From positions 1 to 46,022 of the IMG/VR virus record IMGVR_UViG_3300031566_000081: DNA of 46,022 nt. One strand, written 5' to 3'. This document shows, piece after piece, positions 1 to 46,022 of the stretch. The position numbers and the translations under genes were made by a program. The notes under the pieces were generated by a model. That model was given only the letters and a program-made list of their open reading frames with translations, made no database searches and was not told the origin of the DNA. Origin of the DNA: a virus. Positions within the stretch are counted from its first letter, which is position 1. Each line of letters begins with the position of its first letter.

Positions 1-154
1 TAACGATTTTTGCAGAAGATATTTTGGTTTTAATTGTGGTAGGACAATGAGGGTTTTTGCTAATTGCAGACTATTAGATAATAAAGTTTTTACAGACCGG
101 GAATACGAGTTTAAGAGAGGGCTTGGTCAGGTTGCTGGGATAGAAAAAATATGA
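1..154 (+). CDS. Small hypothetical protein, 5'-truncated by window edge
   Basis: This is the last 50 codons of a 68-residue protein whose complete copy is at 42633-42839. It ends in GIEKI just before the ribosome binding site of the next gene. The full protein has a basic N-terminal half (RRYFGFNCGRTMRVF) but no motif I can assign. Confidence 0.75.
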   Translation, partial: NDFCRRYFGFNCGRTMRVFANCRLLDNKVFTDREYEFKRGLGQVAGIEKI

Positions 155-167
155 AGGGAGGTGAAAA

Positions 168-368
168 ATGGATAAGCAATATGTAATTGTTCTGGAATGT
201 AGTGCTGGAAATGACCAGGTTGGAGATATGTGGTTAGAAACATTTATTTGTAATTCAGAAACCACTATCGCAGAAATAATGAAATGGAAAAAAGAGAAAC
301 ATAGTAAAGGTAGATTAATGATAACGGAGGCAAGTGAACCGAAAGAAGATGACGGTATATCATTTTGA
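168..368 (+). CDS. Hypothetical protein, 66 aa
   Basis: A small soluble protein preceded by an excellent ribosome binding site (GGGAGGTG, 7 bases before the ATG). It begins MDKQYVIVLE, a beta-strand-like N-terminus, and has a Lys-rich middle and an acidic C-terminus (PKEDDGISF). I recognise no family. It lies in the run of tightly spaced small early genes and is repeated at 42853. Confidence 0.7.
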   Translation: MDKQYVIVLECSAGNDQVGDMWLETFICNSETTIAEIMKWKKEKHSKGRLMITEASEPKEDDGISF

Positions 369-389
369 TAAATAAGAAGGAGGTGAACC

Positions 390-533
390 ATGAAGTTAAA
401 ATGGACTGATGAAGAGTCAAGGTATTTTAGCAATCCCATCAAAACAGCAGAACGGTATAGCGACTGGGGCTGGTGGATTGTAATGGCAGCATGCGTGCTA
501 ACTATAATCTGGAAGGGGGAAAATGAAAAATGA
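390..533 (+). CDS. Small membrane protein, 47 aa
   Basis: Starts at an ATG seven bases after AGGAGGTG. A charged N-terminal half (KLKWTDEESRYF) is followed by one hydrophobic segment, WGWWIVMAACVLTIIW, and a short charged tail, which suggests a single-pass inner-membrane peptide. Its stop overlaps the next start in an ATGA junction, so the two are translationally coupled. No family recognised. Confidence 0.65.
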   Translation: MKLKWTDEESRYFSNPIKTAERYSDWGWWIVMAACVLTIIWKGENEK

Positions 534-697
534 CTAAGGAAGAAAAATTTGAAAAAGCAATAGAGTGGTTAGAAAATGCTTCTTATAATTGCAACAATGT
601 TGCCAAAATAGGAGTGGGGTTAATGCCGATAATAAAAAGTCAAATAGATAATGCTATTAAGTATTTAAACAACGAAGACATTGAAGACATTTATTAA
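530..697 (+). CDS. Hypothetical protein, 55 aa
   Basis: Starts in an ATGA overlap with the upstream membrane peptide; GGGGGAAAATG upstream supplies the ribosome binding site. The product is helical in appearance (KFEKAIEWLENA, KSQIDNAIKYLNN) with an acidic C-terminus. No motif recognised. The coupled start and good spacing support real translation. Confidence 0.6.
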   Translation: MTKEEKFEKAIEWLENASYNCNNVAKIGVGLMPIIKSQIDNAIKYLNNEDIEDIY

Positions 698-726
698 GTA
701 AAAATATCAAGTAAGGGGGAAAACCA

Positions 727-939
727 ATGAAAGAATTAACACCAGAGCAGGAAAGCCTAATCGGTGATGACGCATATCACGAAAAAAAATTAGCAGAGGA
801 TATTGCTAAAGAAAAAAAGCAATATAAAAAAATCCCGATTAATCCTGAATGCTTTAACCGGATACTAAAAAAGATAGGGAGGAAGAAGCTCGATGACATT
901 GAGACATATAGCGATATACAGGGCAAGAATGAACGGTAA
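727..939 (+). CDS. Hypothetical charged protein, 70 aa
   Basis: A highly charged Lys/Glu-rich protein (KKLAEDIAKEKKQYKK) with a ribosome binding site AAGGGGGAAAACC before the ATG. Its last 47 bases overlap the next start in another frame. No domain recognised; it probably belongs to the same early transcript as the gene at 1068. Confidence 0.6.
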   Translation: MKELTPEQESLIGDDAYHEKKLAEDIAKEKKQYKKIPINPECFNRILKKIGRKKLDDIETYSDIQGKNER

Positions 940-1078
940 CAGTATAAAGGAAGAACAGGAAGTATTGGAAGATAGAAGAAGGCGCAGTAATGAAAACTTA
1001 TTTAAGCCAACTTCTTATGAGAAGTATTTATGGCAAAAAGAAAATAAAAAATTAGGAGGAAATAGAAATGAACGGTGA
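893..1078 (+). CDS. Hypothetical basic protein, 61 aa
   Basis: Starts within the end of the preceding gene. AGGGAGGAAGAAG ten bases upstream is a plausible ribosome binding site inside that gene. The product is basic (RRRRSNENLF, KENKKLGGNRNER) and its end overlaps the start at 1068. Overlaps on both sides are typical of compact phage early operons, but either frame could be the shadow, so confidence is moderate. Confidence 0.5.
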   Translation: MTLRHIAIYRARMNGNSIKEEQEVLEDRRRRSNENLFKPTSYEKYLWQKENKKLGGNRNER

Positions 1079-2246
1079 TGGAAAATTTGATAAAGGTAGA
1101 TATACAACGATACCTGAAACAAAGAATATTAAATTACCCATAGGAGGAAAAATAAGATTAGGTATTAAGGTTAAAAATGAAGAAGGGATAGAACACCCAA
1201 AGGAACTTAAATATTTTGTATGCCCAGAAGAAGTAACAAAGGTCTATGGAGAAGAGCCGACAAAATTAATCGTATTCTTTCCAAGAAATAACAGAGAAGA
1301 AATATTTCCACAATGTTATGAAAAATATGGAAGTAATGAGGCTTTGTTATGTCAAGGAGATGGAGATGTATCAAAAACCGCACAAAGACTTAATCTGGAA
1401 AATGGTAGATGGGAAGAAGTTAAATGTCCTTGTGAACATTTTGGAAAATATGATAAGAAAACCAAAATAGGTGGTTGTGTAAAGGCGGGATATTTGAAAT
1501 TCATGTTGCCTTCAGTTTCAATAGGTACTTTCTATCAGTGTAGAGTTGGAGGTACGGTATCAATAGAAGAATGCAATAGTGCTTTTGAATTAGCCAATAA
1601 GACTACTGGTGGCTGTTGGGCAATGATACCCTTCAAAATGGAAAGAGTATTAAAGAAATTAAAGATACCGGGAACTGCAAAGATGAAAGACCATTGGGTA
1701 GTTACTCTTGAAATCGCTGCAAGTGTTGAAGAAATTAGGAGAGTGGCAAACGGTGAGATATTGTACTTGGGTCAACCGAAAAATGGTCAATATGAACTTG
1801 AAGCACCTGAATTGCCTTTAATGAATAGAGCATATACCCCATTAGCTACTGAAGAAGAAATTAAAGAGAGAGAGGAAAGGCAAATTGAATTACAGGAAAA
1901 AGCGAATAGAGAGAATGAAAGAATCAATGAACAGCAAGCCAAACTTAAAAAAGAAAGAGAAGCAGGCAAGCATAATATAAGAACTCCGGAAGAAATAAGG
2001 AAAATACTCGAAAAAAGGAATGCTATTCTTGATGAGATTCAAACGGTAGCGAGAGCCTATAAAGTTAATAATTGGGGAGAAATAATGGATATCGGCGAAA
2101 GGCACAATGTATTTCCAAAAGGTTTAGTGGCCAGTCAAGTCAAAACAATAGTAGTTGACCATCCGGATAAATACGACGCTTTACTGGCAGCATTCAAGGC
2201 TGACCAAGAAGTTACCGATGAGGACATACCAAAAGACACAGACTAA
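1068..2246 (+). CDS. Recombination directionality factor-like (phage gp3-like) protein, 392 aa
   Basis: The largest early protein. The N-terminal 230 residues have the layout I associate with the phiC31 gp3-like family of clostridial and related phages, often annotated 'hydrolase or metal-binding'. The marks are an opening LPIGGKIRLGIKVKN, a PEEVTKVYGEEPTKLIVFFP segment, and a Cys cluster CPCEHFGKYDKKTKIGGC that could bind zinc. In phiC31 this protein binds serine integrase and turns integration into excision. Residues about 265-305 form a Glu/Lys-rich coiled coil (EEEIKEREERQIELQEKANR). No integrase is visible here, so the role may be different. Family recalled from sequence character, not from a search. 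The ribosome binding site AGGAGGAAATAGA precedes the ATG. Repeated at 43753. Confidence 0.6.
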   Translation: MNGDGKFDKGRYTTIPETKNIKLPIGGKIRLGIKVKNEEGIEHPKELKYFVCPEEVTKVYGEEPTKLIVFFPRNNREEIFPQCYEKYGSNEALLCQGDGDVSKTAQRLNLENGRWEEVKCPCEHFGKYDKKTKIGGCVKAGYLKFMLPSVSIGTFYQCRVGGTVSIEECNSAFELANKTTGGCWAMIPFKMERVLKKLKIPGTAKMKDHWVVTLEIAASVEEIRRVANGEILYLGQPKNGQYELEAPELPLMNRAYTPLATEEEIKEREERQIELQEKANRENERINEQQAKLKKEREAGKHNIRTPEEIRKILEKRNAILDEIQTVARAYKVNNWGEIMDIGERHNVFPKGLVASQVKTIVVDHPDKYDALLAAFKADQEVTDEDIPKDTD

Positions 2247-2269
2247 TTTTTTCATTTTAGTACCTCCAG

Positions 2270-2295
2270 GGCGGGTCAGCCTATCGAGACCCGCC
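2270..2295 (+). terminator. GC-rich stem-loop after the RDF-like gene
   Basis: GGCGGGTC and GACCCGCC form a perfect 8-bp stem around a 10-base loop, 24 bases after the upstream stop. The following bases are T-rich but broken (TGCTATTATTCTAATTG), so termination may be partial. It separates the RDF-like gene from the HNH gene, consistent with the latter being an insertion. Repeated at 44955-44980. Confidence 0.65.
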
Positions 2296-2342
2296 TGCTA
2301 TTATTCTAATTGTTTATAAAATTTTTATTAAAAGGAACATCA

Positions 2343-2963
2343 ATGCTTACTAAAATAGAATACCAAAAACAATATTATATTAAAAATAAGGACAAAATAA
2401 AGGCTTATGCAAAAAAGTATCATCTTGATAATTTAGAATATCATAAGCAATATTATAAAAATTATTATCTTAATAATAAAGAAAAATATTTCTATAAATA
2501 TAAATATAATCTTGAATATTATCGAGAACATAAAGAGCAAATTCAAAAATATTACAAAAAATATTACAACGATAATAAAGATAAATATTCCGATATTGCA
2601 AAAAAGTGGCGGGATAACAATCCAGATAAGGCAAGAGAGAATAGGAGAAAATGGAAGGAAAATAATCCTGGAAAATATAAAACAATGAAACAAAGAAAAG
2701 ATACTAAAAGAAGAATAAGAGAAAATAAAATTATAAACACTCTAACATATAAAGAATGGTTGAATATTTTAAAAAAATATGATTACAAATGTGCTTATTG
2801 TGGTTGTGAATTTGATGAAAATACATTACCACAAAAAGATCATGTTATACCAATTAGTAAAGGCGGACATAATACGAAAGAGAATGTAGTACCTGCTTGT
2901 ATAATTTGTAATTCAAAAAAGTGGACTAAAATAATTCAACCTTATCAATTATCATTTTATTAA
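2343..2963 (+). CDS. HNH homing-type endonuclease with Tyr/Lys-rich repeat N-terminus, 206 aa
   Basis: The C-terminal 70 residues are a classic HNH nuclease: CAYC, then KDHVIPISKGG, then a second CIIC pair in PACIICNSKKW, giving a zinc-bound beta-beta-alpha-metal site. The first 130 residues are irregular repeats of about 12-17 residues (KYYKKYYNDNKDKYS, KKWRDNNPDKARE, RKWKENNPGKYK), probably DNA-binding. I start it at ATG 2343, preceded by AAAGGA, rather than at an upstream TTG. It sits between a terminator and the Cys-rich genes, as expected for a freestanding mobile endonuclease. It is clearly paralogous to the protein at 24927-25571. Repeated at 45028. Confidence 0.9.
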   Translation: MLTKIEYQKQYYIKNKDKIKAYAKKYHLDNLEYHKQYYKNYYLNNKEKYFYKYKYNLEYYREHKEQIQKYYKKYYNDNKDKYSDIAKKWRDNNPDKARENRRKWKENNPGKYKTMKQRKDTKRRIRENKIINTLTYKEWLNILKKYDYKCAYCGCEFDENTLPQKDHVIPISKGGHNTKENVVPACIICNSKKWTKIIQPYQLSFY

Positions 2964-2989
2964 TAAAAGAAATTAAGGAGGTAAAGGGA

Positions 2990-3214
2990 ATGTCAGATTA
3001 CACTTGTGGAACGTGTAAGTATTATAAATTGTATGGTTTTTTTGATGTTGAAAGGTATTGTTGTGGTATAACTGGACAACCTGTATCTAAGCGACATACT
3101 TGTGACGACTGGACAGATGATAGCGAGGTCGAGCTAACCGACGAGGAGAAAGATGCTATTAAGGGCGATATCGAGGCACATAGAAGGATGGTAGAGGGGA
3201 GGGAGATAGGGTGA
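2990..3214 (+). CDS. Cys-rich putative zinc-binding mini-protein, 74 aa
   Basis: The N-terminal 40 residues carry CGTCKYY, a CCG pair and a later Cys in KRHTCDDW, a small metal-binding knuckle common in uncharacterised phage proteins. The C-terminus is acidic and helical. AAGGAGGTAAAGGGA precedes the ATG. It overlaps the next gene by four bases (GTGA), implying coupling. Function unknown. Confidence 0.7.
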   Translation: MSDYTCGTCKYYKLYGFFDVERYCCGITGQPVSKRHTCDDWTDDSEVELTDEEKDAIKGDIEAHRRMVEGREIG

Positions 3215-3420
3215 AGATAATAAAAGTTAAAAATTGTGAAGACTGTATCTATTATATAAATATCGGAAGGCCATATTTTTATTTTTATTGTGGTGAAAAA
3301 TATAGATTAACTAAAGAAATATTTAAAATAGAAGATGAAAATAAAATCCCCTTATGGTGTCCATTACCAGATATTGATGAGGCAATAGCATTTGAAAAAG
3401 AAATGGAGGAGATAGATTGA
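3211..3420 (+). CDS. Cys-rich putative zinc-binding mini-protein, 69 aa
   Basis: Starts at GTG within the upstream stop; GGGGAGGGAGATAGG is the ribosome binding site. It contains NCEDCIYY, FYCGEKYR and LWCP, four Cys spaced like the protein just upstream, so the pair may have arisen by duplication. The C-terminal helix is acidic. Function unknown. A truncated second copy runs off the window end at 45896-46022. Confidence 0.65.
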   Translation: MKIIKVKNCEDCIYYINIGRPYFYFYCGEKYRLTKEIFKIEDENKIPLWCPLPDIDEAIAFEKEMEEID

Positions 3421-3605
3421 AATCAACAAATATCAGAAATTTTAAAGAAAGAACTCCAGAACAAATAGCGTGGGCGAGTAAAATAATATTGCAAAAAATA
3501 TGTGAAATTATAAAAGAAAATCAAGAAAATGGAAAAACCTCAATAGCTGATGGATATATTGCTTCATTATTAATTAAAGGAATGAAAGATGAGAATAATC
3601 ATTGA
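3417..3605 (+). CDS. Hypothetical protein, 62 aa
   Basis: Starts at TTG overlapping the previous stop (TTGA), with GGAGGAGATAGA upstream. The product is helical and basic to neutral (ERTPEQIAWASKIILQKICEIIKEN). No family recognised. The coupled start and strong ribosome binding site support it. Confidence 0.6.
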   Translation: MKSTNIRNFKERTPEQIAWASKIILQKICEIIKENQENGKTSIADGYIASLLIKGMKDENNH

Positions 3606-3687
3606 AGGAATTTTTATTTCGATTGGAATTTGTTTAATAATAAAGTTTGTTTTAGATGTGATTTTTGGTGGTGAATGGATATGGTAA
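3589..3687 (+). CDS. Tiny membrane peptide, 32 aa
   Basis: An ATG 17 bases inside the end of the previous gene opens a 32-codon frame that is almost entirely one membrane helix (IIIEGIFISIGICLIIKFVLDVIFGG). AAAGGAATGAAAG upstream is a weak ribosome binding site. It is the first of two consecutive membrane micro-proteins; the second starts inside it. Confidence 0.45.
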   Translation: MRIIIEGIFISIGICLIIKFVLDVIFGGEWIW

Positions 3688-3821
3688 AAACCTTATCTAA
3701 CATCTACAAATGGCTAATTATAGTCCTGGCAATCGTCATTCTCATAGTGCCTGAAATAGCTTATAGTTGCCTGTTGAGGGCGAGGGATAGGCTGGAAGAT
3801 ATGGCGGGGGAATTATCTTAA
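3675..3821 (+). CDS. Small membrane protein, 48 aa
   Basis: Begins at ATG 3675 (a second ATG lies two codons on) behind TTTGGTGGTGA. Residues about 12-31 are one hydrophobic helix (KWLIIVLAIVILIVPEIAY) followed by a charged cytoplasmic-type tail (RARDRLEDM). The stop is two bases before a stem-loop, so this ends a transcription unit segment. No family recognised. Confidence 0.55.
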   Translation: MDMVKTLSNIYKWLIIVLAIVILIVPEIAYSCLLRARDRLEDMAGELS

Positions 3822-3823
3822 AA

Positions 3824-3851
3824 CCTGCAATAACTAATTTACTATTGCAGG
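3824..3851 (+). terminator. Stem-loop after membrane micro-protein
   Basis: CCTGCAATA and TATTGCAGG pair perfectly (9 bp) around a 10-base loop, two bases after a stop codon. What follows is A-rich (ATAAATAAAAAAAA), not T-rich, so it is at best a weak plus-strand terminator and may instead be an mRNA processing or stabilising hairpin. Confidence 0.45.
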
Positions 3852-3881
3852 ATAAATAAAAAAAATTAAGGAGGAAAAAAG

Positions 3882-4067
3882 ATGAAAATTTATTGTAGTC
3901 ATTGTCATAATGAAATAGAAGATGAAAAGGTAATTTATTTCCCTTATAACAAGGGAAGACTTTGTTGGAACTGCTATGAACAATATGACTTAGAAAATAA
4001 GTTTATAGACCAAGATTTTAATGTAGGACGGGGGTTTAAAGGGAAAAATGAGAAGCGAAGAGATTAA
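3882..4067 (+). CDS. Zinc-ribbon mini-protein, 61 aa
   Basis: Two clean knuckles, CSHCHNEI and CWNCYEQY, about 24 residues apart make a four-Cys zinc ribbon. The tail is basic (RGFKGKNEKRRD). AAGGAGGAAAAAAG precedes the ATG and matches 11 of 12 bases of the candidate sRNA anti-SD at 41257-41268. The end overlaps the next gene by 20 bases. Such small ribbons are often nucleic-acid or protein adaptors; the actual role is unknown. Confidence 0.7.
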   Translation: MKIYCSHCHNEIEDEKVIYFPYNKGRLCWNCYEQYDLENKFIDQDFNVGRGFKGKNEKRRD

Positions 4068-4308
4068 TCAGACAATAGAGAATTATAAACCACATAAAGG
4101 GTTTTATGATTTATCGGAAAAACCCGAGACCTTAACTAAAAATGAATATGCAAAATTATTGAATATACAAAATTTCTTAGCAGAGCAAAATAAGAATATA
4201 GAATATCTTAAAAAATTTGAATCTATACAATATGAAAAAGATAAGGAATTATCAGCAGAATATCAGAGTATTGTTAAGGAACATTGGGGAGATACAATCT
4301 ATAAATAA
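4048..4308 (+). CDS. Hypothetical protein, 86 aa
   Basis: Starts in the tail of the zinc-ribbon gene after AAAGGGAAAA. The product is charged and helical (KLLNIQNFLAEQNKNIEYLKKFESIQYEKDKELSAEY, coiled-coil-like). The last codons form part of the CTATAAA-type tandem repeat that follows. No family recognised. Confidence 0.6.
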   Translation: MRSEEINQTIENYKPHKGFYDLSEKPETLTKNEYAKLLNIQNFLAEQNKNIEYLKKFESIQYEKDKELSAEYQSIVKEHWGDTIYK

Positions 4309-4356
4309 ACTATAAAAATACTATAAAAAATATCGTTAGTTCTATAAAAAATATAT
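4299..4356 (+). repeat. AT-rich tandem 11-mers (CTATAAAWAWA)
   Basis: Four copies of a CTATAAA-starting element begin at 4299, 4310, 4321 and 4342, spacings of 11, 11 and 21 bases, i.e. one, one and two helical turns. The first overlaps the end of the upstream gene; the rest are intergenic. This could be a binding array for a phage DNA-binding protein or an AT-rich unwinding element. Confidence 0.6.
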
Positions 4357-4374
4357 GAGAAAGGAGGTGAAACT

Positions 4375-4578
4375 ATGGAAGATTGCTTAAAATTAATAAT
4401 TCCCACTTTTGATGTCGAGCAAGGTTCAGGTGATAATAGAAAAATCTTTGAACTTATAGCAGAAGAACCAGACACAGCTGATAAGACAAAAATAGCATTT
4501 ACTTTAAACGTAGATAAAAATATTTACAATTTCGAGATTCTTAAAGAAGATTTAGAAGCAGTTTTAAAATTTTTCTGA
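4375..4578 (+). CDS. Hypothetical protein, 67 aa
   Basis: An acidic protein opening MEDCLKLIIPTF with alternating hydrophobic residues (beta-rich look) and a helical C-terminus (LKEDLEAVLKFF). AAAGGAGGTGAAACT precedes the ATG. It lies directly after the 11-mer repeat array, so any protein bound there could affect it. No family recognised. Confidence 0.6.
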   Translation: MEDCLKLIIPTFDVEQGSGDNRKIFELIAEEPDTADKTKIAFTLNVDKNIYNFEILKEDLEAVLKFF

Positions 4579-4633
4579 CTTGCAGAGTTTTGTAATGGTT
4601 GTTGAAGTAAATAAATAAGGAGGGTTAAGAAAA

Positions 4634-4900
4634 ATGGATTATATAAGAGGATACGAAAAAGAATTTGGGATACTTGTAGAACTTAACAAAAATTTTAGTA
4701 TGGCATGTCTTGCAAAATTAACAAAGAAACTTGGGGAAGGATATACAGGTTGGGATTATGATGCAATAGAACCATTTAGGCACAAAATAATAAAACTTTC
4801 TAAAGAAGAATTAACTCAAAAAAATTTAGTGAATATTGCTAATTATTGTAGTTTTTTATGGCATAGAGAAGAAGAGAGAAAGAGAGGCACCCCTAAATGA
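4634..4900 (+). CDS. Hypothetical protein, 88 aa
   Basis: Ribosome binding site AAGGAGGGTTAAG lies before the ATG. The product is helical with a WDYDAIEPFRHKIIKLSKEEL segment and a basic end (REEERKRGTPK). It resembles the short phage proteins that accompany HTH regulators, but I cannot assign a family. Overlaps the next start by four bases. Confidence 0.6.
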   Translation: MDYIRGYEKEFGILVELNKNFSMACLAKLTKKLGEGYTGWDYDAIEPFRHKIIKLSKEELTQKNLVNIANYCSFLWHREEERKRGTPK

Positions 4901-5259
4901 CTGATTGCCATTCCATCATATTACGCATAATAAAATCCTACAAGGGTGACAGCAATAGGCGAACCCAGACAGAGATAACCGACGAGTGTATCGCTATGGG
5001 CGGCACTAACATCACCGACAGGCGCACCCGGATAATCCTTCGTGAACTTATCGATGCCGGCGCACCTATTATATCTACCCCTGCCGGTGGGTATTCCTGG
5101 TATGAGAATGAGGCGGAAAGAATTAAATGTTACAAGGAGTTAAGACATAAGGGGATAAGTATATTATTGAGGGCAAGGAATATGAACAGGAATTGCCTGG
5201 CTGAGAAGGCCAGGAAGAAGGAAATGGTGCAGTTGAGTTGGTTGGAGAGGGTAGGGTAA
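4897..5259 (+). CDS. Putative winged-helix DNA-binding protein, 120 aa
   Basis: The first 70 residues look like a winged helix: a short helix (IILRIIKSYKGD), a QTEITDECIAMGG segment, a recognition-like helix TDRRTRIILRELIDAG, and a wing APIISTPAGGYSWY. A basic tail follows (RNCLAEKARKKEM). Codon use is more GC-rich than the neighbours (GCGCACCCGG, CGATGCCGGCGC), suggesting a different origin. A role in regulation or replication is inferred from fold character only. Coupled (ATGA) to the upstream gene. Confidence 0.6.
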   Translation: MTDCHSIILRIIKSYKGDSNRRTQTEITDECIAMGGTNITDRRTRIILRELIDAGAPIISTPAGGYSWYENEAERIKCYKELRHKGISILLRARNMNRNCLAEKARKKEMVQLSWLERVG

Positions 5260-5541
5260 ATGGAATATTCAGATAATTTTATTAATCAAATAAAATTTGC
5301 TCCAAAATATGTAAAAGAATGTATTGATGCATTACAAAAATATCCTGAACAAAAAAATAGAGATTACGCTTTAAATACAATTAAAAAATATATTGGACAA
5401 AATAAAGATGCCTATATTGAATATAAAAATAAAATGAGTGATTTCCCAGAATTAAAAGATTTTGTTGATGAGTATAAGGCCATTAAAAACTTTTATAACC
5501 AAGTTACCAGAATTATTATTTTCAAAGGAGGTGAAAAATGA
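5260..5541 (+). CDS. Hypothetical protein, 93 aa
   Basis: Starts immediately after the previous stop (TAAATGG); GGAGAGGGTAGGG lies just upstream. The product is Lys/Tyr/Asn-rich and helical (YVKECIDALQKYPEQKNRDYALNTIKKY) and much more AT-rich than its upstream neighbour, a sharp composition change at 5260. No family recognised. Confidence 0.6.
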   Translation: MEYSDNFINQIKFAPKYVKECIDALQKYPEQKNRDYALNTIKKYIGQNKDAYIEYKNKMSDFPELKDFVDEYKAIKNFYNQVTRIIIFKGGEK

Positions 5542-5542
5542 A

Positions 5543-5776
5543 ATGTATATAGAATCTGAAAATAGAATGGTTTATTGCTGTAAAAAAATGAAAGATTATT
5601 TTGAGATTGATAAATGTTTATATTTTTCAGAAGTTAAAAGAAAAGTTTGTTTGGATGTTCTTGGACAAAACTATGAAAAATATGACCATGATGTACAAGA
5701 AAAAAATAATTGTGTAATAAATTACTGTCCTTTTTGTGGTAAAAAAATATTAATTGAGGAGGAAAATGAAAGTTAA
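5543..5776 (+). CDS. Zinc-ribbon mini-protein, 77 aa
   Basis: I place the start at ATG 5543, nine bases after AAAGGAGGTG, rather than at an ATG inside the previous gene. The protein has a YCCKKM pair near the N-terminus and a clear C-terminal half-ribbon INYCPFCGKKI. The same architecture (N-terminal CC, C-terminal CPxCGxK) is seen in the 86-aa protein at 14321, so the two are probably paralogues. Function unknown. Confidence 0.65.
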   Translation: MYIESENRMVYCCKKMKDYFEIDKCLYFSEVKRKVCLDVLGQNYEKYDHDVQEKNNCVINYCPFCGKKILIEEENES

Positions 5777-5939
5777 AAATATGGAAAAAGAAAAAGAAAA
5801 ACAATTAAGGAAAGTTTTTAGGGTGATTATAAAAGATTTGATTAATGATAGAGCTGGAGGTCGGCACATAATAGGCAATACAGATATTCCCTTAATAGTT
5901 GCTAATAAACTTTTACGTGAAGTAAAAACAAGAATATAA
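5766..5939 (+). CDS. Hypothetical basic protein, 57 aa
   Basis: ATG 5766 lies inside the previous gene's last codons, behind GAGGAGGAAA. The product is strongly basic at its N-terminus (KNMEKEKEKQLRK) and ends LLREVKTRI. The middle (DRAGGRHIIGNTDIPLIVANKLL) looks like a small HTH-type fold, but I cannot name a family. Confidence 0.55.
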   Translation: MKVKNMEKEKEKQLRKVFRVIIKDLINDRAGGRHIIGNTDIPLIVANKLLREVKTRI

Positions 5940-6035
5940 AACAAGTAATTGAGAAATGAAGAATATTTAGGAGGTCAATTAAATAAATATGTCAAAAAAA
6001 AACGAAGGCTACAGTAGTATTTAGGAGAGGTGTAA

Positions 6036-6266
6036 ATGAATAAATTAATAAAAGAGCAAACTTGGAAAGAAAAGCATAATGTAATATTAGAAAACAAAAA
6101 AGATATTATCAAAAAATATAATGAAAGCGTTCCAATCGAAGAAATAGCTAAAAAATATAAAGTATCTGGGTTCTGCATAAGTAACAATTTAAAATTGTGG
6201 GGAATGAAAAAAAAACATGGCATTAGATATCTTTTGGGAAAGATGATTTTAGAATTATTATTTTAG
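6036..6266 (+). CDS. Small HTH protein, 76 aa
   Basis: Residues about 25-55 read as a helix-turn-helix of the homeodomain/resolvase-like type: IIKKYNESVPIEEIAKKYKVSGFCISNNLKLWG. Many phage and transposon DNA-binding domains use this 'IAKKYxVSxxxIxxxLK' arrangement. It is followed by a basic stretch and a hydrophobic C-terminus. AGGAGAGGTG precedes the ATG. It sits 11 bases before the replication gene, so it may help control replication. Confidence 0.65.
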   Translation: MNKLIKEQTWKEKHNVILENKKDIIKKYNESVPIEEIAKKYKVSGFCISNNLKLWGMKKKHGIRYLLGKMILELLF

Positions 6267-6277
6267 TGGAGGTATAA

Positions 6278-7102
6278 ATGGCAAGACCAATTAAAGAAGG
6301 TTTAGATTATTTCGCTTTTGATATTGATTTTTTCCATGACCAGAAAATAGAATTTGTATCTGCTAAATATGGCATTGAGGGTGAAATAATCGCTATTAAA
6401 TTATTATGTAAAATCTATCGGAATGGGTATTACTTGAATTGGGGCGATGATGAATGTTTGTTATTTTCAAAAAAAGTTGGCGAAAATATTTCCTTCGAAC
6501 TGGTCAAAAACGTTATTGATGAACTCTTAAAAAGAGACTTTTTCAATCAAGATTTATATAAAAAATTTAGCATACTTACCTCAAAAGGTATTCAAAAAAG
6601 ATATTTTGAGGCGATAAAAAGAAGAAAAGATTTTGCCTTTTATAATGAATATTGCCTACTGAATGGAGTTAATGTATACAATAACCCCGTTAATGTAGAC
6701 ATTAACTCTCAAAATGTATACATTAATTCACAAAGTAAAGTAAAGGAAAGTAAAGTAAAGGAAAGTAAAGATAAAGAGAGAGAGAGGCAAGCCTCTGACA
6801 TTAATGAATTAACAAAGGCGAATGATCCGTTAGAATTTGATTTCAAGGATAAGTGCTGGTATGGACTTGATGATTGGCGTATAAAAATATTCTCCGGTAG
6901 ATATCCCAATCTTAACATTAATTACTTATTACAGGATATATATAAGACAAAGTTTTTAAGCGATCCACTTAGATATCAAAAAGAGATTGCTATTGCCGGA
7001 GGCGTAGAGAAGTTGGTTTGGATGTGGTTAGGGCAGGATGAGAGATTCCGTAAACGAAAAGAGGCAATTAATGATATTCCGATTAAGGCGAAGGGAGGTT
7101 AA
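6278..7102 (+). CDS. Phage replication initiator (Lin1244/Lin1753-like N-terminal domain), 274 aa
   Basis: The first 120 residues match my recall of the DUF4373 / Lin1244-Lin1753 N-terminal domain of phage replication organisers: DYFAFDIDFFHDQKIEF, KYGIEGEIIAIKLLCKIYRNGYYL, an ILTSKGIQKRYFEAIKRRK stretch. Residues about 128-160 are low complexity (NVYNNPVNVDINSQNVYINSQ, then KVKESKVKES) and their DNA forms regularly spaced repeats, as in lambda O where the origin lies inside the initiator gene. The C-terminal part (WYGLDDWRIKIFSGRYPNLN) is probably the host-helicase-recruiting portion. No phage helicase or polymerase is present, so it presumably recruits host machinery. The ribosome binding site is AGTGGAGGTATAA. 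Confidence 0.75.
   Translation: MARPIKEGLDYFAFDIDFFHDQKIEFVSAKYGIEGEIIAIKLLCKIYRNGYYLNWGDDECLLFSKKVGENISFELVKNVIDELLKRDFFNQDLYKKFSILTSKGIQKRYFEAIKRRKDFAFYNEYCLLNGVNVYNNPVNVDINSQNVYINSQSKVKESKVKESKDKERERQASDINELTKANDPLEFDFKDKCWYGLDDWRIKIFSGRYPNLNINYLLQDIYKTKFLSDPLRYQKEIAIAGGVEKLVWMWLGQDERFRKRKEAINDIPIKAKGG
6671..6721 (+). repeat. Three 21-bp-spaced iterons in the replication gene; candidate origin
   Basis: AATGTATAC (6671), AATGTAGAC (6692) and AATGTATAC (6713) are spaced exactly 21 bp, two helical turns. Two copies contain the palindrome GTATAC. They are followed at 6734-6780 by A+G-rich direct repeats of AAAGTAAAG/AAAGGAAAG with few GC pairs on either side, a possible unwinding element. The position inside an initiator gene is the lambda-type origin arrangement. 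Confidence 0.6.
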
Positions 7103-7103
7103 T

Positions 7104-7274
7104 ATGAAAACAACCGAAATATCCGTCTATTGTTGGCACTGCGGTAAACGATTCTATATCGAGATTAAAAATGTTTATGCAGGTCATTTGTTTTGCAGTG
7201 ATGAATGTAGGATAAATAATTTTAAAGAGGAAATAAAATTAGAGAGAAGGCGAAAGGAGGGTAAGAATGAGTAA
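7104..7274 (+). CDS. Zinc-ribbon mini-protein (FCSDEC type), 56 aa
   Basis: Start at ATG 7104 after AGGGAGGTTAAT. The protein is almost only a treble-clef-like ribbon: YCWHCGKRFYI, then LFCSDECRINNF, resembling TRASH/MYM-like zinc fingers, with a basic helix after it (KLERRRKEGK). It overlaps the next gene by eight bases. Probably an adaptor-like DNA or protein binder; function unknown. Confidence 0.7.
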   Translation: MKTTEISVYCWHCGKRFYIEIKNVYAGHLFCSDECRINNFKEEIKLERRRKEGKNE

Positions 7275-7473
7275 TATTAGTATTCATAAAACAGATAAAT
7301 GGTGTGGAATTGGTTTTAAAAAATATAAGGTGACAGACAAAATTAGTTTTGGTTTAATTTTTGATTGGGTATTTCGTTTAGGGTATATAAGGGTTTGGAA
7401 ATTTCATAAACACAAAGAAGGAGATATAGAAAGACACCGTGAAGGGAGAAAAGGAGGTGAAAAAAGTGAATAG
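7267..7473 (+). CDS. Hypothetical basic protein, 68 aa
   Basis: Starts in the end of the zinc-ribbon gene behind AAAGGAGGGTAAG. Aromatic and basic throughout (FGLIFDWVFRLGYIRVWKFHKHKEGD), with a very basic tail. It could associate weakly with membrane or nucleic acid. No family recognised. Confidence 0.55.
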   Translation: MSNISIHKTDKWCGIGFKKYKVTDKISFGLIFDWVFRLGYIRVWKFHKHKEGDIERHREGRKGGEKSE

Positions 7474-7900
7474 ACCATATTTTGAAACGGAAGTGGTGAA
7501 AGTGAAAAAAGAAAATAATAAATGTAAACATTTAAATGCACCCTGTATACATACTTATATTTATAATGGAGTAATTCGGTGTCCTCAATGTGGAAAAATA
7601 TTAACCCCAGAATGGTTAAAAAAAAGAATAATAATACCTCTTTTGGTTAAAGAGAAGGGCAACTGGGTCAACGGTGAGAACCTTGATAAGATAAAGTTTC
7701 CTGTACCTTGTAGTTATACACATGGAACTAAAAAAATGGGGATGTTATTGAAATTAGGCGATTCTTTTTACATTATTAATATAGATGGTCAAGGGAATTA
7801 CACTAAATACTTTTTGTCTTATGATTTAAAACATTTAATAGAAGATTTTGACATCCACATCCTAAAAGGCAAAATAATAATATTTGAGGAGGAAAAATAA
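7466..7900 (+). CDS. Hypothetical protein with zinc knuckles, 144 aa
   Basis: I choose GTG 7466, preceded by the strong AAGGAGGTGAAAAAA. The N-terminal third holds CKHLNAPC and RCPQCGKIL, a four-Cys zinc ribbon that also contains HLNAPCIH. The rest is beta-rich (FYIINIDGQGNYTKYFLSYD) and ends in an acidic tail. No known family assigned. Its eight-base overlap with the upstream gene indicates the same transcript. Confidence 0.65.
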   Translation: MNRPYFETEVVKVKKENNKCKHLNAPCIHTYIYNGVIRCPQCGKILTPEWLKKRIIIPLLVKEKGNWVNGENLDKIKFPVPCSYTHGTKKMGMLLKLGDSFYIINIDGQGNYTKYFLSYDLKHLIEDFDIHILKGKIIIFEEEK

Positions 7901-7901
7901 A

Positions 7902-8063
7902 ATGACTAACCTATACCGCGTCAAACGTATGCTTATCATCATATTAATCTTAATGGTGATAATCAGTTTCGTAGGCGTAATCAACCTCACCAGTCGAGTT
8001 GAGGAACTAATTAAGGCGCAGGATATATTAATTGAGTATATGGGAGGGAGAAGATGGAAATAG
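7902..8063 (+). CDS. Small membrane protein, 53 aa
   Basis: One N-terminal membrane helix (RMLIIILILMVIISFVGVINL) with a basic start and an amphipathic C-terminal helix (RVEELIKAQDILIEYM): a type II membrane peptide. Its leader, AGGAGGAAAAAT at 7887-7898, is perfectly complementary over 12 bases to the single-stranded region of the candidate sRNA at 41257-41268, so it is the best predicted target. Confidence 0.6.
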   Translation: MTNLYRVKRMLIIILILMVIISFVGVINLTSRVEELIKAQDILIEYMGGRRWK

Positions 8064-8209
8064 AAGAATTAAAAGATATTAAAGCAATGTTGTATAGATA
8101 TAAAAAGAGTAGATTACAAGCACTACTTAACAACTGCGTAGATGATGACGAGGCAATACTATATAAGAGGGAGGTTGAGGGATTAGAGGAGGTAAATACT
8201 AATGGCTAA
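8054..8209 (+). CDS. Hypothetical coiled-coil peptide, 51 aa
   Basis: ATG 8054 follows GGGAGGGAGAAG and overlaps the end of the membrane-protein gene. The product is helical with heptad-like spacing (EELKDIKAMLYRYKKSRLQALLNN) and an acidic second half. The stop overlaps the next start. Supported mainly by the ribosome binding site and the overlaps. Confidence 0.55.
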   Translation: MEIEELKDIKAMLYRYKKSRLQALLNNCVDDDEAILYKREVEGLEEVNTNG

Positions 8210-8390
8210 CTATATTTATGAATGCCCCGTCTGCAATAATCTGATGAAGTTAACGGTAGACCCGCAGTCCTGTCCGTTTCAGCGGTCTTTAGTCGGGCAG
8301 TGTGAGAAGTGTAATAATAAAGTGGAGATGTTAGAGGATAGTTATGGGGATTGGCTAGAAGAGAAGGAGGCGAAAAGCGATGGAAGTTAA
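8202..8390 (+). CDS. Zinc-ribbon mini-protein, 62 aa
   Basis: Carries YECPVCNNLM and GQCEKCNNKV, two CxxC knuckles 26 residues apart, a standard zinc ribbon with the N-terminal FmdB-like opening 'YxYxCPxC'. The C-terminus is acidic. AGAGGAGGTAAATACT precedes the ATG. Function unknown; one of at least seven such small ribbons in this phage. Confidence 0.7.
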   Translation: MANYIYECPVCNNLMKLTVDPQSCPFQRSLVGQCEKCNNKVEMLEDSYGDWLEEKEAKSDGS

Positions 8391-8679
8391 AAAAGTTTAT
8401 ATAGATGGTAATCAATATGTATATAGTTCCAACCCTACCAAAAAACTAAATAGGCGATGGCAGGTAGTGGATAATTTTAATATCAAAAGGGAGGTGAAAA
8501 AAGTGAAAGTTAAGGAAGCGATTGAAAAATCTTTATTAGTTGATATTGTTAAACAAATTGATAAGTGTTTTAAGGATTATGTAAGGCAACATTTAGATAG
8601 GGATATACCATGTAATCTTGATATGTTATCAAATTCCATTGTATCGAATATAGAAAAAATATTTGAAGAGGCGGGATAA
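8380..8679 (+). CDS. Hypothetical protein, 99 aa, with possible internal start
   Basis: ATG 8380 follows GAAGGAGGCGAAAAG. A second excellent ribosome binding site, AAAGGGAGGTGAAAAAA, lies before an in-frame GTG at 8503. A 58-residue C-terminal product (MKVKEAIEKSLLVDIVKQ...) may therefore be made as well as, or instead of, the full protein. The C-terminal half is helical. No family recognised. Confidence 0.55.
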   Translation: MEVKKVYIDGNQYVYSSNPTKKLNRRWQVVDNFNIKREVKKVKVKEAIEKSLLVDIVKQIDKCFKDYVRQHLDRDIPCNLDMLSNSIVSNIEKIFEEAG

Positions 8680-8689
8680 TAGGAGACCA

Positions 8690-9010
8690 ATGATAAAAGT
8701 TAAAGCCAAAGTGCTGAAATATATGATGAGCGAAAATGAGATTAAGAAGCAAGTAAAAGATTACCTAAATGCTACCGGTTGGTTTAACTTCCATATCCTG
8801 CAAGGCATAGGGGCTTATAAGGGCACACCTGACCGTATAGCAGCCAAAAATGGGAAGGTGCTATTTATCGAAGTGAAGAAATTGGGAGGTAAACAGAGCG
8901 ATTATCAGAAGCATTTTCAGGAATACGTTGAGGGTGCAGGCGGGAGTTATATATTAGTTAAGTGTTTAGAAGATTTAATTAAGGCAATAGATGAGTTAGA
9001 AGGGAGGTGA
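8690..9010 (+). CDS. VRR-NUC domain nuclease, 106 aa
   Basis: A minimal VRR-NUC (PD-(D/E)XK) nuclease. SENEIKKQVKDYL is followed by the GAYKGTPDRIAAKNGKVLFIEVKKLGG core, where the Asp of GTPD and the E and K of IEVK are the catalytic residues; a conserved Gln (KQSDYQ) and a VKCLEDL strand-helix end follow. Phage members are about 90-110 residues, so this one is complete. They may resolve branched DNA before packaging. I start at ATG 8690 behind TAGGAGACCA; an ATG at 8723 is an alternative. Confidence 0.85.
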   Translation: MIKVKAKVLKYMMSENEIKKQVKDYLNATGWFNFHILQGIGAYKGTPDRIAAKNGKVLFIEVKKLGGKQSDYQKHFQEYVEGAGGSYILVKCLEDLIKAIDELEGR

Positions 9011-9013
9011 AAA

Positions 9014-9340
9014 ATGTTTAATAAGAAAAGAATTGAAGAACTTGAAAAGGTAGTAGGTTACTTACGTGGTAGGGTAGTAACTTTAGAACATAGTAGAGAT
9101 AGAATTGATGAGCAAGGACATATAATTGTCAAGTATGGAGAAAATTGGGATATTGGATTCGGGAATACATGTTATATGGTCGGGGAAAAAAGAGTTTGTG
9201 TTAAAGATATTTTAGAAAAACTATTAAAAGAATTAGGATATGAAATAAAACATGAATATCAATCAGAATCATATACATTGAAAAAGATATTTGAAATACC
9301 AGAAAGAAAAATAAAGAAAAAAAAGAAAGAAGGGAGATGA
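9014..9340 (+). CDS. Hypothetical protein with N-terminal coiled coil, 108 aa
   Basis: AGGGAGGTGAAAA precedes the ATG. Residues 4-28 look like a short coiled coil (KKRIEELEKVVGYLRGRVVTLEH). A middle part with beta character follows (YGENWDIGFGNTCYMVG), then a helix, then a strongly basic tail (KIKKKKKEGR). The basic tail could bind nucleic acid. No family recognised. Confidence 0.6.
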   Translation: MFNKKRIEELEKVVGYLRGRVVTLEHSRDRIDEQGHIIVKYGENWDIGFGNTCYMVGEKRVCVKDILEKLLKELGYEIKHEYQSESYTLKKIFEIPERKIKKKKKEGR

Positions 9341-9410
9341 TATCTTTGAGCCATTGGAATTTAAGTTTTGGATTTAGCTAATAAAATTTTAATTTAAGGG
9401 GGTAACTATT

Positions 9411-9611
9411 ATGGTAACTCTAAACATACCTTTAAGGACTGCACGGAATTTACTCGATTATGCGAATGAATTTATAGACAATAGTTGCAATCAGGAATTT
9501 ATAAGAGAGGCAATACAAGATAAAATGAGAATTAAGCGGGCAATAGGCAGGGCAGAGGGGATACCGAGATGTATGCTGACTGATTTTAGGTTAAAAGATA
9601 TGGTGAAATAA
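9411..9611 (+). CDS. Hypothetical protein, 66 aa; last early gene
   Basis: Begins MVTLNIPLRTARNLLDYANEF behind AAGGGGGTAACTATT. Helical and mildly basic, with an REAIQDKMRIKRAIGRAEG stretch; no family recognised. It ends 15 bases before a stem-loop and 92 bases before the late promoter, marking the boundary between early and late units. Confidence 0.6.
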   Translation: MVTLNIPLRTARNLLDYANEFIDNSCNQEFIREAIQDKMRIKRAIGRAEGIPRCMLTDFRLKDMVK

Positions 9612-9626
9612 TGAAAAATAAAAAAA

Positions 9627-9664
9627 GCAGGGGGTAAGCTGAAATAATATGGTTTGCCCCTTGC
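9627..9664 (-). terminator. Stem-loop between early and late regions; T-run on the minus strand
   Basis: GCAGGGGGTAAGC and GTTTGCCCCTTGC form a 13-bp stem with a few G-T pairs. The T-run that makes an intrinsic terminator is on the minus strand (complement of the A-run at 9613-9626), so as written it would stop antisense transcription. On the plus strand it is followed by AAAAAGGAGG and may only attenuate. Confidence 0.45.
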
Positions 9665-9702
9665 AAAAAGGAGGAAAAATAATTACATCTATACTCGGAC
9701 AC

Positions 9703-9730
9703 TTGACAAGTTTTTCGCTATAATTAAAAT
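9703..9730 (+). promoter_or_regulatory. Sigma70-type promoter for the late regulator
   Basis: A perfect TTGACA at 9703-9708 and TAAAAT at 9725-9730 with a 16-base spacer. A second possible -10, TATAAT, lies at 9719-9724 but would be too close to the -35. The ATG of the regulator gene starts 12 bases after the -10, behind GAGGGG. One of only two near-consensus promoters I can see. Confidence 0.75.
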
Positions 9731-9742
9731 AGAGGGGTATAG

Positions 9743-10057
9743 ATGACAAGAAATAAGATTGTGATAGAAAACTACGGCATAATCCCGCCAGAAAACTCCA
9801 TACCATTTTGGGAAGACAATAATACTTTTGATGAGGATAAAGTTGTCTTTAAAGTTGACTTCCAAACGAGCCTACAGAAACTAACCCCAACCGAAAGAGA
9901 AATTCTTAAGTATTATAGCGATGGTTATTCAATACGAGAGATAGAAGAAATAATTAACCTACCACGAGCCACAGTTCAGGATATAAAAGACAGAGCAATT
10001 AAGAAATTAAAGGAAATGATGAATGGAGAAGATAGTATTCATAGCCTCTTTGCCTGA
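9743..10057 (+). CDS. Sigma-region-4/LuxR-like late transcription regulator, 104 aa
   Basis: Residues about 45-92 are a helix-turn-helix of the sigma70 region 4 / LuxR type: LTPTEREILKYYSDGYSIREIEEIINLPRATVQDIKDRAIKKLKEM. It has the 'LTxxEREILxxxxxGxSxxEIAxxLxxxxxTVxxxxxRAxxKL' pattern. About 45 non-conserved residues precede it. Its own consensus promoter, and its position just ahead of terminase, suggest it activates the late operon like ArpU-type regulators. It could alternatively act in DNA recognition for packaging. Its end overlaps the next gene. Confidence 0.75.
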   Translation: MTRNKIVIENYGIIPPENSIPFWEDNNTFDEDKVVFKVDFQTSLQKLTPTEREILKYYSDGYSIREIEEIINLPRATVQDIKDRAIKKLKEMMNGEDSIHSLFA

Positions 10058-10223
10058 TATGCAGTCCGCAATTATGCTTCACGGTGGCGGAGATGGTGCA
10101 AGAATGAAATTAGATATCCCTGCAAGTGAGAGCGATAAGTACGGGTTACTCCAGACTAAACTTGCGAAGAAAAGTTTTAAGGTAACTATTGAATATGAGG
10201 AAAAGAGCGAGAGTGATTGGTAA
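10023..10223 (+). CDS. Hypothetical protein, 66 aa
   Basis: Starts inside the end of the regulator gene behind AAAGGAAATGATG. Begins MEKIVFIASLPDMQSAIMLHGGGDGARMKLDIPASE and ends acidic; it has the beta-rich look of small phage proteins that accompany terminase. No named family. The next gene starts with no gap. Confidence 0.6.
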   Translation: MEKIVFIASLPDMQSAIMLHGGGDGARMKLDIPASESDKYGLLQTKLAKKSFKVTIEYEEKSESDW

Positions 10224-10562
10224 ATGGAAGATGTCAACAAAATAAGAGAAAATAAGAACTTTACACGAGACCCGATAACAGGGCAAAGCAGGATTGCAAA
10301 AGGTTCTACTATAGGCCGTATGAAGAAAAAAGGTTTTACTCTTACCGACTTGAATAAACTTGTTAGAGTGTATGAGGAAACCCACGATAAGCCTATTTTG
10401 AAACACTATGTAGACCAATTATTTAAAGATAACCGACTACTTGAAAAGTATATAGATAAAAATGTGCCGACCAAGACCATTAATGAACTTACCGGTGCAG
10501 ACGGATCACCGCTGACCATTACGCTAATAAAAGTAATTTACGAGGCTGAAGGGGATAAATGA
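10224..10562 (+). CDS. terS: Putative terminase small subunit, 112 aa
   Basis: Lies immediately upstream of the terminase large subunit, overlapping it by four bases. A basic N-terminal part (TRDPITGQSRIAKGSTIGRMKKKGFTLTDLNKLV) could bind DNA; a helical centre follows, then a C-terminal segment NVPTKTINELTGADGSPLTITLI. Similar endings occur in small terminase-like proteins of podoviruses, where they contact TerL. Assignment rests mainly on position and this tail, since small terminases are poorly conserved. Confidence 0.65.
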   Translation: MEDVNKIRENKNFTRDPITGQSRIAKGSTIGRMKKKGFTLTDLNKLVRVYEETHDKPILKHYVDQLFKDNRLLEKYIDKNVPTKTINELTGADGSPLTITLIKVIYEAEGDK

Positions 10563-11950
10563 ACCTTGAAATAAACGTTCCACATAATTATAAGCCTTAT
10601 AATTGGGAGATACCCATAATAAAGGCATTCCAACAAAAATTAGAAGTATGGGCGACCATACATAGGAGAGGTGGCAAGGATTTACTTTCGCTTTGTGAGG
10701 TTTTATTACCCGAAGCATTCGAACGTCCGGGAACATACCAATATATTTGGCCAACATTAAAACAAGGGCGTGATAGTTTTTGGGAGGGGAAAGACGAAGA
10801 TGGGCGAGATATTCTTGATTATTACATTCCAAGGGAAATGATTATAAAGGCAGATAATCAAGATATGAAATTGTTCCTTTATGCAGTAGGTGGCACATCA
10901 CAGATACAAGTATTTGGTACCAATGGCGGGCAATATGAAGCCTTACGAGGCAAACCCTCTAATGGTGCAGTATTAACTGAAGAAGCATATCAAGACCCGA
11001 GAGCAAGTGAAGTAATTTCACCTATGTTAGCCAAGACGGGCGGCTTTAAATTTCATAACAGCACACCGAACGGAAGTAATCATTATAAGACAGGCTTCTT
11101 TAATGCAAAACAGAGGTCTCAAGGAGAAAACCCGACTTGTTATACAATTCTGGCAACCGTTGAAGATACCTACGGACATGATGGCAAGAGATTAATTACA
11201 GAAGAAGCAATACAAAAAGAAAGAGATGCTGGCAAGACAGAGGATTTTATCAATCAGGAATATTACTGCTCTTTTAATCAAGGGATAGAAGGAACTTATT
11301 TAGGGAAACAACTTCAAATTGCCAGCAATGAAGGAAGGATCGGGAGTTTTCAATGTGATGAGACTTTTCCCGTTTATACGGCGTGGGATTTAGGCGTTGG
11401 CGATTTCATGGCAATCGTATTTTATCAGTTAATTGGTAATAAAGTCGTTATTATTGATTATCATGAGGCTACAGGATATTCCTTTGTCTACTATGCCAAG
11501 ATAATGAAGGAAAAAGATTATTATTATAGCAGTCATTATGCACCCTTTGACATCAAAAATAGAGAAATGGGAGCTGGGAGTAATAAAGAATTAAGAGCCT
11601 TATCGAGATTAGAAAAGGCAGAAGAAGTAGGAATTACCTTTGAGCCTGTACCTAAAGCAAGCTTTGAGAATAGTGTAGACAATGCCAGAGCAATAATGAG
11701 CCGATGTTATTTTAATAATGATAACAAAGACGTTAGGAAACTAATTACTCATCTGGAACAATGGGGGAGAACTTGGAATGACCAGACCCAAGAGTATACT
11801 GATTGGGAAGCAAAAAATGTTCATAAGCACGCAGGGGCATCCTTCCGTTATATGGCTACCATAGTTACAGAGGAAACACACACGGCTGATTATGATGACG
11901 CTTATGATGACGATTACAAAGCGAAATGCTCTAAATATGTAGGATTATAA
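10559..11950 (+). CDS. terL: Terminase large subunit (ATPase/nuclease), 463 aa
   Basis: The DNA-packaging motor. A variant Walker A, HRRGGKDLLSL, lies at residues 35-45, with the RRxGK order of phage terminases. Walker B is GAVLTEEAY at about 136-144. A coupling motif, FHNSTPNG, lies near 165-172, and the RNase H-like nuclease domain opens at TAWDLGVGDFMAIVF with Asp277 and Asp282 as likely metal ligands. The length of 463 residues is usual for podovirus-type large terminases. The ATG overlaps the small subunit's stop, so the two are coupled. The C-terminus is acidic (DYDDAYDDDYK), which in other terminases contacts the portal. Confidence 0.93.
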   Translation: MNLEINVPHNYKPYNWEIPIIKAFQQKLEVWATIHRRGGKDLLSLCEVLLPEAFERPGTYQYIWPTLKQGRDSFWEGKDEDGRDILDYYIPREMIIKADNQDMKLFLYAVGGTSQIQVFGTNGGQYEALRGKPSNGAVLTEEAYQDPRASEVISPMLAKTGGFKFHNSTPNGSNHYKTGFFNAKQRSQGENPTCYTILATVEDTYGHDGKRLITEEAIQKERDAGKTEDFINQEYYCSFNQGIEGTYLGKQLQIASNEGRIGSFQCDETFPVYTAWDLGVGDFMAIVFYQLIGNKVVIIDYHEATGYSFVYYAKIMKEKDYYYSSHYAPFDIKNREMGAGSNKELRALSRLEKAEEVGITFEPVPKASFENSVDNARAIMSRCYFNNDNKDVRKLITHLEQWGRTWNDQTQEYTDWEAKNVHKHAGASFRYMATIVTEETHTADYDDAYDDDYKAKCSKYVGL

Positions 11951-11964
11951 GAAAGGGGGAAACG

Positions 11965-12108
11965 ATGAAAATATATATTATGACGTTTTTAATAATACAA
12001 ATAGGTATTTGGATGGCAGGCAATATATTTAAAATGAAAAATAAGTTAGTGCCAGAAATGATTTTGATACTAACTTTTATATTAGCAGAAATAGCTTATA
12101 AGTTATAA
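11965..12108 (+). CDS. Small two-helix membrane protein, 47 aa
   Basis: ATG 11965 follows AAAGGGGGAAACG. Two hydrophobic helices (MTFLIIQIGIWMAGNIF and MILILTFILAEIAYKL) are separated by a short KMKNKLVPE loop, a holin-like hairpin. It sits between terminase and portal, an odd place for a lysis protein; it could be a superinfection or membrane-anchoring factor. No family recognised. Confidence 0.6.
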   Translation: MKIYIMTFLIIQIGIWMAGNIFKMKNKLVPEMILILTFILAEIAYKL

Positions 12109-12144
12109 AAGTCTTATTCACGGGGGTGAAAGAGATGGTAAACA

Positions 12145-13998
12145 TTGAACGAAGAAACCATTGTAAAGACCAAAGGGGAAGTACTAAAGGATTTCTTATT
12201 AAAGAAATATAAAATAGGTAAAGACTTCTGGAAGCCATATCAGGAGAACTGGGCGGATATAAAGACCGAATATGTAGGCGTCATTAACGAAGCCAAGGAA
12301 GACTGGCAGGGCAATGTTATCGTCCCCACCTTAAAGAAGGTAGTTCGCAACCTCGTATCACTCTATCTCTCCATGCTCTTATCTAAGGGGGCGGAATCGT
12401 TTGACTTGGGGCCGGGAGAAGAATCAGATAAGAAGAATGCCGAAAACCTGCGTCTTAAAATGGTATATGACCTCAACACTATGGAAGTCGAAAGAAAGAT
12501 GATTCCCATTCTTCAAGATTTTGTCCTTTATGGTTATGCCGTTGGGTATGTCCCCTGGAGACATACCGTAGATAAAATGAGAACAGGTAAGAAAACGGTT
12601 AAGGACGTAGTAACCTTTGACGGGCCAGACTTAGAATGTGCTGACCTACAGAAACTCGTTAGTGACCCCAACTGCAAGGATTTATCTTCATGGAAAATCT
12701 ATGAAAAAGATGATGTTCCGATAACTTACCTCAAACAAAAAGAGAAAGATAAAATTTACTTCAATATTGATGCCCTTAAAGAAAGTATTGGCCTCAATGT
12801 AGACGTGGTAGATACTTTGGAATATCACGGACTTGTCCCCAAAAGATTAATTGAAGGGCAAATTGATGACCCTGACGAACCGAATCCCTTTGACGATGAA
12901 TATGTACAGGCTATTATCGTTCTGGCTCATGAAGATACAGTTATCAGGGCTTGTGCTTATCCCTACTGGTGCAACAATATCTTTGTTCCCTTTGTGAATG
13001 ACCACATGGTAGATGAGATTGTAGGTATGGGAAGCGGAGATGATATCAAGGCACTTGCTCCCATGCTCACCAACCTATATAACAAATTAACAGACCTTGT
13101 AAACATTGTAACTAATCCAGCTTATGAAATGGCTGTAAATCGTTATTTAGGCAGGGCAAAAACTATATTAATGAGACCGGGAAGGGTGTTGCCAGTCAAA
13201 GAACTCGGTACTATAAGAGAGATTAGTACTACCGCTCAAGCCTCGACCATACAGTTAATACCGCAATTAATCTCCATGATTAACGGAATTATAGAAGAAA
13301 TTACTGGTGCAACTCCGCAAATCGTACCCACAGGGGATAAGAAGGATGTTCACGGTACCGCTACGGGATTAGCCATGATGACTGAGAAGTCTATGCAACC
13401 CATCAATACCAAATGTAGATTTTATATCGAACCTGCCTTTAAAAAGGTATTGGGGATTATATACAGGCACAATATACAATATTACAAGAAAGAAAAGGCA
13501 GCCAGAATATTAGGCGAAAAGAAAGCAAATGAATTTAAATTAGATTATCTAAAGAAATCAGATATTATGCTTACGGGCAACCCTGACTTCATTCCTACTG
13601 GCATATCAGGGTTCATGGAGAAGAAAGTAGAGATAAAGAACTTAATTGACTTTGCTACTTTTGGGGCAAAATATACTGTACCTGCTACGGGGAAAGATTT
13701 ATTAGGCAATGATATACCGATAAACAATCCTGATGGTTCGCAGGCTATGAAAACATTTATGAAATTAGAAGTAGTTATTAGGCGTATCGGTGAACTGTTA
13801 AAGATAAAAGATTTAGATGAATTGATACCCGAAGAAGAAAAGAAATCAGTTACTCCTCAAACTAACGCCTCACAACCTCCCCCACAGACTGCCTCTCGGT
13901 CTGGTGAGATGGGACGGAATACCCCTGCTGTCCCATCTGGGGGAAACTACTTGGCACGAGGAATGGGAGGACAAGCACAAGGGGTGAAAGGGGAATAA
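12145..13998 (+). CDS. Portal (head-tail connector) protein, 617 aa
   Basis: Large podovirus-type portal, following terminase and preceding scaffold and capsid as expected. It forms the dodecameric vertex for DNA entry. Visible features: the N-terminal helical wing (FWKPYQENWADIKTEYVGVINEAKEDWQGNVIVP), a MTNLYNKLTDLVNIVTNP-like stem region, GRVLPVKELGTIREI, and a Pro/Gly/Gln-rich C-terminal tail (about 570-617). The start is uncertain. The frame opens only at TTG 12145, with no ribosome binding site in range. A strong one (GGGGGTGAAAGAG) instead serves an ATG at 12135 in another frame that stops after 25 codons. One extra base near 12144 would join them. Confidence 0.85.
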   Translation: MNEETIVKTKGEVLKDFLLKKYKIGKDFWKPYQENWADIKTEYVGVINEAKEDWQGNVIVPTLKKVVRNLVSLYLSMLLSKGAESFDLGPGEESDKKNAENLRLKMVYDLNTMEVERKMIPILQDFVLYGYAVGYVPWRHTVDKMRTGKKTVKDVVTFDGPDLECADLQKLVSDPNCKDLSSWKIYEKDDVPITYLKQKEKDKIYFNIDALKESIGLNVDVVDTLEYHGLVPKRLIEGQIDDPDEPNPFDDEYVQAIIVLAHEDTVIRACAYPYWCNNIFVPFVNDHMVDEIVGMGSGDDIKALAPMLTNLYNKLTDLVNIVTNPAYEMAVNRYLGRAKTILMRPGRVLPVKELGTIREISTTAQASTIQLIPQLISMINGIIEEITGATPQIVPTGDKKDVHGTATGLAMMTEKSMQPINTKCRFYIEPAFKKVLGIIYRHNIQYYKKEKAARILGEKKANEFKLDYLKKSDIMLTGNPDFIPTGISGFMEKKVEIKNLIDFATFGAKYTVPATGKDLLGNDIPINNPDGSQAMKTFMKLEVVIRRIGELLKIKDLDELIPEEEKKSVTPQTNASQPPPQTASRSGEMGRNTPAVPSGGNYLARGMGGQAQGVKGE

Positions 13999-14310
13999 AT
14001 GACTGAAAAAGAATTAACCGATGAAGAAACCGAACTCGGTTTATCAGCACAAGAAGCCCATAACTTAATCGAACTTTGCAATACTAACGGCTGGAAGTTA
14101 CTCCGAGAGAAGTATTTTGATGTCAGGCTGAAAGAGTGCAGAGAATATCTATGCGATATCAAAAATACTGATATGGCATTGATACAGGCTAAAAGGCTAA
14201 TGGTTGACTTTATAGAAACGATGCTAAACGAGATAGAAATGCAAGTCAAGATTGGCTTGGAAGACGAGGAAGAGCTGATTAAGAGGAAGGAAAAGAAAAA
14301 GAAAAAATAA
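13999..14310 (+). CDS. Hypothetical protein, 103 aa
   Basis: Starts right after the portal stop (TAAATGA) with AAAGGGGAATAA upstream. Strongly charged and helical: an acidic N-terminus (EKELTDEETELG), a helical middle with two Cys, and a C-terminal run of Lys (KRKEKKKKK). The genomic slot between portal and scaffold often holds a small capsid-assembly or packaging accessory. No family recognised. Confidence 0.65.
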   Translation: MTEKELTDEETELGLSAQEAHNLIELCNTNGWKLLREKYFDVRLKECREYLCDIKNTDMALIQAKRLMVDFIETMLNEIEMQVKIGLEDEEELIKRKEKKKKK

Positions 14311-14320
14311 GGGGGGGAAT

Positions 14321-14581
14321 ATGAAAGTTATATATAGTGTAGAACATGGTGATGGATATACTTATTATCCTTTGATTAGTATTGAAGAATATTGTTGTAA
14401 GGAAATGGAGAGAGAATTTTCAGGAGAATATGCAAGAGAAATAGAATATTGTAGTTGTGAAGAAAAACCAGGTTTATATATTATGAACCATGATTGTGAA
14501 GAAGGTAACACAGCTTCATATTATCTTAAATATTGTCCTGATTGTGGTGAGAAAATAGAATATATAGAAGAAAAAGCATAG
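14321..14581 (+). CDS. Zinc-ribbon mini-protein, 86 aa
   Basis: Preceded by AAGGGGGGGAAT. Contains YCCKEMERE, YCSCEEKPG, NHDCEEG and a C-terminal KYCPDCGEKI, eight Cys in all. The N-terminal CCKxM plus C-terminal CPxCGxK layout matches the 77-aa early protein at 5543, so a paralogue of an early gene sits in the middle of the late structural block. Its base composition is also more AT-rich than the flanking portal and scaffold genes. Function unknown. Confidence 0.65.
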   Translation: MKVIYSVEHGDGYTYYPLISIEEYCCKEMEREFSGEYAREIEYCSCEEKPGLYIMNHDCEEGNTASYYLKYCPDCGEKIEYIEEKA

Positions 14582-14621
14582 AGAGGACATAGGGGAATAT
14601 TAAGAGAAGGAGTTTATATTC

Positions 14622-15647
14622 ATGGCAAAAGATGACAACAACCCTAAAACCGCCTCGCAAGAACAAGCGGACAATACGGCTGTCACTCAGGAACCGGTAG
14701 ATAAAAACGCCCCGATTTCGTTAGAAGAAGCTCAACAGGTTTTAGAAGCAGAAGAAGGTAATATCGAAGCTGAAATTGAGAAACTTAAAGGAAGCAAGGA
14801 CACAGAGATTGCACCTGACCTGAAGGAACTAAAGGAAAAGCAGGTCAAAGCTAAACAGGAGATCAAACGGAAGAAAGAAGAAATAGTAGAGACGAAAGAA
14901 GAAACACCCACAGATGTTACACCGAGTAAATTTACAGGTAAGTCAGAAGAAGAAAGGCTCAAGATATATCTTGACATGGAAAAAGGATATACCACAATGA
15001 GCCAAAAGCAGAAGGAACTGGAACAGAAGGTTAAGGAATTAGAAGTAATTAATGCCAAGATAGATGAATACGAAAAGTCTGCGGTAGTTAAAGACCAGCA
15101 GACCATTAAATCTAACCTGCCACTCTATCCCCCTGACGAACTGTATTACGATGACCCTATCAAGTATAACAAACAGGTTAAAGCCTATAACGATGCAGTA
15201 TTAAAAGCCGCCATTGATCCGCTATACGGACAAAACTACGGTTACGAAAAGACAAAAGTTATAGATGCCTTAAAAGAAAAGACTAAAGATAGAGTTATCC
15301 CTTACTCCGAAATAGAAGCCGAAGTAGAAGCACACTTGAAGAAGAATCCCGAACTGTTTGACATTCATAAATTAAAAGCAAGAGAAGTGGTCTATGGTGA
15401 AATTGTAGCCGAAAGATTGCCTGACAAGGTAGAAGATATTAAAAAGAAAGCTGTTGAGGAAGCAAGGAAAGAGTTGAAGGAAGAAGAAGAAGATTTGAGC
15501 AGCGCTCAGATTATGTCTTCCGATATTACAACTTTAAAGAGAGCGAGTAAGCCGGTTGATTTTGCGGAACAACTTGAAACAGAAGATAATCCTAAAAAAG
15601 TTATTGAAGGGATAAAAAAGAAATACAAAATCAATTATGATTTCTAA
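14622..15647 (+). CDS. Putative scaffolding protein, 341 aa
   Basis: Highly charged, Glu/Lys-rich and nearly without aromatic residues in its first 140 residues, with long coiled coils (KELKEKQVKAKQEIKRKKEEIVETKEE; MSQKQKELEQKVKELEVINAKIDEY). It lies directly upstream of the capsid gene. These are the usual marks of an internal scaffold, which is removed after procapsid assembly. The C-terminal part is also charged and ends KKKYKINYDF, where scaffolds normally bind the capsid protein. Assignment is by composition and position. Confidence 0.8.
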   Translation: MAKDDNNPKTASQEQADNTAVTQEPVDKNAPISLEEAQQVLEAEEGNIEAEIEKLKGSKDTEIAPDLKELKEKQVKAKQEIKRKKEEIVETKEETPTDVTPSKFTGKSEEERLKIYLDMEKGYTTMSQKQKELEQKVKELEVINAKIDEYEKSAVVKDQQTIKSNLPLYPPDELYYDDPIKYNKQVKAYNDAVLKAAIDPLYGQNYGYEKTKVIDALKEKTKDRVIPYSEIEAEVEAHLKKNPELFDIHKLKAREVVYGEIVAERLPDKVEDIKKKAVEEARKELKEEEEDLSSAQIMSSDITTLKRASKPVDFAEQLETEDNPKKVIEGIKKKYKINYDF

Positions 15648-15699
15648 AAGATAAACTGGCATTCTAAGGGGAATATAAAAACTTAGGATGTGAATTATA

Positions 15700-16938
15700 A
15701 TGACTATCGCAAATTATGTAGATGATACAACTTATATCCAAACGGGAAGGTCTACTGGAATTGGTTCTGGAACTGCCGCTAAAGATATAAAAACTCTCTA
15801 TAAAGCAACATATTTGTTAAATAGAGAACCGGAACTGGTATTCCAGCAATTTGCCCAAAAACAAGCAAATATGGATATACCTTTAAGTAAAGGTGATAAT
15901 GTTGAGTTTACTCGGTATGCACCATTAACAACCAGTGCAACTTATAATCTACTCACAGAAGGAACTACCCCCAATCCAGAACAATACTTTCCTCAGACCG
16001 TTAATGCCGTTCTTGATGAATACGGTAACTATGTCAAACCATCTTCAAGGTTATGGCTTACTGCCTTTGACCCAAAATTAGGCGGTTTAGCAAGATTACT
16101 CGGTGTTCAATCGGGTAAACAGTTAGACCTTAAAATACAGAATTGTATTGCACAGGGATTTATGGGTATACGAGCAGATGGTAGTACTACTTATCAAGGT
16201 CAAGTAGTTTGTGTTACGTCTGGAAGTAGTGTTACCAATGTTAAAGTAACTGGGATGCCCTCTGGTATTGCAGCTGATACAACAAATTCTTCTGGTGTTA
16301 TTGTATTTATCAGTGGTAGAAATGAAGGAATTTCCAGAACTTATGTTGGAGTAGATGCTGATGAAATAACTGTAGCTACATTACCATATACTCCCCTTGA
16401 TGGTGAACTTGCAAGAATTTGCGATACCGAAGGGTTGACTACTGGTGATAAGATTACTGCTGCATTAATTAAGAAGGCGGTTGCTTGGTTGGAATCTCAG
16501 GAAACACCTTTATTCCCTGATGGTTACTATCACGGAGTTATTCCTGCTGGTGCGATGAAGTATGACTTTATGAACGATACTGAATATATTAACTTAAAGC
16601 ATCATGCTGCCCCTAAAGACCTTTACAGGAATTTGGTTGGCGAATTTTGTAATGTTCGTTTCCATAAAGATACTCACCCTTACAAGCATACTGCTGGAGT
16701 GATAGGAACTTATGTTGCAAGTGCTGCTCCTCAGATGGTTTCTATATTTGGTAGTGATGCTTTCGGTAATATCAAGTTAGCAGGCAAAGACCAAGAATTT
16801 GAAGTTTGTCCACCTGAATATTCCACCACTAACCCGTTGAAAATGTGGGGAACTATGTCTTGGAAGAATATGTTTTGCCCTCTCGTACTAAATGGTGCGT
16901 GGGGAGTAAATATATTCGCTGTGCCGACTGCTCTATAA
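15700..16938 (+). CDS. Major capsid protein (N4-gp56 / SU10-like HK97 fold), 412 aa
   Basis: Recognisable as the N4-gp56 family of major capsid proteins. Marks are the opening with a flexible arm, LYKATYLLNREPELVFQQFAQKQANMDIPLSKGDNVEFTRYAPL (E-loop-like), then the spine helix region GLARLLGVQSGKQLDLKIQNCIAQG, then YHGVIPAGAMKYDFM and the C-terminal VVLNGAWGVNIF-like strand. The length is typical. A GGATGTGA ribosome binding site precedes the ATG. A stem-loop follows the gene. Confidence 0.9.
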   Translation: MTIANYVDDTTYIQTGRSTGIGSGTAAKDIKTLYKATYLLNREPELVFQQFAQKQANMDIPLSKGDNVEFTRYAPLTTSATYNLLTEGTTPNPEQYFPQTVNAVLDEYGNYVKPSSRLWLTAFDPKLGGLARLLGVQSGKQLDLKIQNCIAQGFMGIRADGSTTYQGQVVCVTSGSSVTNVKVTGMPSGIAADTTNSSGVIVFISGRNEGISRTYVGVDADEITVATLPYTPLDGELARICDTEGLTTGDKITAALIKKAVAWLESQETPLFPDGYYHGVIPAGAMKYDFMNDTEYINLKHHAAPKDLYRNLVGEFCNVRFHKDTHPYKHTAGVIGTYVASAAPQMVSIFGSDAFGNIKLAGKDQEFEVCPPEYSTTNPLKMWGTMSWKNMFCPLVLNGAWGVNIFAVPTAL

Positions 16939-16962
16939 AATAACAGATTAACTCAATAGGAA

Positions 16963-16989
16963 GCAGGTGGGACGATAACTCCCGCCTGC
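16963..16989 (+). terminator. Stem-loop after the capsid gene
   Basis: GCAGGTGGGA and TCCCGCCTGC form a 10-bp stem with one G-T pair around a 7-base loop, 24 bases after the capsid stop. It is followed by A-rich, not T-rich, sequence, so it is more likely to stabilise the abundant capsid mRNA than to terminate fully. Confidence 0.5.
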
Positions 16990-17016
16990 GTAAAATAAAA
17001 AAAGGATGTGATTTTA

Positions 17017-19125
17017 ATGTCTGAGACAATTAAGAAACATATAGGAGAGGGCTTTGGTAAAGGGGAATTATACGCAGCTTTAGCCTATGATGCAGGTGAT
17101 GCCTTCGGTGGAATGAAGATTAAGAATGTAATGTTTAACGAAACTGGAAAGGCATACTTTTATGATAGTGGTATGTATATCGGTGCAAGTGCCGATGGGG
17201 CGCTGGTTATAGCGTCAGATACCTCAATCACTTTAGAAGCACCAACGGTCAATGTATCGGTTACGGCATCTTCGGATTTTACAGACCCTGTAACCATTAC
17301 TTATAATTGCGTAGCTGCAGCTGTATCGGATTTAACAATTACAAGTGTTAGTTCTGATGCAACTGGTGGGTCAACAGTTATAAAACCATTATATGTAAAT
17401 GCAACTATGAGTGGTAGTGGTGGATTGGGTAGGGCAATAGAAGGAAAACTATTAGTTAGCGGAAAATTAGGTACTTATGGTAATGCCATAAAAGGATATA
17501 TCGACTTCACTGGTGGTAGTGGAACTTCGGGATTGGCTTCTGCGATTTGTGCTGAAATGAAAATGTCAGCAGGTGCTACATTAGGAACTTTCGGAGTATT
17601 AGAACTTGAATTAGTATGCCCTGGAAGTTGGACTGCTGGACAGGGAACTGGCACTAACTCTATATCGTTGATTTATGCACAGACAAGTGGGGCAACAGCA
17701 AGTCAATTTGATAGCTATGGATATCTTTTTAATCTTCAAGGTCTTACTGCTGGCTCAACTAAATTACTCTACAATAATACTCTAAAATGTGTCATAGGTT
17801 CTACTGCTTGGTATTTACCATTATCAAGTGCTCAAGGTTCATATACTACTGCCTATCCAATAGTATGTAGTAATGCTACAGCTTCGACAAGCACAACTAC
17901 TGGTGCTGTCATAATAACTGGCGGGCTTGGTGTAGCTGGGGCTACCTTCCTTTCGACATTAAATGTAGGTAGTTTCTTTGATATGGGTACAATGGATGTC
18001 GGGATAGCAGTAACAAGTGATGACCCATTTGCAATGGAAGTACATACCGAACCTTTAACTACATTAGTTGCTGGCGATACTGGTTTATCTTGCGGAATAC
18101 GTTCAAGATATCATATTACCGTTGCTCAGGCCAATCAGATATCAATATGTGCCATAGATGCTCGATTAAGAGTTAAACATGCTTTAGCCGATGGAGTACA
18201 CTGTGGTATTAACGCAGGTATAGAGGCTTCTACTGCTACTGCGGACTTCACTGGAACTGCAACAACTCAAAGATGTGCAGGACATTTCTACTTGGACTTT
18301 GATGAACTTGGTTCATTAGCTGGTGACGGTTGGTTAACTGGTATTACTATTGACTCAAGCGTTCATGCCAGTCTTAGTGTAGCTGCTGTTACATTTGCAG
18401 CTTTAAGGATAAAGAAGTCTTCTGGTAAACTCAACTGGGAATATGGAGCTTATATAGATGATTGTGATGTTGGTATTTATATGGAACCATCTGGAATGAC
18501 CCATGCACTTCTTATAGGTGCACCATCAACTTCATCTGGAAGTGGTCATCCAATAGGAACTGCTTATAGTGCAACAGGAGCTCCAGTCGGCATTTACTTT
18601 GATGATGCTGGAGTTGCTATAACCAGTTGGGGAGAAGGATTTACTGTAGGAACAGTATATACTGCGGCCTCAACAGCACAAGGTCAAACAGGAATGCCAT
18701 ATACAGCATTTTTCTACAACGATGTACGTGCAGCTTTTAATGGAGCAGCAAGTTGTGGTTGGAGTACTGCGATGACATCATTCTGTATGACAGGAGCACT
18801 TGCAGGATTTGATAATGTTGGAGTTAGTTCGTTACATACTTCGGTTGACCTTAATGCAACTTCTTCTCTTTCAGAAGAGACAACTTTATCTTGTATATCA
18901 TTTGGTGGTAACTGGATAGCTGGTACATATGATGCAAGTACAGATGGATTGATAGTTCCATTAAATGTCAGACCTACCAACCAAAATTGGAGTGCTTTCC
19001 TACATTTACCAGCTTCTGCCAATGGTTGTTATGAAGCATATGCTGGCGAAGGAACAGGAGCTTATAGTATTAAAGTTTATGTTGGCAGTACTGCAACTTG
19101 GATTCACACTTATAATCAAGCATAA
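17017..19125 (+). CDS. Putative head fibre / decoration protein, 702 aa
   Basis: A long Gly/Ser/Thr/Ala-rich protein of beta character lying just after the capsid gene. It has the TASTSTTTGAVIITGGLGVAG motif common in phage fibre and decoration proteins. The first 80 residues (KKHIGEGFGKGELYAALAYDAGDAFGG) are probably the virion-anchoring part. The long repetitive body, with several SGxGTSG turns, is consistent with a trimeric beta-fibre. There are few charged residues after position 80. I take ATG 17017 behind AAAGGATGTGATTTTA. It could instead be a tail-side fibre, but its position favours the capsid. Confidence 0.65.
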   Translation: MSETIKKHIGEGFGKGELYAALAYDAGDAFGGMKIKNVMFNETGKAYFYDSGMYIGASADGALVIASDTSITLEAPTVNVSVTASSDFTDPVTITYNCVAAAVSDLTITSVSSDATGGSTVIKPLYVNATMSGSGGLGRAIEGKLLVSGKLGTYGNAIKGYIDFTGGSGTSGLASAICAEMKMSAGATLGTFGVLELELVCPGSWTAGQGTGTNSISLIYAQTSGATASQFDSYGYLFNLQGLTAGSTKLLYNNTLKCVIGSTAWYLPLSSAQGSYTTAYPIVCSNATASTSTTTGAVIITGGLGVAGATFLSTLNVGSFFDMGTMDVGIAVTSDDPFAMEVHTEPLTTLVAGDTGLSCGIRSRYHITVAQANQISICAIDARLRVKHALADGVHCGINAGIEASTATADFTGTATTQRCAGHFYLDFDELGSLAGDGWLTGITIDSSVHASLSVAAVTFAALRIKKSSGKLNWEYGAYIDDCDVGIYMEPSGMTHALLIGAPSTSSGSGHPIGTAYSATGAPVGIYFDDAGVAITSWGEGFTVGTVYTAASTAQGQTGMPYTAFFYNDVRAAFNGAASCGWSTAMTSFCMTGALAGFDNVGVSSLHTSVDLNATSSLSEETTLSCISFGGNWIAGTYDASTDGLIVPLNVRPTNQNWSAFLHLPASANGCYEAYAGEGTGAYSIKVYVGSTATWIHTYNQA

Positions 19126-19141
19126 ATAATTAAAAATCTTC

Positions 19142-19166
19142 GCCGGGTGGTATAGATAAACCCGGC
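19142..19166 (+). terminator. Stem-loop after the head fibre gene
   Basis: GCCGGGT and ACCCGGC (7 bp, perfect) enclose an 11-base loop, 16 bases after the stop. No T-run follows. It has the same style as the hairpins at 2270 and 16963, so it is probably an mRNA-end or partial termination signal. Confidence 0.45.
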
Positions 19167-19190
19167 AATCTATAAGAAAGGAGGAATAAC

Positions 19191-19595
19191 ATGAAAATTA
19201 CTCTTAACGAAGTAAGGGCAATGACAGCAGGTCTTGACGTGATTTTAGCAAAGGAAATACCTGTTAAACCTGCTTACTGGCTGGCTCGGTTTTTAGACAA
19301 AATTCGTTCTGAAATGGACGCAATGGAAAAAGCAAGAATAAAACTGGTTGAGAAATTAGCCAAGAAAGACAAGGACGGTAAGCCGTTAATGAAGAAAGAT
19401 AAAGACGGAAAGCAACTTGACCCGCCACAATATGACCTGACTGATGAGAATATGGAAAAGTTTGGAAAAGAATTTGCCGAGTTAAACGAAGAAAAAATAG
19501 AGATTGACTTCAAGCCGATTAAGTTAGAGCAGTTAGGCGATATCAATTTAAAGCCGATTGTTTTAGTCCAATTAGGCAAGTTAATAGAAGAATAA
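19191..19595 (+). CDS. Hypothetical protein, 134 aa
   Basis: AAAGGAGGAATAAC precedes the ATG. A helical first half, then two DKDGKPL/DKDGKQL motifs (KKDKDGKPLMKKDKDGKQLD), then a regular segment FKPIKLEQLGDINLKPIVLVQLGKL with a repeated KPIxLxQLG unit. The duplicated motifs suggest internal repeats. It may be a minor structural or assembly protein; no family recognised. Confidence 0.6.
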   Translation: MKITLNEVRAMTAGLDVILAKEIPVKPAYWLARFLDKIRSEMDAMEKARIKLVEKLAKKDKDGKPLMKKDKDGKQLDPPQYDLTDENMEKFGKEFAELNEEKIEIDFKPIKLEQLGDINLKPIVLVQLGKLIEE

Positions 19596-19613
19596 AAAAT
19601 CAAGGAGGGGAGT

Positions 19614-19814
19614 ATGAATAAGAAAAAAGCTACTTGTGCAGATATTAAGAAGATTGTGAAGGTATTAAAAGAACACGAAATAAAGCCTGACAAGGATGGA
19701 CTAATCACGATAGAATATCCCATTAATACCAGTGACCGATTTTATATTATAGATGGGAAATCACCCTTCTACCGTGACAGTGTAGGAACGGAGGAGTTAG
19801 ATGAAGCCAATTGA
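19614..19814 (+). CDS. Hypothetical protein, 66 aa
   Basis: Preceded by AAGGAGGGGAGT. It starts basic (MNKKKATCADIKKIVKVLKEH), and a later segment PINTSDRFYIIDGKSPFYRDS looks beta-rich. Its stop overlaps the next gene by 14 bases, so it is coupled to the HEILH protein. No family recognised. Confidence 0.6.
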   Translation: MNKKKATCADIKKIVKVLKEHEIKPDKDGLITIEYPINTSDRFYIIDGKSPFYRDSVGTEELDEAN

Positions 19815-20121
19815 AATAGGGGGATTTAATTTTAAGGTAATTTACCCTTACATATTTACAGAACGCTATGATTTATGTGCCCAGATAGATAGGACTTACG
19901 AAGAAATGAGAATAGCGAGGAAAGATGAGAATGGTAGCCCATTTTGCCAACATAAATTAGAAGAATCTATAATACATGAAATCCTGCATGGAATTGATTT
20001 TATATACAATAACGATTCGCTTACCGAAAAACAGGTAGAGTGTTTATCTATGGGTTTACATCAGGTACTACAAAAAAATAATATATATGAGATATTTGAG
20101 AATTTAAAGAAGGAGGGCTAA
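19801..20121 (+). CDS. Small HEXXH metalloprotease-like protein, 106 aa
   Basis: Residues 54-68 read EESIIHEILHGIDFI, a zincin-type HEXXH (H59, E60, H63) in a helix, with a downstream Glu in KQVECLSMGLHQVL that could be a third ligand. Phages commonly carry short proteins of this layout in the head-tail gene block, and they are often left as hypothetical. A zinc-peptidase activity is inferred, for example in prohead maturation or host protein cleavage. At 106 residues it is below the size of typical ImmA/IrrE proteins. Confidence 0.6.
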   Translation: MKPIEIGGFNFKVIYPYIFTERYDLCAQIDRTYEEMRIARKDENGSPFCQHKLEESIIHEILHGIDFIYNNDSLTEKQVECLSMGLHQVLQKNNIYEIFENLKKEG

Positions 20122-20123
20122 CC

Positions 20124-20276
20124 ATGCCTTTAAGAAGCGAGGCACAATTAAGAAAATTCGGGGCGATGTTAAATCGTGGTGAGATTAGTAAAGCAACCTT
20201 CGATAAATGGGTGAAGCACACTCCGAACATAAAGAAATTGCCTGAAAAAGTAAAAAAGAATAAAAAGAAAAAATAA
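20124..20276 (+). CDS. Small basic protein, 50 aa
   Basis: AAGGAGGGCTAACC precedes the ATG, which lies two bases after the upstream stop. Begins MPLRSEAQLRKFGAMLNRGEISKATFDKW and ends in a Lys-rich tail (KKNKKKK). The layout recalls short phage proteins of the 'MPxxSxAQxRxM' type of unknown function that sit near head genes. Confidence 0.6.
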   Translation: MPLRSEAQLRKFGAMLNRGEISKATFDKWVKHTPNIKKLPEKVKKNKKKK

Positions 20277-20298
20277 ACGAAAGGGGGAATAATCAATT

Positions 20299-20463
20299 AT
20301 GAGTATGATCATATCTCAAGAGTATATGGAGACTTATGTCATTAAACCGATGGCGAAACGGATTGCTGATTTAGAGACGAAGATAGATTTGGTATCATTT
20401 AATACTAAATTCCTTATCGAGCAATTCGATAAAGTCATTAAAAATATAAAGAAGGTGAAATAA
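20299..20463 (+). CDS. Hypothetical coiled-coil peptide, 54 aa
   Basis: ATG 20299 follows AAGGGGGAATAATCA. Helical throughout (YVIKPMAKRIADLETKIDLVSFNTKFLIEQFDKVIKN), probably a small coiled coil. The stop is three bases before the next start. No family recognised. Confidence 0.55.
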   Translation: MSMIISQEYMETYVIKPMAKRIADLETKIDLVSFNTKFLIEQFDKVIKNIKKVK

Positions 20464-20466
20464 ATT

Positions 20467-20769
20467 ATGAAATCAAGCGGATTATTGGTAGCGAGTGCCA
20501 TAGTTTTTACTGGACATTGTCGTTTAAGGGGTGTATCTTTCAGTGCAACCACTGGCAAAACACCCACAATAACGATATATGATGCTCTTTCAGCTACGGG
20601 AACAGTAATGGCTTATGGAGTAGCATCAATGGTAACAACGGTTTCGGCAACTAATTTTGTTATTAAATTTTCCAAAGAGGATAATTTAGATTGTGCAACT
20701 GGTCTTTATGCCTCTTTCTCAGTAGATACAACAGATGGAAAATGTATTGTATATTACGATATATTATAA
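20467..20769 (+). CDS. Hypothetical beta-rich structural protein, 100 aa
   Basis: Rich in Thr, Ser, Val and Ala with alternating hydrophobic residues (GHCRLRGVSFSATTGKTPTITIYDALSATG...VSATNFVIKFSKEDNL). This resembles the small all-beta virion or decoration proteins of many phages. GAAGGTGAAATAAATT precedes the ATG. Assignment by character and position only. Confidence 0.6.
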   Translation: MKSSGLLVASAIVFTGHCRLRGVSFSATTGKTPTITIYDALSATGTVMAYGVASMVTTVSATNFVIKFSKEDNLDCATGLYASFSVDTTDGKCIVYYDIL

Positions 20770-20782
20770 GGATGTGAAATAG

Positions 20783-21481
20783 ATGGCAGACACTTTATTA
20801 TCTACGTTAGCAAAGATTAATACTGATGTAAGGTCATTGCTTAATGAATTGACTGAGGGATTCTGGTTAGATACAGAAATAACTAACTGGAGTAATGAGG
20901 CACAGGAAGAAATAGGACACGAAACCTTTTGCCTGCGGACATGGAAAACCTATACTATTTTAGCCGACGATATCTTTGATGAACGAGAATTAAGAATGGA
21001 TGATGATTTTATTGCCATAGACGAGGGCGTGGTCTATTACAATGATGTTGCCTTAAAACCAACTACGCAAGCAAGACTTGCCCTTGCTGATAATAAATGG
21101 AGAGACGAGACTGGTACTCCTGCCCGTTATTATGTCAGGGGTGATATGCTCGGTTTTGACCGCAAAATATCCGCAGGTGATACAGTTAAATTCTATCAGA
21201 TTGAAAGAGCCATTGCTATGACTTCGGGTGGGACGATTGTGCCTTTTAACGGGGACTATCGCTTAATCAACTTTAGAAAGCTAATCAGGGATTATGTAGT
21301 TTCGATGTGCTGGGAGAAAAAAGGGGAAAGTGATAGAAGTGATAAGTTTTGGCAGAAATATCAGATTGGCTTACAAAGAATGAAAGAACTTTTAAACATT
21401 GATATGGACAATTCCTATAATATTATCATGGAAGATCACCCTGCACGGTTCTATCGTAGGAAAAGATTTCCCGATTGGTAA
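20783..21481 (+). CDS. Tail adaptor / head-tail connector (SU10-adaptor or T7 gp11 type), 232 aa
   Basis: The opening LLSTLAKINTDVRSLLNELTEGFWLDTEITNWSNEAQEEIG, followed by DIFDERELRMDDDFIAIDEGVVYYN and a YQIERA...FNGDYRLINFRKLIRDYVVSMCWEKKG segment, is the pattern of the phage adaptor family that joins portal to tail nozzle in podoviruses. The position right before the nozzle-like protein supports this. AAGGATGTGAAATAG precedes the ATG. Confidence 0.8.
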   Translation: MADTLLSTLAKINTDVRSLLNELTEGFWLDTEITNWSNEAQEEIGHETFCLRTWKTYTILADDIFDERELRMDDDFIAIDEGVVYYNDVALKPTTQARLALADNKWRDETGTPARYYVRGDMLGFDRKISAGDTVKFYQIERAIAMTSGGTIVPFNGDYRLINFRKLIRDYVVSMCWEKKGESDRSDKFWQKYQIGLQRMKELLNIDMDNSYNIIMEDHPARFYRRKRFPDW

Positions 21482-21490
21482 GGTGATTAA

Positions 21491-23275
21491 ATGGCCTCAA
21501 AAAAGAAAATCTTCCGCATTGGAAACAACCTCGACCCGTTTTGTCAAGTAAAACTAAAAGATTTACCCCGTGAAGCAGATGCTATCAAAAATATGTCATT
21601 TGATGAATGGGGTAATTTAGTAAAAAGGGCTGGATATGTTAAATATAATACCGCTGAACTAACTGAAAAACTTAAAATAACAGGATTGCATCGTTTCTAT
21701 AAACAAACCGAATCAAGTAAATATACTTTAGCAGTAAGCGGAACCAAACTTTATGATTTAACTGATGCTACTGACCATCTTGGAACACCAATAAAAGAAA
21801 GTTTAACTACTGGTGCAGAAACCTTTTTTATTGACTTTGTAGATAGATGTCTTATCGCTAATGGTAAAGAAAATTTATTAAAGACTGACGGAACTAATGT
21901 TTATCTTGTAGGGATAACCGCTCCTACTGCTCCGAGCGGAGTTGCTGCGTCAAGTGGTTCGTTATCCGCTGGGGATTATATGTTTAAGGTTACCTATGTA
22001 GACGCTGACGGCAATGAAAGTAATCCTTCCGTTGCTTCTTCCGCTGTTACTGTAACCGCAGGACAAAAAGTAACTCTTACTATTCCAGTTTATTCGGGGA
22101 GTGATTACAGTATTGCCAAAAGAAACATCTATCGGACTTTGGCTGGTGGTGCTTCCTATTATTATGACGGACAGGTTGCCGATAATTCAACGACAACCTT
22201 TTCCAGTACTCAATCCGATGCTACATTGGTAACTCAAAATTCACTGGAAAATTATCATGAAGAAAACCACAATGCCCCGCCCAATGCTCCTTCCTTACTT
22301 GCAAAACGAGGGGGGAGGATATATTTAGCGGTGGGCAATAAACTTTATTTCTCCAAACGATATTATGAGTATTTCCCTGCCGATTTCTGGATAGCAGTAG
22401 GGAATATGCGTAATATTACAGGGATTATTAACCAATGCCATACTCTACAAGTTTCTACTAAAAATAGTGTAGAAAGATTACTGGGAACATCGGCTCAAAT
22501 AGAAAGTTCTGATTATTTCCAGTTTAAAGACTCCTATTCTTCTAAAGGTGTCTATGCCACTCGTTCATTAGTTGACTGTGATAATTATATCGTACTTTTA
22601 CATAAAGACGGTTTGTATATCGTAAATATAGATCAGGTCAAAGAATTAAATGTAGTCTTAAATAAATATCTAAAGGCTAATATAAATCAGGCTCATATAG
22701 ATAAATCCTGTGCCTGTTTCTATGACGGCAAGTGTATACTCTCTTATCCCAAAGGGGAAAGTACTGTACCTTCGGAAACAGTTTACTATGATTTTAAAGA
22801 TAGCACTTATGGAATATTTGATTTTGCCTTTAATGTGTATTCGGTATGGGGACAGAGTGGAGAAGATTCTCTTAAAGCAGGGTCAACTACTATAGGAAGG
22901 GTTTATGATATCCTTTCGGGATTAGATGATGACGGCGAAGCTATTGAGGCGTATGATACCTTACCTTATCTTTATTTTGGAAATCCCGACACTTTTAAGC
23001 AATTCTATACTTTTTATATCAAGATTAAATCTACCGATGGTACTTCTTTAAGATTTTATTATACTTTAGATGATGATATTGGTTCTGTTGAAACGTATAA
23101 AGATGTTACTCTAACGGCTAATAAAACTTATTGGTATGAAGTAAAACTAAGTGGTGGAGGTCAAAGGGGTAGGGGAATAAAATTGCGACCTCGCATGAGT
23201 GATAAATTTTACTGGGAGGAACAGGGGATACATGTGGTTTATCGTGAAGAAGAACCTTTGTGGGGTAAAGAATAA
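21491..23275 (+). CDS. Tail nozzle / tubular protein B-like, 594 aa
   Basis: Follows the adaptor, as nozzle proteins do in T7- and SU10-like phages. The N-terminal part has a YTLAVSGTKLYDLTDATDH and LIANGKENLLKTDG propeller-like pattern. It is followed by a fibronectin-like insert (APSGVAASSGSLSAGDYMFKVTYVDADGNESNPS) and a LLAKRGGRIYLAVGNKLYFSKRYY segment typical of podovirus tail tube proteins. It probably forms the hexameric nozzle through which DNA leaves. The final stop overlaps the next start (TAATG). Confidence 0.75.
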   Translation: MASKKKIFRIGNNLDPFCQVKLKDLPREADAIKNMSFDEWGNLVKRAGYVKYNTAELTEKLKITGLHRFYKQTESSKYTLAVSGTKLYDLTDATDHLGTPIKESLTTGAETFFIDFVDRCLIANGKENLLKTDGTNVYLVGITAPTAPSGVAASSGSLSAGDYMFKVTYVDADGNESNPSVASSAVTVTAGQKVTLTIPVYSGSDYSIAKRNIYRTLAGGASYYYDGQVADNSTTTFSSTQSDATLVTQNSLENYHEENHNAPPNAPSLLAKRGGRIYLAVGNKLYFSKRYYEYFPADFWIAVGNMRNITGIINQCHTLQVSTKNSVERLLGTSAQIESSDYFQFKDSYSSKGVYATRSLVDCDNYIVLLHKDGLYIVNIDQVKELNVVLNKYLKANINQAHIDKSCACFYDGKCILSYPKGESTVPSETVYYDFKDSTYGIFDFAFNVYSVWGQSGEDSLKAGSTTIGRVYDILSGLDDDGEAIEAYDTLPYLYFGNPDTFKQFYTFYIKIKSTDGTSLRFYYTLDDDIGSVETYKDVTLTANKTYWYEVKLSGGGQRGRGIKLRPRMSDKFYWEEQGIHVVYREEEPLWGKE

Positions 23276-23577
23276 TGCCTAACGAAGAAGTCAAGTTAGC
23301 ACAATTAGATAATAATGCCGAAGCAATAAAAAAGTTACAAAAATTTTATGATGACCTTTACGCTAAAGTTATTCAATTAATGGACGAATTTGAAGAAAGA
23401 GGCCTATTAATTGATTCCGGGGGTGGCAAGGAAGTAGTTGCTTATAATGCAGAAGTATATGCCGACCATACTCATCCTGCCTATGTCTATTTTCGTATAG
23501 ACGAAGAAATGACCAAAATAAATAATATTTATGTAGATGTTTATCCTTTACCTTATAGAAGTCCAGTAACATTGTAA
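23275..23577 (+). CDS. Hypothetical tail-associated protein, 100 aa
   Basis: Coupled by overlap to the nozzle gene. The first 45 residues are a probable coiled coil (LAQLDNNAEAIKKLQKFYDDLYAKVIQLMDEFEERG), the rest is beta-rich (VYADHTHPAYVYFRIDEEMTKINNIYVDVYPLPYRSPV). This layout fits a small trimeric tail-fibre adaptor. Note DHTHP, a short His pair of unknown meaning. Confidence 0.6.
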   Translation: MPNEEVKLAQLDNNAEAIKKLQKFYDDLYAKVIQLMDEFEERGLLIDSGGGKEVVAYNAEVYADHTHPAYVYFRIDEEMTKINNIYVDVYPLPYRSPVTL

Positions 23578-23596
23578 AAGGAGTGAAAAATCTTTA

Positions 23597-24919
23597 ATGG
23601 CATGGGACATTAGTACTTTAACTTATGATAATAAAAGTTATGATGTAAGTAGTGAAACACTAACTTACTCAAGAGTTTTCTTTAGTCCAGATGGTACTAA
23701 AATGTATGCAGGGTATGGTGAAATCTTCCAATATACCCTCTCTACCCCCTGGGATATAAGTACTGCAAGTTATAGTGGTAAATCCTATGATACTTCTGAA
23801 CAGGGAACAGGTCTTTTTGGTATATTCATTGATTCAAGCGGAACTAAATTATTTAAAACGGATGATGGTTATGATTACGCTTGGCAATATACTCTCTCTA
23901 CCCCCTGGGACATCAGTACTGCAAGTTATGATGATAAAGCCTATGATACCTATCCTGGCTACATGGAAAATCATCCTCGTGGTCTTTTCTTTACATCAGA
24001 TGGTATTAAAATGTATGTAGGGGGAGGTGATACAAGAAGAATCTTTCAACATACCCTCTCTACCCCCTGGGATATAAGTACTGCAAGTTATAGTGGTAAC
24101 TATTATGATTTTAGAGAACAGACAGGATCCGTTCTTTGGAGTTTTTTCTTCAATCCAGATGGCACTAAATTATTTGTATTGGGTAGTAATTTAATATACC
24201 AATATACTCTTTCTACCCCCTGGGACATAACCACCGCAGTTTATGATAATAAATTTAAAAGTGTTATAACAGAAGACAATCTGGTTATGGATTTATTTTT
24301 AAGAGCCAATTCAACTAAGTTATATGTCATAGGAAGCCAACATAATACAGTATATCAGTATTCTTTTGCTGTCGTTGATGCCGCAGTTACTACTCTACCT
24401 GCTACAAGTATATGGGATAACTATTGTTTGGCAAATGGCGATATAACCGGTAAAGGCGGATTAGATGTAACTGAACGGGGATTTGAATACGGTTATGAAG
24501 AAGAAGCCTTATGGTGTATAAGAGAGACAGGAATAAGTTTAAACGTAGATGTTTTTACCATGAAAATAGATGGTCTTACACCAGAAACGACTTATCATTA
24601 CAGGTCATTTTTTACAACTTCTGCAGGTGAAACATACGGGGGTTGGGTAGAATTTACTACAACGGTCTTACATCAACCTACTTATGATATATATACTGAA
24701 CCATTTACTGGCACTTACCGTCTTTATGTATCTGATGATGAGGCGATAGCATGGAGAGGATACAAAGGACCGTATTCGGGAAAACAACAAAATATTAACA
24801 TTACCGACATTACTAATAAGACCAAAGGGGTCAAGGTATTGAAGATAGATTTGCCTGAAGTTAATACTAAAGGGAATTTTCATGTCTGTATTTCCGTAAA
24901 AGAAGAACTTAAATCATAA
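23597..24919 (+). CDS. Repeat-propeller tail protein with Fn3-like domain, 440 aa
   Basis: The first 260 residues hold five blades of about 50 residues, each with DGTKMY/SGTKLF, a QYTLSTPWDISTASY hinge and a YDxK/SGKSYD turn: a beta-propeller of the YVTN/WD-like kind. Next comes an Fn3-like domain (RGFEYGYEEEALWC...GLTPETTYHYRSFFTTSAGETYGGW). The C-terminus contains an IYTEPFTG motif that reappears as a tandem repeat in the fibre at 33056. A receptor-binding or fibre-linked role is inferred. DNA-level repeats are listed separately. Confidence 0.65.
   Translation: MAWDISTLTYDNKSYDVSSETLTYSRVFFSPDGTKMYAGYGEIFQYTLSTPWDISTASYSGKSYDTSEQGTGLFGIFIDSSGTKLFKTDDGYDYAWQYTLSTPWDISTASYDDKAYDTYPGYMENHPRGLFFTSDGIKMYVGGGDTRRIFQHTLSTPWDISTASYSGNYYDFREQTGSVLWSFFFNPDGTKLFVLGSNLIYQYTLSTPWDITTAVYDNKFKSVITEDNLVMDLFLRANSTKLYVIGSQHNTVYQYSFAVVDAAVTTLPATSIWDNYCLANGDITGKGGLDVTERGFEYGYEEEALWCIRETGISLNVDVFTMKIDGLTPETTYHYRSFFTTSAGETYGGWVEFTTTVLHQPTYDIYTEPFTGTYRLYVSDDEAIAWRGYKGPYSGKQQNINITDITNKTKGVKVLKIDLPEVNTKGNFHVCISVKEELKS
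23729..24245 (+). repeat. Four near-identical ~35-bp repeats in the propeller gene
   Basis: The block CTACCCCCTGGGATATAAGT plus flanking ACTGCAAGTTA recurs at about 23742, 23898, 24061 and 24215, spacings 150-165 bp. Copies differ at only a few bases while the DNA between them diverges freely, so the hinge is under constraint or recombines between blades. Confidence 0.7.
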
Positions 24920-24926
24920 GGGGGAA

Positions 24927-25571
24927 ATGATGTTTAACAGAAAAGAATACATGAAGGAATATAACAAAAAATATCGTATTAATAATATAGAAAAAATATC
25001 AAAATATCAAAAAGAATATGAAAAAACAGAGAATGGGAAATTAGCTAAGAAAAAATATAATAAATCAGAAAAAGGGAAAGAAAATCAAAAAAGAGCAAAC
25101 ATTAGTGAAAAGGGTAAGTTAAGACATCTAAAATTTCGTAAATCAGATAAATGGAAAGAATATCATAACAAATGGCAGAAAGAATATGCTAAAACAGAAA
25201 ATGGTAAGGCAAATAATCGAAGAAGTCAATTTAAAAGGCAAACAAAAATGAAGGAAATTACCAATAATTTAACTTATCAAGAATGGTTAGATATTTTGGA
25301 AAAATATAATTATAGATGTTTTTATTGTAATGCCGAATTTGAAATTGAGAATATGCCGACCAAAGACCACATTATACCGATCTCAAAAGGTGGAAATAAT
25401 ACAAAGGATAATATAGTTCCTTCTTGTAAGAGTTGTAATTCTAAAAAACACAATAAAATACTACAGTTAAATAGTATTTCAGTTAATAAAGGGGATTTCA
25501 TTTTTAAGGATGTGATTTTATGGCAACATATAATTGGTATGCGACAGCAAGTAGTTGTCCGAGTGCTGTAA
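24927..25571 (+). CDS. HNH homing-type endonuclease, paralogue of 2343 protein, 214 aa
   Basis: C-terminal HNH: CFYCNAEF, then TKDHIIPISKGGNNTKDNIVPSCKSCNSKKHNK, with the residue order and NLTYQEWLDILEKYNY lead-in of the protein at 2343-2963. The N-terminal 115 residues are again short basic repeats (EYxKKYRINN, EKTENGKLAKKKYNKSEKGKE). It interrupts the structural operon between a tail gene and an internal virion gene. Its last 52 bases overlap the start of the latter, so its C-terminus is read from the neighbour's leader (after about residue 185). The start is the first of two adjacent ATGs. Confidence 0.9.
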   Translation: MMFNRKEYMKEYNKKYRINNIEKISKYQKEYEKTENGKLAKKKYNKSEKGKENQKRANISEKGKLRHLKFRKSDKWKEYHNKWQKEYAKTENGKANNRRSQFKRQTKMKEITNNLTYQEWLDILEKYNYRCFYCNAEFEIENMPTKDHIIPISKGGNNTKDNIVPSCKSCNSKKHNKILQLNSISVNKGDFIFKDVILWQHIIGMRQQVVVRVL

Positions 25572-26584
25572 ATCCTAAAGCTGGCTGGTATAGTGGAACT
25601 ACTTTTATTACTTCAAATTATAAAAACCCTGCTACTGGTTTAGCATATACTCCTGCTGAATTAGCAGGATTAAGTGGCGGAGCAACTACGCCCACACCTA
25701 CTACACCCACTACTTCTCAATTAGAGGCAAGTCCATCAGGAGTAACTTACGATCCGAATACAGGAATATTAACCAATCCTCAATATGGATTTACCGGAAC
25801 ATTGGAAGAGTGGCACAAATTTCACCCTGAACCTTTGGAATATGAAGGGATTGCCGGGCCTACTGTAAATAGAGAAGGCATAACCACTACACCGACTACT
25901 CCCTCAACCATACCGACGATAGCCAATCTGGAAGTTCCTCAAGCACCAGCCTTGCCACCCTATAAACCTACTGCCGAATTAGAGGCGTTATCAACACAGG
26001 TAGGCGGAGCAATATCGGGTATTATTGCAGAGGGCGGTATCGGAATGGGTGAGGAAACCAAAGAACAGTTATTCCTGAGGGAAGCCGAAATTATCAATGC
26101 CAGTACTGCACAGGCACAAAGGAATTTAGAGGATAAGATGGCGGCGCAAGGTTTATCTGATTCGGGTATGGCTTTTAGCGAAGGTATGAAGTTAGCCTCC
26201 AAAAGCACGATTGCAATGGCTAACGTGATGAGGGATGTAGCGATACAAGATAGTTTAATGAAGATAGCTTCTTATCAGAATGCTTTAGGTCTGGGCGTGC
26301 AGTTCTTGTCTTATTTAAGTGAGGAAAGCTGGAGACAGTATCAACCGACCTTGTATCAATGGCAGGCACAGGTAGATATGTATAAGTTAGCGATTCAGGA
26401 CGCTTATAATAAGCAGGATTTAGCACAGGCTCATAAATGGGATATGAAGATGGCACAATTTACAGCTTCAACGAATATACAGTTAACTCAAATGACGATA
26501 GATGCTGCTGCGGATGCCGCAAAGAAAAAGAATTGGTGGAGTATTTTAGGAATGGTCATTGGTGGCATCTTTGCTTTATTTTAA
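25520..26584 (+). CDS. Putative internal virion / ejection protein, 354 aa
   Basis: First of four consecutive large genes occupying the slot of T7-like internal (ejected) proteins. The N-terminus is Thr/Pro-rich (TTPTPTTPTTSQLEASP). The central part is Ala-rich and helical (GGIGMGEETKEQLFLREAEIINASTAQAQRNLEDKMAAQGLSDSGMAF). The C-terminus ends in a hydrophobic segment KKKNWWSILGMVIGGIFALF. That C-terminal membrane helix fits a protein that enters the host envelope with the DNA. AAGGATGTGATTTT precedes the ATG. Confidence 0.6.
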   Translation: MATYNWYATASSCPSAVNPKAGWYSGTTFITSNYKNPATGLAYTPAELAGLSGGATTPTPTTPTTSQLEASPSGVTYDPNTGILTNPQYGFTGTLEEWHKFHPEPLEYEGIAGPTVNREGITTTPTTPSTIPTIANLEVPQAPALPPYKPTAELEALSTQVGGAISGIIAEGGIGMGEETKEQLFLREAEIINASTAQAQRNLEDKMAAQGLSDSGMAFSEGMKLASKSTIAMANVMRDVAIQDSLMKIASYQNALGLGVQFLSYLSEESWRQYQPTLYQWQAQVDMYKLAIQDAYNKQDLAQAHKWDMKMAQFTASTNIQLTQMTIDAAADAAKKKNWWSILGMVIGGIFALF

Positions 26585-26613
26585 ACTTATAATTATTAAA
26601 GGAAGTGATATAA

Positions 26614-27771
26614 ATGTCTGATTTTACAGAAGGGTTCAGCACTGGTTTTAGTGTTGTTTCTGCTATAAAAGAAAAACAGAAAGCCAAGAAAGCCACAGAA
26701 GAACTACAAGCTACACTTCAGGACTGGAAAGATTCTGGTTATGAACCTACCTATGTTGATAAACTCATGATGGGTGTAACAGCACAAAGTATAGGCAATA
26801 CTTATGCCCAGCTATTTAATACCATTACTAATAGTAAGGATTCTTATGACCAATCAAAAATGGAAGAAAGTACTCTAACTTTACGTAAATATAATGATAG
26901 TGTATTAGATGTTGTTAAGTCAATTCAAACTGCAGCCAAAGAAAATACATTAGATTTATTAGATTGGCAATATATAGGGGATACTTTAGGGATTGATTTA
27001 AGTAGTTTGACCAAAGAAAAGATTGCTGCCTTTAAAAGCGGGGCAGATGCAGAAGAAAAACGAAAACAAAGTTTAGAGGTAATGAAATCTATCCCCGAAG
27101 AATCCCGCATATCCTATGGTCAAGAAACAGGGATAATATCAAAAGAATTTCAGCCGACTACTGCTCCGAAAGCACCGGGAATTTCCGATTATAAAGGTGC
27201 AGTTGATTATTTATCTAAATTTGTGAACACTGACCCTACCACTTTTAACAAGATAAAGGCGGGATTTCAGAATCAATTCCCCAATATAGATATGTCAGGT
27301 ATTACACAAGAATCATTAAAAACACCTGAAAAAGTAACTACCGCTAAACCTAAAGTACAAGACCCCAACGATGTCTTATTTGGTACTAACGGAATAATGA
27401 AAAATTATATTAATAGTGGTAGCCAGTTAGGCGATGAACAAAAAACAGAGATTAGAAATAATTATAACTTAATAAAACCTTCTCTTAGTGCAAATGTCAG
27501 AACGCAAGTAGAGGATTATTTACAGCAGATAGGGATTGATGTAAACGCACCTATTGAAACACCTATCCCCGAACCTGAACCAACTACATCTAAACCTTCT
27601 TTTCTTGGAAATATTTGGAATAAAATCACTAAACCAGGAGGAACTCCTGCATATAAAGGTACTCCACAACAAAAAGATTACACCGCTATGAGTGATGATG
27701 AATTAGCAGATTTAGCATTATTTGGCGATACATCAGCAATTGAAGAACTTAAAAGAAGAGGTTTGATTTAA
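26614..27771 (+). CDS. Putative internal virion protein, 385 aa
   Basis: Begins MSDFTEGFSTGFSVVSAIKEKQKAKKATEELQATLQDW, then long helical Lys/Glu/Ala stretches, several Pro-rich linkers (PIETPIPEPEPTTSKPS) and a C-terminus MSDDELADLALFGDTSAIEELKRRG. That C-terminal LADLALFGDxxAxEELKRRG helix pair resembles ends of other ejected virion proteins. Overlaps the next start (TAATG). No enzyme motif seen. Confidence 0.55.
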   Translation: MSDFTEGFSTGFSVVSAIKEKQKAKKATEELQATLQDWKDSGYEPTYVDKLMMGVTAQSIGNTYAQLFNTITNSKDSYDQSKMEESTLTLRKYNDSVLDVVKSIQTAAKENTLDLLDWQYIGDTLGIDLSSLTKEKIAAFKSGADAEEKRKQSLEVMKSIPEESRISYGQETGIISKEFQPTTAPKAPGISDYKGAVDYLSKFVNTDPTTFNKIKAGFQNQFPNIDMSGITQESLKTPEKVTTAKPKVQDPNDVLFGTNGIMKNYINSGSQLGDEQKTEIRNNYNLIKPSLSANVRTQVEDYLQQIGIDVNAPIETPIPEPEPTTSKPSFLGNIWNKITKPGGTPAYKGTPQQKDYTAMSDDELADLALFGDTSAIEELKRRGLI

Positions 27772-29642
27772 TGGTATTAAGTTTAACAGAAAAACTTAAA
27801 CAAATAAAACTTAATATGGGTGGGGAAGAACTTTCTTTGGAAGATAAATTGAAGCAGATAAAGATGAATTTACAAGAAACAACTCCAACAGAAACGACTG
27901 GACTATCATTAGAAGAAAAATTAAGTACGATTAAAACTAATATCGGGACAGAAGCAGTTCAAACTCCAATTACTGCTCCTATAGTTGGTGCTGGATTAGG
28001 GTTACCTTCCGGTCTGCAATCTATCCCAGAGATGAAGCCAGTTCCAGAAAGTAAAATAAAAGATGTATGGGATGCTGTTCGATTATCAACGAGTAAATTT
28101 GTGCAAGATACTAAACAATATTTTAGTTCAGCTTTACCTAATTTAATTTTTCAAGATACTAACCCAAAAGAAACAAGAGCATTAGAACAAAAATACGGTT
28201 TACCTGTTGGTTCTATTACTGATGAAACAATTGAAAAACTTAATGTAAAAAATAAAGAAAAAAGAGATATTTATGAGACCAAATATAAAAAAGCAGATGA
28301 AAATTATAAAAAGTGGTTAGAGGGACATCCTGAATTAATGCCTCGTGAAGAATGGAAAGAAGGGGCAATTACAACAATAAAGAAAAATCCTAAAGTATTA
28401 CTAGACCCTGCTTTTTGGTTATATCACGCAGCTAATTCTGTTTCTTTTTCTTACGCAGTTAAGGCAACAACTTTGGCCGTAGGAATAGCAACCGGTAATC
28501 CACTTTTAGCTATAGTGGCAGGGACTGCAGTAACTTACCCTTCAATAGCACAAAATTTAAACGAAGAATTAATAGCCAATGGAGCAACCCCTGAACAGGC
28601 TGCGGAGTTATCTGTTCCAATTGGTGGTATTATCGCAAGCGTAGAATCACTTGGTGACCTTCCCTTTTTGGCAGCAGTATCTCCGACATTTAAAAAATTA
28701 TTAAATAAAAATATTAGTACCGCAGTTATTAAAGGGGTAGTTAAAAAAGGATTTTTGGATACACTTAAAAAAGGAGCAATTACTGTTGCAAAAATAGAAT
28801 TAAGTGAAACCTTTGAGGAAGTAGTTCAAGGAGGAATACAGGACGCTACTTTACAAACTGTTAATGAAAATATAGATATATTAAAAAATATTCCTGAAAC
28901 TATTGTACAAACTTTAATAGCAACTGCACCAACTGCTCTTATCGGTGGAGCTTCGGATATAAGAAATATAACATTAAATCAAAAAATAGACAAAATACAA
29001 CGTGACAATATTGTAGAAGCACAATCAGAACAAAAAGAAATTGTTACCCCAGAAGCAGTTACCGAGAAACCTACGGTAGTTGAAGCACCTGCACCACCAG
29101 TCATAGGTAAAGGCAAAGTAAGTAAAATAGCCGAAAGCATACAGGCAAAATTTATCGAGCAGGGTTTAACTAAAAACTTTGGTCATTTAGCTGAATATAC
29201 TCCAATAATTATTAAAGAACAGGCACAAAAGGCATCTGATTTAATAAATACCAATATTGACGAAGCGAGAAGGATAATAAGAGGTGATAAGCCATTACCC
29301 GAAGGATTAAAGGGTACAGCTTTAATAACTGCAATGGAAGAACGTATAAAGAAAACAGCAGATGGCGAAATGGCTTCTGAGTTGGCAAGTTCTCCACTTG
29401 TTTCAGGGACATCAGCAGCAGCACAGGAATTAAGGTTAGCAGCGGAAAGAGATCCCGAATCACCCGTTAAAGCTATACAGGATATTAATAAGTTATTAGA
29501 AGAATCTGCTAAAAAAAGGCGACCAGGTAAAATCTTAAATCAGGCAAAAATTAATATAACTGATAATATTAAAAATGAGATTAAAAAAGCAAATTCCAGT
29601 CAATCATGGGAGCAATTCATTTTATCAATACGATGTAGTTAA
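27771..29642 (+). CDS. Large internal virion protein with membrane segments, 623 aa
   Basis: The N-terminus has three tandem copies of an LSLxEKLKxIKxN motif (residues about 4-58). Residues about 205-330 contain hydrophobic helices (VKATTLAVGIATGNPLLAIVAGTAVTY; LSVPIGGIIASVESLG) followed by ELSETFEEVVQGGIQ, an arrangement I associate with large polyvalent/internal virion proteins that enter the host during ejection. The rest is helical. Its end, WEQFILSIRCS, is 13 bases before the next gene, whose first residues YCLPKPLANKF look like a continuation; the two may once have been one protein. Confidence 0.6.
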   Translation: MVLSLTEKLKQIKLNMGGEELSLEDKLKQIKMNLQETTPTETTGLSLEEKLSTIKTNIGTEAVQTPITAPIVGAGLGLPSGLQSIPEMKPVPESKIKDVWDAVRLSTSKFVQDTKQYFSSALPNLIFQDTNPKETRALEQKYGLPVGSITDETIEKLNVKNKEKRDIYETKYKKADENYKKWLEGHPELMPREEWKEGAITTIKKNPKVLLDPAFWLYHAANSVSFSYAVKATTLAVGIATGNPLLAIVAGTAVTYPSIAQNLNEELIANGATPEQAAELSVPIGGIIASVESLGDLPFLAAVSPTFKKLLNKNISTAVIKGVVKKGFLDTLKKGAITVAKIELSETFEEVVQGGIQDATLQTVNENIDILKNIPETIVQTLIATAPTALIGGASDIRNITLNQKIDKIQRDNIVEAQSEQKEIVTPEAVTEKPTVVEAPAPPVIGKGKVSKIAESIQAKFIEQGLTKNFGHLAEYTPIIIKEQAQKASDLINTNIDEARRIIRGDKPLPEGLKGTALITAMEERIKKTADGEMASELASSPLVSGTSAAAQELRLAAERDPESPVKAIQDINKLLEESAKKRRPGKILNQAKINITDNIKNEIKKANSSQSWEQFILSIRCS

Positions 29643-29655
29643 GGAAGGATAAAAT

Positions 29656-31575
29656 ATGTACTGTTTACCTAAACCTTTAGCAAATAAATTTATAGAAAGA
29701 TTAAAAGATGGGAGCATTAGCCCCAGTACCCTTTCGGAAATGTCATCTCAGGAGAGGCGTGTTTTTTTCCAAACATTTATGGGAGAGATACACGCTAAAT
29801 ATACCAATTCATTATTTGAGAGTAAGTTATTATTAAAGAATCAACAGCAGGGTATGATCACGTGGGCTAAAACAATATCGGGAATGAAACCCGAAGCACA
29901 GAGAGATATTTTATCTAAAGTAAATAAGATGACCGAGATACTAAACCCTGAGACCGAAAAAGCATTTTTAGAGGATTTGGTTGCACATAAATTAAGAACA
30001 AGGGTCACTATAGAACAGGCAAATAGAATATCAGAACTTGCCAAGCTGACCGCAGAGAAAAAAGAAGCAAGAGATCAAGGCGGGGATAGATTGGAATATG
30101 GCAGGGCAGCGGTGGCATTTGGTAATTATGTAAATGGACTTAAAGAAGATGCTAAAAAAATGACATTTAAAGAAACTATCTCAAGACCGGGGAAATTGAT
30201 AGTTGAGACTGGTGGTGTATCAAGGTCAATAGTGGCTTCTATGGATGATAGTGCTATTTTTAGGCAGGGCTGGAAAACCCTTTGGACTAATCCCGGTTAT
30301 TGGACAAGAAACGCCATAAAATCATTTGCTGATATTGGTAGAACTATTGGTGGGAAAAATATAATGAATGAAGTGAAAGCTGATATTTTTTCGAGAAGTT
30401 ATTACGACAAAATGAAGAAAGCTGATTTAGCAATAGCAACCATTGAAGAAGAATTTCCAAGCGCACTTCCTGAAAAAATACCCGTTATTGGTAGGATATA
30501 TAAAGCAAGTCAAGACGCTTATACTGCTTTTTTATATAGACAAAGGGCTGATGTATTTGGCAAACAACTTGAAATTGCCGAAAGAAGCGGTGTTGATACA
30601 GACGATATAACAGAACTTAAAAGTATAGGTAAGTTAGTTAATTCTTTAACAGGTAGGGGGGCAATGGGTATACTTGAACCCGCTGCAAAGGTAGTTAATA
30701 ATGTATTCTTTTCACCAAGATTACTGAAAAGTCATATTGATGTTTTAACCGCACATATGTTTGACCCGAAAGTCAGCGCCTTTGCCAAAAAACAAGCGGC
30801 GGTTAATTTAGTAAAAATAGTAAGTGGGACAGCTGCCATACTTGTTATTGCTGGTGCAGTAAGACCAGGCAGTGTTGACTGGGATCCCCGTAGTGCTGAT
30901 TTTGGAAAAATTAAGATATATAATACTCGTTTTGATGTATCAGGTGGTATGGCATCTATCATAACATTGGCTGCCAGACAGATAACTAATTCCACTAAAA
31001 GTAGTACAACAGGATTAGTAAAGGAATTAGGAACAGGAGAATTTGGAGAATCTACAAGATTAGATGTTGTTTATAATTTCTTTGAGAATAAATTAGCTCC
31101 ATTACCAGCAGCAATAAAGAATCTTTTAAAAGCAAGAGATTTTGAAGGTAAAAGACCAACACCCATAAGTACATTAAAGGATTTATTCGTTCCGATTATA
31201 TTTACAAATTACAAAGAATTAAAAGATGACCCCGATTCAGCCGATATGTTACTTTCAATGATAGCTGAAGGTTTAGGTATAAGTACAAGTACTTATTCTC
31301 AAAATGTAGATTGGTCACAAAATCCCGGTGTAGTATTACAACAATTTAAAGAAAAGGTAGGAGAACAAAGATTTAAGTTATTAAATGATGAATTTAATAA
31401 GAAGTTTAATTCGTGGTTTAAACTTATACAGACAGACCCCAGATATAAAAAATTATCAGATGAACATAAACAGAAGGCAATTACCAAGAAAAAGATAGAT
31501 ATAAAAGCTGATATTTTTAAGAAGAATTTCTTTAAGTACAAGTCCGCACCGACCCAGAAATTACCTAATCTTTAA
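29656..31575 (+). CDS. Large polyvalent-type internal virion protein, 639 aa
   Basis: Helical protein with segments typical of large polyvalent-protein-associated domains: WKTLWTNPGYWTRNAIKSFADIG, YRQRADVFGKQLEIAERSG, and VVNNVFFSPRLLKSHIDVLTAH. A hydrophobic helix follows at about residues 385-402 (VKIVSGTAAILVIAGAV). It is probably packaged and ejected with DNA, the counterpart of T7 gp16, though no transglycosylase motif is visible. AAGGAAGG precedes the ATG by seven bases, so it is translated separately from the upstream gene. Last gene of the late block before the minus-strand island. Confidence 0.65.
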   Translation: MYCLPKPLANKFIERLKDGSISPSTLSEMSSQERRVFFQTFMGEIHAKYTNSLFESKLLLKNQQQGMITWAKTISGMKPEAQRDILSKVNKMTEILNPETEKAFLEDLVAHKLRTRVTIEQANRISELAKLTAEKKEARDQGGDRLEYGRAAVAFGNYVNGLKEDAKKMTFKETISRPGKLIVETGGVSRSIVASMDDSAIFRQGWKTLWTNPGYWTRNAIKSFADIGRTIGGKNIMNEVKADIFSRSYYDKMKKADLAIATIEEEFPSALPEKIPVIGRIYKASQDAYTAFLYRQRADVFGKQLEIAERSGVDTDDITELKSIGKLVNSLTGRGAMGILEPAAKVVNNVFFSPRLLKSHIDVLTAHMFDPKVSAFAKKQAAVNLVKIVSGTAAILVIAGAVRPGSVDWDPRSADFGKIKIYNTRFDVSGGMASIITLAARQITNSTKSSTTGLVKELGTGEFGESTRLDVVYNFFENKLAPLPAAIKNLLKARDFEGKRPTPISTLKDLFVPIIFTNYKELKDDPDSADMLLSMIAEGLGISTSTYSQNVDWSQNPGVVLQQFKEKVGEQRFKLLNDEFNKKFNSWFKLIQTDPRYKKLSDEHKQKAITKKKIDIKADIFKKNFFKYKSAPTQKLPNL

Positions 31576-31738
31576 AATCATTAGGGTTTGACATATAAAT
31601 TATTATACAAACTACTGTTAAAAATATTAAATAGTTAAATTGGAATAACCTATATAATAAAATTGCTGCAACGGCATAATAAAACATCTTCATAATAAAA
31701 AGAATAACATCTTGTAATTTACTGGTTTGATTATTCAT
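31565..31738 (-). CDS. Minus-strand small membrane protein, 57 aa
   Basis: Read on the minus strand from ATG at 31738 to a TAG at 31565, overlapping the last 11 bases of the plus-strand virion gene. Contains two hydrophobic stretches (VILFIMKMFYYAVAAILLY and YLIFLTVVCIIIYM), a holin-like hairpin. Its start overlaps the stop of the next minus-strand gene (ATGA), so the two form a coupled pair downstream of the pilin gene. No family recognised. Confidence 0.55.
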   Translation of the reverse strand: MNNQTSKLQDVILFIMKMFYYAVAAILLYRLFQFNYLIFLTVVCIIIYMSNPNDFKD

Positions 31739-31833
31739 ACCACGCTACTCATAAAATATATCACCACTGCAATAGCCAATATAACCAACCCGAATAATAA
31801 GGTCTTACCGACCTTCCGCATATAGGTATTCAT
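31735..31833 (-). CDS. Minus-strand tiny membrane peptide, 32 aa
   Basis: From ATG 31833 to TGA 31735 on the minus strand: a short basic start (NTYMRKVGK) and one helix (TLLFGLVILAIAVVIYFM). AAAGGA lies about 13 bases upstream, a weak ribosome binding site. It precedes the 57-aa gene with an ATGA overlap and lies after the pilin terminator, so it may be reached by read-through. Confidence 0.5.
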   Translation of the reverse strand: MNTYMRKVGKTLLFGLVILAIAVVIYFMSSVV

Positions 31834-31868
31834 TTATAAATAATCATTCCTTTAAAAAGAATAGGAGA

Positions 31869-31893
31869 CCCCTGCGTACCCTCACCGCAGGGG
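31869..31893 (-). terminator. Terminator after the pilin gene (minus strand)
   Basis: CCCCTGC and GCAGGGG form a 7-bp stem around an 11-base loop. Read on the minus strand it is followed by TCTCCTATTCTTTTT, a T-rich tail, and lies 60 bases after the pilin stop. It would end most pilin transcripts. Confidence 0.65.
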
Positions 31894-31952
31894 CGATGTT
31901 ATGGTTGAGCAATTAAATTATATCACAAATTTAGAATATGTCAAACATTTAG

Positions 31953-32429
31953 TTAATATTTATTAGCTGGCAATGAACGTGTATCAGATGGTAACATTAA
32001 TAATTCTCCATCTTTGCCTCGAGCGTTTACCCATACATCATTTTTTTCGAATAATAAGCAAACAACCATACCCTCATGGGTGTCATCATCGTCTGGATCA
32101 AAATCAGAGATACCACCATTTTCAACAACATATACAGAAGTCTCACTATCATAAGGATTTATCATTTTTTCTAATGGGATAGTTTCAGTTCCAGATGAAG
32201 CGAGTGCTAAATTTATATCGTCAGGTATCAGTATGTCGTGATCTCCAAAATATCCTACTAACATAGTTTGAACGGTGGCTGCATTTGCTTTTACTATAGC
32301 ATTCATTGCTCTTTCTTTTTGAGTAGAATAAGCCCTTAAACCAAGTAAGACTAATACTCCGATTATAGCTACTACGACCATCAATTCAATTAAGGTAAAA
32401 CCCTTCTTGCTTTTTCTTAAAAATAACAT
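31953..32429 (-). CDS. Type IV prepilin-like protein (GspG/PilA type), 158 aa
   Basis: Starts at minus-strand ATG 32429, seven bases after AAGGAGG. The N-terminus MLFLRKSKKGFTLIELMVVV is a complete type IV prepilin leader: a short basic leader, Gly10 at the cleavage site, Phe+1, and Glu+5 (Glu15). The hydrophobic polymerisation helix IIGVLVLLGLRAYSTQ follows. The C-terminal 120 residues form a small acidic globular domain (DFDPDDDDTHEGM) resembling pseudopilins. Host prepilin peptidase would be needed, as none is seen here. It is transcribed against every other gene, flanked by its own terminator and AT-rich upstream DNA, as for a lysogenic-conversion or 'moron' gene. It might alter or block host pili, or serve DNA uptake. 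Effect unknown. Confidence 0.92.
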   Translation of the reverse strand: MLFLRKSKKGFTLIELMVVVAIIGVLVLLGLRAYSTQKERAMNAIVKANAATVQTMLVGYFGDHDILIPDDINLALASSGTETIPLEKMINPYDSETSVYVVENGGISDFDPDDDDTHEGMVVCLLFEKNDVWVNARGKDGELLMLPSDTRSLPANKY

Positions 32430-32559
32430 ATCAAAAACCTCCTTAAAATTTTTAAACTTTCCTATATATATTATTCCCAAGATTAGAGGTTTTTAGACAT
32501 AAATAATAAAAATAAAATAAATATGATTGATTTTATCATAAATAGAAAGGAGAACAATA
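32430..32559. other. AT-rich divergent intergenic region
   Basis: 130 bases separate the minus-strand pilin start from the plus-strand tail gene. They are over 80% A+T. They hold the two ribosome binding sites (minus-strand AAGGAGG; plus-strand AAAGGAG) and presumably divergent promoters. I find no consensus -35; a weak TATATA lies on the minus strand near 32465. Confidence 0.5.
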
Positions 32560-33045
32560 ATGTTTGAAGAAAAAACTAAGATTAGTGATTCGTTTAAAAT
32601 GTCAGGAATAAAGAAAGCAGAAGAAGGTCTGAAAATCTGTGGTAAGGTAAGATTTATCGGTCATAACAAGGATGGCAGTCTTGCTTTTGATTATGAAGTC
32701 CCTAACCTGATTACTAACGCAGGATATGATTTAATCTGCAACCAAATCGGTCTGGCTGCACAACCTAATGAAGTGGCATGGATGGCTATATCTAATGGTG
32801 CAGTAGGAGACGCAACCGCTGAGGCTTTAGCTGCCACTGAAACCGAAAGGGTAGCGGCAACTTATGCTCACACACACGGGACAAAGATATTCACCTTAAC
32901 AGGAGTATTCACTACAGTAGTGGCTGCTCTTAGTTATGGGACTTTAAATGCTGCAAGTAACGGTGAACTTTTTAATACCGCTGCTTTTACTGCTGCAACT
33001 ACGATTGATAGTTTAACTATTGTTGCTACATTCACTTTAAGTTAA
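32560..33045 (+). CDS. Tail-fibre-associated protein, 161 aa
   Basis: Has the pattern of short phage proteins preceding tail fibres: PNLITNAGYDLICNQIG, then VAWMAISNGAVGDATAEALAATETERVAATYAHTHG and a beta-rich C-terminus. The 'LITNxGYDxI...WxAIGxG...AxATALxxE' framework is widespread in tail proteins that sit at the fibre base. Probably a structural beta-sandwich. AAAGGAGAACAATA precedes the ATG. Confidence 0.7.
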   Translation: MFEEKTKISDSFKMSGIKKAEEGLKICGKVRFIGHNKDGSLAFDYEVPNLITNAGYDLICNQIGLAAQPNEVAWMAISNGAVGDATAEALAATETERVAATYAHTHGTKIFTLTGVFTTVVAALSYGTLNAASNGELFNTAAFTAATTIDSLTIVATFTLS

Positions 33046-33055
33046 GGAGTAACTT

Positions 33056-35272
33056 ATGGCATGGCTTTCTGGCTGGGGAAAACGAATAGAGATTGCTATT
33101 AATGATTATGCTGGCGATATTGGCGGAGCAGTTACTTGGTTTCCTGCAACTATACATCTAAAAGACACAAATGGACAGAGTACTAAAGTCTTTTTGGAAG
33201 TCGGAGCTAATTACAGGAAAATCGCCATCACTAAAGTTAATGGTGAAACCGAGTTAAAGGGAGAAGTAGAAGCATGGAATTATGATGCGGGAACTCCTGC
33301 TAATAGCACTGGGATAATTCATACAAGTACAGCTGGATGGGTCATTGATAGCAATACAAAAGTTTATGTCTATTACGACAAAGACCACGCTGATAATGAT
33401 AACATTAATGTAATAGGTACTACTGCTGGATATGCGGTTTATGATGGCAACCATAAAGCAGTTTGTCATATGGCAGGCACAGGTGAAACTGCCATTGATG
33501 TAGGGAGTCCTTGTATTGCCAGAGACCTTAATTTTGGTGGAGACGCCACCTATATTGATTTATCCAATCCTTCTAATCTTACTGGTAAGCTCACAACTGT
33601 TTATATTTGGGCAAAAGTATCTATGGCATCGGCAAAGGTAGCTACCTTCTATGTTTCTGGTGGCAAGTATACTGCTCGTTCTGCAAGTGGAAATCTTGGT
33701 GCAGTCGGGTCTGGTGCTCTTAAAATATTTTCCGTTAATCTCGATGTAGTAGAAGGGGATTTTATCGGGATATATTTTACAGATGCTGGCGACCAGATTG
33801 CAGCGGATAATAACACTGGCGGTAGTGGAGTTGCTTCTTTAATAGGCGACCAGACTGCGTGTGTTGACGCAACTTTTAACTTCTCTGCGGATTATAGAAT
33901 AAGTTTATACGGAGAAGGACTCGATTCTTCAAGTATTAAAGATAGCACAAGTAATAATAATGACGGAGTGAAAAAGGGCATAAATGAACCAAATCAGGTA
34001 ACGGGCAAGGTAGGATTAGGGCAGGATTTTGATGGCAGTAATGATTATATTAATTTGGGAAGTGCAGCAAGTATAGGCAATATTTTTGGAGCAGGTGGGA
34101 CTTTTAGTGTCTGTATATATCCTCATAGTGATGGGCAAGGGGATAATGGAAGGATAGTAAGCAAATATACTGCTGCTTCTGGAGCTGGATTTCTAATCGC
34201 TACAATTGCAGAATCTGCTGGTTATTGTAAAGCAGAATTGTATATTCCTTTTAGTACGCTTGCGGGATGGTGGAAAACAATTAATGCAGTTATCCCTATC
34301 AATGCCTGGTCAATGCTAACTGTTTCTTATAATAGTAGTGCGACTGCTAATGACCCAATCTTTTACGTCAATGGAGAACCAGTAGCTATTACAGAAACTC
34401 AGACACCCGCTGGCACAGTTAAGACTGATGCTGCTAATAATATGCGTCTTGGGATTTATGATGCAGTTAATGCGTATGACGGTGTTGAAGATGAAATTCA
34501 AATCTCTACTGTAATAAGAACTCCTGCTTGGATAAAAGCAGAATATAACAGTTTATGGGATACGCTGTTTACTTATGGGGATGAGGAGACTACTGGAATA
34601 ATACTCGAATTTTCAGAAACCCTTTCCATTGCAGATACAATGACAACGTCAGGGACACTCGCAAAAGCGGAGACCTTATCTATTGTAGATACCAAAATTA
34701 CGTCTGGTTCATTAGAATTTTTTGAGACTCTCAGTATTGTAGATAGTTGGAGTGGTTTGCTTACCTTTTTTGAGACCTTATCAATAACAGATAGTAAACT
34801 TCTAACAGGAACATTAAATTTAACGGAAACTTTAGGGATAGTGGACTCCGCCACTTTTCAATGTATCAAAACTTTTTATGAAACCCTGTCTATAATTGAC
34901 ACCATCACTACGTCTGGTTCATTGAATCTTGCCGAAACCATTAGTATTGTAGATAGTTGGACTGTTTTAAAGACTTTCTTTGAGACCCTATCAATAACGG
35001 ATACTGTTGTTATGGGTGGAAGTTTAAATGTTTCTGAAATTATTTCAATAATAGATTCTTTTATCCGGTGGATAAAACACCCCATTTATACAGAACCAAC
35101 GAAGGTTAAACCTTCTTATACAGAACCACCAAAAGTTAATGTTTCTTATACAAAGCCAGCGAAGAGTAATCCTATCTATACAAAACCTGCAAAAACTAAC
35201 CCCATTTATACAGAACCGTCTAAGGGACATCCCGTTTATACAGAACCAACAAAAGAAATAAGACTTGATTAA
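33056..35272 (+). CDS. Large tail fibre / adhesin with DUF2341-like and LamG-type domains and repeats, 738 aa
   Basis: Residues about 1-140 recall DUF2341-type binding domains (YAGDIGGAVTWFPATIHLKDTNG...VYVYYDKDHADND). Residues about 315-500 are a LamG/concanavalin-like domain (GQDFDGSNDYINLG ... WSMLTVSYNSS ... EDEIQISTVIRTPAWIKAEYNS). Residues about 515-670 hold around nine copies of an ETLSIxDxxxTSGSL unit. The last 64 residues are a decapeptide tandem repeat. This points to carbohydrate binding on the host surface. It opens with the same MAW as the propeller protein at 23597, suggesting a shared attachment strategy. AAGGAGTAACTT precedes the ATG. Confidence 0.75.
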   Translation: MAWLSGWGKRIEIAINDYAGDIGGAVTWFPATIHLKDTNGQSTKVFLEVGANYRKIAITKVNGETELKGEVEAWNYDAGTPANSTGIIHTSTAGWVIDSNTKVYVYYDKDHADNDNINVIGTTAGYAVYDGNHKAVCHMAGTGETAIDVGSPCIARDLNFGGDATYIDLSNPSNLTGKLTTVYIWAKVSMASAKVATFYVSGGKYTARSASGNLGAVGSGALKIFSVNLDVVEGDFIGIYFTDAGDQIAADNNTGGSGVASLIGDQTACVDATFNFSADYRISLYGEGLDSSSIKDSTSNNNDGVKKGINEPNQVTGKVGLGQDFDGSNDYINLGSAASIGNIFGAGGTFSVCIYPHSDGQGDNGRIVSKYTAASGAGFLIATIAESAGYCKAELYIPFSTLAGWWKTINAVIPINAWSMLTVSYNSSATANDPIFYVNGEPVAITETQTPAGTVKTDAANNMRLGIYDAVNAYDGVEDEIQISTVIRTPAWIKAEYNSLWDTLFTYGDEETTGIILEFSETLSIADTMTTSGTLAKAETLSIVDTKITSGSLEFFETLSIVDSWSGLLTFFETLSITDSKLLTGTLNLTETLGIVDSATFQCIKTFYETLSIIDTITTSGSLNLAETISIVDSWTVLKTFFETLSITDTVVMGGSLNVSEIISIIDSFIRWIKHPIYTEPTKVKPSYTEPPKVNVSYTKPAKSNPIYTKPAKTNPIYTEPSKGHPVYTEPTKEIRLD
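34605..35058 (+). repeat. ETLSIxD repeat array inside fibre gene
   Basis: About nine repeats of 45-60 bp encode ETLSIVDS/T-type units separated by short TSGSL- or LLTF-like linkers. They are similar but not identical at DNA level (GAGACCTTATC, GAAACCCTTTC, GAGACTCTCAG), so the array is old or under purifying selection at protein level. It probably makes a rigid stalk. Confidence 0.7.
35078..35257 (+). repeat. Six 30-bp tandem repeats encoding a YTEPxK decapeptide
   Basis: Six in-frame 30-bp units encode HPIYTEPTKV, KPSYTEPPKV, NVSYTKPAKS, NPIYTKPAKT, NPIYTEPSKG and HPVYTEPTKE, at the extreme C-terminus of the fibre. The TATACAGAACC core is nearly invariant. A related IYTEP motif occurs once in the 23597 protein. 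Copy number is likely to vary between relatives by slippage. Confidence 0.85.
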
Positions 35273-35284
35273 GGAGATGATGTT

Positions 35285-35518
35285 ATGGAGAAAACTAACA
35301 AAGAACGGTTGGCGGCAATAGAGACAAGTATTATTCATATTGATAAAAACATAGACATAATTGCCAAAAATAATATCAATCAATGGAAACAGATTAATAA
35401 AAATGCACAAAGTATAGCAGGTATAAAAGGGACTGCTTTTGGAATTAGTGCCTGTGTTTCATTTATTGTTTCCGTAGCTGGTATATTATGGTCTATGTTT
35501 AAGGCAAAACCACAATGA
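35285..35518 (+). CDS. XhlA-type holin-associated membrane protein, 77 aa
   Basis: An amphipathic N-terminal part (KERLAAIETSIIHIDKNIDIIAKNNINQWKQIN) followed by one C-terminal membrane helix (AFGISACVSFIVSVAGILWSMF) and a short basic tail. This is the layout of XhlA-like haemolysin/holin partners. AAGGAGATGATGTT precedes the ATG. It overlaps the next membrane gene and is followed by the peptidase, so it is the first gene of the lysis cassette. Confidence 0.75.
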   Translation: MEKTNKERLAAIETSIIHIDKNIDIIAKNNINQWKQINKNAQSIAGIKGTAFGISACVSFIVSVAGILWSMFKAKPQ

Positions 35519-35766
35519 TAAACGATTACCTTACGCAGCATAATTTTTTTGTAAGAAGGATAATGACTGGAATAATGTTTACTTTGTGGTGTCTGGTAAG
35601 TATCATGGCGGGGTGGCGGTTATTAATTAATCAAGTACCTTTACCAGAGGGCTTTCGGGATTTTTATTATTCTTTTACAGGAGCGGTAACCATAGCAATA
35701 GGATTTTATTATAAAGGTCGTAATGGTGTAATTAAGGAGAAAAAAGAAAATGGGAGACCTGACTGA
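35515..35766 (+). CDS. Holin-like membrane protein, 83 aa
   Basis: Two membrane helices (MTGIMFTLWCLVSIMAGWRLL and FYYSFTGAVTIAIGFYY) separated by a short loop containing QVPLPEGF, and a charged tail (KEKKENGRPD). Together with the preceding XhlA-like protein and the following peptidase it makes a typical holin/endolysin order. It overlaps both neighbours. The topology fits a class II holin. No family name is certain. Confidence 0.7.
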   Translation: MINDYLTQHNFFVRRIMTGIMFTLWCLVSIMAGWRLLINQVPLPEGFRDFYYSFTGAVTIAIGFYYKGRNGVIKEKKENGRPD

Positions 35767-36199
35767 ACATTTCAGTAAGTGGGAATTTAAGTGTCCATGC
35801 TCGGAATGCAAGCATAGAAAAATACATATTGACCTGAATTTGGTATACAGGTTGGAAGAAATAAGGGATATTTTAGGCAATAAACCTATCAATATTACCA
35901 GTGGCGTAAGATGCAAGGCTGAAAATAGTAGAAGTGGCGGAGATAGCAATTCCCCACACGTATTAGGGAAGGCCGCGGATATACAAGTTAAGGGGTTAAA
36001 ACCGATTGAAATTGCAACCACTTCGGATTTATCCGAACTGGACATTAGGATTGGCGTATATCCTAACCACATGCATATTGATGTTATGCCTGCAAATCCT
36101 TCGAGGTTTTGGTTAGTGAAAAAGTATGGTGATAATCCGATTTATTCAGGTAATGAAAATGACTTGGAAAAATTTTTAAGAAAGGAGAAAATAATATGA
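35750..36199 (+). CDS. Peptidase M15-type endolysin (L-alanyl-D-glutamate or D-Ala carboxypeptidase), 149 aa
   Basis: An M15_3-family enzyme: SGVRCKAEN, then the zinc motif SxHxxGxAxD as SPHVLGKAADI (His70, Asp77), and the second motif PNHMHIDVM (His109 as third zinc ligand, Asp111). The length of 149 residues and the WEFKCPCSEC start are normal for phage and bacterial peptidases of this type. It cleaves peptidoglycan peptide bonds, releasing progeny after holin action. No signal peptide, so it relies on the holin. The start overlaps the holin-like gene; a spanin-like protein follows. Confidence 0.9.
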   Translation: MGDLTEHFSKWEFKCPCSECKHRKIHIDLNLVYRLEEIRDILGNKPINITSGVRCKAENSRSGGDSNSPHVLGKAADIQVKGLKPIEIATTSDLSELDIRIGVYPNHMHIDVMPANPSRFWLVKKYGDNPIYSGNENDLEKFLRKEKII

Positions 36200-36351
36200 A
36201 TATAGCGAAGTTAATTTTTAACATTATCGCGGTAATCTCTATCGTATTCTTTATTTTCCACATTAAAGATGTACTGGGTTTTTGGTGGGTAAGCATAAAG
36301 AAAGTATGTGTTGGTATTTATAAGAAGATTAAAGGATTGATAAAAAAATGA
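36196..36351 (+). CDS. Small membrane protein, 51 aa
   Basis: ATG 36196 behind AAAGGAGAAAATA, four bases before the endolysin stop (ATGA-type overlap), and its stop overlaps the next start. One N-terminal membrane helix (IAKLIFNIIAVISIVFFIFHI), then basic residues. As part of the lysis cassette it could be a holin regulator or antiholin. No family recognised. Confidence 0.65.
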   Translation: MNIAKLIFNIIAVISIVFFIFHIKDVLGFWWVSIKKVCVGIYKKIKGLIKK

Positions 36352-37109
36352 AATTAACAAAAGTTATTCTTATTGTATTAATAGTTGCTGGACTTATATT
36401 TGGCGGATATAAGGGTTGGGGCTTATATAAGCAATGGGAAGAAAAGAAATTTAACGAAATAGAATTTTTAAGGCGTAATGACGATATGATTGTGCAGAAG
36501 ATAACTGACCTATCCGTTACAGTAACGAAAGTAGTCAACGATACTGCAAAAGTGCAGACAGTAACGAAAGAAGATGCAACCTATGAAGAATTGAAGAAAA
36601 GGGTTATAGAATTAGAGAAAAATAAAGAAGCGAATAAAGATGAAATAGCAAAGTTAAGAGAAGATTTATCTACACAACGTAAGGCATTTCTTGCAAGTGA
36701 TGACACGATACTAATAAGCGGTAAAAATGATGAAACTTATCTATTATACCGAGATGAATCGGGTAACCTTCAACCTGCCTCAGATAACATAAGTAAGATT
36801 ATAGAGCATAAAGATGTGTCAAATGTGCCAATTCTCGCCGAAGAGGAAATAGCGATTAAGAAAACAAGTCTGAAATTAAAAGCCGGTGGGTATTATTCCT
36901 TTGATGATTCTTATGGAGTTATCATCTCTAAAGGGATATTGAGCATAAAAGATTACAGCCTTAATGTATCACTTTTGATACAAGACTTTGAGGATTTTAG
37001 GTTTGTAGTTGGCGGGGACGTTGGCTATATGATAAGGGATAATATCGAATTAGCCTTCGGTTACAATACCGATAAGGAATTTTACGGGGCGTTGAGGTGG
37101 TCATTTTAA
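36348..37109 (+). CDS. Putative one-protein spanin: inner-membrane anchor, coiled coil, C-terminal beta domain, 253 aa
   Basis: Residues 5-22 are a membrane helix (KVILIVLIVAGLIFGGY), then a periplasmic-type coiled coil (VTKEDATYEELKKRVIELEKNKEANKDEIAKLREDLSTQ, about residues 76-115). The C-terminal 75 residues alternate hydrophobic and polar residues as amphipathic strands (SLNVSLLIQDFEDFRFVVGGDVGYMI, IELAFGYNTDKEFYGALRWSF) and end in an aromatic F, the signal recognised by outer-membrane barrel assembly. Linking both membranes is what spanins do to finish lysis of diderm cells. The position right after endolysin supports this. The assignment to spanin and to an outer-membrane barrel is inference. 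Confidence 0.6.
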   Translation: MKLTKVILIVLIVAGLIFGGYKGWGLYKQWEEKKFNEIEFLRRNDDMIVQKITDLSVTVTKVVNDTAKVQTVTKEDATYEELKKRVIELEKNKEANKDEIAKLREDLSTQRKAFLASDDTILISGKNDETYLLYRDESGNLQPASDNISKIIEHKDVSNVPILAEEEIAIKKTSLKLKAGGYYSFDDSYGVIISKGILSIKDYSLNVSLLIQDFEDFRFVVGGDVGYMIRDNIELAFGYNTDKEFYGALRWSF

Positions 37110-37119
37110 GGAGGGAATA

Positions 37120-37866
37120 GTGGAGTATATTAATCAGATAATATGCGGTGATTGTCTTGAAGTAATGCCGTTAATACCCGATAAATCTATTAATATGATT
37201 TTATGTGATTTACCTTATGGAACTTCTGCCTGTAAATGGGATTTTGTTATTATTCCCTTTGAACCATTATGGCATCAATATAAACGAATAATAAAAGATA
37301 ATGGGGTAATTGTTTTAATAGCAACCCAACCTTTTACGAGTGCCTTAATAATGAGTAATGTTATGATGTTTAAGTATAATTGGGTATGGAATAAAGTGCG
37401 AGGGGTTGGTCATTTACTTTCTAAAAAAAGACCTATGATGGCGACAGAAGATATACTTATTTTTGGGAAGGATATGATTAAATATAACCCACAAATGAGA
37501 AAAAGAGATAAGCCACGCAAATCTACCAATAAGGGGAAAATTAGATTTAATATTGATAAAAGAATAGAATTTAATGGAGAAATTTTATATAAGAAATATC
37601 CTATAAACATAATTGAATTTAGTAAAAGTTCTTCAAAAGATTTACTTCTTCATCCTAACCAAAAACCTGTTGCCCTTTTTGAATATCTTATTAAAACCTA
37701 TACTAACGAAGGCGATTTAGTTTTAGATAATTGTGCAGGGTCAGGAACGACAGGGGTAGCGTGTAAGAATTTAGGAAGGAATTATATTTTAATTGAGAAA
37801 GAAGAAAAATATTGTAAGATAGCCGAAAATAGATTAAAGGCTATACCCGAACCATTATTTGTATAG
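37120..37866 (+). CDS. Orphan DNA methyltransferase (N6-adenine or N4-cytosine, beta-type order), 248 aa
   Basis: Starts at GTG 37120 behind AAGGAGGGAATA. The catalytic motif DLPYG (Asp30-Gly34; usual DPPY) is near the N-terminus and the SAM-binding motif LDNCAGSGTTG is near the C-terminus (about 202-212), with a variable target-recognition part between: the beta-class order. HPNQKPVALFEYLI is the conserved segment preceding the SAM motif. No restriction enzyme is adjacent, so it probably protects phage DNA from host restriction or marks it. The L in DLPY is a mild deviation. Target site unknown. Confidence 0.88.
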   Translation: MEYINQIICGDCLEVMPLIPDKSINMILCDLPYGTSACKWDFVIIPFEPLWHQYKRIIKDNGVIVLIATQPFTSALIMSNVMMFKYNWVWNKVRGVGHLLSKKRPMMATEDILIFGKDMIKYNPQMRKRDKPRKSTNKGKIRFNIDKRIEFNGEILYKKYPINIIEFSKSSSKDLLLHPNQKPVALFEYLIKTYTNEGDLVLDNCAGSGTTGVACKNLGRNYILIEKEEKYCKIAENRLKAIPEPLFV

Positions 37867-37876
37867 AAGGGTAATC

Positions 37877-38029
37877 ATGAAAATGCTAAAAGTTTTAATA
37901 ATCTATATCTTAATAGCGGTTATATCATTTATAGCAGGAAAAAATATATGGGTCAATCATAACAAGCATAAGATAGATACAAAGATAGAATGCGAGGGTG
38001 GGATTTGCCCACCGCCAGAAGGATATTAA
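37877..38029 (+). CDS. Small membrane peptide with Cys/Pro C-terminus, 50 aa
   Basis: ATG 37877 behind AGAAGGGTAATC. One N-terminal helix (KVLIIYILIAVISFIAG), then a charged stretch and a C-terminal CEGGICPPPEGY. The short membrane peptide with a Pro-rich end resembles Rz1-like or toxin-like micro-proteins, but it lacks a lipobox. It lies between the methyltransferase and the metallophosphoesterase. No family recognised. Confidence 0.55.
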   Translation: MKMLKVLIIYILIAVISFIAGKNIWVNHNKHKIDTKIECEGGICPPPEGY

Positions 38030-38051
38030 AAGAAGTAAAGGAGGAGGATAT

Positions 38052-39173
38052 TTGACAGATTATAAATGTCCTAAATGTGGGTCAAGCAAGTTAACTAAAC
38101 GAGGCTTTAATTCACATAATAAACAAAGATACCATTGTGAGGATTGCGGTTATTATCCGACAGAGGGGGCTAAAAAGCATAGGAATAAGGAAGATATAAA
38201 ACCGATAGGAGAAAAATTAATAAAATTATTAACAAAGGGTAGTTTTTCTATTGAAGAATTAAGTGACAAAAGTGGATTAATCCCCAAAGAAGTAAGAAAG
38301 ATGATTACCGAATTAGAGGAGAAAAAATATAATATACACTATTTCGATAACAAAGTTGAACTTACAAAAGAGATAAAGCCAGGTAATACTCAAAAATTGA
38401 ATATCGAATATTGGAAGGGCGACAAAATAAAATTAGGTTTCGTATCCGATACACATCTATGTTCTAAATTCGAGAGATTGAAGGAATTGAATTTAATTTA
38501 TGACATTTTTGCAGATGAAGGGATCAGGTTAGTCTATCACGGTGGAAATTACATCGAAGGAGAATGGCCAAAAAATAAATATGAAATCCACACAAGAGGG
38601 ATAACTCCACAAGTAGAATACTTTATAAATAACTACCCCGGAAGAAAAGGTATAGTTACAAAATTTATTGCTGGCGATGATCATGAAGGTTGGTATGCTC
38701 AGAGGGAACGTATTAATATCGGTGAATATACCCAAATGAAAGCCGAACAAGCAGGTAGAAAAGATTTAGAATATATCGGATATTTGGAATGTGATATACC
38801 CTTTGAAGGCATAGAGGGCGAGTCCTGGATGAGAATAATGCATGGCGGTGGCGGTACTGCTTATGCTCTATCTTATACACCGCAAAAGATAGTTGAAAGT
38901 CTGCAAGGTGGGGAAAAACCCAGAGTATTGCTTTTGGGCCACTATCATAAAATAGATTATTGTTTCCCCCGGGAAGTCCACGTTATACAGATGGGTTGTT
39001 ATCAGGACCAGACTACCTGGATGAGGAAACAGAAAATACAGGCGCATATAGGTGGCGGTATATTACACATGAGACTGGCCAAAGATGGAACGATTAACCG
39101 CATAATGCCAGAGTTTATTACATTCTTTAATAAGAAATTCTATATAGGAAATGATAAATATTGGATTAAATAA
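38052..39173 (+). CDS. Zinc-ribbon / winged-helix / metallophosphoesterase fusion, 373 aa
   Basis: I start at TTG 38052, seven bases after AAGGAGGAGG. Residues 6-32 are an InsA-like zinc ribbon (CPKCGSSKLTKRGF ... RYHCEDCGYYP; Cys6, 9, 29, 32), 45-105 a winged-helix-like segment (LIKLLTKGSFSIEELSDKSG), and from about 117 a calcineurin-type phosphoesterase. That domain has DTH (Asp123, His125), HGGN (154-156), AGDDHEG (197-203), MHGGGG (His254) and GHYH (286-289). The usual GD is GN at motif II and the usual GNHE is GDDHE at motif III, an apparent Asp/Asn exchange. The DNA-binding front end suggests action on DNA. Substrate unknown. Confidence 0.8.
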   Translation: MTDYKCPKCGSSKLTKRGFNSHNKQRYHCEDCGYYPTEGAKKHRNKEDIKPIGEKLIKLLTKGSFSIEELSDKSGLIPKEVRKMITELEEKKYNIHYFDNKVELTKEIKPGNTQKLNIEYWKGDKIKLGFVSDTHLCSKFERLKELNLIYDIFADEGIRLVYHGGNYIEGEWPKNKYEIHTRGITPQVEYFINNYPGRKGIVTKFIAGDDHEGWYAQRERINIGEYTQMKAEQAGRKDLEYIGYLECDIPFEGIEGESWMRIMHGGGGTAYALSYTPQKIVESLQGGEKPRVLLLGHYHKIDYCFPREVHVIQMGCYQDQTTWMRKQKIQAHIGGGILHMRLAKDGTINRIMPEFITFFNKKFYIGNDKYWIK

Positions 39174-39176
39174 TAT

Positions 39177-39282
39177 GGGGGCGTAAGGTTTCGATAGCAG
39201 AATAACACCGCTAAATGGGAGTAGGGCAATTCCAACAGGTGCGAAAAGCTACACTCGGGTTCGATTCCCGACGCCTCCACCA
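39177..39282 (+). ncRNA. tmRNA-like RNA lacking a tag reading frame (tRNA-like domain only)
   Basis: A 106-nt element three bases after the upstream stop. GGGGGCG (39177-39183) pairs with CGCCTCC (39272-39278), followed by A and an encoded CCA. The third pair is G-U, the alanine identity element of tmRNA and tRNA-Ala. Next comes TAAGGTTTCGATAG, the tmRNA D-loop signature (GGUUUCGA). A T-arm TCGGG/CCCGA with loop TTCGATT closes the 3' side. Instead of an anticodon arm there is an interrupted stem (TAGC/GCTA, then CACC/GGTG) topped by TGGGA/TTCCA. Normal tmRNAs are about 350-400 nt with a tag ORF and pseudoknots; here the whole mRNA-like part is missing. It could be a decoy, a reduced tmRNA, or a relic of integration at ssrA. 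Confidence 0.75.
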
Positions 39283-39286
39283 TATT

Positions 39287-39363
39287 GCTGGCATAGCTCA
39301 AGTTGGCAGAGCAACTGCCTTGTAAGCAGTGGGTTGTCTGTTCGATTCAGACTGTCAGCTCCA
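39287..39363 (+). tRNA. tRNA-Thr(TGT)
   Basis: Complete cloverleaf: acceptor GCTGGCA/TGTCAGC (one G-T pair), D-arm GCTC/GAGC, anticodon arm ACTGC/GCAGT with loop CTTGTAA giving anticodon TGT (39321-39323), variable loop of five bases, T-arm GTCTG/CAGAC with loop TTCGATT, discriminator T and encoded CCA. It reads ACA and ACG/ACT-type threonine codons, frequent in this AT-rich genome. It starts four bases after the tmRNA-like RNA, so both probably come from one transcript. Confidence 0.95.
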
Positions 39364-39370
39364 TAAATTG

Positions 39371-39550
39371 GTGTTCTTCATAGCCAGTGCTATGTTGAGG
39401 GAAACCGACTATAGCGGTGACGCAGTTGGTGGGGACTGCTATGTATCTACTACATTGTATATACTCGTTACGCCTCTTAACAATGCGCACCCTGACGGGT
39501 GAGCCTGTAACAAAAGGAATAATAGGTTATGGGATACGTAACCATAACTA
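39371..39550 (+). ncRNA. Structured non-coding stretch downstream of tRNA-Thr
   Basis: About 180 bases without an open frame contain a series of clean stems: CATAGC/GCTATG (39379-39394, tetraloop CAGT), GCAGT/ACTGC (39422-39439), GTTAC/GTAAC (39467-39511) enclosing CACCC/GGGTG (39488-39501, loop TGAC), and GTTATGG/CCATAAC (39526-39548). It is GC-richer than surrounding DNA. I do not recognise it; a phage small RNA processed together with the tRNA is plausible. No group I intron core was found. Confidence 0.5.
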
Positions 39551-39592
39551 CCACAAAAAGCAGGCAACAGAAAAAAGAAAGGAGGTTAAATT

Positions 39593-39877
39593 ATGACAAA
39601 CAAAATGAGATATTTTGGTGCAACACTACACGAAAAAAAATATGGTATACAAGGGAATAAAACAGACCAAAAGGCAGAGGTTATTTTATTTGTAAATAGA
39701 GGTAGATGGGAACTAAAAGAAGTTAATTATAAAATTCCTCAGAACCCATATTCGAGAGATGATTGGAAATTCTTAAAAGAATTAGCTATTTATGTGGAAT
39801 ATATTTGCAGTAAAGCTGATAAAGATAAGTTAGAAATGGATATACCAGCAAAAGAGATGAATGTATTAAGTTGGTGA
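39593..39877 (+). CDS. Hypothetical protein, 94 aa
   Basis: AAAGGAGGTTAAATT precedes the ATG. The product has the opening MTNKMRYFGATLHEKKYGIQG and a mixed alpha/beta look (EVILFVNRGRWELKEVNYKIPQNP). No family recognised. It is the first protein gene after the RNA cluster. Confidence 0.6.
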   Translation: MTNKMRYFGATLHEKKYGIQGNKTDQKAEVILFVNRGRWELKEVNYKIPQNPYSRDDWKFLKELAIYVEYICSKADKDKLEMDIPAKEMNVLSW

Positions 39878-40149
39878 ATAATTTACTAATGCGACCTTTT
39901 CCGTAAGTGTCGCCTTAGTCACTTATGCCAGATTTTAGGTTTAGCTGGCATTAGTGGATTTGTTATATTGAAAGTGCTGGAATATTAATGTAATAGAATA
40001 TATTGCATTCGCAATATAACAAAATATAGAGCCTTATGATGATTGCATCGATAAGGTTATCGATTTAATAAAACGACTTGAAGAAAAATAGAAGAAGGAC
40101 AGGTAGTTAATGGAAATATACATATATTGTATTTTGGAGTAAAAGATTT
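39878..40149. other. Intergenic region with two stem-loops
   Basis: No supported gene in about 270 bases. CACTTATGCCAG (39920-39931) and CTGGCATTAGTG (39945-39956) form a 12-bp stem with one mismatch. TATATTGC/GCAATATA (39999-40018) form a perfect 8-bp stem with a 4-base loop. Near the end lies ATGGAAATATACATATATTG (40110-40129), a partial copy of the small reading frame at 40562. Confidence 0.5.
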
Positions 40150-40551
40150 ATGTCTTACAAAAATATAGAAGATAAGAGAAAAAATCAGAGACAATATTAT
40201 TCTAACCACAAAGAGGAAAGTGCAGAACGTTGTAAACAATATTACTATAACAATAAAGAAAAAGAAGGTAAGCGTCATCGGCAACGATATATTTGTAAAG
40301 GTAGAGAAGAATATTTTATATTAAAATACGGTTTAACCAAAAAAGATTGGGAAGGATTATGGTATGCACAAGACGGGCGGTGTGTTATATGTGATGAATT
40401 CTTTGAAAAAATAAAGGATGCCTATGTTGACCATAACCATAAAACCGATAAAGCAAGAAGTCTATTATGTAATAAATGTAATTTGGGGATAGGTTTTTTC
40501 AATGATAACCCAGAATTATTAAAAAACGCAATGGAATATCTAATTGAATAA
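40150..40551 (+). CDS. Endonuclease VII-like (His-Me finger) nuclease, 133 aa
   Basis: The C-terminal 75 residues follow the T4 endonuclease VII family: a CVICDEFF zinc pair, YVDHNHKTDKARSLLCNKCNLGIGFFNDNPELLKNAMEYL with the DHNHKT catalytic His and the second CNKC zinc pair. The N-terminal 55 residues are short Tyr/Lys/Asn-rich repeats like those of the HNH proteins at 2343 and 24927. Freestanding members of this family act as homing-type endonucleases or in resolving branched DNA; the repeat front end favours the first. I see no strong ribosome binding site (TTTTGGAG before the ATG). Confidence 0.88.
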   Translation: MSYKNIEDKRKNQRQYYSNHKEESAERCKQYYYNNKEKEGKRHRQRYICKGREEYFILKYGLTKKDWEGLWYAQDGRCVICDEFFEKIKDAYVDHNHKTDKARSLLCNKCNLGIGFFNDNPELLKNAMEYLIE

Positions 40552-40561
40552 TTCTTACGAA

Positions 40562-40615
40562 ATGGAAATATATATTATTGATATCTGGCTTGAAAGGAAA
40601 GGAGGTTATTTATGA
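40562..40615 (+). pseudogene. Possible 17-codon micro-ORF; remnant related to the 38-aa gene
   Basis: ATGGAAATATATATTATTGA opens a 17-codon frame encoding MEIYIIDIWLERKGGYL. The IDIWLE segment matches TILDIWLEKI in the 38-aa frame at 40806, and the first 20 bases resemble 40110-40129 upstream of the endonuclease. It contains the ribosome binding site (AAAGGAGG) of the next gene. Likely a truncated copy or a leader peptide. Confidence 0.35.
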
Positions 40616-40809
40616 CAATTAATATATATCTAATAAGATTATTAGTTGCATTTATTTTTGGGGCTATTACATTGATTAATATATTAACAATATATTTTGG
40701 AATATCCGAAGGTTGGAGAAGTAGAGATATGTCACTAACGATAGCAATGCACATTTTAGAAATCGCAATATTTTTAGGTAGTGGCTATTTGTTATGGGTA
40801 ATAAAATGA
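40612..40809 (+). CDS. Small membrane protein, 65 aa
   Basis: Starts behind AAAGGAAAGGAGGTTATTT. Two membrane helices (IRLLVAFIFGAITLINILTIYFG and IAMHILEIAIFLGSGYLLWVI) joined by a short polar loop (EGWRSRDMS). Four bases overlap the next gene. Holin-like in shape but far from the lysis cassette; could be involved in membrane exclusion. No family recognised. Confidence 0.6.
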   Translation: MTINIYLIRLLVAFIFGAITLINILTIYFGISEGWRSRDMSLTIAMHILEIAIFLGSGYLLWVIK

Positions 40810-40922
40810 TAATAACCATTCTCGATATCTGGCTCGAAAAGATTAGGCGGGGCTGGTCGCTTGACGATGCTCCGAATGAGGAGATTAGGGAAGCGTTAAA
40901 GAAAAGATTAATATATTTATGA
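40806..40922 (+). CDS. Micro-protein, 38 aa
   Basis: Coupled to the preceding gene by ATGA. Encodes MIITILDIWLEKIRRGWSLDD and a charged helix ending LKKRLIYL. Its front half resembles the 17-codon frame at 40562, suggesting a local duplication. Function unknown. Confidence 0.45.
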   Translation: MIITILDIWLEKIRRGWSLDDAPNEEIREALKKRLIYL

Positions 40923-40946
40923 TTATAATACTTAGGAGTATATAAA

Positions 40947-41120
40947 ATGGATATTTTATCAGAAATAATTACTAATTTTCATCATTGTTTAAACACAAGT
41001 AATCCTAAAACAGTACAAGAAATAAAAGATTATTGGGAAAAACTTCGGGAAGAATATTTTAAAAAGAATAATGCTGAATTAGAATTGCTGGGGCGTCTAT
41101 TATATTATGAAGGAGATTGA
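40947..41120 (+). CDS. Hypothetical protein, 57 aa
   Basis: ATG 40947 follows TTAGGAGTATATAAA. Acidic and helical (PKTVQEIKDYWEKLREEYFKKNNAELELLGRLL), with FHHCLNTSN near the N-terminus. No family recognised. It is the last gene before the sRNA/terminator region, so it ends the plus-strand transcript that contains the RNA cluster. Confidence 0.5.
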   Translation: MDILSEIITNFHHCLNTSNPKTVQEIKDYWEKLREEYFKKNNAELELLGRLLYYEGD

Positions 41121-41142
41121 ATATGTTTATAAATGTTTTGTT

Positions 41143-41304
41143 AAAATCTACCCATTATTATGGTTTTCTGGGATAGCAACCCATAATGAGTACAATCGTA
41201 GTAGATTTTGAGTACAAGCCTCATCCCGGGCTGAAGCGGTTATAATACTTCAGATCATTTTTCCTCCTGCGAAAGAGCTTGGTGTAAAAGCCAGGCTCTT
41301 TTGT
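41143..41304 (+). ncRNA. Candidate regulatory sRNA with exposed anti-Shine-Dalgarno element
   Basis: Three stems in order: AAAATCTAC/GTAGATTTT (41143-41151, 41201-41209) enclosing ATTATGG/CCATAAT (41157-41187), then CTGAAG/CTTCAG (41231-41253). A single-stranded ATTTTTCCTCCT (41257-41268) follows, then a strong intrinsic terminator. The single-stranded part is an anti-Shine-Dalgarno whose 12-base complement AGGAGGAAAAAT occurs exactly at 7887-7898 (leader of a small membrane protein) and 9669-9680. A 5' promoter is not evident, so it could be released from the upstream transcript's 3' end. Confidence 0.5.
41272..41304 (+). terminator. Strong Rho-independent terminator
   Basis: AAAGAGCTTGG and CCAGGCTCTTT pair over 11 bp (one G-T) around an 8-base loop and are followed by T residues (TTTTGT). 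It ends the plus-strand transcript before the early control region, and also bounds the candidate sRNA. The most convincing intrinsic terminator in the window. Confidence 0.85.
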
Positions 41305-41524
41305 ATCATATACCCCCACAGGGTATAAAATGACCCCAATTTTGCATAAATATTCGTTAATCTTGCTATATAGACATAACTTTATAAGCGAAAGACACAA
41401 TTTACTGCTACGATAGCCACAGACCCTTAAAAAACGATTTCGTTGATTTATAAGGGTTACAACGTATAGTTTTGGCAGAATAAAAAATATTTTAAATTAT
41501 TTCTTGAAAATAGTAAAATAATGC
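41305..41524. promoter_or_regulatory. Early control region upstream of the HTH gene
   Basis: About 220 non-coding bases. A compound stem-loop lies at 41423-41457: outer ACCCTTA/TAAGGGT, inner AACGA/TCGTT around a 2-base centre. AT-rich DNA follows (41483-41520, AATATTTTAAATTATTT-like). The dyad could be an operator for the HTH protein encoded next. Nothing else recognisable; no open frame. Confidence 0.45.
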
Positions 41525-41553
41525 TTGACATCAAAATAACCTCGTGGTAAAAT
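41525..41553 (+). promoter_or_regulatory. Consensus sigma70-type promoter for the early operon
   Basis: TTGACA (41525-41530) and TAAAAT (41548-41553) are separated by exactly 17 bases. Transcription should begin about 41559-41561, which coincides with the ATG of the HTH gene, implying a leaderless mRNA. It is the likely origin of the early transcript that runs through 42636 and, across the wrap, into the small-gene region. Confidence 0.8.
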
Positions 41554-41558
41554 TAGGC

Positions 41559-41747
41559 ATGATAAAAAATATTAGAATCCAAAAGTTAATAGAGATTAGT
41601 ATTAGAAGGCACTTCAACTATGTAACCATGTGTCATTTGTTGGGTATTGGTACGACCACTTGGTTTCGTTGGGTCAGAGGAGATGCTGAACCAAAGAATA
41701 AAAACATCATTGACAAGATAGATAAGGTTACAAGCGAACATCAATAA
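41559..41747 (+). CDS. Small HTH regulator on a leaderless transcript, 62 aa
   Basis: I start at ATG 41559, because an upstream in-frame GTG at 41544 lies inside the promoter. The protein is one helix-turn-helix of Cro/XRE-like character: FNYVTMCHLLGIGTTTWFRWVRGDAEPKNKNIIDKIDKV, with LGIGTTTWFRW as turn and recognition helix and a 'GDAEPK' wing-like turn. There is no ribosome binding site, and the predicted transcript starts at the ATG, as for lambda cI from PRM. A role in early/late or lysogeny-type control is inferred from its place at the head of the early operon. Confidence 0.7.
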   Translation: MIKNIRIQKLIEISIRRHFNYVTMCHLLGIGTTTWFRWVRGDAEPKNKNIIDKIDKVTSEHQ

Positions 41748-41763
41748 ATAGTAGGAGATAACA

Positions 41764-41988
41764 ATGAAGAAAGAAGTTAAGAAATTATTGAATGGTGAAG
41801 TAATAATATCTAATGTTGTAAAAAGTGCTGGCAAGATAAAGAAAACCTATATAGGAATAGTTGATTATATAAGAGAATTACCAAGAGATTTATCTGTTAA
41901 AGATTGGATACAAATGCAAAAAATAAATGATAGTTTAATTCACGGGGAACAAGAATCTTTGGATGAATTTTCCGAAAATACCGAATAG
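41764..41988 (+). CDS. Hypothetical protein, 74 aa
   Basis: AGTAGGAGATAACA precedes the ATG. Basic N-terminus (KKEVKKLLNGEVIISNVVKSAGKIKK), then LPRDLSVKDWIQMQKIN and an acidic tail (EQESLDEFSENTE). Possibly a small regulator acting with the HTH protein. No family recognised. Confidence 0.6.
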   Translation: MKKEVKKLLNGEVIISNVVKSAGKIKKTYIGIVDYIRELPRDLSVKDWIQMQKINDSLIHGEQESLDEFSENTE

Positions 41989-42018
41989 TCAATAAATAAT
42001 TTCTGGAGGATTTTGGAA

Positions 42019-42090
42019 ATGGTTGAATTCATTTTAGGCGTGTTTGTAGGTTATATATTTGCTTATTTAGTAATGAGAAATTTTAAATAA
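42019..42090 (+). CDS. Tiny membrane peptide, 23 aa
   Basis: ATG 42019 follows TCTGGAGGATTTTGGAA. Encodes MVEFILGVFVGYIFAYLVMR, one membrane helix, and a short basic end. Good ribosome binding site but very short, so confidence is limited. Confidence 0.4.
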   Translation: MVEFILGVFVGYIFAYLVMRNFK

Positions 42091-42097
42091 AATCATG

Positions 42098-42269
42098 CCT
42101 GCCCTGTGGCGTTCTGGTTATTCTTTAGTAGCTAATTGAATAATCAGGGCGTCAGGCAAAAGTGCCTTTTGCGGTGAGATTAAAGATTTCGTGCCAGTAG
42201 CAAAGGAAGGCAACACGTGAAGCTAACGTGTTAATAGGGGTGTGAGGTGGGGAATCTCACCAGGGCAGG
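42098..42269 (+). ncRNA. Large multi-stem RNA upstream of an HNH gene
   Basis: A ~172-nt element closed by a perfect 9-bp stem CCTGCCCTG (42098-42106) / CAGGGCAGG (42261-42269). Inside are CTGGTTATTC/GAATAATCAG (42114-42123, 42138-42147, 10 bp), GGCA/TGCC with loop AAAG near 42154, GGTGAGATT/AATCTCACC (42173-42181, 42253-42261), TGCC/GGCA (42192-42212) and AACACGT/ACGTGTT (42212-42232). It ends 22 bases before the HNH start. Position and size resemble HEARO-class RNAs (HNH-endonuclease-associated RNA and ORF), but the neighbouring protein is not IscB. No group I intron core. Homology not verified. Confidence 0.65.
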
Positions 42270-42291
42270 TAAAATAAGGAGGGGAAGTTTA

Positions 42292-42636
42292 ATGCCAACG
42301 GGAATTTATAAACATAATAATGTGAGAGGAAAAAACTATAAATGGAAAGGTGGATTTAAGAACGATGATGGTTATTTAAAATTTTTAGTACCTAAAGGTT
42401 GTAAATTTTCAAGTATGGCAAATAAGCAAGGATATATTCGAATACATCGTCTGATGATGGCGGAATACCTACAAAGACCATTGACTAACAAAGAAGTAGT
42501 ACATCATATAAATGGAGACGTTACTGATAATAGAAGGGAAAACTTAAAATTATTTAAAAATACTGATGAACATTCAGTTTGTCATTATAAATTAGGAATG
42601 ATACTAAAAAATAATAAAAGGAGATATAACTCATGA
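42292..42636 (+). CDS. Small HNH homing endonuclease (I-HmuI/HNH_3-type), 114 aa
   Basis: I start at ATG 42292 behind AAGGAGGGGAAGTTTA. The C-terminal half has the phage HNH pattern: YIRIHRLMMAEYLQRPLTNKEVVHHINGDVTDNRRENLKLF, with HH plus N..N of the HNH active site. The N-terminal part (GIYKHNNVRGKNYKWKGGFKNDDGYLKFLV) resembles DNA-binding front ends of this class. It follows the structured RNA, which may be an integral part of the mobile unit. Its stop overlaps the next start (ATGA). Confidence 0.88.
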   Translation: MPTGIYKHNNVRGKNYKWKGGFKNDDGYLKFLVPKGCKFSSMANKQGYIRIHRLMMAEYLQRPLTNKEVVHHINGDVTDNRRENLKLFKNTDEHSVCHYKLGMILKNNKRRYNS

Positions 42637-42839
42637 AAATCATAATGACTAACACAGCGGATCACACGAGGAAAGTTATAACTTTTAACGATTTTTGCAG
42701 AAGATATTTTGGTTTTAATTGTGGTAGGACAATGAGGGTTTTTGCTAATTGCAGACTATTAGATAATAAAGTTTTTACAGACCGGGAATACGAGTTTAAG
42801 AGAGGGCTTGGTCAGGTTGCTGGGATAGAAAAAATATGA
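42633..42839 (+). CDS. Small hypothetical protein, 68 aa (complete copy)
   Basis: The full version of the gene cut by the window start. It is coupled to the HNH gene and has a basic, Phe/Arg-rich middle (FNDFCRRYFGFNCGRTMRVFANCR) with three Cys. It is followed by GGGAGGTG of the next gene. Function unknown. The terminal repeat begins inside it, at 42686. Confidence 0.65.
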   Translation: MKIIMTNTADHTRKVITFNDFCRRYFGFNCGRTMRVFANCRLLDNKVFTDREYEFKRGLGQVAGIEKI

Positions 42840-42852
42840 AGGGAGGTGAAAA

Positions 42853-43053
42853 ATGGATAAGCAATATGTAATTGTTCTGGAATGTAGTGCTGGAAATGAC
42901 CAGGTTGGAGATATGTGGTTAGAAACATTTATTTGTAATTCAGAAACCACTATCGCAGAAATAATGAAATGGAAAAAAGAGAAACATAGTAAAGGTAGAT
43001 TAATGATAACGGAGGCAAGTGAACCGAAAGAAGATGACGGTATATCATTTTGA
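42853..43053 (+). CDS. Hypothetical protein, 66 aa (repeat copy of 168-368)
   Basis: Identical copy of the gene at 168-368, with the same GGGAGGTG ribosome binding site. In the circular genome this is the same gene, lying directly downstream of the HNH gene pair. Confidence 0.7.
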   Translation: MDKQYVIVLECSAGNDQVGDMWLETFICNSETTIAEIMKWKKEKHSKGRLMITEASEPKEDDGISF

Positions 43054-43074
43054 TAAATAAGAAGGAGGTGAACC

Positions 43075-43218
43075 ATGAAGTTAAAATGGACTGATGAAGA
43101 GTCAAGGTATTTTAGCAATCCCATCAAAACAGCAGAACGGTATAGCGACTGGGGCTGGTGGATTGTAATGGCAGCATGCGTGCTAACTATAATCTGGAAG
43201 GGGGAAAATGAAAAATGA
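43075..43218 (+). CDS. Small membrane protein, 47 aa (repeat copy of 390-533)
   Basis: Identical copy of the single-pass membrane peptide at 390-533. Confidence 0.65.
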   Translation: MKLKWTDEESRYFSNPIKTAERYSDWGWWIVMAACVLTIIWKGENEK

Positions 43219-43382
43219 CTAAGGAAGAAAAATTTGAAAAAGCAATAGAGTGGTTAGAAAATGCTTCTTATAATTGCAACAATGTTGCCAAAATAGGAGT
43301 GGGGTTAATGCCGATAATAAAAAGTCAAATAGATAATGCTATTAAGTATTTAAACAACGAAGACATTGAAGACATTTATTAA
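43215..43382 (+). CDS. Hypothetical protein, 55 aa (repeat copy of 530-697)
   Basis: Identical copy of the helical peptide at 530-697, coupled to the upstream gene by ATGA. Confidence 0.6.
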   Translation: MTKEEKFEKAIEWLENASYNCNNVAKIGVGLMPIIKSQIDNAIKYLNNEDIEDIY

Positions 43383-43411
43383 GTAAAAATATCAAGTAAG
43401 GGGGAAAACCA

Positions 43412-43624
43412 ATGAAAGAATTAACACCAGAGCAGGAAAGCCTAATCGGTGATGACGCATATCACGAAAAAAAATTAGCAGAGGATATTGCTAAAGAAAA
43501 AAAGCAATATAAAAAAATCCCGATTAATCCTGAATGCTTTAACCGGATACTAAAAAAGATAGGGAGGAAGAAGCTCGATGACATTGAGACATATAGCGAT
43601 ATACAGGGCAAGAATGAACGGTAA
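43412..43624 (+). CDS. Hypothetical charged protein, 70 aa (repeat copy of 727-939)
   Basis: Identical copy of the Lys/Glu-rich protein gene at 727-939. Confidence 0.6.
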   Translation: MKELTPEQESLIGDDAYHEKKLAEDIAKEKKQYKKIPINPECFNRILKKIGRKKLDDIETYSDIQGKNER

Positions 43625-43763
43625 CAGTATAAAGGAAGAACAGGAAGTATTGGAAGATAGAAGAAGGCGCAGTAATGAAAACTTATTTAAGCCAACTTCT
43701 TATGAGAAGTATTTATGGCAAAAAGAAAATAAAAAATTAGGAGGAAATAGAAATGAACGGTGA
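43578..43763 (+). CDS. Hypothetical basic protein, 61 aa (repeat copy of 893-1078)
   Basis: Identical copy of the overlapping basic-protein frame at 893-1078. Confidence 0.5.
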   Translation: MTLRHIAIYRARMNGNSIKEEQEVLEDRRRRSNENLFKPTSYEKYLWQKENKKLGGNRNER

Positions 43764-44931
43764 TGGAAAATTTGATAAAGGTAGATATACAACGATACCT
43801 GAAACAAAGAATATTAAATTACCCATAGGAGGAAAAATAAGATTAGGTATTAAGGTTAAAAATGAAGAAGGGATAGAACACCCAAAGGAACTTAAATATT
43901 TTGTATGCCCAGAAGAAGTAACAAAGGTCTATGGAGAAGAGCCGACAAAATTAATCGTATTCTTTCCAAGAAATAACAGAGAAGAAATATTTCCACAATG
44001 TTATGAAAAATATGGAAGTAATGAGGCTTTGTTATGTCAAGGAGATGGAGATGTATCAAAAACCGCACAAAGACTTAATCTGGAAAATGGTAGATGGGAA
44101 GAAGTTAAATGTCCTTGTGAACATTTTGGAAAATATGATAAGAAAACCAAAATAGGTGGTTGTGTAAAGGCGGGATATTTGAAATTCATGTTGCCTTCAG
44201 TTTCAATAGGTACTTTCTATCAGTGTAGAGTTGGAGGTACGGTATCAATAGAAGAATGCAATAGTGCTTTTGAATTAGCCAATAAGACTACTGGTGGCTG
44301 TTGGGCAATGATACCCTTCAAAATGGAAAGAGTATTAAAGAAATTAAAGATACCGGGAACTGCAAAGATGAAAGACCATTGGGTAGTTACTCTTGAAATC
44401 GCTGCAAGTGTTGAAGAAATTAGGAGAGTGGCAAACGGTGAGATATTGTACTTGGGTCAACCGAAAAATGGTCAATATGAACTTGAAGCACCTGAATTGC
44501 CTTTAATGAATAGAGCATATACCCCATTAGCTACTGAAGAAGAAATTAAAGAGAGAGAGGAAAGGCAAATTGAATTACAGGAAAAAGCGAATAGAGAGAA
44601 TGAAAGAATCAATGAACAGCAAGCCAAACTTAAAAAAGAAAGAGAAGCAGGCAAGCATAATATAAGAACTCCGGAAGAAATAAGGAAAATACTCGAAAAA
44701 AGGAATGCTATTCTTGATGAGATTCAAACGGTAGCGAGAGCCTATAAAGTTAATAATTGGGGAGAAATAATGGATATCGGCGAAAGGCACAATGTATTTC
44801 CAAAAGGTTTAGTGGCCAGTCAAGTCAAAACAATAGTAGTTGACCATCCGGATAAATACGACGCTTTACTGGCAGCATTCAAGGCTGACCAAGAAGTTAC
44901 CGATGAGGACATACCAAAAGACACAGACTAA
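43753..44931 (+). CDS. RDF-like protein, 392 aa (repeat copy of 1068-2246)
   Basis: Identical copy of the recombination-directionality-factor-like gene at 1068-2246; see that entry for domain layout. Confidence 0.6.
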   Translation: MNGDGKFDKGRYTTIPETKNIKLPIGGKIRLGIKVKNEEGIEHPKELKYFVCPEEVTKVYGEEPTKLIVFFPRNNREEIFPQCYEKYGSNEALLCQGDGDVSKTAQRLNLENGRWEEVKCPCEHFGKYDKKTKIGGCVKAGYLKFMLPSVSIGTFYQCRVGGTVSIEECNSAFELANKTTGGCWAMIPFKMERVLKKLKIPGTAKMKDHWVVTLEIAASVEEIRRVANGEILYLGQPKNGQYELEAPELPLMNRAYTPLATEEEIKEREERQIELQEKANRENERINEQQAKLKKEREAGKHNIRTPEEIRKILEKRNAILDEIQTVARAYKVNNWGEIMDIGERHNVFPKGLVASQVKTIVVDHPDKYDALLAAFKADQEVTDEDIPKDTD

Positions 44932-44954
44932 TTTTTTCATTTTAGTACCTCCAG

Positions 44955-44980
44955 GGCGGGTCAGCCTATCGAGACCCGCC
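44955..44980 (+). terminator. Stem-loop (repeat copy of 2270-2295)
   Basis: Same GGCGGGTC/GACCCGCC hairpin as at 2270-2295. Confidence 0.65.
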
Positions 44981-45027
44981 TGCTATTATTCTAATTGTTT
45001 ATAAAATTTTTATTAAAAGGAACATCA

Positions 45028-45648
45028 ATGCTTACTAAAATAGAATACCAAAAACAATATTATATTAAAAATAAGGACAAAATAAAGGCTTATGCAAAAA
45101 AGTATCATCTTGATAATTTAGAATATCATAAGCAATATTATAAAAATTATTATCTTAATAATAAAGAAAAATATTTCTATAAATATAAATATAATCTTGA
45201 ATATTATCGAGAACATAAAGAGCAAATTCAAAAATATTACAAAAAATATTACAACGATAATAAAGATAAATATTCCGATATTGCAAAAAAGTGGCGGGAT
45301 AACAATCCAGATAAGGCAAGAGAGAATAGGAGAAAATGGAAGGAAAATAATCCTGGAAAATATAAAACAATGAAACAAAGAAAAGATACTAAAAGAAGAA
45401 TAAGAGAAAATAAAATTATAAACACTCTAACATATAAAGAATGGTTGAATATTTTAAAAAAATATGATTACAAATGTGCTTATTGTGGTTGTGAATTTGA
45501 TGAAAATACATTACCACAAAAAGATCATGTTATACCAATTAGTAAAGGCGGACATAATACGAAAGAGAATGTAGTACCTGCTTGTATAATTTGTAATTCA
45601 AAAAAGTGGACTAAAATAATTCAACCTTATCAATTATCATTTTATTAA
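45028..45648 (+). CDS. HNH endonuclease, 206 aa (repeat copy of 2343-2963)
   Basis: Identical copy of the HNH gene at 2343-2963. Confidence 0.9.
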   Translation: MLTKIEYQKQYYIKNKDKIKAYAKKYHLDNLEYHKQYYKNYYLNNKEKYFYKYKYNLEYYREHKEQIQKYYKKYYNDNKDKYSDIAKKWRDNNPDKARENRRKWKENNPGKYKTMKQRKDTKRRIRENKIINTLTYKEWLNILKKYDYKCAYCGCEFDENTLPQKDHVIPISKGGHNTKENVVPACIICNSKKWTKIIQPYQLSFY

Positions 45649-45674
45649 TAAAAGAAATTAAGGAGGTAAAGGGA

Positions 45675-45899
45675 ATGTCAGATTACACTTGTGGAACGTG
45701 TAAGTATTATAAATTGTATGGTTTTTTTGATGTTGAAAGGTATTGTTGTGGTATAACTGGACAACCTGTATCTAAGCGACATACTTGTGACGACTGGACA
45801 GATGATAGCGAGGTCGAGCTAACCGACGAGGAGAAAGATGCTATTAAGGGCGATATCGAGGCACATAGAAGGATGGTAGAGGGGAGGGAGATAGGGTGA
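45675..45899 (+). CDS. Cys-rich mini-protein, 74 aa (repeat copy of 2990-3214)
   Basis: Identical copy of the gene at 2990-3214. Confidence 0.7.
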   Translation: MSDYTCGTCKYYKLYGFFDVERYCCGITGQPVSKRHTCDDWTDDSEVELTDEEKDAIKGDIEAHRRMVEGREIG

Positions 45900-46022
45900 A
45901 GATAATAAAAGTTAAAAATTGTGAAGACTGTATCTATTATATAAATATCGGAAGGCCATATTTTTATTTTTATTGTGGTGAAAAATATAGATTAACTAAA
46001 GAAATATTTAAAATAGAAGATG
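45896..46022 (+). CDS. Cys-rich mini-protein, truncated by window end (copy of 3211-3420)
   Basis: The first 42 codons of the protein complete at 3211-3420, starting at GTG; the window stops inside the gene. Confidence 0.65.
   Translation, partial: MKIIKVKNCEDCIYYINIGRPYFYFYCGEKYRLTKEIFKIED

Follow-up and report, generated by a model that had tools for sequence, protein, structure and literature searches.

A phage-encoded tagless tmRNA in which a capped stem replaces message and pseudoknots, and its relatives in viral genomes

Mycobacteriophage DS6A encodes a 'TLD only' tmRNA (tmID 11587), which PMC4131195 and PMC11915505 cite from Mao et al. 2009. According to PMC4131195, an RNA similar to the DS6A TLD strongly inhibits tmRNA in E. 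coli whether or not it can be charged, perhaps through titration of SmpB. Two plastid tagless tmRNA genes of ~65 bp are also on record (PMC11915505, PMC4131195), and the message-less tmRNA of mitochondria is conserved together with SmpB (PMC11915505). In a tmRNA database of 97,179 sequences, no more than 9 entries in standard order lack a reading frame (PMC11915505). In our literature search, conducted mostly outside the subscription literature, DS6A was the sole phage RNA of the tagless kind described, and no class of such RNAs was described. The initial annotation of the locus reported here had held tagless tmRNAs to be known only from mitochondria; DS6A and the two plastid genes contradict this (PMC11915505, PMC4131195), and because of them our RNA belongs to a kind that is already known, if barely populated. 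What appears to be new is how broadly it occurs, the defined architecture that covaries among its relatives, the invariant alanine identity and the existence of phage-host pairs suited to testing.

The window, by which we mean the whole 46,022-nucleotide stretch that was analysed, is a phage contig encoding a terminase, a portal/connector and major head proteins. Its first 3,337 bases are repeated exactly at its end (1-3337 = 42686-46022), indicating that the contig represents a genome unit of 42,685 bases (~42.7 kb) read past its start. The phage is only distantly related to isolates by its terminase, with a best identity of 34%. Between a protein-coding gene and a tRNA gene, the window encodes a phage tagless tmRNA of 106 nt, in which a tRNA-like domain is joined to a short capped stem that replaces the message and pseudoknots. 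The features of the locus are as follows.

37998-39173, + strand: gene of 391 aa, function unassigned; stop codon 3 nt upstream of the RNA; neighbour in the relative L050 93% identical
39177-39282, + strand: the complete RNA, a tagless tmRNA of 106 nt (match to RF00023 at 51.9 bits, exceeding the cut-off)
39177-39183, + strand: acceptor stem 5' strand GGGGGCG, 7 bp, third base pairing with U70 (G3.U70) (sequence)
39187-39194, + strand: tmRNA D-loop element GGTTTCGA, without a D-stem (sequence, RF00023 alignment)
39195-39198, + strand: inner (P2-like) stem 5' strand TAGC (fixed register directly after the D element)
39206-39209, + strand: second inner stem 5' strand CACC, pairing with GGTG 39238-39241 (minimum-energy fold; unvaried among near relatives)
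39216-39234, + strand: cap hairpin TGGGA-loop-TTCCA (compensatory changes in L021, L036 and L015)
39238-39241, + strand: second inner stem 3' strand GGTG (minimum-energy fold)
39248-39251, + strand: 3' strand of the inner (P2-like) stem, GCTA, separated from the T-stem by 3 nt (register comparison)
39255-39271, + strand: T-arm TCGGG-TTCGATT-CCCGA (sequence, RF00023 alignment)
39272-39282, + strand: acceptor 3' strand CGCCTCC, discriminator A73 and encoded CCA (sequence)
39287-39363, + strand: tRNA-Thr (TGT), 4 nt downstream of the RNA (ARAGORN and RF00005)

The RNA has the elements of a tmRNA tRNA-like domain (a 7-bp acceptor with G3.U70, the GGNTTCGA D element, a T-arm and A73-CCA), and the sequence of 39177-39282 has neither an anticodon arm nor a D-stem. 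The initial annotation had described such a domain here, as part of a phage-encoded, tagless, tmRNA-like RNA with alanine identity elements, and every element it described is in place. It had named tmRNA covariance models and ARAGORN for checking this, and the two differ: RF00023 matches the + strand at 51.9 bits (E 1.1e-17, model 1-374, message region skipped), above its gathering cut-off of 47 bits, while ARAGORN makes no tRNA or tmRNA call at 39177-39282. RF00023 is also the top family there of a clan that includes tRNA. Together with the missing D-stem and anticodon arm and the negative ARAGORN result, this speaks against the RNA being a tRNA. A two-piece (permuted) tmRNA was likewise rejected, as RF04321 reaches 26 bits against 47 and the halves stand in standard order, the 3' half not being first. 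Nor is this a complete tmRNA: the RF00023 middle, with its resume codon and tag frame, is skipped, and pseudoknots PK1-PK4 are absent, just 59 nt separating the halves in the alignment. The predicted fold is more stable than those of shuffled sequences (-34.1 kcal/mol, z -2.43). However, the energy model pairs D- with T-loop regions and does not form the T-arm, so it is the covariance model and the comparison with relatives that carry the case.

The initial annotation had proposed testing the stems for covariation among homologues, and L021, L036, L015, L050 and L008 all preserve stems by compensatory change. In the window the cap hairpin reads TGGGA/TTCCA; L021 and L036 have TAGGA/TCCTA, and L015 has TGGGA/TCCCA. 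The inner stem, TAGC/GCTA in the window, becomes TAAGG/CCTTA in L050 and TAGGA/TCCTA in L008 with its register unchanged; in L050 the upstream gene is 93% identical to that of the window, yet the middle of the RNA is wholly different and the inner stem has been re-formed. TAGC at 39195-39198 has an alternative, nearer partner in GCTA 39210-39213, which the folding program favours in L036, but we prefer the distal pairing because it stops 3 nt short of the T-stem, a register kept family-wide. In all size classes the inner stem adjoins GGNTTCGA at its start, and 3 nt lie between its end and the T-stem. At least 4 bp form in this single register in 83% of the 107 unique sequences listed, compared with 1.9% of shuffled middles, and other registers are occupied in 0-4% of sequences. 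Among the 47 divergent short-class members listed, pairs 1-7 are standard in 310/329 cells (168 ± 8 when shuffled); leaving out pair 1, which is set by the search pattern, pairs 2-7 are standard in 263/282 (about 121 when shuffled). Kinship can inflate such a score; the members had been thinned to <85% similarity, and all standard pair types are present. The inner stem is topped by an A-rich bulge and a small hairpin, the latter also varying pairwise (for example CCGC/GCGG, CCAC/GTGG, CCCC/AGGG). One near relative of the window RNA, L015:4907-5011, has a damaged T-stem, scores 29.3 bits and is perhaps a decaying copy.

Two of the pattern scans for relatives left the acceptor unconstrained, allowing its identity elements to be read independently. 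The first scan, of viral contigs, called for GGTTTCGA followed by a T-loop at 42-72 nt and yielded 17 unique sequences in which all 7 bp of the acceptor form; G3.U70 and A73 are present in every one (17/17). The second was directed at a shorter class of about 80-83 nt and gave at least 84 further sequences, every one listed having G3.U70 and A73. Across both scans, these elements occur in 101 of the 101 complete acceptors among the matches listed. Acceptor pairs 4, 5 and 6, on the other hand, vary freely, with G-C, C-G, A-U and U-A all seen. AlaRS recognizes G1-C72, G2-C71, G3.U70 and A73. The invariance of G3.U70 and A73 on an otherwise freely evolving stem is the footprint left by such recognition.

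Pooling the pattern scans, at least 190 viral or phage loci, comprising at least 148 unique sequences and at least 103 clusters (<85% similarity), share the tagless anatomy. Among the matches listed, the length of the middle has a sharp peak of 33-37 nt and a tail that reaches 94 nt; a peak this narrow, with a shared anatomy, is not expected from random decay of full-length tmRNA. The genomic contexts of the relatives are varied, frequently inside tRNA clusters. Among cultured phages, Stenotrophomonas virus Jojan60 has an unannotated mini form, scoring 61.8 bits and flanked by a tRNA cluster and DNA primase, and the Streptomyces phages LuckySocke, GiJojo, Shaeky and pSt2308 have unannotated mini forms within tRNA clusters; BRock, Tomas and Alone3 have more degenerate forms. 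ARAGORN made no tmRNA call at any of 20 tagless loci, which explains the missing annotation. One viral record of 135,953 bases, IMGVR_UViG_3300027749_000047, encodes two different mini forms (L098 and L124) about 67 kb apart. A medium-length subgroup (L199, L212, L227, L238, L023, L289 and L311) has a common in-stem motif like GACGAAAAGCCCA...CGAAA, which we take to resemble the stretch preceding the resume codon in full-length tmRNA.

No additional full-length tmRNA scored above the cut-off in 44 viral contigs and no SmpB gene was found in 43 carriers; with many of these contigs being fragments, the absences are no more than suggestive. If they hold, the partner of the RNA would be host SmpB. 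In cellular genomes, the short-class pattern, which is narrow, was found in 0 of 296 Streptomyces genomes and 0 of 369 genomes of a gammaproteobacterial class, consistent with a virus-borne element, and a pattern scan of genome contigs returned mostly tRNA pairs among the matches listed. Five Poribacteria genomes (L315, L328, L391, L397 and L426) encode an 86-nt mini form beside the same conserved gene (85-98% identical), and all three of those checked also have a full-length tmRNA elsewhere; this looks like a chromosomal, cellular tagless tmRNA. Several isolate matches were set aside, those of GMA2, Mx1, phi40:1, SlimJimmy, Phass-1 and LR756500 being full-length tmRNAs and those of Rb1, RcSimone-Hastad and Tunturi_4 permuted ones. 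Near the tmRNA/tRNA clusters of two of these phages we observed other structured RNAs above the Rfam cut-off, a GOLLD RNA in Mycobacterium phage SlimJimmy (L511:2308-2721) and a Pistol ribozyme in Gordonia phage GMA2 (L505:1843-1899). In Tunturiibacter phage Tunturi_4 (L507:1116-1463 and 1468-1877), the permuted tmRNA lies directly behind an annotated gene for a peptide chain release factor with an RF-1 domain, possibly a second ribosome-rescue factor.

The 3' ends of ssrA serve as integration sites for phages and islands, and the initial annotation had considered an old ssrA integration site, while noting that pairing at both ends speaks against a random att fragment. The Mycobacterium matches Milly and Validus are indeed ssrA att cores, matching the 3' part only and sitting beside an integrase, and were rejected as mini forms; the damaged T-stem of L015 could also point to decay. 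The window RNA looks different. Both of its halves are present and paired with strong covariation, no part of it recurs within the window as a repeated core would, and a tyrosine integrase is absent from the window and its close relatives and occurs in only 6 of 50 carriers (5 of 43 records in another count). With the peaked middle length among the matches listed, these observations make an integration scar or decaying ssrA copy extremely unlikely. Alternatively, this could be a tmRNA with an ultra-short tag of a few codons that is still translated. Two-codon tags occur in some bacteria (PMC11915505), and the window contains the frame Ala-Lys-Trp-Glu-stop from GCT at 39210. That frame is not kept in L021, L036, L050 or L008, however. 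Among the short-class members listed, closed Ala-started frames are no commoner than in shuffles, giving no sign of a conserved tag, and 14 of the 74 have a middle without any stop codon. We therefore consider a translated short tag very unlikely.

Among functional readings the best explanation, and the one towards which we lean, is a decoy: by sequestering SmpB, and probably the alanylation/EF-Tu route as well, the RNA would suppress host trans-translation. The stop codon 3 nt before the RNA and the tRNA-Thr 4 nt after it make tRNA-style co-transcription and processing likely, and the tRNA-Thr is probably in the same transcript. On this reading the RNA is probably transcribed together with the upstream gene and tRNA-Thr and excised in the manner of a tRNA; host AlaRS would charge it with alanine, and host SmpB and EF-Tu would bind it. 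Having no resume codon or tag, it would then tie up SmpB and/or stalled A sites as a decoy, so that host trans-translation would be suppressed during infection and phage proteins spared tagging. For this RNA we infer expression, charging, SmpB binding and inhibition from its sequence and its relatives; we know of no benefit to a phage shown to follow from inhibiting trans-translation. The sole recorded experiment concerns the DS6A-like RNA, whose inhibition of tmRNA is described in PMC4131195, and the same reading fits the window RNA by analogy, the SmpB surface and acceptor being kept and the message lost. Competition for SmpB, AlaRS or EF-Tu, suggested in the initial annotation, is the best-supported candidate mechanism. 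One point counts against a decoy: as reported in PMC4131195, inhibition is independent of alanine, whereas here the alanine identity elements never vary, a constraint for which a pure SmpB sponge would have no need. This invariance suggests that charging matters in nature too, making action on the ribosome, as a dead-end Ala-RNA or in tagless rescue, a serious refinement or rival. In tagless rescue, Ala-RNA with SmpB and EF-Tu would enter stalled ribosomes and take the nascent chain, the ribosome being freed or recycled without tagging, as is supposed for mitochondrial message-less tmRNA. The conservation of that RNA with SmpB (PMC11915505) and the invariant alanine identity both suit such a role, but without a stop codon there is no known step to finish the reaction, and the one experiment is reported to have given inhibition (PMC4131195); we regard rescue as unlikely. 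The close spacing of the three genes would also suit a tRNA-like processing or end-protection element, guiding RNase P/Z cutting or protecting the 3' end of the upstream mRNA and tRNA-Thr with no part in ribosome rescue. Such a role needs no G3.U70, A73 or tmRNA-specific GGNTTCGA element, and the relatives, often within tRNA clusters, stand in varied contexts, so we find it quite improbable.

We tentatively raise the possibility that tagless tmRNAs form a large class of phage RNAs directed against trans-translation, defined by their structure, occurring in phages that infect several groups of bacteria and overlooked by annotation. On this view the invariant alanine identity elements imply that the RNAs work on the ribosome, as Ala-RNA together with SmpB, and do more than soak up SmpB. 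If so, suppression of ribosome rescue would be a common phage strategy. Should the tagless RNAs inhibit trans-translation, phages would commonly silence ribosome rescue, while if they instead rescue without tagging, message-less rescue would be common outside organelles. Since cultured phages carry the RNA unannotated (e.g. Streptomyces phage LuckySocke on S. lividans), either reading is testable now.

Set against known RNAs, the window RNA shares G3.U70, A73, an acceptor stem and a T-arm with tRNA-Ala, but has the tmRNA D element in place of a D-stem and lacks an anticodon arm. It has the acceptor, G3.U70, GGNTTCGA and T-arm in common with full-length ssrA (RF00023; for example in phages Wildcat, Bxz1 and Mx1), which spans about 350-410 nt and includes a tag frame as well as pseudoknots, whereas the window RNA has neither in its 106 nt. 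The mitochondrial message-less tmRNAs (jakobids, oomycetes; RF02544) and the plastid pair are, like it, tRNA-like domains without a tag frame; they are organellar, most often permuted and paired with nucleus-encoded SmpB, in contrast to its standard order and phage-borne location. The DS6A type, compared here by its description, is a phage gene in standard order with a tRNA-like domain and no tag, all of which is true of the window RNA. DS6A is a single described case; in the window RNA the inner stem is composite and bears a cap hairpin, and its relatives are many.
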